In this document: piece by piece, positions 1 through 34,936 of the stretch
Position numbering within the stretch: the stretch's first letter is position 1
How the letters are laid out: the number at the start of each line of letters is the position of its first letter
Source of the DNA: Thermovibrio sp.
Lineage (GTDB): Bacteria; Aquificota; Aquificia; Desulfurobacteriales; Desulfurobacteriaceae
DNA length: 34,936 nt
Reading direction: 5' to 3'
Assembly (NCBI GenBank): GCA_015490195.1
Contig: WFYG01000021.1
Location: forward strand, 1 to 34,936
Translations under genes and position numbers: made by a program
Notes under the pieces: generated by a model
Database searches by the model: none
The model's input: only the letters and a program-made list of their open reading frames with translations
Told to the model about the DNA's origin: nothing

Positions 1-287
1 TGTTTACTCCTGAGCCTTCCGGAATAGTGATAACAGACGTTGGAGCTCTCGTTGACGGGAAAGAGGTAAAACTGACGGGCAGGGAGAGGGAGCTCCTCAG
101 AGTTCTTTTGGAAAACAGGGGAAAGGTTGTTTCAAAGGAGGAGCTCCTTCAAAAGGTGTGGAAGGGTGAGGTTGTTTCAAAAAGGGTTGTTGACGTTCAC
201 GTGAAACACCTGAGGGATAAGATAGGAGACAGGATTGAGACGGTTTGGGGAGTTGGATACAGGCTGGTTGAGGGAGCTCCAGAGTAA
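1..287 (+). CDS. Response regulator, OmpR/PhoB family, C-terminal part (5' end outside window)
   Basis: The frame is open from the window edge, so only the C-terminal output domain is seen. It has the winged-helix pattern of OmpR/PhoB regulators: LTGRERELLRVLLENRG, then VVSKEELLQKVW, a recognition-helix region VVDVHVKHLRDKI and the closing wing GVGYRLV. This domain binds direct repeats in promoters after phosphorylation of a receiver domain, which must lie upstream of the window. A GTG at 27 lies inside the domain-linker region and is not taken as the start. The histidine kinase that follows overlaps its end, so the two are probably translated together as a two-component pair. The signal it responds to cannot be read from this part. 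Confidence 0.9.
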   Translation, partial: FTPEPSGIVITDVGALVDGKEVKLTGRERELLRVLLENRGKVVSKEELLQKVWKGEVVSKRVVDVHVKHLRDKIGDRIETVWGVGYRLVEGAPE

Positions 288-1146
288 GTTCCCCGAGATA
301 AAGGTTGTTGACGAAAAAGGGTTTGTTCTGGGCGAGGACTTTAAAAAGCTGTGGGACGTTTACCCGTTTCAGGAGGTTGTTAAAGCCTTTGAGGAGGCAG
401 TAAAGGAGGGGGAGAGCTCCGCAACATTTACAGAGGGAGATAGGACTTACCTTCTAAAGCTCTCTAAAGTTGGCAGTTTAATAGTTGCCCTGAAGAAAGA
501 CATTACGCTTGAGGTTGAGATAGAGGAGCTGAAAAAGAACGTTGTTTCAACCCTCTCCCACGAGATAAAGACCCCTCTAACGGCCATAAAAGGGAACGCA
601 GAGTTCCTCCTGCTCTACGGTGAGTGCTCAGATCCCGATGCTGTAAAGGAGATTTACGAAAAGGCCGAAAAGGTGGAGTCCATCCTGTCTGGCATCGGGA
701 AGCTCTTTTCCTCTAAAGTTTCTAACTTTGAGTGGGTGAACCTGAGGCCTTTAACGGAGGAGGTTGTTGCCTCTTTTAAGAAGAAGGCAGGTAAAAAGGG
801 AGTGGAGCTCCGCTATTTCCTTGAAGACGTGAGTCTTCCAGCCGACAAAGTCCTGTTTCAGCAGCTTTTGAGGAACTTAATTGACAACGCACTGAACTTT
901 ACAGACAGGGGAAGAGTGGAAGTTGAGCTCACTTCCGACTACCTGAGGGTTTCAGATACCGGAAAGGGAATACCGGAGGAGCTCCTTCCGAAAATTTTTG
1001 AGAGGTTTGTTAAGAGCAAGGGGAGCTCCGGTTCAGGCATAGGCCTCTCTGTTGTTAAAGAGATTGCCCGTTTCCACGGCTGGGAGGTTCAGGTTGAGTC
1101 TGAAGAAGGAGTAGGAACTGTTTTTACTATAATTTTTCAGCCTTAG
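268..1146 (+). CDS. Soluble PAS-domain sensor histidine kinase (PhoR-like)
   Basis: This is the sensor kinase partner of the preceding regulator. The H-box STLSHEIKTPLTAIKG carries the phospho-accepting His. It is followed by the N-box LLRNLIDNALNF, the G1 box VSDTGKGIPEELLPKIFERF and the G2 box GSGIGLSVVKEIARFHG of the HATPase domain. About 85 residues precede the H-box; they look like a small PAS-type domain and hold no hydrophobic segment, so the kinase should be cytoplasmic. I place the start at TTG 268, which overlaps the regulator by 20 bp. A TTG at 235 is in frame but would overlap by 53 bp. At about 292 residues it is short for PhoR, because the membrane part is missing. The ligand is unknown. 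Confidence 0.88.
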   Translation: MRELQSKFPEIKVVDEKGFVLGEDFKKLWDVYPFQEVVKAFEEAVKEGESSATFTEGDRTYLLKLSKVGSLIVALKKDITLEVEIEELKKNVVSTLSHEIKTPLTAIKGNAEFLLLYGECSDPDAVKEIYEKAEKVESILSGIGKLFSSKVSNFEWVNLRPLTEEVVASFKKKAGKKGVELRYFLEDVSLPADKVLFQQLLRNLIDNALNFTDRGRVEVELTSDYLRVSDTGKGIPEELLPKIFERFVKSKGSSGSGIGLSVVKEIARFHGWEVQVESEEGVGTVFTIIFQP

Positions 1147-1176
1147 TTAAGTAAGATTTTTAGAGAGGAAGGATAC

Positions 1177-1875
1177 ATGCCTAAAAAGCAAAAATACGTA
1201 TTTCCAAAGCTTCAGGAATTTTTAAGAGGGATGGAAGCTTATAGGAAAAATGAAAAAAGAGATTCTATTTAGAAAGTTGCTTCTTTTCTTATAGAAAAAC
1301 TTCTCTCTGAAGAGAGAAGTAAGAGGAATTTGTCTTTAATAGCAGATGCAGTGGGAACTCTTTTATTGGAGTGGAATAGTTCTTTCTATAGATATGGTAA
1401 ACCTGATTTTGACCTTCTTGAGGGAGTTATAGGTAAGTATTACCAGGAAATTTTGATATTGAGGAAGAAAAGTTTGCTAAATTATAGTGTTATTGATTAT
1501 TATGATCAGTTTCTTGTTCCTGATTGTTTATCTATAAAAGGCATGTTTTTGGACTTCTTGGAGGCAACAAAAATGAAAAAAGGAAAAGATTTTGCTTATT
1601 CTCCCGTAGCAGCTGTTAAGGCTCTCCATATGTTAGCTCCTAATTTTTTTTCTCTTTGGGATGAAAAAATAGCAAAGGCTTACGGGTGTTCTTTAATAAC
1701 ACCAAATAGTAAAGAAGAAAACAGAGAAAAGAATGCTGATAATTATCGGGCTTTTATGAGAATACAAAAAGCATTTTTAGCCCGAGTTAGGACTTGGAAT
1801 ATTCCCGAAAATTTTAAAACTTTAAAAGCTATTGATGAATTCAACTATTCTAAATATACTAAAGGTTGGATTTAA
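1177..1875 (+). pseudogene. Unknown 232-codon gene interrupted by an in-frame TAG (codon 32)
   Basis: An ATG at 1177 has a good ribosome binding site (AGAGGAAGG, 5-7 nt upstream). It opens a frame reading MPKKQKYVFPKLQEFLRGME that stops at TAG 1270-1272. The same frame then continues unbroken to TAA 1873-1875 and gives a well-formed globular C-terminal part with motifs such as AVKALHMLAPNFFSLWDEKI. The simplest reading is one gene broken by a point mutation. A shorter product could restart at TTG 1330 behind an AAGAGGA site (181 residues). A perfect 9-bp hairpin lies at 1299-1320. The DNA is visibly more AT-rich than its neighbours and has no GAGCTC copy, which suggests foreign origin. Function not recognised. 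Confidence 0.7.
1299..1320 (+). other. Perfect 9-bp hairpin downstream of the in-frame TAG
   Basis: ACTTCTCTC pairs with GAGAGAAGT around a TGAA loop. It starts 26 nt after the TAG of the broken gene and ends 9 nt before the possible restart TTG at 1330. It could influence readthrough or restart, or simply reflect coding for a Ser/Glu/Arg-rich helix. Confidence 0.4.
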
Positions 1876-2837
1876 CTAAGATATTGGATAATTTCAGAGA
1901 GAAAATCCACAAAGTAAAAGAGTTTCAGGAAGTTTTCTTTACTTCCAAAGTTCACTGCTACTCCGTGCTGAATAGCGTGGCGATTTAACGTCCCCTCTCT
2001 GTAGTCAACAAAGGGGTGCCAGTCTAAAAAAGGGGGAATCTCCTCTTCAGAGAAGACCCTCTCAACAATCAGTTTTACTGCATACTGAATTGTTACAAAC
2101 TTCCTGTTCCTCTTCCTAATAAGGATTTCAATGTCTGCTTCTAAGGTGTTTTCCCTTACAAAAGCATCCCACACAACGCCTTCAGAGAGGGGAAAGAGGC
2201 CGTAGATTCCAAGTTCTAAACAGTTGAGCCGGTAGGCCTTTAGAATGTCTTTAACTATCTTTTCCCGCCTTTTAAAGGGAGGGAGCTCCATCCACTTCTC
2301 AACCCTTTTTTCCAGAAACTCCTCTCCTGAAATTTCTGCTATCCAGTCTTCAAACTCCTCAGTTTTTCCCTTAAAACTGTTGAGAACCTCTGACGGCAGG
2401 AGCCACTCTTTCCTGTAGAGCTCCCTCATCAGTTCCCAGTTTTCAACCTTCAGCAGATACCTGCTTGCAGCCCTGTAGAGTTTTTCCTCAAACTCTTCCC
2501 GCCAGTTCTTAATCTTACTGTTCCACTCCCTCTCAACTTCTCTTCTCTCTCTCAGCCTGAAGGCCTTTCTGAGGGCGCTGTAGATGTTCTTGCTCTTTGA
2601 GGGGAAGAAGAACTCCTCCAACCGGTTGGCCTTTACTATCTCCTTTATGAGCTTCTCGTGGTTAAGCTCCTTTACCTCGCTCCGCTTTAAACCTGTAAGG
2701 AGCTCCACCAGTTTAAAGAAGAACTCGCGGGAGCTCCCTTCCTTTTCCGCCGCCTCCAGAACTTCCTTGCTAACGGTCAAGGACGTGTTTTGACGGAACG
2801 AAGCAGGTAAACCGTCCTTTGAAAACTTCCTCTCCAT
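1872..2837 (-). CDS. Unknown protein with C-terminal HEPN-like R-x4-H motif
   Basis: A 321-residue, strongly helical and charged protein with no signal peptide or membrane segment. I recognise no N-terminal domain. Near the C terminus is NRHAIQHG (R286-x4-H291) followed by an amphipathic helix KENFLKLFYFVDFLSEII. R-x4-6-H in this setting is the catalytic signature of HEPN-fold RNases, found in many toxins and abortive-infection proteins. The assignment rests on this motif alone. The ATG at 2837 has no clear ribosome binding site and gives a 68-bp overlap with the thioesterase gene. A later TTG near 2780 (TVSKEVLEAAEKEG) is an alternative start. Its stop codon overlaps that of the convergent broken gene. 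Confidence 0.65.
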   Translation of the reverse strand: MERKFSKDGLPASFRQNTSLTVSKEVLEAAEKEGSSREFFFKLVELLTGLKRSEVKELNHEKLIKEIVKANRLEEFFFPSKSKNIYSALRKAFRLRERREVEREWNSKIKNWREEFEEKLYRAASRYLLKVENWELMRELYRKEWLLPSEVLNSFKGKTEEFEDWIAEISGEEFLEKRVEKWMELPPFKRREKIVKDILKAYRLNCLELGIYGLFPLSEGVVWDAFVRENTLEADIEILIRKRNRKFVTIQYAVKLIVERVFSEEEIPPFLDWHPFVDYREGTLNRHAIQHGVAVNFGSKENFLKLFYFVDFLSEIIQYLS

Positions 2838-3153
2838 CTTTGTAGCCTACAACGTCAACAACCCTTTTTTTGTTTCCAGTCTCTCCTTCTGCAACAAACT
2901 CAACGGTATCTCCCACCTTTACAGGCTTTAAGAACGAAACCTCTGCAAAGCCTAAAACTACATTCGGGTGGTTTACAGAGAGCATTGCTGCGTAGTCTGC
3001 GGCGGAAAAGAGAAAACCGCCGTGAACCAGCCCTTTCTCATCTGCAGCCATAAAGGGCTTTGTCTTCAGAACAACTCTGGCGTAGCCCTCTTTAACCTCT
3101 ACAGGCTCTCCTGAAATCTCCCTGTCAATCTTTTCGTGCGTCTTAATCTCCAT
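2770..3153 (-). CDS. Hot-dog fold thioesterase, PaaI-like
   Basis: A 127-residue single-domain protein with the hot-dog pattern. LVHGGFLFSAADYAAMLSVN is the segment that in PaaI-type enzymes contains the catalytic His-Gly-Gly helix start. It is followed by the strand region AEVSFLKPVKVGDTVEFVAE. Such enzymes hydrolyse acyl-CoA thioesters as tetramers or dimers in the cytoplasm. The real acyl substrate cannot be predicted. The ATG is preceded by AGAGGCAGAG. The gene starts 8 bp after the lipoprotein gene and runs into the HEPN-like gene, so the three are probably one transcript. The functional link between them is not evident. Confidence 0.82.
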   Translation of the reverse strand: MEIKTHEKIDREISGEPVEVKEGYARVVLKTKPFMAADEKGLVHGGFLFSAADYAAMLSVNHPNVVLGFAEVSFLKPVKVGDTVEFVAEGETGNKKRVVDVVGYKDGEEVFKGRFTCFVPSKHVLDR

Positions 3154-3161
3154 CTCTGCCT

Positions 3162-3761
3162 CTACTTACAGTTTTTAACACAGAACTTGTAGGGAACAAT
3201 CTTCCCTCCGCAGGAGGTAAAGCAGGTGTTGTAGGTCTCCTTACAGCCGCAATCTGTGTAACAGGCCGAGGAAAGCTGTGAAATAATCTCCTGGAGGTCT
3301 GGTTTTTTAGGGGGAGTTGGCGGAGTGGGTTTTGTGTCGTTTAGCGTGTCTAAAGCCTGTTCTAACTGGTATTTCCTATCGCAGGCGTAGTAGTCCTTTG
3401 TCTTTTTACAAACATTTTTGAAGTAGATGTAGTCTTTATAGAGTTTCCTGTAGTTGTTGTTCCAGTCAAGGAGAGCTCTCTGGTAAGAGGTGTAGGCCTT
3501 GTTGTATACGGAGAGCTCCTTCTGGTAAATGTTAAGCTCTTTCTGGTAGATTGCTTCCGCCCTCTTTCTTGCGTCTTCAAGGCACTTTTCTCTCTTTTCG
3601 CTGCACTTCTGCTGGCACTTTTTGAACTCTGAATCGCAGGACATAAGACAGTTTATGTTATCTTTTGGTGGAACATAGCGGTAAGCTACGCTGAACTCAG
3701 GCCCCCCGCAGGAGATGAGGAAAGGAATTGCAGAAATAGCAGTTAAGAGCAGTTTTTTCAT
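3162..3761 (-). CDS. Cysteine-rich lipoprotein with CX3C motifs and coiled coil
   Basis: A lipoprotein signal is visible: two Lys, a hydrophobic stretch and LISC, with Cys18 as the expected lipidated residue. The mature part has 14 further Cys. Five form CX3C pairs, including a twin motif C38-x3-C42-x6-C49-x3-C53, and a second group near the C terminus (CYTDCGC, CFTSC, CVKNC). Between them is a charged helical stretch with a repeated IYQKEL unit, likely a coiled coil, and then a Pro-rich linker PTPPTPPKKP. Twin CX3C helices are typically held by disulphides, so this is probably a disulphide-stapled periplasmic or outer-membrane-anchored protein. ATG has GGAGGAG upstream. No named family recognised. 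Confidence 0.72.
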   Translation of the reverse strand: MKKLLLTAISAIPFLISCGGPEFSVAYRYVPPKDNINCLMSCDSEFKKCQQKCSEKREKCLEDARKRAEAIYQKELNIYQKELSVYNKAYTSYQRALLDWNNNYRKLYKDYIYFKNVCKKTKDYYACDRKYQLEQALDTLNDTKPTPPTPPKKPDLQEIISQLSSACYTDCGCKETYNTCFTSCGGKIVPYKFCVKNCK

Positions 3762-3794
3762 CTTCTCCTCCGTTTTCTTTCCTTGTCAGACTAT

Positions 3795-3800
3795 TTTATA
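3795..3800 (-). promoter_or_regulatory. Possible -10 element of the lipoprotein transcript
   Basis: TATAAA on the minus strand lies 33 nt upstream of the lipoprotein ATG, in the divergent gap before prfA. No convincing -35 was seen (TTTTCG at 17-nt spacing), so this is tentative. Confidence 0.3.
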
Positions 3801-3841
3801 AGTTAATCTTTTAATGGCGAAAACAGAGTTGAGGGGTTGTT

Positions 3842-4930
3842 ATGGAGAAGGCCGTTGAAACAAGGCTTGAGAATATTGCGAAGAAGTTCAAAGAGATAGA
3901 GGAAAGTTTAGGAAAACCGGAGGTTATTTCTGACCAGAAGAGATTCCAGACCCTCGCAAGGGAGCACAAGGAACTCCAGCCCATTTACGAAACCTACATG
4001 GAGTACAAGAAGGCGAAAGAGGGAATAGCTGAAGCCGTTGAGATGATAGAGGCCGGAGAGGACGACGAACTTGTAGAGCTTGCCAAAGAAGAAAAGAAAG
4101 AGCTTGAGAAGAAGGTTGAGAAATTAGAGGAAGAACTTAAGAAACTTCTGATTCCAAAAGATCCAAACGACGAAAAGAACGTTATCCTTGAAATAAGGGC
4201 AGGAGCTGGCGGAGAGGAAGCAGCCCTCTTTGCCCAAGATCTCTTCCGTATGTATTCTCGCTACGCAGAGAGAAAAGGCTGGAAGGTTGAAATCCTCTCG
4301 CTTAACGAAACAGGCCTAGGGGGATTCAAGGAAGTAATTGCAATGATTTCCGGTAAGGGAGCCTACTCAAGACTTAAATACGAGTCCGGCGTCCACAGGG
4401 TTCAGAGGATTCCCGTTACAGAGTCCGGCGGAAGGATTCACACCTCAACTGCAACCGTTGCAATCCTTCCAGAGGCTGAAGAGGTTGACATTGAAATAAA
4501 CGAGAAAGACCTGAAGATTGACACCTACCGTTCTTCCGGTGCCGGCGGACAGCACGTCAACACAACAGACTCTGCCGTCCGCATCACCCACATTCCAACG
4601 GGAATTGTGGTTACCTGCTCAAACGAGCGCTCACAGATTCAGAACAGGATTAAAGCAATGAAGATTTTGAGAGCAAGGCTAAAAGAACTCTACGAGAGGG
4701 AACAGAAAGAGAAACTTGACTCTGCCCGTCGCTCTCAGGTTGGAAGCGGAGACAGGAGCGAGAAGATAAGGACTTACAACTTCCCTGAGGGAAGGGTTAC
4801 AGACCACAGAATAAAACTTACACTTTACAACCTTCAGGAGTTTTTAGACGGTGATTTGGACGAAATGATAGACGCCCTTGCAGCGGCCGAACAGGCACAG
4901 AAGATTGAGGAGCTTGCTAAAGGTGATTAA
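3842..4930 (+). CDS. prfA: Peptide chain release factor 1
   Basis: Class I release factor that reads UAA and UAG and triggers peptide release on the ribosome. The GGQ loop [17 protein letters not shown] sits near residue 235. The codon-recognition P-x-T tripeptide is present as PVT in [13 protein letters not shown], the pattern of RF1 rather than the SPF of RF2. The N-terminal 110 residues are a charged helical domain as expected. The length of 362 residues is typical. The ATG follows GAGGGGTT. It diverges from the lipoprotein gene with an 80-bp gap and is followed 44 bp later by the radical SAM gene. RF1 terminates at UAG, which is relevant to the TAG-interrupted gene nearby. Confidence 0.97.
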
Positions 4931-4940
4931 ATTCAGCTTG

Positions 4941-4946
4941 TATAAT
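4941..4946 (+). promoter_or_regulatory. Likely -10 box for the radical SAM gene
   Basis: A perfect TATAAT lies 28 nt upstream of the ATG at 4975, just after the prfA stop. A good -35 is not seen at standard spacing (TTGCTA is 21 nt away). The position matches a second TATAAT found 30 nt before hemE. Confidence 0.4.
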
Positions 4947-4974
4947 CTTTGGAAACTTTAAAAGGAGTTATAGA

Positions 4975-6087
4975 ATGGCCGTAAAGGGAGAGTTTCTACC
5001 TAAATGGATAGCGTGGGAGATAACAAGGCGCTGTAACTTGGAGTGTATCCACTGCCGTTCTGCCTCAACTATAGAGTCTGAACAGGGAGACTTCTCAACG
5101 GAAGACGGTAAAAAGCTCCTTGACGATATAGCTAAACTCTCAAAGCCTACGGTTGTTTTAACAGGTGGAGAGCCCCTTTTAAGAGAAGACGTGTGGGAGC
5201 TTGCAGAGTACGGAACGAAGCTTGGTTTCAGGATGTGTATAGCCACAAACGGAACGCTGGTTGACGACGAAGTTTGCCGTAAGATGAAGGAAGTAGGAAT
5301 TAAGATGGTTTCCCTCTCTTTAGACGGTTCAACTCCAGAGATCCACGACGACTTCAGGAAACAGCCCGGTGCCTACGAGGGAGTTATAAAGGCTGCAGAG
5401 CTCTTCAACAAGCACGGAATTCCTTTCCTGATTAACTCTTCTTTTACAAAGAGGAACGCCTTTGACATTCCAAATGTTTATAAGAAAGCTAGGGAGCTTG
5501 GAGCAAAGGCCTGGTACATGTTCATCGTTCTTCCTGTTGGAAGGGGAGAGGAGGCCAACGCGGAGCTCCTTTCTGCTGAAGAGGCTGAGTACTGGCTCAA
5601 CTGGCACTATGAACTTGAGAAGGAGCTGATTTTAAAAGGAGACAACACGATACTTGTCCGCCCGACCTGTGCTCCCCACTACTACAGGATTTTCTATCAG
5701 AACGCAAAAAGAGATGGCTTAGACCTTAAGAGGAGAAACCTTGTGTTTGGAACCGGCGGCGGGAAGGGCTGTGTTGCAGGACAGTCTATTGCCTACATAG
5801 ACTGCCACGGCTGGCTAAGACCCTGCAGCTACTTCCCGATTTCGGACGCCAACGTCTTTGACATTCCCTTCCATAAAGCCTGGTTTGAGTCCAAGATAAT
5901 GCAGGACATGAGAAAGATAGAGGAGTACAAAGGCAGGTGCGGAAGCTGTGAATACGTAAAAATCTGCAACGGCTGTAGGGTTCGTGCCTACTGGGAGCAC
6001 AGCGACTACATGCACGAAGACCCCATCTGCACTTACATTCCTGTAAAGATGAGAGTGGGAGTGGACATTAATAAATTCTCTCGCTAA
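4975..6087 (+). CDS. Radical SAM/SPASM protein, AhbC/AhbD/NirJ-like
   Basis: Radical SAM enzyme. C20-x3-C24-x2-C27 ([10 protein letters not shown]) binds the SAM-cleaving 4Fe-4S cluster, followed by the GGEP motif ([12 protein letters not shown]). A SPASM-type C-terminal cluster region has C322, C325, C331 and C334 ([14 protein letters not shown]) plus C352. The segment [10 protein letters not shown] is of the kind found in the heme-related NirJ/AhbC/AhbD group, which act on siroheme-derived tetrapyrroles or decarboxylate Fe-coproporphyrin. hemE two genes downstream supports a tetrapyrrole role. Family membership as radical SAM/SPASM is certain; the exact subgroup is my inference. AAGGAG precedes the ATG. 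Confidence 0.85.
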
Positions 6088-6113
6088 CATTAACTCATCT
6101 TGCAGAGGGAGGG

Positions 6114-6917
6114 GTGTCTAACGATTTTGCTTCTGCCGTAGATCGTCTGGTTGACGCTACGGCTGATATTGCTCTAAAAGCCTTTTCCGGTGCTGTTATT
6201 TTTATTCTGGCTGATGGCTTTTTGGGTTTTCTTCTTGGAGCTCTATTTCCGCAAGTCCATATTTTTCCGTTCTCCTTTACTTGTTATTTCTGCGCTGTTT
6301 TTATTTGGTTCTCAGAAAAGATAGGAACCCTCTACTCCCTTATCTTCCTTTACTTCCTCTTCTGGGCTCTGGGAAAGCTCATCTTTATAATGAGACAGCC
6401 ACTTTTCCTTGACAGGGTGAAGTCTGACTATACGTCGCTCTTTTCAGAAAATAACGAGCTCCTTGAAAACTTCAGGTCTGTAAGGAGGCGTGTAATTCTC
6501 AGGCTGGAGAGGGAGCTCCCAAAAGACCTTTTAGAGAGTATAAACCTTTCCACAAACGACTACATGCTTTACCAGATTCTTGGAAAGTTTTACGGGAGCT
6601 CACCTGTTAAAAGGCGTTCCGGAGAGGCAGACGACATCGCCTTTGTAGGGACAAACCTTATTTTTGTTCTCTTTCTGCTCCTATTCCTCTACTTCTGGAA
6701 GCTGTGGCCTTCCTACCATTGTTGGGCTGTAGCTTTTCTCTTGTTTGGTGCTTTTGCTGTTTATGGTCTCTACAGGATTTTCCTAAAGCTGGTTGCAGGG
6801 AGGTTTATCTCAAGGAACATGAGGTTCTATATAAACTACCTTCTGGATGCAGAATCGCTGAAAGAAAAAGTAAGCAGGAAAAAGCCAGCTGAAGAAGGTG
6901 ATTCTTCTAAGAAGTAG
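6114..6917 (+). CDS. Unknown integral membrane protein
   Basis: A 267-residue protein with hydrophobic segments at roughly residues 22-45, 50-68 and 70-93, then a charged cytoplasmic-looking loop (about 95-170, including RRRVILRLERELPKD). Two more segments lie at about 178-195 and 203-225, and the tail is basic. I recognise no family. The GTG start has GAGGGAGGG immediately upstream. It lies 26 bp after the radical SAM gene and 41 bp before hemE, so it probably belongs to the same transcript. A role in tetrapyrrole metabolism or transport would be speculation. Confidence 0.75.
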   Translation: MSNDFASAVDRLVDATADIALKAFSGAVIFILADGFLGFLLGALFPQVHIFPFSFTCYFCAVFIWFSEKIGTLYSLIFLYFLFWALGKLIFIMRQPLFLDRVKSDYTSLFSENNELLENFRSVRRRVILRLERELPKDLLESINLSTNDYMLYQILGKFYGSSPVKRRSGEADDIAFVGTNLIFVLFLLLFLYFWKLWPSYHCWAVAFLLFGAFAVYGLYRIFLKLVAGRFISRNMRFYINYLLDAESLKEKVSRKKPAEEGDSSKK

Positions 6918-6922
6918 TTAAG

Positions 6923-6928
6923 TATAAT
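6923..6928 (+). promoter_or_regulatory. Likely -10 box for hemE
   Basis: TATAAT sits 30 nt upstream of the hemE ATG, immediately after the preceding stop codon. No -35 match was seen at 16-18 nt, so the call is tentative. Confidence 0.35.
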
Positions 6929-6958
6929 TCCTCCAATTACCAGACTAAGGAGGCCTCT

Positions 6959-8005
6959 ATGTCCCTTAAAGACCATCCCATTCTGAAGGCTGCAAGAGGA
7001 GAGAAGACCGAGTACACTCCCATCTGGATAATGAGGCAGGCGGGAAGATACTCTGCTAAGTACAGGGAGATAAGAGCTAAAGCCGGTTCTTTTATGGATC
7101 TGTGCAGGAACCCTGAACTTGCGGCAGAGGTGACCCTTATTCCCATAGAAGAGATTGGAGTTGACGCTGCAATTCTCTTCTCAGACATCCTTGTTCCCGT
7201 TGAAAAGATGGGAATAAACATCTCCTTTGTTGAGGGAAAAGGGCCAGTTCTTGAGCCAAAGGTTGAGAGTTTGGAAGATGTTGAGAGGTTAAAGGTTCCA
7301 GAGCCTGAAAAGGATTTGCCATACGTTCTTGAGACGATTCAGATAATAAAGAAGAGGCTTACAGACAGGCCTTTAATCGGTTTTTCGGGAGCTCCCTTCA
7401 CACTGGCAAGCTACATGTTGGAAGGGGGGAGCTCCAAAAACTACATAGCCGCAAAATCAACGATGTGGAACAGGCCACAGCTCTGGGATGCTCTCATGTC
7501 AAAACTCACATATACCGTAATTGAATACCTTTCTGCCCAGATAAGAGCGGGAGTTGACCTTATTCAAATTTTTGACTCCTGGATGGGAGTTCTTGCAAAA
7601 GAGGACTATGAGAGGTTCGTCTTCCCGTACACGGAAAAGATTGTAAATGAGTTAAAGAAACGCCATCCAGAAACTCCTATAATCCACTTCGGCGTAAACG
7701 CTGCCCATCTTTTAGAGGTAAACAACAGGCTCGCTGTTGACGTTATAGGCCTTGACTGGAAAACAGAGATACCTTTTGCCCTTGAAAGAGTTGATAAGTC
7801 TATTCAGGGGAACCTTGATCCTGTAGCCCTCTTTGCAGACGAGAATACTATTGAAGAGAAAGTAAGGAAGATATTGGAGGAGGGGATGAAGGCCAGGGGA
7901 CACATTTTTAACTTAGGGCACGGAATACTCCCGCCGACAGACCCGAAAAAGGCGAAATTCCTGGTTGACACAGTTCACAGGGTAAGCAGGGAGCTCAGAA
8001 AATGA
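6959..8005 (+). CDS. hemE: Uroporphyrinogen decarboxylase
   Basis: Converts uroporphyrinogen III to coproporphyrinogen III in the cytoplasm by removing four acetate carboxyls. The N-terminal signature PIWIMRQAGRY is diagnostic and carries the active-site Arg residues. FSDILVPVEKMG contributes the conserved Asp, and FSGAPFTLASYMLEGG and HFGVNAAHLL are further family blocks. Length (348) is normal. AAGGAGG precedes the ATG with ideal spacing. Its end overlaps the next gene by 4 bp (ATGA), indicating coupled translation. The presence of HemE indicates a route through coproporphyrinogen rather than purely through siroheme. Confidence 0.97.
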   Translation: MSLKDHPILKAARGEKTEYTPIWIMRQAGRYSAKYREIRAKAGSFMDLCRNPELAAEVTLIPIEEIGVDAAILFSDILVPVEKMGINISFVEGKGPVLEPKVESLEDVERLKVPEPEKDLPYVLETIQIIKKRLTDRPLIGFSGAPFTLASYMLEGGSSKNYIAAKSTMWNRPQLWDALMSKLTYTVIEYLSAQIRAGVDLIQIFDSWMGVLAKEDYERFVFPYTEKIVNELKKRHPETPIIHFGVNAAHLLEVNNRLAVDVIGLDWKTEIPFALERVDKSIQGNLDPVALFADENTIEEKVRKILEEGMKARGHIFNLGHGILPPTDPKKAKFLVDTVHRVSRELRK

Positions 8006-8874
8006 AGAAAAAAGCCTTTTTAGCTGCCGTTCTCTTTATTGTGGCGGTTGTTGCCGGTTATTTTGCCCTTGAAGCCTATGCAAACGTTAAGTTAAAAGAG
8101 AAGATAGACAGACGTTTTAAAAAGCTGCCCTATGCCACCTCTTACTCTTACTTCCACTACAACCTTGCTCGCAACGATCTTGAGTTTAAAGATTTTACTC
8201 TAAGCAGTAGCCTTTTCTCTCTTAAACTCTCACGGCTCTACATAGACCTTCCTGTTGAGTTCAGAAAGAAGGGCTTTCCTCCCTACCTGAAGGTGGAGGT
8301 GAGAGGAGGAGATGTAAAGATTAACCTCCCTCTTCTTGATGAGCTTCTTGGAGAATCTTCATTCAGATTTAATCTTGACGGCTGGTACAGGTTCAAAGGC
8401 AGTAAGTTAGATGCGTCCCTCTCTTTGAATGTAAGAAATGTTGCAGACTTTTACCTGGGAACTCTGATAGATAATCTCAGCTATCCAGTTGTTGAGCGTT
8501 TCTTTGAAGGTAGAACTACGGTAAGAGCTCTCGTAAATAGAGGAAGACTTGTAAAGTTCCACGTGGTCTTTAGGAATAGAGGAATTTACGGGCGATTTCT
8601 GAATTATGCTGCCCGTCAGGAGGGGATGACCCCCGAAAAGATAAAGAAAGAGCTCTTCTCTATGATAGAGAAGAACTTTCACAAAGACGACTTCCTCTAC
8701 AGGAGAGTAGGAGAAGCTTTAGAGGAGTTTATTAGAAGACCTACATGTCTGAAGCTGGAGGTTTTACCTCCTCAGCCTGTAAGTTTAAAAGCACTGAAAG
8801 AGCTCGTTGTCTCTAAGCCGAACATAAAAGCTGTTGTGGAAGAGTTGGGATTGAGGCTTACCGTTTGCCATTAG
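8002..8874 (+). CDS. Unknown N-terminally anchored envelope protein
   Basis: The N terminus MKKKAFLAAVLFIVAVVAGY is a signal anchor or uncleaved signal, so the rest probably faces the periplasm. The body alternates short beta-type segments with helices (for example YSYFHYNLARNDLEFKDFTL and LKVEVRGGDVKINLP), a style seen in AsmA/YdgA-like envelope proteins. I cannot assign it to a family. It overlaps hemE by 4 bp and is therefore co-translated with it. Its stop codon overlaps by 4 bp the stop of the convergent ferredoxin gene, so no terminator is present between the two. Confidence 0.72.
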   Translation: MKKKAFLAAVLFIVAVVAGYFALEAYANVKLKEKIDRRFKKLPYATSYSYFHYNLARNDLEFKDFTLSSSLFSLKLSRLYIDLPVEFRKKGFPPYLKVEVRGGDVKINLPLLDELLGESSFRFNLDGWYRFKGSKLDASLSLNVRNVADFYLGTLIDNLSYPVVERFFEGRTTVRALVNRGRLVKFHVVFRNRGIYGRFLNYAARQEGMTPEKIKKELFSMIEKNFHKDDFLYRRVGEALEEFIRRPTCLKLEVLPPQPVSLKALKELVVSKPNIKAVVEELGLRLTVCH

Positions 8875-9467
8875 CGGGAGCTCCTTCTAGCTCTAACCCT
8901 CCTCTTCATCTCTTCCAGAGGGATGGGTTTAGCCTCTATGCTCTTTGCAGGGCAAACGTTCCCGCAGTGGCCGCAACCTGAACATATCTCGGGAAATTCC
9001 GGAATAACCCTTCCGTTTTCGTCAATTCCTCTGGTTTCGCAGAGCTCCAAGCACTTCTCACAGTTCTGGCACCTGTTGTGGTTTATCTGCTGAAGGTAAG
9101 CTGGCGTGTAGAGTATGCCTCCCAGCGTAAGGTAGGCGTAGTTCCCGTTCTGGTCAGAGAGGAGTTCCTCCTCGTTTACTTCAATCTCCTCCGAACTGGA
9201 GGAGCAGTTGATGCCTCAGAGGAAGGCATCTTGCGGGCAGACTATCTTACAGAAACCGTCTCCTATGCAGAGTTCAAACTTTGTTATTACGGCTACTTTT
9301 CTATCTTCAAACTCTTTTAGCTCTATGCAGTTCTGAGGGCATATCTCAACGCACTCTCCGCAGCCGTTACACCTTGACGGGTCAATTCCTCCGGGGTATT
9401 GAGGAACGAATGGAGAACCATCCTGAGTTAAAATAACTTGCTTCTTTATTTTCTCTAACAGTTTCAT
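8871..9467 (-). CDS. Polyferredoxin with in-frame UGA, candidate selenoprotein
   Basis: The first 83 codons give a ferredoxin of the nif-associated FdxB style: VPQYPGGIDPSRCNGCGECV with C33, C36, C39, C43, then CIGDGFCKIVCP (C67, D70, C73, C77). UGA is codon 84 (9216-9218). The frame continues through GINC, an acidic linker, and two complete clusters, CQNCEKCLELC (C133-C143) and CSGCGHCGNVCP (C162-C172), to TAA at 8871. No ATG, GTG or TTG occurs between the UGA and the third cluster, so the second half has no start of its own. A hairpin follows the UGA at SECIS distance. I favour selenocysteine insertion; a recent nonsense mutation is the alternative. It lies 83 bp downstream of ntrC, suggesting electron transfer linked to nitrogen metabolism. 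AAGGTGG precedes the ATG. Confidence 0.7.
9186..9204 (-). promoter_or_regulatory. SECIS-like hairpin 3' of the ferredoxin UGA
   Basis: On the coding strand CTCCTCC pairs perfectly with GGAGGAG around the loop AGTTC. The stem begins 11 nt after the UGA and the apical loop 18 nt after it. As I recall, bacterial SECIS elements need an apical loop about 16-37 nt from UGA with a G in its first two bases; both hold here. A further CAA/TTG pairing can extend the stem across an internal loop. There is no obvious bulged U as in E. coli fdhF. Confidence 0.5.
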
Positions 9468-9495
9468 CTTTCCACCTTTTGCATCATCTCAACTT

Positions 9496-9524
9496 ATTTT
9501 ATACCAATACTAACTTTATTCCAA
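9496..9524 (-). promoter_or_regulatory. Sigma-70-type promoter of the ferredoxin gene
   Basis: TTGGAA (-35), 17-nt spacer and TAAAAT (-10) on the minus strand lie between the ntrC stop and the ferredoxin ATG, giving a leader of about 20-25 nt. No sigma-54 type GG-N10-GC element was recognised there. Confidence 0.45.
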
Positions 9525-9550
9525 GATACTGATGAAGGAATTGATTTCCG

Positions 9551-10912
9551 TCAATGAAGCTCTATCCCCAACTCCCTTATTTTCTTCCTTAAAGTGTTCC
9601 TGTGAATTCCCAGAACTCTTGCTGCCTTTACCTGGTTAAAGTTACACCTCTTTAAGACTTCTGATATAACGGCTCTCTCTGCCGCTTTAACTACTATGTC
9701 GTAGAGGTTGTTCTTCTCTTTCTGCTCAACGGAGAAGACTTTCAAAACGAACTCCCTTATTGTGCTTTCAAGGGACGGAGTTTCTTGCTGAACTTGTTTT
9801 TTCAGGTCTTCTGCCGTTATAAGGTTTGACGGTGAGAGAACCATGGCTCTCAGTATCATGTTCTCAAGCTCTCTCACGTTGCCGGGAAAGTGGTAGGAGA
9901 GGAGGAAGTCAACTGCGTCGGCCGAGAGCTCTTTGGGGGGAAGTTTGAACTCCTTTGAAAATCGTTTTATAAAGTGGTGCGCTAGTGGGACTATGTCCTC
10001 TTTCCTCTCTCTCAGAGGAGGAAGCTCTATCTTTACTATGTTGAGTCTAAAGTAGAGGTCTTCCCTGAAAGTTCCCTTTTTTACCTCTTCTTCAAGGTTC
10101 CTGTTTGTTGCCGCTATTACCCTAACATCAACCTTTTTACTCCTCTCACTTCCTATAGGACGAATCTCTTTTTCCTGCAGGACTCTGAGGAGTTTTGCCT
10201 GCAAAGGCAGGGGGAGCTCCCCTATCTCGTCAAGGAATATGGTTCCGCCGTTTGCCTGTTCAAAGAGCCCTTTCTTTGAGGAGACTGCTCCTGTGAATGC
10301 TCCCTTTTCATACCCAAAGAGCTCTGCTTCTAAGAGGTTTCCCGGCAAAGCTGCGCAGTTTACGGCAACAAAGGGTTTTTCTCTTCTGTCTGAGTAGTTA
10401 TGTATGGCTCTTGCAATAACTTCTTTTCCGCTGCCGCTTTCTCCGGTTATCAGAACCGTTATTGAGCTCTTAGCAACTTTTGCAACTGTTTTAAACACTT
10501 CCTGCATCATTTTGCTGCTTCCGACAATTCCCGACTCGGCTTCTTTCTCTACTTCTCTTTCCTCTCTCTTCGTGAGCAGTTTCTTAAGGACCTCGCTTAT
10601 CTCTTCAAACGAGAACGGTTTCGTTATGTAGTCGGCGGCTCCAAGCTCTATGGCTTTTACTGTGTAGTCCATAGTTCCGTAGGCCGTTAGAACTACAACG
10701 GGAATCTCTTTTACCTTCTCAAGGACTTCAAGTCCTCCCAGTTTCGGCATCTTCAGGTCTAAGAAGATGAGGTCAACAGGTTTCCTCTTCAGGAGCTGAA
10801 GAACTTCTCTTCCGTTTTCTGCCTCTAAAACTTCGTGTCCCTTTGAGGTGAGGAACTTTCTTAGAACCAGCCTTATGCTCTTTTCGTCGTCTGCAACCAG
10901 TATCCTTGCCAA
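9551..10912 (-). CDS. Sigma-54-dependent response regulator, NtrC family
   Basis: Three domains are complete. The receiver (1-115) has phospho-acceptor D52 in FLDLKMP and K98 in ITKPF. The AAA+ domain (about 128-365) has Walker A GESGSGKE (157-164), the sigma-54 contact loop GAFTGA (204-209) and Walker B GGTIFLDEIG. A C-terminal Fis-type helix-turn-helix reads NQVKAARVLGIHRNTLRKKI. Once phosphorylated it remodels sigma-54 polymerase from distant enhancers. It starts 2 bp after the kinase gene, so the pair forms one two-component system. Domain order fits NtrC, but other paralogues (AtoC, ZraR type) share it. The adjacent FdxB-like ferredoxin is the only hint of a nitrogen link. Confidence 0.92.
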   Translation of the reverse strand: MARILVADDEKSIRLVLRKFLTSKGHEVLEAENGREVLQLLKRKPVDLIFLDLKMPKLGGLEVLEKVKEIPVVVLTAYGTMDYTVKAIELGAADYITKPFSFEEISEVLKKLLTKREEREVEKEAESGIVGSSKMMQEVFKTVAKVAKSSITVLITGESGSGKEVIARAIHNYSDRREKPFVAVNCAALPGNLLEAELFGYEKGAFTGAVSSKKGLFEQANGGTIFLDEIGELPLPLQAKLLRVLQEKEIRPIGSERSKKVDVRVIAATNRNLEEEVKKGTFREDLYFRLNIVKIELPPLRERKEDIVPLAHHFIKRFSKEFKLPPKELSADAVDFLLSYHFPGNVRELENMILRAMVLSPSNLITAEDLKKQVQQETPSLESTIREFVLKVFSVEQKEKNNLYDIVVKAAERAVISEVLKRCNFNQVKAARVLGIHRNTLRKKIRELGIELH

Positions 10913-10914
10913 CT

Positions 10915-11895
10915 CTACCTCTTCATAGGTATCAGTAGCTTAATGGAGGTTCCTTTTCCGGGGGAGCTCTCCACCTTTACCTCTCCACCGTGGCCTTTAA
11001 TCACCTCTTTTACTATAAAGGCACCGAGCCCTGAGCCTCTCTCTTTTGTTGTGAAGAACGGGAGGCCGAACTTTCGGAGCTCCTCTTCCTCCATACCTCT
11101 GCCGGTGTCTGTAACCTTTATGAAGATAAACCCCGAAGGCCTTATTGCGTATCCCGTTTCAACTGTTATCTCCCTCTTTTCAGCCTCTTCTACAGCCTCT
11201 ATGGCGTTCTTTACAACGTTCAAAAAGGCCTGAGTCATTTTATCAACGTCAACGGGAACTTCCGGCAGCGATGGATCAAATAGGAAGCGAACCTTTATTC
11301 CCTTCTCCTTTACTTTTGCAGAGAAGAGGTTAAAAACCTGCTGGATTATCCGGTGGATGTTCTCATTTCTGAAAGAGAGCTTAGAGAAATCAAAGCTCCT
11401 CGTTATGTCCTTTAGCAGTCTTTCTATCCTCTCAACTTCGTCAACTATGACCTGTGCAAGTTCCTCATCGTAGCTTTTCAGCTCCTTAAAGAGCTTTGCT
11501 GCTCCTTTTATTCCGCTTAGCGGATTCTTTATCTCGTGGGAAAGTCCTTTAAGGAAAAGTGTAATGTCTTCCTCAAAGGGGGAAATGCTGCAGGATTCAA
11601 TGAGAACTACGACTCCAACTTTTTTTGAGGGTGTAAAGAGAGGGGAGACGTGGAAGATGAACTCCCCTTTTCTAAACCCTCTTATCTCTATGGTTTCGTT
11701 AAATGCCTTTTTAATAAGAAGGAGAAGCTCTTCAATCTTAAGCACTTCTGAGATGGGTTTTCCTTTCAGGAACTTGAAAGACCTGTTTGAGAGGGATTCA
11801 AACTTCTGATTAACCCTCTCTATTTTTCCTTCGCTGTCGGTTATTACTGCGGGGAACGGAAGTGAGAACAGGAGGTCTTCAAACTCGGCATTCAT
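10915..11895 (-). CDS. Soluble PAS histidine kinase, NtrB-like
   Basis: An N-terminal PAS domain (about 1-105, starting LLFSLPFPAVITDSEGKIER) is followed by the H-box LKGLSHEIKNPLSGIKGAAK with H120, the N-box FLNVVKNAIEAVE, the G1 box VTDTGRGM and the G2 box GSGLGAFIVKEVI. The sequence SHEIKNPLSGIKGAA is the NtrB form of the H-box. There is no membrane segment, which also fits NtrB. The gene is immediately upstream of the NtrC-type regulator and should phosphorylate it. The ATG is preceded by AGGGAAAG. A perfect 12-bp palindrome GGGGAGCTCCCC lies in the short gap before it and ends at the upstream gene's stop. Confidence 0.9.
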   Translation of the reverse strand: MNAEFEDLLFSLPFPAVITDSEGKIERVNQKFESLSNRSFKFLKGKPISEVLKIEELLLLIKKAFNETIEIRGFRKGEFIFHVSPLFTPSKKVGVVVLIESCSISPFEEDITLFLKGLSHEIKNPLSGIKGAAKLFKELKSYDEELAQVIVDEVERIERLLKDITRSFDFSKLSFRNENIHRIIQQVFNLFSAKVKEKGIKVRFLFDPSLPEVPVDVDKMTQAFLNVVKNAIEAVEEAEKREITVETGYAIRPSGFIFIKVTDTGRGMEEEELRKFGLPFFTTKERGSGLGAFIVKEVIKGHGGEVKVESSPGKGTSIKLLIPMKR

Positions 11896-11927
11896 CTCTT
11901 TCCCTGTTTAAGGGAGGGGGAGCTCCC

Positions 11928-12329
11928 CTAGGTTATGGAAAGTCCCCCTTTGTTTCCTCCACCTTTGGGAAATTCTTTAAGCTTTGAAACGTCTATTGCT
12001 CCAGTGCTTGGAAGCTCAATTCCTGCTGCCGCGGCTTTAAACTGCTGGTGAAACTCCTTTAGTTTTGACCTATCTCCAACCGGAACAATTGCAACTATCT
12101 GGGACTTAACCAGGTAGGCATCTACAGGTTCGTTTGCCGTTGGATCAAGAGGCATAATTGTTGCCTGAGCTCCCTTTGTTGTAGGTAACAGAGCAAAAAC
12201 TCCTGCCTCCTTGAGCTTTACAAACTCAGGGGTAATCTCCTCAACTACTCCTAAGATTCCCGTTGTCGGAACTGCTCCTTCTCCTCCTGACGTCTGAACG
12301 AAGACAAGTTTACCCTTAAGCTCTTCCAT
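11928..12329 (-). CDS. Unknown small soluble protein
   Basis: I place the start at the ATG with GGAGG just upstream (GTGGAGGAGAG), giving 133 residues; an upstream ATG at 12356 lacks such a site. The sequence MEELKGKLVFVQTSG, then GVVEEITPEFVKLKEAG and DAYLVKSQIVAIVPV, reads as a small beta-barrel with strand-turn-strand spacing that recalls Sm-like folds. It ends in a flexible Gly-rich tail (PKGGGNKGG). The fold idea is inference only. It has no signal peptide. It lies between rlmB and ntrB with short gaps (44 and 32 bp), so it is probably co-transcribed. Confidence 0.7.
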   Translation of the reverse strand: MEELKGKLVFVQTSGGEGAVPTTGILGVVEEITPEFVKLKEAGVFALLPTTKGAQATIMPLDPTANEPVDAYLVKSQIVAIVPVGDRSKLKEFHQQFKAAAAGIELPSTGAIDVSKLKEFPKGGGNKGGLSIT

Positions 12330-12373
12330 CTCTCCTCCACTTTTAAGTTTTCTCATACTGATAATTTAAGTTT

Positions 12374-13096
12374 TCAACCACCAGAAATGAACCTTTCTAA
12401 GAAGACCCTGTACAGCGCTATTGCTGTAGCGTTTGAGACATTAAGGGAGTTAACGTGTCCCCCCATCTCTATCTCTACAACATCGTCAAGGAACTTTAAA
12501 GTACTCCTTGAAATACCTCTTCCTTCAGAACCTGCAACTAAACCTAGGGGAAACGGAAAACTGAACTTGCTCAGAGGTTTTCCTCCTGCTTCAAGGCCTA
12601 TAAGCCAACCTCCAGACTCTTTAAACTCCCTCAGCGCTGTTGAGAAGCTGTTTACTACTGCGAAGGGAACATAAAACACCGCACCGGTTGAGGCTTTAAC
12701 AACCGTTTCAGTTATCGTTGCGCTTCTGTCTCTCGGAAGTACTATTCCCGTTACTCTGAAAGCGTCTGCAGAGCGGAAGATAGCTCCAAGGTTGTGGGGA
12801 TCTTCTATTCTGTCTAAAAAGAGGAGGCATCCCTTTTCCTCTATTGCTTTCCTGGAGAGTTCTCCAAAGTCAACCGGTTCAACGGGAGAGACCAGAGCCA
12901 CTATACCCTGATGCTTTTCTGTTTTAGAGAGCTCTTTAAGTTTTTTCTTTGAGGCCTTAACTACCTTTATTCCCTTTTTCCTGGCGAGTTTAAGGATTCT
13001 TTCTCTATCTCTAAAGTTCTCCTCAACGTATATCTTCAGAATTGGATAGCCCGCCCTTATCGCCTCTGCCACCGGGTTGACACCGTAGACAACCAT
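12374..13096 (-). CDS. rlmB: TrmH/SpoU-family 2'-O-ribose methyltransferase, RlmB-like
   Basis: SAM-dependent RNA ribose methyltransferase of the SPOUT class, expected to methylate G2251 of 23S rRNA. The N-terminal substrate-binding part contains KTEKHQGIVALV. The three SPOUT motifs are clear: FLDRIEDPHNLGAIFRSADA, then GLVAGSEGRGIS, and GGHVNSLNVSNATAIALYR, the last forming the trefoil knot. Length of 240 fits RlmB; TrmH proper would lack the HQG part. The ATG overlaps the gspG stop by one base (TAATG), so translation is coupled. Confidence 0.9.
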   Translation of the reverse strand: MVVYGVNPVAEAIRAGYPILKIYVEENFRDRERILKLARKKGIKVVKASKKKLKELSKTEKHQGIVALVSPVEPVDFGELSRKAIEEKGCLLFLDRIEDPHNLGAIFRSADAFRVTGIVLPRDRSATITETVVKASTGAVFYVPFAVVNSFSTALREFKESGGWLIGLEAGGKPLSKFSFPFPLGLVAGSEGRGISRSTLKFLDDVVEIEMGGHVNSLNVSNATAIALYRVFLERFISGG

Positions 13097-13503
13097 TACT
13101 GGCTCACCTTCAGGTCGTCTTCCGTTCCCTCCTCTCCGTCGGGTCCCGGAGAGATAAGGGTGAAGTGTTTCCCGTCTGAGATGTAGATAAAGTTGTTCCC
13201 CCAGGCATCTTTAGGCACTTTTTCTATGTAAGGCCCCTTCCAGTTCCTAGGAATGGGTTCAATTTCTGGCTTCTTTACCAGGGCTTTCAGTCCCTGGTCT
13301 GTTGTTGGGTACATTGAGTTGTGGAGCTTGTAGAGGTTGAGGGCTTCTTCCAGGTTTTTCATCTGAACTTTTGTAAGTGTAACTTTTGCCTCTTCGCCCC
13401 TCTTTATGAGCTTGAGGCCTATAAGACCTGCAAGCATTCCCAGAATGATAATTACAATCATCAGCTCAAGGAGCGTAAAACCTTTCCTCTTTCTCCTTTC
13501 CAA
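13096..13503 (-). CDS. gspG: Type II secretion major pseudopilin
   Basis: The prepilin leader MERRKRKG is followed by FTLLELMIVIIILGMLAG, with the Gly cleavage site and Glu at mature position 5. Prepilin peptidase would cut it and methylate the new Phe. Downstream, YPTTDQGLKALVKKP, GPYIEKVPKDAWGN and the C-terminal SPGPDGEEGTEDD, which in GspG holds calcium, are all diagnostic. I use TTG 13503 because AGGAGG lies 5 nt upstream and it gives a normal leader; GTG 13527 would overlap the previous gene and add eight residues. It stands alone here, so the rest of the secretion system must be elsewhere. Confidence 0.9.
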   Translation of the reverse strand: MERRKRKGFTLLELMIVIIILGMLAGLIGLKLIKRGEEAKVTLTKVQMKNLEEALNLYKLHNSMYPTTDQGLKALVKKPEIEPIPRNWKGPYIEKVPKDAWGNNFIYISDGKHFTLISPGPDGEEGTEDDLKVSQ

Positions 13504-13514
13504 CTTAACCTCCT

Positions 13515-13769
13515 CTACTCTTTCCACCAGTTGTCTCCCACCTCTTCTACGAACTCCATTTTATCAACGAAGTTCTTAAGGTGTTCAACTGCCTTCATTG
13601 CATCGTCAAAGAAGTCGGGGGCTATCCAGAGCTCTATAAGACCCTCTTTCGGATCTCTGGTTCTGACCGTTGCAACCTCATGGTACCACTCAAACACTGC
13701 GTTTATAAAAGCTATGTCTTTAGGGTTTACCCTGTAAACGAGGTTCCGTCCCTTTATTAGCCTTCTCAC
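13515..13769 (-). CDS. DUF4911 family small protein
   Basis: An 84-residue soluble protein with a ferredoxin-like alpha/beta pattern: NLVYRVNPKDIAFINAVFEW, then LIELWIAPDFFDDAMKAVEH. It matches my memory of the DUF4911 family, small proteins of unknown function in anaerobic and thermophilic bacteria. Function unknown. The GTG start overlaps the RACo stop (GTGA), and it ends 11 bp before gspG, so it is translationally coupled to the RACo-like gene. That makes a connection with corrinoid activation possible but unproven. Confidence 0.72.
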   Translation of the reverse strand: MRRLIKGRNLVYRVNPKDIAFINAVFEWYHEVATVRTRDPKEGLIELWIAPDFFDDAMKAVEHLKNFVDKMEFVEEVGDNWWKE

Positions 13770-15199
13770 AGCTCCATCCCTTCAATGTAGGCCTTTTCAA
13801 AGGTTTTGTTCGTTGCAAGCTCAACGGGCTGAACAGCCCTCTTTATCTCCTTAATTTTTTCCCTCTCCTCTCTCCTGCCAAGAAGCAATGAGGCTCCTTT
13901 AAGGGCTAAGTTTCCGGCTGCGACGGGCTCGGGGAAGTTCTCTGGGATGAGTTTCAACCCTTTAACGCTCCTTCTGTCTATGTGGCTTCCAAAAGCTCCG
14001 GAGAAGAAGAGTTTTTCTGGAGCTCCAGCTTCCTCCGACAGGGTTTTGAAAGCTCCGTAAACGGCTCCCTTTGCCAACAGGAACTTCCTGATGTCGCTCT
14101 GAGTGAGGGCAATCAGGACATCTTCACTTTCGTAAAGGATAAAGGCCCTCTCTCCGTTTATCTCCCTTATCCTCTGGGTTATCAGCGGCGGGATGTTCTC
14201 TGCTCTTATCGTTCCTTCCTCTGTCAGGACTCTGAAGCTCTTTAAAAGGTAAATCAAGTCAAAGTATCCGCTTGCGCATATTCCTAATGGTTCTCTGTTC
14301 CCAATCGTTAAGAACCTAAAGTCCCTTCCGTCAAAGAAGACCTTGTATATGGCTCCCTCAACAGCCCTCATTCCGGAGAAGAGGCCAACCCCTTCAAAGG
14401 CAGGTCCTGCAGGGACTGAAGCTGCAACCCCTTCGCCCTCTTTCCAGATGCCCATCTCAGCATTTGTTCCAAGATCTGCAACTCCAAAGTTGGAACTCTC
14501 CTTCGTTAGAACCAAGAGGTTTGAGAAGAAGTCTGAACCTATGAAGCTCTTTAACGGCGGTGGAACGTAGAATACGGTATCCTCAAACTCTTCCAAACCC
14601 AGCTCTCTTCCCGTTGTACAGACCTCCTCTTCAAGTTCAAGTTTAAATGGGAACCTTTCAAACCCGGAAACGGGAAGCCCTAAGAGGAAGTGGTGGATGA
14701 CGGAGTTTGAGACGACTACCGCCTCTTTTACAGGAACTCCCAGCTCCTTAAACAGGAACGAGAGGGTTTTTAAGAGGAGCTCCCTCTCTTTGTCGTAGTT
14801 CTCCCTTGCAAGCTCAACCCTTGTTACAACGTCTGCTCCAAACGCCGACTGGAAGTTGAGGGTTTTTAGGCTCTTTATGAACTTACCGTTTGAGAGGTCA
14901 AAGAGTGCTGCCTCAACGCCTGTTGTTCCAAGGTCAACGGCAACTCCAAACCCCTCTCTGCTTTCAACGGGAATGTCGGGGAGAGCTTCTCCTTTTGAAA
15001 TCAGGTTCTCTTCAGGGATTTCCACCTCCCCCTCAAAGGGGCCGAAGAGCAGACAGGCAAGCTCCTCTTTCTCGCCTACCTTAACGATGCACTTTCCGCA
15101 TATTCCCCTGCCTCCGCAGTAGGCGGAGCGCATAAATCCCTTTTCCCTGAGAACCTGATAGAGGGTTTTCCCTTCAGGAACGGAGACTTTTAGCTTCAA
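13766..15199 (-). CDS. RACo-like corrinoid-protein reductive activator
   Basis: An N-terminal 2Fe-2S domain (about 1-75) has C28-x5-C34-x2-C37-x11-C49 (CGGRGICGKC and LAC). The rest is an ASKHA-type ATPase with GVAVDLGTTGVEAALFDL, VADLGTNAEMGIW, GLFSGMRAVEGAIYKV and a late FFSGAFGSHID. This is the layout of RACo/RamA proteins, which use ATP to reduce inactive Co(II) corrinoid proteins to Co(I). At 477 residues it is shorter than typical RACo (about 630), as the middle linker domain seems reduced. The TTG start overlaps the hepT stop (TTGA). The corrinoid partner is not in this window. Confidence 0.88.
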   Translation of the reverse strand: MKLKVSVPEGKTLYQVLREKGFMRSAYCGGRGICGKCIVKVGEKEELACLLFGPFEGEVEIPEENLISKGEALPDIPVESREGFGVAVDLGTTGVEAALFDLSNGKFIKSLKTLNFQSAFGADVVTRVELARENYDKERELLLKTLSFLFKELGVPVKEAVVVSNSVIHHFLLGLPVSGFERFPFKLELEEEVCTTGRELGLEEFEDTVFYVPPPLKSFIGSDFFSNLLVLTKESSNFGVADLGTNAEMGIWKEGEGVAASVPAGPAFEGVGLFSGMRAVEGAIYKVFFDGRDFRFLTIGNREPLGICASGYFDLIYLLKSFRVLTEEGTIRAENIPPLITQRIREINGERAFILYESEDVLIALTQSDIRKFLLAKGAVYGAFKTLSEEAGAPEKLFFSGAFGSHIDRRSVKGLKLIPENFPEPVAAGNLALKGASLLLGRREEREKIKEIKRAVQPVELATNKTFEKAYIEGMEL

Positions 15200-15651
15200 G
15201 TTCTCAGACCTCTCCTTTCCAGGAACTCTTTGAATCTTTCAAAGGTTGACACGAGTTCTTCCGACCTTTTAAGGGCAAGCTTAAGGTTCTCAATGAGCTC
15301 CTCTTTTTCCCAGGGGTATGTGTGGGTTAAGAGGTTGCGGAGCTCCCTCAGCTCTTTCCACTTCTCTGCCGACTCTATCAGCTCAAGCTGTTCAAGACGG
15401 TTCAGTATGTCAATAAACGGTTTACTTCTTACTTCTTCCCCCAGGAACTCAAGAGTCAGGGGAAAGAGTTTCTGTCCCATTGAATCCTGAAGTTTTGAGA
15501 ACCTGAAAATGAAAGAGTCTATCGTTTCAACTTTCTCCGGGTCTTCAAGGGTTTGTGGAGAGAGTTTCCACTTATCCAATTTTCTTCTGGTGTAGAGGAG
15601 CCTCTCTTTGTGTTTCTCAAGCTCATCAAGAACGCGGCTCAGGTCTTTCAA
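15196..15651 (-). CDS. HepT-like HEPN toxin (RNase)
   Basis: An all-helical 151-residue protein with R105-x4-H110-x-Y112 (ELRNLLTHTYPWE), the RX4HXY signature of HepT toxins. In studied systems this is the RNase active site, and the Tyr is the residue AMPylated by the MntA antitoxin. The N-terminal helices (LDELEKHKERLLYTRRKLDK) and the FRFSKLQDSMGQKL segment fit the HEPN bundle. The TTG start with AGGAG upstream overlaps the mntA stop by TTGA. Its own stop overlaps the RACo start in the same way, so the toxin is locked between antitoxin and a metabolic gene. Confidence 0.85.
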   Translation of the reverse strand: MKDLSRVLDELEKHKERLLYTRRKLDKWKLSPQTLEDPEKVETIDSFIFRFSKLQDSMGQKLFPLTLEFLGEEVRSKPFIDILNRLEQLELIESAEKWKELRELRNLLTHTYPWEKEELIENLKLALKRSEELVSTFERFKEFLERRGLRT

Positions 15652-15947
15652 AGCTCAACTCCTGTTCTCTTTGCCTCTGAAGATAGGAAGTCGTTCTCCC
15701 CTTCTTCCCTCACAATCAGGTCAATTTTCTGCTCTCCTATCTTTTCCTTCAGCTTTACAAGGAACTTAACCTTCTTTTCCGGGCTCTTTTCTCCTTCTGG
15801 AACTTCAATAAACAGGTCAATGTCTCCGCCTTTTAGTTCCTTTCTAACCCTTGAACCAAAGAGCCAGACCCTTGCCCTTTCTCCGAAAACTTCTTTTACA
15901 GTTTTCCTTATTGCCTTTAACTCTGCATCGGAAAGCCTTACTTCCAT
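15648..15947 (-). CDS. MntA-like minimal nucleotidyltransferase antitoxin
   Basis: A 99-residue minimal nucleotidyltransferase. WLFGSRVRKELKGGDIDLFI carries the GSxR motif (31-34) and the metal-binding Asp pair D42/D44; the third Asp is D76 in QKIDLIV. MntA enzymes neutralise HepT by adding AMP to its active-site Tyr. The catalytic residues are intact, as is the target Tyr in the next gene, so the pair looks functional. It begins 6 bp after ilvE with no clear ribosome binding site, which suggests coupling to ilvE translation. Confidence 0.88.
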   Translation of the reverse strand: MEVRLSDAELKAIRKTVKEVFGERARVWLFGSRVRKELKGGDIDLFIEVPEGEKSPEKKVKFLVKLKEKIGEQKIDLIVREEGENDFLSSEAKRTGVEL

Positions 15948-15953
15948 CTTGAA

Positions 15954-16868
15954 TCAGTAAACGGGAGTTAGCCAGCGGGAGTACTTCTCGTTCTCTCCTT
16001 TAACGATTGAGAAGTAAACCTCCTGAAGCCTTTTTGTAATGGGACCTATCTCTCCGTTTCCTATAACAACGTGGTCAACCTGAACAACAGGGGCAACCTG
16101 AGCCGCCGTTCCCGTGTAGAAGACCTCATCTGCAACGTAGAGCTCGCTCCTTAAAATGGCTCTCTCTTCAACCTCTATTCCTAATTCATTCCTTGCTAGT
16201 TCAATTACTGCGTTCCTCGTGATTCCCTCTAAGATGTTTGAGGCAGACGGGGTTGTTATCAGCTTTCCGTTTCTAACTATAAAGACGTTCTCTCCGCTTC
16301 CCTCTGCCACAGTTCCGTCGGGATTTAGCATTATGGCCTCGTCGTAACCGTTTAAGAGAGCTTCTGTTTTTGCAAAAGCACTGTTTACGTAAGCTCCGGC
16401 AACTTTACATCTTGCCGGTATCATTGTGTCGTTTATCCTGTGCCAGCTTGAGGTTTTTGCCTTTAAACCCCTTGAAAGGTCTAGGTAGTCTCCCAGCGGA
16501 ACGGTGTAAATTGCAACCTCCGTTCTGTACCCTACGAGCTTGGGGGAAATTTTGAGGTCTGCAAAGTAGGCTATTGGCCTTATGTAGGTATCCTCCCTGT
16601 GGCCGCACTTCCTTAAGAGTTCAACGGTAATTTCGGTTAGTTCTTCGGCGCTTTTTTCCACCTTCAGGTTTAGAATTTTGCAGTTTGCCAGCATTCTCTC
16701 GTAGTGTTCCTTTATGAAGAGGCCAAAGAGCTGTTTCTTCTCTTCGTTCCAGTAGGCTCTTATTCCTTCAAAAACTGCCGTTCCATAGTGAAAGGAGTTT
16801 GTCTGTATGTTTATGTTGGCCTTTTCAATGGGGACGAACTTTCCCTCAAAGTAGGCGAACCTTCCCAT
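15954..16868 (-). CDS. ilvE: Branched-chain amino acid aminotransferase
   Basis: PLP-dependent fold-type IV transaminase for the last step of Val, Leu and Ile synthesis. SFHYGTAVFEGIRAYW is the conserved N-terminal block. RCKVAGAYVNSAFAKTEALL holds the PLP Lys155, AEGSGENVFIVRNGKLITTP covers the cofactor phosphate contacts, and FYTGTAAQVAPV is the substrate-side loop. Length (304) is typical. It starts directly after the lgt stop (TAGATG) with GGAAG inside the lgt end. It lies in a run of cell-envelope genes rather than with other ilv genes. Confidence 0.95.
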   Translation of the reverse strand: MGRFAYFEGKFVPIEKANINIQTNSFHYGTAVFEGIRAYWNEEKKQLFGLFIKEHYERMLANCKILNLKVEKSAEELTEITVELLRKCGHREDTYIRPIAYFADLKISPKLVGYRTEVAIYTVPLGDYLDLSRGLKAKTSSWHRINDTMIPARCKVAGAYVNSAFAKTEALLNGYDEAIMLNPDGTVAEGSGENVFIVRNGKLITTPSASNILEGITRNAVIELARNELGIEVEERAILRSELYVADEVFYTGTAAQVAPVVQVDHVVIGNGEIGPITKRLQEVYFSIVKGENEKYSRWLTPVY

Positions 16869-17627
16869 CTAAACTTCCTCCGCTCTTTTTCTTCTGTAGA
16901 AAACTATGGCTATTCCTGTGGCGACCATTATAATACTAATAACCTGGTTGTTGCTGAACGTTCCCAGTATTTCCTTGGGGGTGGCTCTTACAAACTCAAT
17001 TAGAAATCTGAAAATTCCGTAAAGGATCAGGTAAAACCCAAAGACTTCTCCGGGAACTTTCCGCCTCCTGTAAAGGAGGTAGAGTACCAGCGCTATGAGG
17101 AAGTTTGCTGCAGATGAAACAGGTTCGGTTGGCCAGAGGGGAACGTTTAGAGGAGCGGCGGAGTGGGGGTTTGTAAATACAAGAGCAAAAGGAGCGTGGC
17201 ACACTTTACCGTAGCAGCAACCTGCCATAGTACAGCCTATCCTTCCAAATCCCAGCCCTACAGATAGAGCGATTGAGACTATGTCTGCAAACTTCCAGAC
17301 TGGGATTTTCCTCTTCTTGATGAAATAGATGGCGGTGAGAGCTCCAAATATCACCCCCCCGTACCAGACGAGTCCTCCCTGCCATATAAAGAGTATCCTG
17401 TACCAGGGTTGTAGGTACTTCGGGTTGTAGAGGAAGAAGAAGAGCCTTGCTCCTAAAAACCCTGCAACGACGCTCCAGAAGGCTGTATCAACGACATCTT
17501 CCCTGGGAATACCCTCTCTCTCTGCAAGTTTAACCAATATCAGGGATCCGAAGAAAATACCAAGAGCTACCATTACCCCGTAGGTGTAGATTGTGATGGA
17601 GCCGATCTTGAAGAGTATAGGGTGCAT
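16869..17627 (-). CDS. lgt: Prolipoprotein diacylglyceryl transferase
   Basis: An inner-membrane enzyme that attaches diacylglycerol from phosphatidylglycerol to the lipobox Cys; the Cys-rich lipoprotein in this window would be a substrate. It has multiple membrane helices, starting YTYGVMVALGIFFGSLILVK. WQGGLVWYGGVIFGAL is the conserved H/YGG segment and GFGRIGCTMAGCCYG is the Lgt signature in the variant with extra Cys seen in many anaerobes. The C-terminal GIFRFLIEFVR block is also conserved. ATG follows the murJ stop with no gap (TAGATG), with GGAGG at the end of murJ as binding site. Confidence 0.94.
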   Translation of the reverse strand: MHPILFKIGSITIYTYGVMVALGIFFGSLILVKLAEREGIPREDVVDTAFWSVVAGFLGARLFFFLYNPKYLQPWYRILFIWQGGLVWYGGVIFGALTAIYFIKKRKIPVWKFADIVSIALSVGLGFGRIGCTMAGCCYGKVCHAPFALVFTNPHSAAPLNVPLWPTEPVSSAANFLIALVLYLLYRRRKVPGEVFGFYLILYGIFRFLIEFVRATPKEILGTFSNNQVISIIMVATGIAIVFYRRKRAEEV

Positions 17628-19139
17628 CTAAACCTCCTTCAGTTTTTCTACGACGGGGTCTTTCAGGAGGAGGAGGAGAACTCCGTAAACCCCGGCTGCC
17701 AGTAGAACAGTTAAACATACTACGGTTAGCTTTCCTGTAAACCCGTTTACGCTATAGTAGGCTAAAGTTCCAGCAAAAGAGACGGCAGCTACAGGTATTG
17801 AAAGGAGTAGATACCTTAATCCGAGTTCCGGAACGGTTTTCAGGACATCTATTTTAAACCTCTTTTTAAGGATGAAAAGGAGAAGTGATAGATTCAGCAT
17901 GGAGGTTAGGCTGGTTCCCAGTGCCAGGCCGGGAGCTCCCATACCGAGCCCGAAACAGAGTATAAGGTTAACTATCAGGTTAAACAGGAGAGTGTAAGCA
18001 GCAACCTTAACGGGAATCTTAAACTCCTCAAACGAGTAGTAAACGTTTGTAATTATCTTCTCCATTGAGAAGAAGAAGAGCCCCAAAGAGTAACAGACGA
18101 GAACAGCGTAGGTGCCTGAAAGGTCTTTTTCTGTGAAAGCTCCGTGGTTAAAAACGATGTCAACAATAGGTTTACCGAAAAAAATGAGTCCGGCTGCGGC
18201 AGGTATCACAACTGCAGAGCAGAGTAGAATGCCGGCTTTAAGCTCTGAGTGGTAATCTTTCTCTCCTATCTTCCTGGAAAGCCTTGGAAGTAGAACCTGA
18301 GAAAGCCCGATTGCAAACATCCCGAGTGGAAGCTGAACAAACCGGTTGGCGTAGTACAGGTAAGAGATGGTACCGGTTGTTAGAAAAGAGGCAATGACGG
18401 TATCTATAAGCATTGATATCTGCCTTACTGCAAAACCTACAATTCCGGGAACGGTGTTGAGGAGAACTCTTTTAGACTCTTCAGAGAGTGAAAAGATGGG
18501 TTTGAGTCTGAATCCTATCTCCTTTAAAAAAGGCAGCTGTAGGAGAAGCTGAAAAGTTCCTCCGACGATGACCCCTAAAGCCAAAGCCTCTACGGAGAAT
18601 TTCCCCGATAGGAGCAGAGCTGAAACTATCAAAGAAAGGTTAAAGAGAGCAGTGGAAAATGACGGAGCGAAGAAGCGGTGGAATGCGTTAAGAATCCCTC
18701 CAAAAAATGCCGTAAGGCTAACGAGCATTATGTAGGGGAACATTTCCCTGAGGAGTTTTACAGCGTAAAGAAACCGTTCTCCTTTAAACCCGGGGGCTAC
18801 CACCTTCACGATTAGAGGGGATAGGAGCTCCCCTAAAACCACAGTTGCAGTCAGAAGAACAACTAAAGCTGCAAAGACCTCTCCTGCCAGTAGCTCTGCT
18901 TTTCTTCTTGACTTCTTTAACTTCTTTGTGAAAACAGGGACAAAGGCGGAGTTAAAAGCTCCCTCTGCAAAAATTCTCCTTAGGAGGTTGGGAATCCTGA
19001 AGGCCACGAAAAATACGTCGGTCAGAGCTCCTGCGCCAAAAGTTGAGGCGATAACAATGTCTCTTAACAGCCCCAGAACTCTGCTGCCGAATATAGAAAG
19101 TGATACAATACCAGCCGATTTAAAAAGTGAACCTTTCAT
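17628..19139 (-). CDS. murJ: Lipid II flippase MurJ
   Basis: Moves lipid II across the inner membrane for peptidoglycan synthesis. The N terminus SLSIFGSRVLGLLRDIVIAS and the block FFVAFRIPNLLRRIFAEGAF are the MurJ hallmarks and contain the Arg residues of the central cavity. Around 14 hydrophobic segments follow, as expected for 503 residues. It heads the thirteen-gene minus-strand run and faces trkA across a gap of only 15 bp. No ribosome binding site is seen, but TATAAT lies 8 nt upstream of the ATG, so the transcript may be leaderless. Confidence 0.95.
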   Translation of the reverse strand: MKGSLFKSAGIVSLSIFGSRVLGLLRDIVIASTFGAGALTDVFFVAFRIPNLLRRIFAEGAFNSAFVPVFTKKLKKSRRKAELLAGEVFAALVVLLTATVVLGELLSPLIVKVVAPGFKGERFLYAVKLLREMFPYIMLVSLTAFFGGILNAFHRFFAPSFSTALFNLSLIVSALLLSGKFSVEALALGVIVGGTFQLLLQLPFLKEIGFRLKPIFSLSEESKRVLLNTVPGIVGFAVRQISMLIDTVIASFLTTGTISYLYYANRFVQLPLGMFAIGLSQVLLPRLSRKIGEKDYHSELKAGILLCSAVVIPAAAGLIFFGKPIVDIVFNHGAFTEKDLSGTYAVLVCYSLGLFFFSMEKIITNVYYSFEEFKIPVKVAAYTLLFNLIVNLILCFGLGMGAPGLALGTSLTSMLNLSLLLFILKKRFKIDVLKTVPELGLRYLLLSIPVAAVSFAGTLAYYSVNGFTGKLTVVCLTVLLAAGVYGVLLLLLKDPVVEKLKEV

Positions 19140-19147
19140 GGTGGAGA

Positions 19148-19153
19148 ATTATA
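19148..19153 (-). promoter_or_regulatory. TATAAT immediately upstream of murJ
   Basis: A perfect -10 hexamer on the minus strand ends 8 nt before the murJ ATG. Transcription would then start at or within a base or two of the ATG. No good -35 was found at 16-18 nt. Confidence 0.35.
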
Positions 19154-19154
19154 G

Positions 19155-20441
19155 TTGAAGGTCTGTATAGTAGGAGCGGGTGTAGTTGGCAGTTATCTAA
19201 CGAAAAAGCTAAGCCGTGAAGGTTTTGAGGTGGCCGTAATAGATGTTGACTCCTCAAAGCTTGAGGTTCTCTCTTACAACTACGACGTTATGGCAGTAAA
19301 CTGTAGTGCCTTAGACGTTAACTGCTTAAAGTCGGTTCAGGACTTTGACCTCTTTGTTGTGGTAACCGAAAGCGACGAGAAGAACCTCTCTATAGCTCTA
19401 CTTCTGAAGTCTCTTTTTAAGAAAGAGAAGGTTATAGTCAGGGTAAGTAATAAAGCCTTCTCCTCGCCACCTGTTAAAGAGTTCCTCAGATGTGAGGTTG
19501 TTAATATTCTTTCAGAAACCGTTCAGGCCGTTCTGAATCAGGTGAAGTACCCATTTGCCTTAGATGTTGTAAGGCTGGAGAAAGAGGAGATAGTAATCCT
19601 TAAAATAAAGGTGAGCTCAGAGAGTTCCCTTGCCGGTAAGCAGATTCTGGAGCTCTCCTCCATAAGAGAAAAACTTCCTTTTACAATTGTTGCAATAGAG
19701 AGGGAAGGAAAAACGATAATTCCTTCCGGAACCAACTTTATTTACCCTGGAGACATTCTCTACATTGCCGTTAAAGAAGAAGACGCCTCAGAACTTGCCG
19801 GCCTTCTTGGTATAGAGTTCTCCCCGGTTAAACTGATATTCATCTTCGGTTACTCCCGCTTTACCGAAGAACTTCTTACCCAGCTGTCAAATCTCCCTGT
19901 GAAGGTCAGATTCGTCTGCTCCGAAATAGAGAAGTGTGAGGAGATATCTGGAAAGTTTTCAAAAGTTGACGTTTTCCACGGGGAATTTTCAGACATGGAC
20001 TTTTTAAAGGAAGAAGGAATAGAGAAGGCGGACCTTTCAATATCAATAACCGAAGATGAAGAGCAGAATATACTGTCAGCAGTTTTGTGTAAAAAACTGG
20101 GAGTCAGGAAAACACTTGCCCTGATAATGCATCCAGAGTACGAAAGCATAGTAACGTCAATAGGAATAGACGTACCCGTTATACCGCGTAAACTCCTTGC
20201 TTCAAAAGTCTATAGACAGCTCAGCCACAGAAAGTTCATAGACATATTTGAAATCTCGGAAGACCTTGAAGTTGTAGAAATAAAAGTTCCTGAGAAAAGC
20301 CTTAACAGACAGATAAAAGATGCGAACCTTTGCAACCTTATTGTTGCCGTTAAGAAAAAGAGCGGTACTGAACTTGCAAAGGGAGATACACTTTTAGAGG
20401 CTGGAGATACCCTTATCTGTATTAAAAAGAGGGAGAATTGA
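19155..20441 (+). CDS. trkA: Trk potassium uptake regulatory subunit TrkA
   Basis: Peripheral cytoplasmic subunit that gates TrkH according to bound NAD(H)/ATP. It has two RCK halves. The first begins with the Rossmann motif VCIVGAGVVGSYL, followed by the Asp-ending strand VAVIDVD. The second, at about 225-345, has a weaker nucleotide fold (KLIFIFGYSRFTEEL). Each half is followed by an RCK-C domain (KIKVSSESSLAGKQI and EIKVPEKSLNRQIKDANL). The TTG start has GGTGGAG upstream and gives the correct Rossmann start. It overlaps trkH by TTGA, indicating coupled translation of the complex. Confidence 0.93.
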   Translation: MKVCIVGAGVVGSYLTKKLSREGFEVAVIDVDSSKLEVLSYNYDVMAVNCSALDVNCLKSVQDFDLFVVVTESDEKNLSIALLLKSLFKKEKVIVRVSNKAFSSPPVKEFLRCEVVNILSETVQAVLNQVKYPFALDVVRLEKEEIVILKIKVSSESSLAGKQILELSSIREKLPFTIVAIEREGKTIIPSGTNFIYPGDILYIAVKEEDASELAGLLGIEFSPVKLIFIFGYSRFTEELLTQLSNLPVKVRFVCSEIEKCEEISGKFSKVDVFHGEFSDMDFLKEEGIEKADLSISITEDEEQNILSAVLCKKLGVRKTLALIMHPEYESIVTSIGIDVPVIPRKLLASKVYRQLSHRKFIDIFEISEDLEVVEIKVPEKSLNRQIKDANLCNLIVAVKKKSGTELAKGDTLLEAGDTLICIKKREN

Positions 20442-21886
20442 GATACCAGTTAGTATTTAAGTACGTTGTAATACTGCTCTTCTTCCTCTCCATCTCCTTC
20501 CTTATTCCTGCAGGTTACTCACTCTTTACAAGAGATGGCCTTACGGAAGATTTCCTTTTTCCGCTTATATTGATGGGAGCTCTCTTCCTGGTAGCACTTC
20601 AAATAAAAGAGAAAGTTTCAGACATAACAATAAAAGAAGCCATTCTCGTTGTAGTCCTGGTCTGGTTTCTCTTCCCAGCCCTGTCTGCACTTGTCTACAT
20701 AGAAACGGGAGCCATTCCCGACTTTGCCGATGCCTACTTTGAATCGGTTTCCGGTTTTACAACCACAGGTGCTTCAATCCTTACTAATATAGAGGCTCTT
20801 CCGAAGAGCGTTCTCCTCTGGCGGTCAACCACTCACTGGATAGGTGGAATAGGGTTTGTCGTCTTCTCACTTTCAATCCTTCCTGCCCTTGGAGCCGGAG
20901 GAGCGCATCTTATCAGGTTTGAATCTTCAAAGGCTGTTGAGGAAAGAGTTCTTCCTAAAGTAAAGGAAATTGCAAAGGCAATACTATACGTTTATGTTTC
21001 CCTAACAGTTGCAGAGACTTTTCTCTTAAAGATTTGCGGTATGAACCTTTACGACGCCATCAATCACACATTTGCTACTGTATCTACTGGTGGATTTTCT
21101 ACAAGAAACGCCGGTGTTGCAGCCTTTCACTCTCCGGTAGTAGAAATGGTCATTGCTGTTTTTATGCTTTTAGGAGCTATAAATCTTTCTCTCTACTACA
21201 GAGCCTTTAAGAAAAGGAGTTTAAGGCTCTTTTTCTCATACTACGAGGTTAAAGCGTTGCTTGTTATAGTTGTGCTTTCAACGCTCTTTTCAGTTTTTCT
21301 CCTTTACTGGGAAGGCGTTTACTCATCAATCCTTCAGGCTTTTCGGTATGCTTTCTTTCAGGTTGTTACAGCTGCCTCTACAACAGGCTTTGCCTCTACA
21401 GATTACTCTAACTGGCCTCCTGCTATACTTGCTCTCCTTATGGCCTTATCGCTTATTGGAGCTTCTTCTGGTTCAACCGCTGGAGGTATAAAGCAGTTTC
21501 GCTTTATTGTTATGCTCAAAACAATGCTTGGTGAACTAAAAAAAACATCTCACCCGAGGCTTATATACAGAGTAAGCCTCGGAGGCAGAACGCTTGAACT
21601 AACAACTCTTAATGCTATCTGGGCATTTATCTCCATATACTTTACCACTACCTTTGTATTCGGTCTCTTCATTGCGCTGTCAGGATATGATCTCGTAACC
21701 TCCTTTTCAGCATCAATTGCCTGTATAACAAGTATGGGACCTGGTCTTGCAAAAGTAGGTCCTGCAAGTAATTATGCTTTTCTACCGTGTTATGACAAAT
21801 TATTACTCTCCCTTGAAATGTTACTTGGAAGACTTGAAGTTTTTCCGATCTTTACACTTCTTCTTCCCACCTTCTGGCGAGATTGA
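20438..21886 (+). CDS. trkH: Trk potassium uptake channel subunit TrkH
   Basis: Inner-membrane K+ channel of the SKT superfamily with four pore repeats. The four selectivity-loop regions are visible: ESVSGFTTTGASILT, ATVSTGGFSTRNAGV, TAASTTGFASTDYSNW and CITSMGPGLAKVGP. Multiple membrane helices lie between them and the length (482) is normal. The start codon TTG shares its last two bases with the trkA stop TGA. The trkH stop codon lies within the -35 box of the polysaccharide-locus promoter, marking a sharp boundary between this operon and the next region. Confidence 0.95.
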   Translation: MRYQLVFKYVVILLFFLSISFLIPAGYSLFTRDGLTEDFLFPLILMGALFLVALQIKEKVSDITIKEAILVVVLVWFLFPALSALVYIETGAIPDFADAYFESVSGFTTTGASILTNIEALPKSVLLWRSTTHWIGGIGFVVFSLSILPALGAGGAHLIRFESSKAVEERVLPKVKEIAKAILYVYVSLTVAETFLLKICGMNLYDAINHTFATVSTGGFSTRNAGVAAFHSPVVEMVIAVFMLLGAINLSLYYRAFKKRSLRLFFSYYEVKALLVIVVLSTLFSVFLLYWEGVYSSILQAFRYAFFQVVTAASTTGFASTDYSNWPPAILALLMALSLIGASSGSTAGGIKQFRFIVMLKTMLGELKKTSHPRLIYRVSLGGRTLELTTLNAIWAFISIYFTTTFVFGLFIALSGYDLVTSFSASIACITSMGPGLAKVGPASNYAFLPCYDKLLLSLEMLLGRLEVFPIFTLLLPTFWRD

Positions 21887-21911
21887 CAAATCTTATTATC
21901 TTTAATAAAAT
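21883..21911 (+). promoter_or_regulatory. Near-consensus sigma-70 promoter of the polysaccharide locus
   Basis: Perfect -35 TTGACA, 17-nt spacer and -10 TAAAAT (5 of 6). The -35 overlaps the trkH stop codon. Transcription should start near 21918, leaving a short leader of about 16 nt and no strong ribosome binding site before ATG 21934. Confidence 0.7.
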
Positions 21912-21933
21912 ATTGTGAAGTTATATCTATATA

Positions 21934-23169
21934 ATGATAATGAAAAAGAAAATTGGAGGAGCTTTGGGAAAAAAGGGATCAACGCAAATTTCATCAGACT
22001 ATTATACCACTGAAGACGAAATAGATCTCTACGAAATCTGGTTAATTTTAAAACGTAGAAAGAAAACAGTATTTTTAATAACCTTTTTGTTTGCCCTTAT
22101 TTCGGTTATTTACTGTTTTCTGGCTCCTCCTGTTTATAAAACAGAAGCAACAATTTATCCGCTTGGAGGAAATAAAACGGGAGGTCTCTCTTCTTTGTTA
22201 TCGTCTCTTCCTATTTCTCTTCCTATTGGAGGGCAGTCTGGACTTACAGTAGAAGCTGTTTTGGAAAGTAGAACTCTTAGAGAGAGAGTTATTAAAGATC
22301 TAAATTTACTGCCGGAGCTGTTTCCGGATAAATGGGATAATGTACATAAAAAGTGGAAACTGGAGAAAGATGAAGAGCCTCCCACTATTCTTGATGGAGT
22401 AAAAAAACTTGATAAGTTAATGTCTGTGTCAACAGATAAAAATACTGGAATAATTAAACTGAGCGTTGAATTTGAAAAGAAACCTGAAATGGCCTATAAA
22501 ATAGCAGAAGCTTCCCTTAAAGAGGCTGAAAGTATTTTAAATGAAAAATCTTTCTCACTTGCTAAAAGATATAGAATATATATAGGTAAACAGCTTGCTA
22601 TAGCTGAACAGAAACTGAAAGAGATAGAGAATATTTACCGTGAATTCGTAAGCGGAAAAATAAAAAAGGTTCCTCTTATATTTGGAACAGATAGTAAAGA
22701 GTATGGTAGACTACGGGGAGAGTTGATAGCAAAAAGGGAAAAGCTGGAGCTCCTTAAAGGAGTAGGGGGGAACGGAGAAGAGATAGCAAGGTTGAGGCAC
22801 GATATTGAGGAGATCAAGCGCCGACTTTCTGCTCTTAAGACAGGTAAACCGGACTTTGTCTCTTTACCTGATTATCAACTTAATTTACAGAAATTACAGG
22901 CTCAGATGGCTATAGCTGAAGCTCTTTTTGAAACGCTTGTTAAAGAGTATGAAATGGCTAAAGCTCAAGAAATGAAAGAACAAATATCTTTTCAGGTAGT
23001 GGATCCTCCCTACATCCCAGATGTTAATAAACCTTACAGCCCTAAAAAGCCACTTATTATTGCAGTTGGTATCTTATCAGGGCTTTTTATAGGTATATTT
23101 GTTGCTTTTTTTAAAGAATGGCTTGAAAATGTAAGACGGCGTCATAGGGGGGAACTGGATAATGCGTAA
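21934..23169 (+). CDS. Wzz-type polysaccharide co-polymerase (no kinase domain)
   Basis: An inner-membrane protein with the PCP layout: a cytoplasmic N terminus, a first membrane helix at about 45-64 (VFLITFLFALISVIYCFL), a large periplasmic region with long helices (for example RLRHDIEEIKRRLSALK), then the Pro-rich PYSPKKPL segment and a second helix ILSGLFIGIFVAFF near the C terminus. Such proteins set chain length and couple synthesis to export. It ends shortly after the second helix, so no tyrosine kinase domain is attached, and none is encoded nearby. ATG 21934 and ATG 21940 are both possible. It overlaps the next gene by 8 bp. The DNA is AT-rich compared with trkAH. Confidence 0.88.
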   Translation: MIMKKKIGGALGKKGSTQISSDYYTTEDEIDLYEIWLILKRRKKTVFLITFLFALISVIYCFLAPPVYKTEATIYPLGGNKTGGLSSLLSSLPISLPIGGQSGLTVEAVLESRTLRERVIKDLNLLPELFPDKWDNVHKKWKLEKDEEPPTILDGVKKLDKLMSVSTDKNTGIIKLSVEFEKKPEMAYKIAEASLKEAESILNEKSFSLAKRYRIYIGKQLAIAEQKLKEIENIYREFVSGKIKKVPLIFGTDSKEYGRLRGELIAKREKLELLKGVGGNGEEIARLRHDIEEIKRRLSALKTGKPDFVSLPDYQLNLQKLQAQMAIAEALFETLVKEYEMAKAQEMKEQISFQVVDPPYIPDVNKPYSPKKPLIIAVGILSGLFIGIFVAFFKEWLENVRRRHRGELDNA

Positions 23170-26074
23170 AAGAATTTTAGCAGCATCTCTATTTTTCGTA
23201 AGCTTAAACTTTAATATATCTGATGCGACAAACCCGTCCAGTGTAGCGCAACTGGTGCAGAGTGCTGCTATTCAGAATTTAATGAATGGCAGTAGTTCTT
23301 CTGAGACTTCAGCAGGGTCATCAGTTTATAATCTGAATAACTCCTCTTCTTCAGAAAGAGAAGCGTCAGGAGAGTCTGGTTCACCTTCTTCTCAGGGAAT
23401 AAACTCTGAGCAGTCTTCTTCTCTAAATGGACAGCTTCCGGAGCAGCTGGAACAAGAGGTTTCAGGAGGAAAACCTCTTAACGAAGTTAAGAGTGAGATT
23501 AAAGAAAATGTGAGATTACTTTCCTCAGAGATCCCTTCAACTACTGCAGAGTTCTCATCTATAGAGAGAGGGTTCTACGCCAGAACAAAATTTATGCATA
23601 TAAAACTGAGACAGTTTGGTTATGATTTCTTTACTGGTAATCCACATTTAGCCCTTTCTGTTCCTGTAGATAGTTCTTACGTTCTGGGACCTGGAGACGA
23701 ACTGTTCCTTTACGTAATAGGTGCTCCACCTGGAATTGATTTGACAAAAGTTACTCATCTTATCGTTGACAGGCAGGGAAAAATTTATATTCCCGGACTT
23801 GGAGTTTTTTATGTGTGGGGAATGACTCTTGGGGAAGCTGAGCGGATGATATCCCGTGCTCTTGGTGCTAATATAAAACTCACAGTTGGTAGATTAAGAA
23901 CATTTCCTGTTTATGTTTCCGGAGAGGTTAGAAGGCCTGGAGCAGTTGTTGTTACAGGTGTTAATACTGTAATTGATGCTATTATGATGGCTGGAGGGAT
24001 AAAAAAGTCTGGTTCTTTAAGGAATGTTGTTATAACAAGAAAAACTCCCAAAGGCATCAAGCGTATACATATAGATTTTTATAAGCTCCTTCTCTACGGA
24101 AAACCTGTTGATATGAGGTTAAGAGATGGTGATGTAATTTTTGTTAATCCTATCGGTAAAGTTGCCGGGATTGCAGGAAAAGTAAAAAGGCCGGCTATTT
24201 ACGAAATTACTGGTAAGGAAACTTTAAAAGATTTAATTAACATGTCTGGGGGATTGCTTCCTTCAAGTTATAAGTACAAAGTAGTTCTTCAGCGCTACGT
24301 TAGCAATCAGCTTCTGGAAATCAAGCAAGGAACGCTTGATGATAAAAAGTTCATGTCTCAGAAAGTTCACGATGGAGACCTGTTAATTATTAAACAGATA
24401 ATTTCAGTTCCTCAGAACTCGGTTGCTGTAGAAGGATATACTCCCTATCCCGGTCTTTATGAGTATAAACCCGGTATGAAGCTCTCTCAACTACTTACTC
24501 CAGACTTCTTTTTCTCTGATTCAAACATGAAGTTTGGTCTTATTGAAAGACACTATCCTCCGGGATCTTTTCCGAAGTACATTACTTTTTCCCCGGAAGC
24601 GGTGCTTTCCGGAGAGGAGGATGTTGAACTTAAGCCTCAGGATAGAATTATTCTTTATAAGTTCGGTAATGTAGAAGGAGTTGATTTTAATAAGGTTAAA
24701 GATGCATTTGTCGTTGAAGGAACTATAAAGTATCCTGGTGTGTATGCCTATAAGAAAGGTTTAAAACTTTCAGATATTTTGATTCCCAGCCTTATAACCG
24801 AAAATACAAATTTGAGTTATGCAGAGATTGATAGGAGAGATCCTGATACTCTTGAGATAACGCGAATTATACAGTTTAGTCCTGAGGCTATTCTAAAGCA
24901 TAAGCAGGATATAGAAATTCATAGACTGGATACAATTCGCTTTTTCCCGCGATACGCTTATAAACCTATAAGAGTTTCTGGGGAGATTAGAACCTCGTAT
25001 GAAGTTCCCTATCATCCAGGGATCACACTTTCAGAAGCCCTTACACACGCACAGTTTAAAGAGAGTATCAGAAAGTTGAAGGTGCTTGTTTTTAGAGAAG
25101 TGGGTAAAGAAAAGCAGATACCAGGAGGAGTGTACAAGAAGAGTAATAAAGAACAAAATGTTGCCTCATTCTTCCTGTACGATGTTCTTGTTAAAAGAGA
25201 AGGTTTAGGTTTTAAGCTTAAGCCTGGAGATAGAATTGTCGTTGTTAGAGTGAGTCCTGAAGAGGCTGTAGAAAAAGTTAGAGTAAGCGGTTACGTTAAA
25301 CATCCTGGAGTTTATAGTATAGATGAAAAAACAACTCTATATGATGTTCTGAAAGAAGCAGGAGGATTTTTGCCAAATGCCTATCCTCAGGGAATAATTG
25401 TTCTAAGGAAGTCTGTTGCTGAGATGCAGAAAAAGAGGTTGCAGAAAGTTGTATCTCTGATGAAACAGCAGCTGGAGAAAGAGGAAGCTGGTATGTTGCA
25501 ATCTGATCTCTCTCCTGAGGAACTCCGTGCCCGTCAGGCTGCTTTTGAAGCAAAGAAGAAGCTTCTTGAGGAACTCCAGAAATCGCAGGTTACAGGAAGG
25601 GTCTCAGGTATTGTTGTTCCAAAGAACCTTGAGAAACTGAAGAATTCTCCTTATAACATAGTTCTTGAAGACGGAGACCAGATATTTATTCCAAAAGTTC
25701 CCGGTAGCGTTCTGGTGTTTGGAGAAGTTTATAATCCTTCTGCACTTGTCTATATTAAAGGTCTTACAGTTAGAGACTACATAAAGAAAGCTGGAGGATT
25801 CACCGATAGTGCAGATAAAAAAGACATATTTGTTATTAAAGCTAATGGAGACACCTTATCTGCTGAATCAAAATTCATAAAGTGGGATAGTGAGAAGAAG
25901 AGATTTGTCTGGGGGACAACTTCGGACATTCTTGATTACAAGCTTGAGCCGGGAGATGCTATAATAGTTCCAACAAAGATACACGTTCCTGTAATGTGGA
26001 GACCTCTTATTAAAGATGTAGTTCAAATAATGTATCAATCTGCATTAACAGTTTACACGGTTAAGAGGTTATGA
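23162..26074 (+). CDS. Giant multi-SLBB polysaccharide export protein (Wza-related)
   Basis: A signal peptide (1-22, no lipobox Cys) is followed by a Ser-rich stretch to about residue 95. A polysaccharide-export domain (about 170-250) starts YVLGPGDELFLYVIG. I count seven SLBB-like modules, near 250 (VSGEVRRPG), 331 (IAGKVKRPAIY), 420 (VEGYTPYPGLYEY), 515 (VEGTIKYPGVYAY), 603 (VSGEIRTSYEV), 705 (VSGYVKHPGVYS) and 847 (VFGEVYNPSAL). Wza has about 380 residues and two SLBB domains, so this 970-residue form is greatly extended. It should form a periplasmic or outer-membrane conduit with the co-polymerase. Without a lipobox, anchoring must differ from Wza. GGGGGA lies before the ATG. Confidence 0.9.
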   Translation: MRKRILAASLFFVSLNFNISDATNPSSVAQLVQSAAIQNLMNGSSSSETSAGSSVYNLNNSSSSEREASGESGSPSSQGINSEQSSSLNGQLPEQLEQEVSGGKPLNEVKSEIKENVRLLSSEIPSTTAEFSSIERGFYARTKFMHIKLRQFGYDFFTGNPHLALSVPVDSSYVLGPGDELFLYVIGAPPGIDLTKVTHLIVDRQGKIYIPGLGVFYVWGMTLGEAERMISRALGANIKLTVGRLRTFPVYVSGEVRRPGAVVVTGVNTVIDAIMMAGGIKKSGSLRNVVITRKTPKGIKRIHIDFYKLLLYGKPVDMRLRDGDVIFVNPIGKVAGIAGKVKRPAIYEITGKETLKDLINMSGGLLPSSYKYKVVLQRYVSNQLLEIKQGTLDDKKFMSQKVHDGDLLIIKQIISVPQNSVAVEGYTPYPGLYEYKPGMKLSQLLTPDFFFSDSNMKFGLIERHYPPGSFPKYITFSPEAVLSGEEDVELKPQDRIILYKFGNVEGVDFNKVKDAFVVEGTIKYPGVYAYKKGLKLSDILIPSLITENTNLSYAEIDRRDPDTLEITRIIQFSPEAILKHKQDIEIHRLDTIRFFPRYAYKPIRVSGEIRTSYEVPYHPGITLSEALTHAQFKESIRKLKVLVFREVGKEKQIPGGVYKKSNKEQNVASFFLYDVLVKREGLGFKLKPGDRIVVVRVSPEEAVEKVRVSGYVKHPGVYSIDEKTTLYDVLKEAGGFLPNAYPQGIIVLRKSVAEMQKKRLQKVVSLMKQQLEKEEAGMLQSDLSPEELRARQAAFEAKKKLLEELQKSQVTGRVSGIVVPKNLEKLKNSPYNIVLEDGDQIFIPKVPGSVLVFGEVYNPSALVYIKGLTVRDYIKKAGGFTDSADKKDIFVIKANGDTLSAESKFIKWDSEKKRFVWGTTSDILDYKLEPGDAIIVPTKIHVPVMWRPLIKDVVQIMYQSALTVYTVKRL

Positions 26075-26127
26075 TATATTAAATCATGGCAAGGGGGGGT
26101 AATTTAACCAAAGTTATGGAGGTAGAT

Positions 26128-26439
26128 ATGAAGAAGTTTCTAACAGTTTTTCTAGCTGCTTCTCTCTTTGCATCTCCAGCTTTTGCCGCAGCCGGAGCTG
26201 TAACGGGTGCTGGTAGCGCGGGAGCCGGTAGTGCAGCGGGTGCTGGTGGTGCTGCTGGAGCTGGCGTAGGTGCTGGAGCCGCTGCTACTGGAGCTGCTGT
26301 AGGTGCTGGAGCCGCTGCTGCTGGTGCAGTTTCTGCTGCTGTAGCTGCTGGAGCAGTAGTTGCTGCATCTGTTGTGGCAACAACTGCTGCTAATGGAACA
26401 ACAACTCCGTCTCACATTGTAACAACAGTTCATCACTAA
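26128..26439 (+). CDS. Secreted Ala/Gly-rich protein, GfcA/YjbE-like
   Basis: I start at the ATG with TGGAGG just upstream. The signal peptide MKKFLTVFLAASLFASPAFA would be cut after residue 20. The 83-residue mature part is nearly all Ala, Gly, Val, Thr and Ser in GAG/AAG-type repeats, with a Val/Ala stretch near 75-95 and a polar tail ending THH-like (VTTVHH). E. coli YjbE and GfcA/YmcD have the same build: signal peptide, low-complexity Thr/Ala/Gly body, Ala/Val stretch, polar tail, and a place in front of genes for YjbH-type proteins. Identity by layout and context, not by alignment. A strong terminator-like hairpin follows directly. Confidence 0.75.
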   Translation: MKKFLTVFLAASLFASPAFAAAGAVTGAGSAGAGSAAGAGGAAGAGVGAGAAATGAAVGAGAAAAGAVSAAVAAGAVVAASVVATTAANGTTTPSHIVTTVHH

Positions 26440-26445
26440 TGCTTT

Positions 26446-26485
26446 AACCCTACATCCGCTAACGGATGTAGGGTTATTTCTTTTC
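26446..26485 (+). terminator. Intrinsic terminator or attenuator inside the polysaccharide operon
   Basis: AACCCTACATCCG and CGGATGTAGGGTT form a perfect 13-bp stem around CTAA, followed by ATTTCTTTTC. It sits between the Ala/Gly-rich gene and yjbH, so readthrough would be needed for yjbH. This would favour much higher output of the small secreted protein. Confidence 0.8.
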
Positions 26486-26496
26486 AAGGTTTAAGT

Positions 26497-28440
26497 ATGA
26501 AAAAACTTATAACTGCCGTAACAGCCTTCCTTTGTTTAACAGGAGTAGCAAAATCTTCAGAAATTGTTTCCAATTTTGGAAGAACGGGTCTTCTTATTGA
26601 TCCCTCCGCTTATGTTGTTAAAGACGGTTATATGACTCTCGGCTCCTCTTACGTTTATCCCTACCTGAGAGTTTACGGGAATGTTGGTTTTTTCCCGGGA
26701 CTAGAGCTTGGAGGAACAATAACAGAGATAAGAAGTGTTATTGTTAATCGCAATGTTTGGAAAAATTATGGATTTTACAAAGATAAGGCGTTCTTTGCTA
26801 AATATCAAATACTTCCTGAAATGGGAAAGTATCCTGCAATTGCTGTAGGTTGGGATGATTTTCATGGGACGAAACTTTTTGAAACAAAATATATAGTTCT
26901 TACAAAGTATGTAGATTCTGGACTACCTCAAAATGTAACAATAGGTTATGCTACTGGTGTTATAGATGGTTTTTTCTTTGGAACAGAAACATTACTTCAT
27001 CCTAAAGTTTCTCTGATTGTAGAGTATTCACCGATTAAAAAGAATAAGTTAAAGGGTCTTAACGTTGTTAGAACTAAATATAATTTTGGTCTGAAATTTC
27101 AGCCTTATTCGTGGCTTCAGACAGTTGTTTCGTATCAGCGTGGTAAGGATTTTGGTTTTAATGTTAACTTTAACTTTCCTATGGGTAAGCCATGGTTACC
27201 TCATAGGCCAAGATACTTTCTTCTTACTAAAAGAGATGTTGAATTAATTAAGGAAAATAAGCAAACTGTATTTTTTGAGGAAGCTCTTAAAAGGTTGGGG
27301 TTTGATTGCGTTAAGGTTTATGTATCTGGTAATACGCTTGTAATTGAGTATTCAAATGAAAGTTATTTTTATGAGTCTGTAGCTTTAAGAAAAATTCTTT
27401 CTGTGTTTAGAGTTGTATACTTTCCAAATGTAAGAAATGTAGTTTTTATTTTAAAAAATAAAAACATAGTTGTTGCAAAAATAGAGGTTCCCGGTTACCT
27501 GATTAATCGGTATCTGAAGGGAGAGATTAGCTTTAAAGACTTGTTGAAAGACTCAGTTTATGAGATTGCTCCTGACTACAGACCTCGTTATAGATTGCTA
27601 TTTTCCCGTCCTATTTTTGAAGGAGCTTTGAAGTTAAGAACTTTTCTTAATGATCCGGCAGGTGCTTTAAAATATAAGTTAAGTTATGATGTTGGGGTTA
27701 AGGAGTATTTTCTGAATAACTTTATTTTCCAGGGAACTGTGATTTTACCAATATACAATAATATAAAGTCTGCTAATCTTCCACTTATGAAGCACCCAGT
27801 TAGGAGCGATATTGATTACTATCTGAATAATAAGCATCCTGATGTTCCAGTCTTAGCTGTAAGTTATGTTTCTCCTCTATTCAGGAATACTTTTATTGGT
27901 TTGTCTGCAGGTTATAATGAGTTAATGTTTGCCGGAATAGGTGGAGATGTTATCCATTTTGTTGGTGATGGAAGATTTGCTGTAGGTCTTGGTGGGGATT
28001 GGGTAAGGAAAAGAGATCCTAATAGGGTCTTTAAACTTAAAAATTACGGTTTTCATGATATTTATGCTAGTGCTTACTACACTATGAAGTATCCAGAAAT
28101 GCATTTTTCTATTAAAGCAGGTAGATTTTTAGCTGGTGATAAAGGTATTCGTATAGATGTTTCAAGGGTTGTGAAAGGTTTTGAGGTTGGGTTCTGGTAT
28201 ACTTATTCGGATACATCAAATTTTACGGGGCCTAATAAAAATTATCACGATAAAGGGGTGTTTGTTGCTGTACCTTTAAGGATGTTCAAGTGGAGAGATA
28301 CAAAACAGGTTGGTTACTATTCACTTTCACCCTGGACGAGAGATGTGGGACAGCTTGCAGGTAGACCTATAGATCTCTACAGGCTGTTGTTGTCAAAAAT
28401 GCCTTTCTATCTGAAGGATAAGGCAGACGCAAAAGAGTAG
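26497..28440 (+). CDS. YjbH/GfcD family outer-membrane exopolysaccharide protein
   Basis: A signal peptide of about 20 residues is followed by SNFGRTGLLIDPSAYVVKDG, which matches the GG-G-LLQ-PTARM opening of YjbH proteins, and then YLRVYGNVGFFPGLELGGTI. The C-terminal part, GRFLAGDKGIRIDVSRV, then KGVFVAVPLRMF and SPWTRDVGQLAGRPIDLYRL, is equally typical. YjbH/GfcD proteins are predicted beta-barrel outer-membrane factors for secretion of an uncharacterised polysaccharide. The gene is close to full length for the family at 647 residues. The DNA is AT-rich. YjbF/GfcB and YjbG/GfcC partners are absent; the extra SLBB modules in the giant protein might replace GfcC, whose fold is SLBB-like. Confidence 0.85.
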   Translation: MKKLITAVTAFLCLTGVAKSSEIVSNFGRTGLLIDPSAYVVKDGYMTLGSSYVYPYLRVYGNVGFFPGLELGGTITEIRSVIVNRNVWKNYGFYKDKAFFAKYQILPEMGKYPAIAVGWDDFHGTKLFETKYIVLTKYVDSGLPQNVTIGYATGVIDGFFFGTETLLHPKVSLIVEYSPIKKNKLKGLNVVRTKYNFGLKFQPYSWLQTVVSYQRGKDFGFNVNFNFPMGKPWLPHRPRYFLLTKRDVELIKENKQTVFFEEALKRLGFDCVKVYVSGNTLVIEYSNESYFYESVALRKILSVFRVVYFPNVRNVVFILKNKNIVVAKIEVPGYLINRYLKGEISFKDLLKDSVYEIAPDYRPRYRLLFSRPIFEGALKLRTFLNDPAGALKYKLSYDVGVKEYFLNNFIFQGTVILPIYNNIKSANLPLMKHPVRSDIDYYLNNKHPDVPVLAVSYVSPLFRNTFIGLSAGYNELMFAGIGGDVIHFVGDGRFAVGLGGDWVRKRDPNRVFKLKNYGFHDIYASAYYTMKYPEMHFSIKAGRFLAGDKGIRIDVSRVVKGFEVGFWYTYSDTSNFTGPNKNYHDKGVFVAVPLRMFKWRDTKQVGYYSLSPWTRDVGQLAGRPIDLYRLLLSKMPFYLKDKADAKE

Positions 28441-28492
28441 TTTTTCTCTATTTTTCTTTTCAGGTTCTGTTTAGTTCTATATGGGGGTTTTT

Positions 28493-29203
28493 GTGGATTT
28501 TCTTCTGACAGTTGCTGGATTTGACCCTACCGGAGGAGCAGGAGTTTTAAGGGATATCAGGACTTTCTATCACTTTGGTTTTTCTGGAACTGCTGCTGTT
28601 ACTGTTAATACAGTTCAGAACGCTAAGGGAGTAAAGAAGCTTCGCTTTGTTGATGGTTCTTTTCTGATTTCTCAGTTGAAGACTCTTCTTGAGGAAATTT
28701 CACCGGAAGGGGTGAAGGTTGGAATACCTCACAGGGAGAAAGAGGTAAACAGGAAGGTTTCAGAAATTCTCTATTCCCTCTCTGTTCCTGTTGTCTTTGA
28801 TCCCGTTCTTTCTCCAACTTTTGGAAGGAAATTTGTTGAAAATTTGGAAGTTCTCAGTCCGTTGATGGAAGTTTCAACGGTTATAACTCCCAACTACTCT
28901 GAATTCCTGAAGCTAAGGGAGTTCCTTCAGGGAAAAACGTTTATCGTTAAAGGGTGGCCTTACAGAGATAAGGTCTGCGATGTTCTCTTTGTTGACGGCA
29001 GTGAAGTTGACAGAGTTTGCCACAAAAAAGATGGCAGAGTCGTTAGGGGAACGGGGTGTGCCTTTTCTTCTGCCCTTACGGCTTTACTTGCCAAGGGACT
29101 CGGTTTAAAGGAGGCTTTCAAAGAGGCTGTTGACTTTATAACTGAGTACAGGAGAAGTGCTTTTGAAATAGGGGGAGCTCCCCAGCTCTACCCTTCACTT
29201 TAG
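28493..29203 (+). CDS. thiD: Hydroxymethylpyrimidine (phosphate) kinase
   Basis: Ribokinase-fold kinase of thiamine synthesis that phosphorylates HMP and HMP-P. LLTVAGFDPTGGAGVLRDIR is the ThiD N terminus with the substrate Gly-Gly region, VVFDPVLSPTFG is the central block, ITPNYSEFLKL follows, and VVRGTGCAFSSALTALLAKG holds the anion hole and catalytic region. I prefer GTG 28493, with GGGGG upstream and the usual short lead into the first strand, over ATG 28481, which lacks a binding site. At 236 residues it is slightly short for ThiD. It stands alone, without other thiamine genes. Confidence 0.88.
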   Translation: MDFLLTVAGFDPTGGAGVLRDIRTFYHFGFSGTAAVTVNTVQNAKGVKKLRFVDGSFLISQLKTLLEEISPEGVKVGIPHREKEVNRKVSEILYSLSVPVVFDPVLSPTFGRKFVENLEVLSPLMEVSTVITPNYSEFLKLREFLQGKTFIVKGWPYRDKVCDVLFVDGSEVDRVCHKKDGRVVRGTGCAFSSALTALLAKGLGLKEAFKEAVDFITEYRRSAFEIGGAPQLYPSL

Positions 29204-29238
29204 GCCTATATTTCTTAAAAACCTTCTGGAGAGGTTAG

Positions 29239-31035
29239 ATGAACCAGGAGCTTATAAGGAACTTTTGCATAATTGCCCACATAGACCACGGTAAATCCAC
29301 ACTTGCAGATAGGTTGTTGGAGTATACGGGAACTGTTTCTAAGAGAGAGTTAAAGGAGCAGATGCTTGACACTTTAGAGCTTGAGAGGGAGAGGGGTATC
29401 ACAATCAAGCTCAACGCCGTTAGGATGAAGTATAAGGCAGACGACGGTAAAACCTACACAATGCACCTGATAGACACTCCCGGCCACGTTGACTTTACAT
29501 ACGAGGTTTCAAGGAGTTTGTCTGCCTGTGAGGGAGCTCTCCTTGTTATTGACGCAACCCAAGGAATAGAGGCTCAGACAATCGCAAACTTCTTTTTGGC
29601 TTTAGATGCTGGCCTTGAGATTATTCCTGTTATAAACAAAATAGACCTTCCCAGTGCAAACCCTGAGTGGGTAAAGGAGCAGATTGCAGACGTTTTAGGC
29701 TTAGACCCAGACGAGGCCATTTTAGCCTCTGCAAAAGAGGGAATTGGGATAAAGGAGATTTTAGAAGCGATAGTTAAAAGAGTTCCTCCACCTTCAGGAG
29801 ACCCAAACAAACCGCTAAAAGCCCTCATCTTTGACTCTTTCTACGACAACTACAAGGGAGTTATTCCCTTTATCAGGGTATTTGACGGAAAGATAAGGCC
29901 GGGAATGAGAATAAAGCTGATGTCAAACGACAAGGAGTTTGAAGTTGTTGAAGTTGGAACCCAGTCTCCAAACATGGTTAAGACTGGAGAGCTCTCTGCA
30001 GGAGAGGTTGGCTGGATAGCTGCGAACATTAAGAACATTGAGGATACTCAGGTTGGAGATACGATAACCGATGCAGAGAACCCGACAGACGAGCCCTGTC
30101 CCGGATTCAGACCTGCCAAGCCTATGGTGTTTGCAGGACTTTACCCTGTTGACTCAGACGACTACGAGAACCTGAAAGAGGCCTTAGAGAAGCTAAAGCT
30201 TAACGATGCAGCCCTCTTCTTTGAGCCTGAAACTTCTGCAGCTTTGGGTTTTGGTTTCAGGTGCGGATTTTTGGGGCTCCTTCATATGGAAGTTATAAAG
30301 GAGAGGCTTGAGAGGGAGTTTGGGCTAAACCTTATAGCTACAGCTCCAAGCGTTGTCTACAAAGTTTACATGAAAGATGGCTCGGTTAAGGAGGTTCAGA
30401 ACCCTGCTGAGATGCCGCCTCCTGAGAAAATTGAGAGAATTGAGGAGCCCTACATCTCAGCCTCAATCATCACCCCGGCAGACTATGTTGGCCCCATAAT
30501 GCAGCTCTGTCAGGATAGGAGGGGAATACAGACTGGTTTTACCTACTTAGACCAGCAGAGGGTGGAGCTCCGCTACGATATGCCCCTCTCCGAAATTCTC
30601 TTTGACTTCTTTGATAAGCTTAAGTCTGTCTCCCGTGGTTACGCCTCCTTTGACTATGAGTTTGCAGGCTACAAACCTTCAGACCTTGTGAAACTTGACA
30701 TACTGATAAACGGGAAGCCTGTAGATGCTCTCTCTGTAATTGTTCACAGGGATAAGGCCTACCAAAGGGGAAGGCAGCTTGTTGATAAACTGAAAGAGAT
30801 AATTCCGAGGCAGCTCTTTGAGGTTGCAATCCAGGCTGCAATAGGGAACAAGATCATTGCCCGTTCAAACGTTAAGGCTCTCAGGAAAGACGTTCTTGCT
30901 AAGTGCTACGGCGGAGACGTTACAAGGAAGAAAAAGCTCCTTGAGAAGCAGAAAGAGGGTAAGAAAAGGATGAAGATGCTAGGGAAAGTTGAAGTTCCCC
31001 AGGAAGCGTTTTTAGCAGTTCTAAAGGTTGATTAA
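29239..31035 (+). CDS. lepA: Elongation factor 4 (LepA), ribosome-associated GTPase
   Basis: Translational GTPase related to EF-G that acts on stalled or assembling ribosomes. The P-loop [16 protein letters not shown], the switch block [15 protein letters not shown]3 DTPGH and G4 NKID are all intact. Domains II, III and V follow, and the LepA-specific C-terminal domain ends with the basic [19 protein letters not shown] and [33 protein letters not shown] is the family-specific domain III block. Length 598 is standard. GGAGAGG precedes the ATG. GAGCTC copies reappear here after their gap in the polysaccharide locus. Confidence 0.97.
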
Positions 31036-31039
31036 ACGA

Positions 31040-31060
31040 GGAGGGAAACTTCCTCCCTTT
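31040..31060. terminator. Hairpin between convergent lepA and Uma2 genes
   Basis: GGAGGGA pairs with TTCCTCC (one G-T wobble) around AAC, followed on the plus strand by CTTTAAA. It could serve as a weak terminator for lepA; the T-run is short, so the call is moderate. Confidence 0.45.
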
Positions 31061-31598
31061 AAATTCTTCTCCACAGTTGCTCAAGGTTAACGGTAAATGG
31101 ACATTCTAAGTCAAATCTGAAGCTACCTCTGTCTGAGTCAAAGACCTTCTCATACCTGTTATTGGTGAGTTTGAACACCCTCATCTTCTTTAAGCTTGGG
31201 TAGACCAGAGCGTAGTATTTGACCTTCTCCCTCTCGTAGAGCTCAAACTTCAGCTGCTCGTCTCTTATTGCGGTAGATTTTGAAACCACTTCAAAGACAA
31301 CCTTGGGAGTAATCTTAATAAAATCTTCAACCTTCTCGCATACAACTGAGATATCCGGTCTTACAACTGTATTTCCATTAACTATCCAGTCAAGTTCTAA
31401 GTATACTTTGCAACCTTTGGAGCACTCTTCAAGTTGACCTTCTATCTGGTTTGCAATTAAAAACGAAACTCTCTGATGAACAGCTAAAGGAGAGGGAGCC
31501 AGTGTAAAGGGAACTCCCTCTATCAGCTCCCAATCTCCTTCCCACTGCAGGTAATCTTCAACGGTGTAATTTGGTAAGTATTTCTTCGCCAGGCTCAT
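31059..31598 (-). CDS. Uma2-family putative restriction-endonuclease-like protein (DUF820)
   Basis: A 179-residue protein of the Uma2 group, with a PD-(D/E)xK-type nuclease fold. YTVEDYLQWEGDWELIEGVP is the usual opening. VVRPDISVVCEK holds the Asp, and PKVVFEVVSKSTAIRDEQLK holds the Glu-x-x-Ser-x-Ser/Thr segment with downstream Lys, as in active members. The biological role of these proteins is unknown; they are very numerous in cyanobacteria and scattered in thermophiles, often as mobile single genes. It begins 18 bp after hpf and might be co-transcribed with it. Confidence 0.85.
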   Translation of the reverse strand: MSLAKKYLPNYTVEDYLQWEGDWELIEGVPFTLAPSPLAVHQRVSFLIANQIEGQLEECSKGCKVYLELDWIVNGNTVVRPDISVVCEKVEDFIKITPKVVFEVVSKSTAIRDEQLKFELYEREKVKYYALVYPSLKKMRVFKLTNNRYEKVFDSDRGSFRFDLECPFTVNLEQLWRRI

Positions 31599-31616
31599 TA
31601 CCTTTCTCCGTTAAGT

Positions 31617-32180
31617 TCACTTGCAGGCCGGCATCTCTATCAGGCCAACGTTTCCATCCTTCCTTTTGTAAACGACTGCGGCGTTTCCCGTTTCAACGTT
31701 GCAGAAAACCACAAACTCCCTGTTTGAGCCAAGGAGCTTAACAACTGCATCTTCAACAGAGATGGGCTTGTAGAGCTCCGGCTCAACTTCAACAATCTCT
31801 ATTGGCTTCTCAACTACTTCTTCCTCAACAACGGTCATCATCCTCTTAGACTTCTGAGCTTCCTTTTTTCCTGCCGTTTTTACCTTATCTTTTAGTCTTC
31901 TCAGCTGTTTTTCTGCAGCGTCAACAACGTAGTCAACGGCAGTGTAAAGGTCGTCAGTCTCTTTCTTAATCCTCAGGGTGTGGTCAAAGACATTGTAGAT
32001 GATGATTTCTACAGATGACCTGTACTTTTCCTTGTTGACAATTACGTCTGCAAACACCTCCCTTCTGTCGTCATCCCCCAGGTACTTTTCAAGCCTCTTA
32101 AACTTCTCCTCCAGGGTGTTTTTAATTGCCCCTGTGAGGTCAATGCCGTGGCCGATGAGGTTGAGCTTTAGTTGTGCCAT
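31617..32180 (-). CDS. hpf: Ribosome hibernation promoting factor, long form
   Basis: Stabilises idle ribosomes. The N-terminal S30AE/HPF domain (about 1-100) starts LKLNLIGHGIDLTGAIKNTL and includes DLYTAVDYVVDAAEKQLRRL. After a charged linker (KTAGKKEAQKSKRMM), the C-terminal dimerisation domain (about 130-187) contains KPISVEDAVVKLLGSNREF and ends with YKRKDGNVGLIE. The two-domain form promotes 100S dimers by itself. AGGAGG lies before the ATG and a promoter is visible upstream. Confidence 0.94.
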   Translation of the reverse strand: MAQLKLNLIGHGIDLTGAIKNTLEEKFKRLEKYLGDDDRREVFADVIVNKEKYRSSVEIIIYNVFDHTLRIKKETDDLYTAVDYVVDAAEKQLRRLKDKVKTAGKKEAQKSKRMMTVVEEEVVEKPIEIVEVEPELYKPISVEDAVVKLLGSNREFVVFCNVETGNAAVVYKRKDGNVGLIEMPACK

Positions 32181-32196
32181 CCCTTCCTCCTTTTCT

Positions 32197-32225
32197 TTTA
32201 TCTCTTAACTTTAAATTAAAGCCAA
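32197..32225 (-). promoter_or_regulatory. Probable hpf promoter
   Basis: TTGGCT (-35), 17-nt spacer and GATAAA (-10) on the minus strand, with the -10 17 nt before the ATG. Both hexamers match consensus at four of six positions. Confidence 0.4.
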
Positions 32226-32240
32226 CAGCGGAGAGTGTCT

Positions 32241-33230
32241 ATGGAGAGGAAGAAGGCCTATCTGCTATTCTCTGGAGGGCTTGACAGTCTTATAGCTGCA
32301 GAGCTCTTGAAACGTTTAGGTTTTGACGTTGTTGGAGTTCACATCACTTCTCCCCTCTTTGAAAAGGACGTTGAAAAGGTCAGGGAACTTGCGGATAGGA
32401 TAGGAATTGAGCTCAAAGTTGTTGAAGCTGGAGAGGACTACTTAGAGATGCTGAAAAACCCCGTTTACGGCTACGGGAAAAACCTGAATCCCTGTATAGA
32501 CTGTAAAGCCTATATGCTGAAAAAACTGAAGGAGGTGGCAGAAGAGGGAGCCCTCCTTGCAACAGGTGAGGTCTTAGGACAGAGACCTATGTCTCAGAGG
32601 AGGGATGCCTTTAACGCAATAGAGAAGCTTGCCGGTTTAAAGAGGCAGGTTTTGAGGCCCCTTTCTGGAAAACTCCTCCCTTCAACGGTTTACGAGGAGA
32701 GGGGGATTGTAGATAGGGAAAAACTCTTAGACCTTAAAGGGCGCTCAAGGAAGAGGTACCCTGAAATCTTAAAGGAGCTGAGATTTAATGAGGGGGAGCT
32801 CCCCACCCCTGCCGGCGGCTGCCTCTTAACGGAGCCCTCATTTGCGAGAAAAGTTAAGGATTTGATGGAGCACGACGAGCTCAGCTGGGAGAACGTAAAG
32901 CTCCTTAAAATTGGCCGCCACTTCAGGGTTAACGGCTGCAAGCTGATAGTTGGAAGGAACAGGGAAGAGAATAGAAGAATCAGAGAAGTTGCAAAAGAAA
33001 ACGACTACCTGATAACAGTTCCAGGGATTCCTTCTCCAACGGCCCTTTTAAGGTGTAAAGAGGAACCATCAGAGGGTGTTTTGAGAAAAGCAGGGGGAAT
33101 AGTTGCCCGCTATTCAGACGCTAAGAACGAAAAGGAAGTGAAAGTTGCCGTTTTCAGAGGTGGTAAACTATTAACAGAACTTACAGTTCAGCCGATATTT
33201 GACTTAAAGGAGTTTTCTATAACGGGATAA
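32241..33230 (+). CDS. PP-loop ATPase, MnmA/ThiI-like with NFACT-R/DUF814-like C terminus
   Basis: The N-terminal PP-loop AYLLFSGGLDSLIAAELLKR binds ATP. NPCIDCKAYMLKKL has the CxxC expected of a thiolation enzyme, and ATGEVLGQRPMSQRRDAFNA is the block shared with MnmA/ThiI-type tRNA thiouridylases. The C-terminal third (IGRHFRVNGCKLIVGRNREE) resembles the DUF814/NFACT-R type domain linked to RNA binding. A tRNA sulphur-modification role is likely; the modified base is not predictable. ATG 32241 is preferred over GTG 32235 because of GCGGAGAG spacing. Confidence 0.82.
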   Translation: MERKKAYLLFSGGLDSLIAAELLKRLGFDVVGVHITSPLFEKDVEKVRELADRIGIELKVVEAGEDYLEMLKNPVYGYGKNLNPCIDCKAYMLKKLKEVAEEGALLATGEVLGQRPMSQRRDAFNAIEKLAGLKRQVLRPLSGKLLPSTVYEERGIVDREKLLDLKGRSRKRYPEILKELRFNEGELPTPAGGCLLTEPSFARKVKDLMEHDELSWENVKLLKIGRHFRVNGCKLIVGRNREENRRIREVAKENDYLITVPGIPSPTALLRCKEEPSEGVLRKAGGIVARYSDAKNEKEVKVAVFRGGKLLTELTVQPIFDLKEFSITG

Positions 33231-33240
33231 GGAGGGAGAG

Positions 33241-33711
33241 ATGCCCCTTTTTGAGAAGACCCTTTACTCAACAGATTTCTCACCCCTTGCAGAGGTTGCT
33301 TTAGACTACGTTAAAAAGCTGAAAGAGGCCGGAGAGAAAGAGGTTGTTGTTGTTCACGTTGTTGATGACCTCTCAATAGAGCTCCCTGAAGGGGCCGACC
33401 TTTTAAACGAGAAGGAGCTTTATAAGATACTTCCTGAGGTAGACCAGGAGTATGTAACTTCACTGATTGAAAGACTTGAGGCTGTTAAGAAAATACTTGA
33501 AGATGAAGGTTTAAACGTGAAACTCTACCTGAAGTATGGGAATATTCCTAAACAAATTGTTGAAGTAGCTAAACAGGAAAAAGTGAGGCTTATTGTTATG
33601 GGAGCCCACGGTAAGGGGCTTTTAACAGAAATTCTTCTTGGTAGTGTTTCAACAGATGTAATCAGGAACGCAGAGTGTCCTGTTCTAATAGTTAAGAGAA
33701 GGGAGGAGTGA
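33241..33711 (+). CDS. Universal stress protein, ATP-binding type
   Basis: A single UspA domain. The start FEKTLYSTDFSPLAEVALDY and the nucleotide loop MGAHGKGLLTEILLGSVSTD (G-2x-G-9x-G-S/T) show the ATP-binding class. The C-terminal CPVLIVKR strand is also typical. AAGGAGGGAG lies just before the ATG, 10 bp after the preceding stop. It precedes a second, divergent family member with overlapping stop and start, so they may form a heterodimer. Confidence 0.93.
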   Translation: MPLFEKTLYSTDFSPLAEVALDYVKKLKEAGEKEVVVVHVVDDLSIELPEGADLLNEKELYKILPEVDQEYVTSLIERLEAVKKILEDEGLNVKLYLKYGNIPKQIVEVAKQEKVRLIVMGAHGKGLLTEILLGSVSTDVIRNAECPVLIVKRREE

Positions 33712-34202
33712 TGCTCTTTGAGAGAGTTCTCTACCCCTTTGATATGAGAAAGGCGAGTCTTGGAGTTAAGCCTTATGTACTGAAACTAAAAGAGGCGGGA
33801 TGCAAAGAAGTTCACATGCTTTACGTTCTCCTTCCCTCTGAGTGGGGATTTGTTGCTAAAGAGGAGTACGACTCGGAAGACAAGATAGAGGCTTTAAGGG
33901 GAGCCATAGACGACGGCTACGTTGATGGTCTCATAAGGATATTCAGGAGAATGAAGGAAATCGCTGAGGAGTTTGAGGCGAGCGGAATTAAGACCCGGAT
34001 TGTTCTCATTCCTGGCGAGCTTGACGAGACAATTGGTTACTACTCTAAGGAGTATGGAATCAAGCTTGTTGCCCTCGGTATAACAGACGAATCCCTCTCC
34101 TTTTTCCGGGTTGGAAAGGTTCTTGACATAATTAAAGCTGTTGGCTCTCCGATACTGATAGTTAAGTCTCCTGAAGAAGATGGAGCTAAGGGTTTAGAAT
34201 GA
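33711..34202 (+). CDS. Universal stress protein with degenerate nucleotide loop
   Basis: The UspA pattern is recognisable: LFERVLYPFDMRKASLGVKP at the start, ELDETIGYYSKEYGIKLVAL in the middle and SPILIVKSPEE at the end. The G-2x-G-9x-G motif is replaced by LGITDESLSFFRVGKVLDII, so ATP binding is probably lost. I use the ATG at 33711, which shares its first base with the TGA of the preceding gene (TGATG) and has AGGAG upstream. Tandem placement with an ATP-binding paralogue suggests a paired regulatory function. Confidence 0.85.
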   Translation: MLFERVLYPFDMRKASLGVKPYVLKLKEAGCKEVHMLYVLLPSEWGFVAKEEYDSEDKIEALRGAIDDGYVDGLIRIFRRMKEIAEEFEASGIKTRIVLIPGELDETIGYYSKEYGIKLVALGITDESLSFFRVGKVLDIIKAVGSPILIVKSPEEDGAKGLE

Positions 34203-34288
34203 AGTAAATCCCCCTAATAAATCCTAACAGTGATGTTCTCAGAAGAATACAGGTTTTCTTCCTAAAGAGCTGGTTTACAGGAGCCAGT

Positions 34289-34530
34289 TTATCGGGAAAG
34301 GAGAATCTTAAGAAACTGTTCAGCGTAAGGGTATTTAAATGGAGCGGTGGAGCTCCCCACCGCCGTTCCAACCCCTAAAATCAGGGAGAACAGGCCGTTA
34401 CTATGACGAACCTCTCTTCCTCCATCATTTTAAGAACCTTCTTGCAGATGGATGGCCTTAAAATGTAAGTTCCACAGACAAGCGTAAGGATCCACCCCCA
34501 GAACTTTGAGAGGAAGATATCGGGATTTAA
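34289..34530 (-). pseudogene. Decayed small membrane-protein gene (start lost, frameshift)
   Basis: Reading directly after bioA gives NPDIFLSKFWGWILTLVCGT, then LRPSICKKVLKMMEEERFVI up to TGA 34381-34383. A one-base frame change at that point continues as LILGVGTAVGSSTAPFKYPY to TAA at 34289. The first part matches the style of small two-helix integral membrane proteins (FWGW helix, LRP, charged helix, second helix). The codon where the start should be is TTA (34530-34528), overlapping the bioA stop TAA. A TTGA overlap, as used elsewhere in this window, would need only one base change. Function unknown. Confidence 0.6.
34344..34363. repeat. Inverted repeat around GGAGCTCC
   Basis: GCGGTGG and CCACCGC form a perfect 7-bp stem around AGCTCC, inside the decayed gene. 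It may act as a structural or terminator element now; there is no T-run. Confidence 0.45.
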
Positions 34531-34936
34531 TTCCCAAGAACCTCAACTATGGCGTCTCTGTAAGTTTCAACCATAAAGTCAATTTCTTCCTTTCTTATGG
34601 CAAGGGGCGGCATTATGACAAGAACCGGTCCTAAAGGCCTTGTGAAGACTCCCTTCTCAATTATTCTCCTTGAAACCCTCCTTCCAACGTCGTCCTTCCA
34701 GCTGAATCCCTCTTTCGTCTCTTTGTCTTTAACCAGCTCAACTCCAACTATAAACCCTTTTCCTCTTATATCTCCAACGTGTTTAAGGGGGGAAAGTTCC
34801 TCCTTCAGTCTCTTATGAAGGTACTCAATCTTACCTTTCAGTTTTTCAGGCCATCCCTTTTCCTCAAAGAGCTCAATGTTCCTGAGGGCTACTGCACAGC
34901 CAAGCTGGTTCCCTGTAAAGGTGTGGCCGTGGAAAA
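34527..34936 (-). CDS. bioA: Adenosylmethionine-8-amino-7-oxononanoate aminotransferase, C-terminal part
   Basis: Biotin-pathway transaminase that makes 7,8-diaminopelargonate using SAM as amino donor; only the last 136 codons are in the window. FHGHTFTGNQLGCAVALRNI just after the window edge is the BioA block that follows the PLP Lys. GDIRGKGFIVGVELVKDKET and GVFTRPLGPVLVIMPPLAIR follow, the last containing the substrate-side Arg. The protein ends in DFMVETYRDAIVEVL. The PLP Lys itself lies outside. The decayed membrane-protein gene follows directly. Confidence 0.9.
   Translation of the reverse strand, partial: FHGHTFTGNQLGCAVALRNIELFEEKGWPEKLKGKIEYLHKRLKEELSPLKHVGDIRGKGFIVGVELVKDKETKEGFSWKDDVGRRVSRRIIEKGVFTRPLGPVLVIMPPLAIRKEEIDFMVETYRDAIVEVLGN

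Follow-up and report, generated by a model that had tools for sequence, protein, structure and literature searches.

The gene at positions 8871–9467 (minus strand) of the window, meaning the whole 34,936-nucleotide stretch of DNA analysed here, most probably encodes a genuine selenoprotein of a new family, with selenocysteine (Sec) inserted at UGA codon 84. Based on comparative sequence evidence, we assign a probability of about 0.93 to the selenoprotein claim itself, a value that does not extend to the role in CO dehydrogenase metabolism considered below. The reading frame starts with ATG at 9467, ends with TAA at 8873–8871 and comprises 198 codons plus the stop; its sole in-frame TGA is codon 84 (9216–9218, minus strand), followed by 114 sense codons, exactly as the first-pass annotation had counted. 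The proposal of Sec at position 84, made there from the letters alone, is now supported by a UGA in 19 of 19 copies, by the sel genes in the genome and by a hairpin downstream. A gene finder treating UGA as a stop lists the same gene as a truncated ferredoxin of 83 residues.

Homology searches found the gene in a single bacterial family only. A whole-genome search of 60 relatives followed by a profile search of 136 genomes of the phylum found it in 18 genomes, solely within the window's own family (Desulfurobacteriaceae by record titles). In all 19 aligned copies, which represent six genera, UGA occupies exactly codon 84, and no other codon was seen there. A pattern scan of 84,980 species genomes yielded nine full-length relatives, all from Desulfurobacteriaceae-type records and all with TGA at this codon. 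Neither a Cys form nor any other sense form of codon 84 was found in the 136 phylum genomes, in the pattern scan of the 84,980 species genomes, or on plasmids and viral contigs, the latter two being devoid of relatives altogether. The first-pass annotation had suggested aligning homologues at this codon, a plain sense codon other than Cys in close relatives pointing to a nonsense mutation; every relative carries UGA, and no Cys form, a common though not indispensable counterpart of a Sec protein, turned up for comparison. Assembly error is excluded, because some of the carrier genomes are near-closed, one being a single contig. Outside the family, a weak match in Bdellovibrio was discarded as lying antisense to a RecG-like gene, and weak matches in Enterococcus are short and partial. 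Within the family, the gene was not found in the four genomes of one genus, here termed g7; in the two of these that were read, leuC follows the kinase–regulator gene pair in place of the ferredoxin gene.

The sequence following the UGA is maintained as well as that preceding it. The median pairwise dN/dS is 0.110 for the part preceding the UGA and 0.096 for the part following it, each from 43 pairs below saturation, with dS near 2, so that synonymous sites are themselves near saturation; by this measure purifying selection is equally strong on either side. Moreover, 18 of the 19 copies have no further stop inside the conserved reading frame. One metagenome-assembled genome contains a second, diverged copy of the ferredoxin gene (L050/L017, on G017:C129), 84% identical in nucleotides to the first and with an extra TGA in frame at codon 47, a position held by Cys in every other copy. 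This codon could encode a second Sec in place of the invariant Cys, signal that the copy is decaying, or stem from an assembly error.

Downstream of the UGA there is a SECIS-like hairpin (9186–9204, minus strand), in which a 7-bp stem (9204–9198 with 9192–9186) closes a 5-nt loop (9197–9193, AGUUC, with G at 9196 and U at 9195). The hairpin, CUCCUCC-AGUUC-GGAGGAG, begins 11 nt past the UGA and folds with −12.7 kcal/mol (z = −3.4), confirming the first-pass observation of a hairpin at the right distance. Codons 89, 90, 92, 93 and 91 take ranks 1, 2, 3, 5 and 6 of 192 columns for excess codon identity, that is, identity across relatives beyond what amino acid and codon usage predict. At codon 92 the amino acid varies (S, L, P, M) and the third base is G wherever the codon is present; in one relative (L033) this column holds GAG owing to a one-codon shift. 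In that copy and two others (L042 and L043) the hairpin is displaced by one codon and still present, and the L033 stem carries a C-G to G-C swap. When 11 sequences were recoded at random with synonymous codons, a hairpin at least as good and with a GU loop arose in 0.7–5.6% of the trials of each sequence; the sequences are related, so that the individual values are not simply multipliable. In the stem, 88.9% of cells are paired, as against 44–60% in slid versions. Covariation is limited, with three of seven pairs changing on both sides, and a slide of +1 performs similarly on the covariation measures but not on cells paired.

The loop also ties the ferredoxin gene to established Sec sites. The motif CC-RGUY-GG is common to the ferredoxin genes, the selD genes of five genomes and fdhA of genome G007, and the UGAs of these selD and fdhA genes mark textbook Sec sites. 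The selD gene of the window's genome likewise contains a UGA (RASGUGAK) and has the hairpin loop GGUC, and fdhA of G007 (ARLUHAP) has the loop GGUCU. In most ferredoxin copies the loop reads [AG]GU[UC], closed by CC/GG; in L037 and L050, which are close to each other, it reads AGGA. Counting from the U of the UGA, the G of the loop occupies position 23, the same as in fdhA, a position presumably also shared with the fdhF element of E. coli (G23, U24). Formate dehydrogenase alpha and SelD of this family thus have the same hairpin loop motif and spacing, while the proteins themselves are unrelated to the ferredoxin. Three other positions in the genome with the same UGA-to-loop pattern were set aside, as none has a long frame on both sides, and a search of Rfam gave no match.

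The host is equipped to decode the UGA. SelA, SelB, a UGA-containing SelD and tRNA-Sec are all encoded in the window's genome, with tRNA-Sec on contig C8 and SelD on C43; the four genes that the first-pass annotation had advised looking for are therefore present together, including the selB and selC whose absence it regarded as a sign of a nonsense mutation. That annotation had cited the Sec machinery of Aquifex, which applies insofar as the machinery is there; the host itself belongs to Desulfurobacteriaceae and is not Aquifex. SelA and SelB score above the cut-offs in the window's genome and nearly the whole family, g7 included, the weaker cases being fragmented genomes. Since g7 has the machinery without the ferredoxin gene, this gene is not needed for the use of Sec. 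Genus g7 has SelA, SelB and a UGA-containing SelD, yet neither the Sec-ferredoxin nor, in the two genomes checked, a formate dehydrogenase alpha match. Among four gene-carrying genomes checked, three, namely the window's genome and two relatives, have formate dehydrogenase-like genes without UGA; genome G007 has the UGA-containing FdhA.

Other readings of the UGA were weighed against these data. That it is a true stop created by a nonsense mutation, leaving a dead second half, draws on nothing beyond the UGA itself and is refuted by conservation: the same UGA persists in 19 copies from six genera, dN/dS stays at about 0.10 behind it and the frame lacks other stops in all but one copy, which leaves this reading a negligible probability. 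Translation of the second half from a start of its own, as a separate gene, might be suggested by the TTG, ATG or GTG codons found 8–11 codons past the UGA in several relatives, mostly within or just beyond the hairpin. No such start exists in seven copies, the window's included, and an eighth has just one, 48 codons on; moreover, two separate genes would need neither UGA rather than UAA or UAG nor a hairpin with the selD/fdhA loop, and we consider this arrangement very improbable. The first-pass annotation had argued from the lack of any in-frame ATG, GTG or TTG between the UGA and Cys133, which is correct for the window's gene but fails as a general rule in view of those relatives; the argument is also unnecessary, because the UGA and the hairpin are conserved. 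A near-cognate or suppressor tRNA reading the UGA as Trp or Cys is about equally improbable: sequence leaves room for recoding without Sec, but UGA is an ordinary stop elsewhere, ending 13 of the 34 genes in the window, and the genome has the complete Sec machinery and the gene a hairpin of the Sec type.

The gene encodes a predicted polyferredoxin with four 4Fe-4S sites, one of which has Asp in place of Cys. The first module (residues 12–78; 9234–9434, minus strand), delineated by Pfam Fer4 and related domains, invariant residues and the duplication alignment, contains the motifs C33xxC36xxC39xxxC43P and C67xxD70xxC73xxxC77P. The second (residues 112–173; 8949–9134, minus strand), defined by invariant residues and its alignment to the first, contains C133xxC136xxC139xxxC143 and C162xxC165xxC168xxxC172P. 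The two modules align with a score of 102, against 29 ± 5.7 (maximum 52) for shuffled sequences; it follows that a ferredoxin-III-like module has been duplicated in tandem, and the linker between the two copies holds Sec84-Gly-Ile-Asn-Cys88 (9204–9218, minus strand). Sec84 and Cys88 of this UxxxC motif are invariant in all copies. The account of the two halves in the first-pass annotation, which credited the part after the UGA with two further intact motifs, needed correction: the part before the UGA is a complete two-cluster domain, with Asp70 replacing one Cys (CxxDGxC), and the part after it is a second complete domain. An AlphaFold model of the protein (mean pLDDT 69, poor for module 2) was of limited quality and was kept out of the mechanism; a PDB fold search with it retrieved generic ferredoxin-type proteins only.

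These features enable us to propose a putative mode of action. SelB and tRNA-Sec would decode UGA codon 84 as Sec, directed by the hairpin 11 nt downstream. Sec84 and Cys88 would then form a UxxxC pair just past the second cluster motif of module 1, a pair that may be redox-active or bind a metal next to the clusters and for which a selenenylsulfide, a soft-metal site and a cluster ligand are all candidate roles. The protein would pass low-potential electrons between its clusters. Alternatively, the UGA might act as a selenium-controlled switch, in which termination yields a complete two-cluster ferredoxin of 83 residues and insertion of Sec the four-cluster protein of 198; the two products would both be functional, in a ratio set by the selenium supply. 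The UGA does sit at the boundary of two complete modules, and by its Pfam score module 1 counts as a full dicluster ferredoxin; Cys88 and the sequence beyond it are conserved like the rest, which shows solely that the long form matters, and we hold such a switch to be unlikely. Less likely still is an extended version, in which the selenium supply selects between the two forms and Sec84 of the long form completes or sits on the Asp70 cluster site, making a natural Sec-associated Fe-S centre that carries electrons for CO dehydrogenase.

Comparison with known families indicated that the Sec-polyferredoxin is related in kind to several of them and distinct from each. Each module resembles ferredoxin III (FdxB, TIGR02936) in its "QDG-P-PQ-ID-CxxCxxC" start and dicluster core, and TIGR02936 is the best NCBIfam match, hitting all 17 relatives scanned. 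The protein differs from FdxB in its two tandem modules, in a motif with Asp70, in a linker that carries Sec84 and Cys88, in a score below the family cut-off (67.2 against 80.55 bits) and in the lack of nif genes. Hence a nif-specific ferredoxin III with a Sec insertion, serving nitrogenase, is an extremely improbable identity: nifH was not found in any of the 11 gene-carrying genomes tested and occurs only in G019, which lacks the ferredoxin gene, and the nif role was rejected. The earlier description as "FdxB-like" holds as a resemblance and not as a function.

The mercury methylation ferredoxin HgcB (NF040864), some members of which are selenoproteins with the motif GVGU (PMC13188914), is likewise a dicluster ferredoxin, in which a Cys or Sec shortly behind the second cluster motif is conserved. 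It matches with 42.1 bits against a cut-off of 99, and the profile match ends at residue 89; from this end point Cys88 appears to correspond to the HgcB Cys/Sec position, whereas Sec84 lies four residues before it. The present protein also has 198 residues and two dicluster modules, compared with 93 positions in the HgcB model. No hgcA was found beside the ferredoxin gene at loci long enough to show the neighbours, which are the kinase, the regulator, a convergent gene and hemE. NF005503, an Fe-S cluster domain-containing selenoprotein with a UxxC motif (PMC13188914), likewise combines Sec with ferredoxin-type cluster domains, but has UxxC where the present family has UxxxC, and it does not appear in the top 25 of the 63 NCBIfam matches. 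Among the matches listed for NCBIfam (June 2026), no selenoprotein model exceeds its cut-off; the 119 families and subfamilies in Table 1 of the 2026 inventory of prokaryotic selenoproteins include no such ferredoxin (PMC13188914), and the searched literature makes no mention of a Sec-polyferredoxin. As HgcB and NF005503 are already examples of ferredoxin-like selenoproteins, the family is new but its kind is known, and no new principle is involved.

The gene has a constant genomic setting. It adjoins a sigma-54-dependent response regulator of the NtrC class (9551–10912, minus strand), whose partner is a soluble PAS-type histidine kinase (10915–11895, minus strand), and the order kinase, regulator, ferredoxin is kept at every locus long enough to show it. 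In G010 the kinase gene occurs twice, 7.2 kb apart (C2:208890–209858 and 216113–217081) and equally similar to the query, which suggests a local duplication. On the other side, a convergent gene for a 290-residue protein (8002–8874) shares 4 bases with the end of the ferredoxin gene; this neighbour is fast-evolving (23–64% identity) and fixed in position.

Upstream of the ferredoxin gene there is a sigma-70-like promoter, TTGGAA-17-TAAAAT (9496–9524, minus strand), assigned by consensus match only, and, farther upstream than this promoter, an FNR/CRP-type palindrome, TTGACGGAAATCAA (9541–9554, no strand assigned), which is a candidate operator. Of the 18 relatives whose upstream DNA is intact, 10 have its pattern, TTGAY-N4-RTCAA, at this place and four others show a weaker form of it; in several genomes the pattern is missing or degenerate here. 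In 18 of 20 genomes of Desulfurobacteriaceae, g7 included, the same pattern precedes the gene for anaerobic CO dehydrogenase. In the window's genome it occurs at five places, equal to the count for a reversed control pattern; it is therefore its conservation, and not its number, that makes the palindrome notable. A third copy in this genome precedes a malate dehydrogenase-like gene, named from its sequence. At the four loci read, a YgbA-type gene and a CRP/FNR-family regulator adjoin the CO dehydrogenase gene (families tested on the window's genome only), and the regulator's recognition helix, ETVSR, is one that we take to resemble that of FNR. Co-occurrence with CO dehydrogenase was dropped as a test, the enzyme being present in all 22 genomes of the family and so not tracking the ferredoxin; because g7 too has it, the link rests on the shared operator. 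As this FNR-like operator is common to the two genes in many members, we tentatively propose that the ferredoxin may be co-regulated with CO dehydrogenase and may serve as a low-potential electron carrier for it or for linked CO2-fixing metabolism of the rTCA type, which we regard as its likeliest role but rate as possible rather than probable.

In summary, this study adds a selenoprotein family missing from the 2026 catalogue (PMC13188914), one that gene finders reading UGA as a stop will continue to list as a truncated ferredoxin of 83 residues. The family is unusual in that all members found carry Sec and none has a Cys form, in that Sec would lie next to the Fe-S clusters of a soluble polyferredoxin, and in its host, a deep-branching, thermophilic and chemolithoautotrophic deep-sea lineage of hydrothermal vents. 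The proposed regulatory link to CO dehydrogenase offers a direct experimental entry. Because the formate dehydrogenase-like genes in three of the four carrier genomes checked have no UGA, the Sec-ferredoxin may be a main reason for this lineage to keep selenocysteine.
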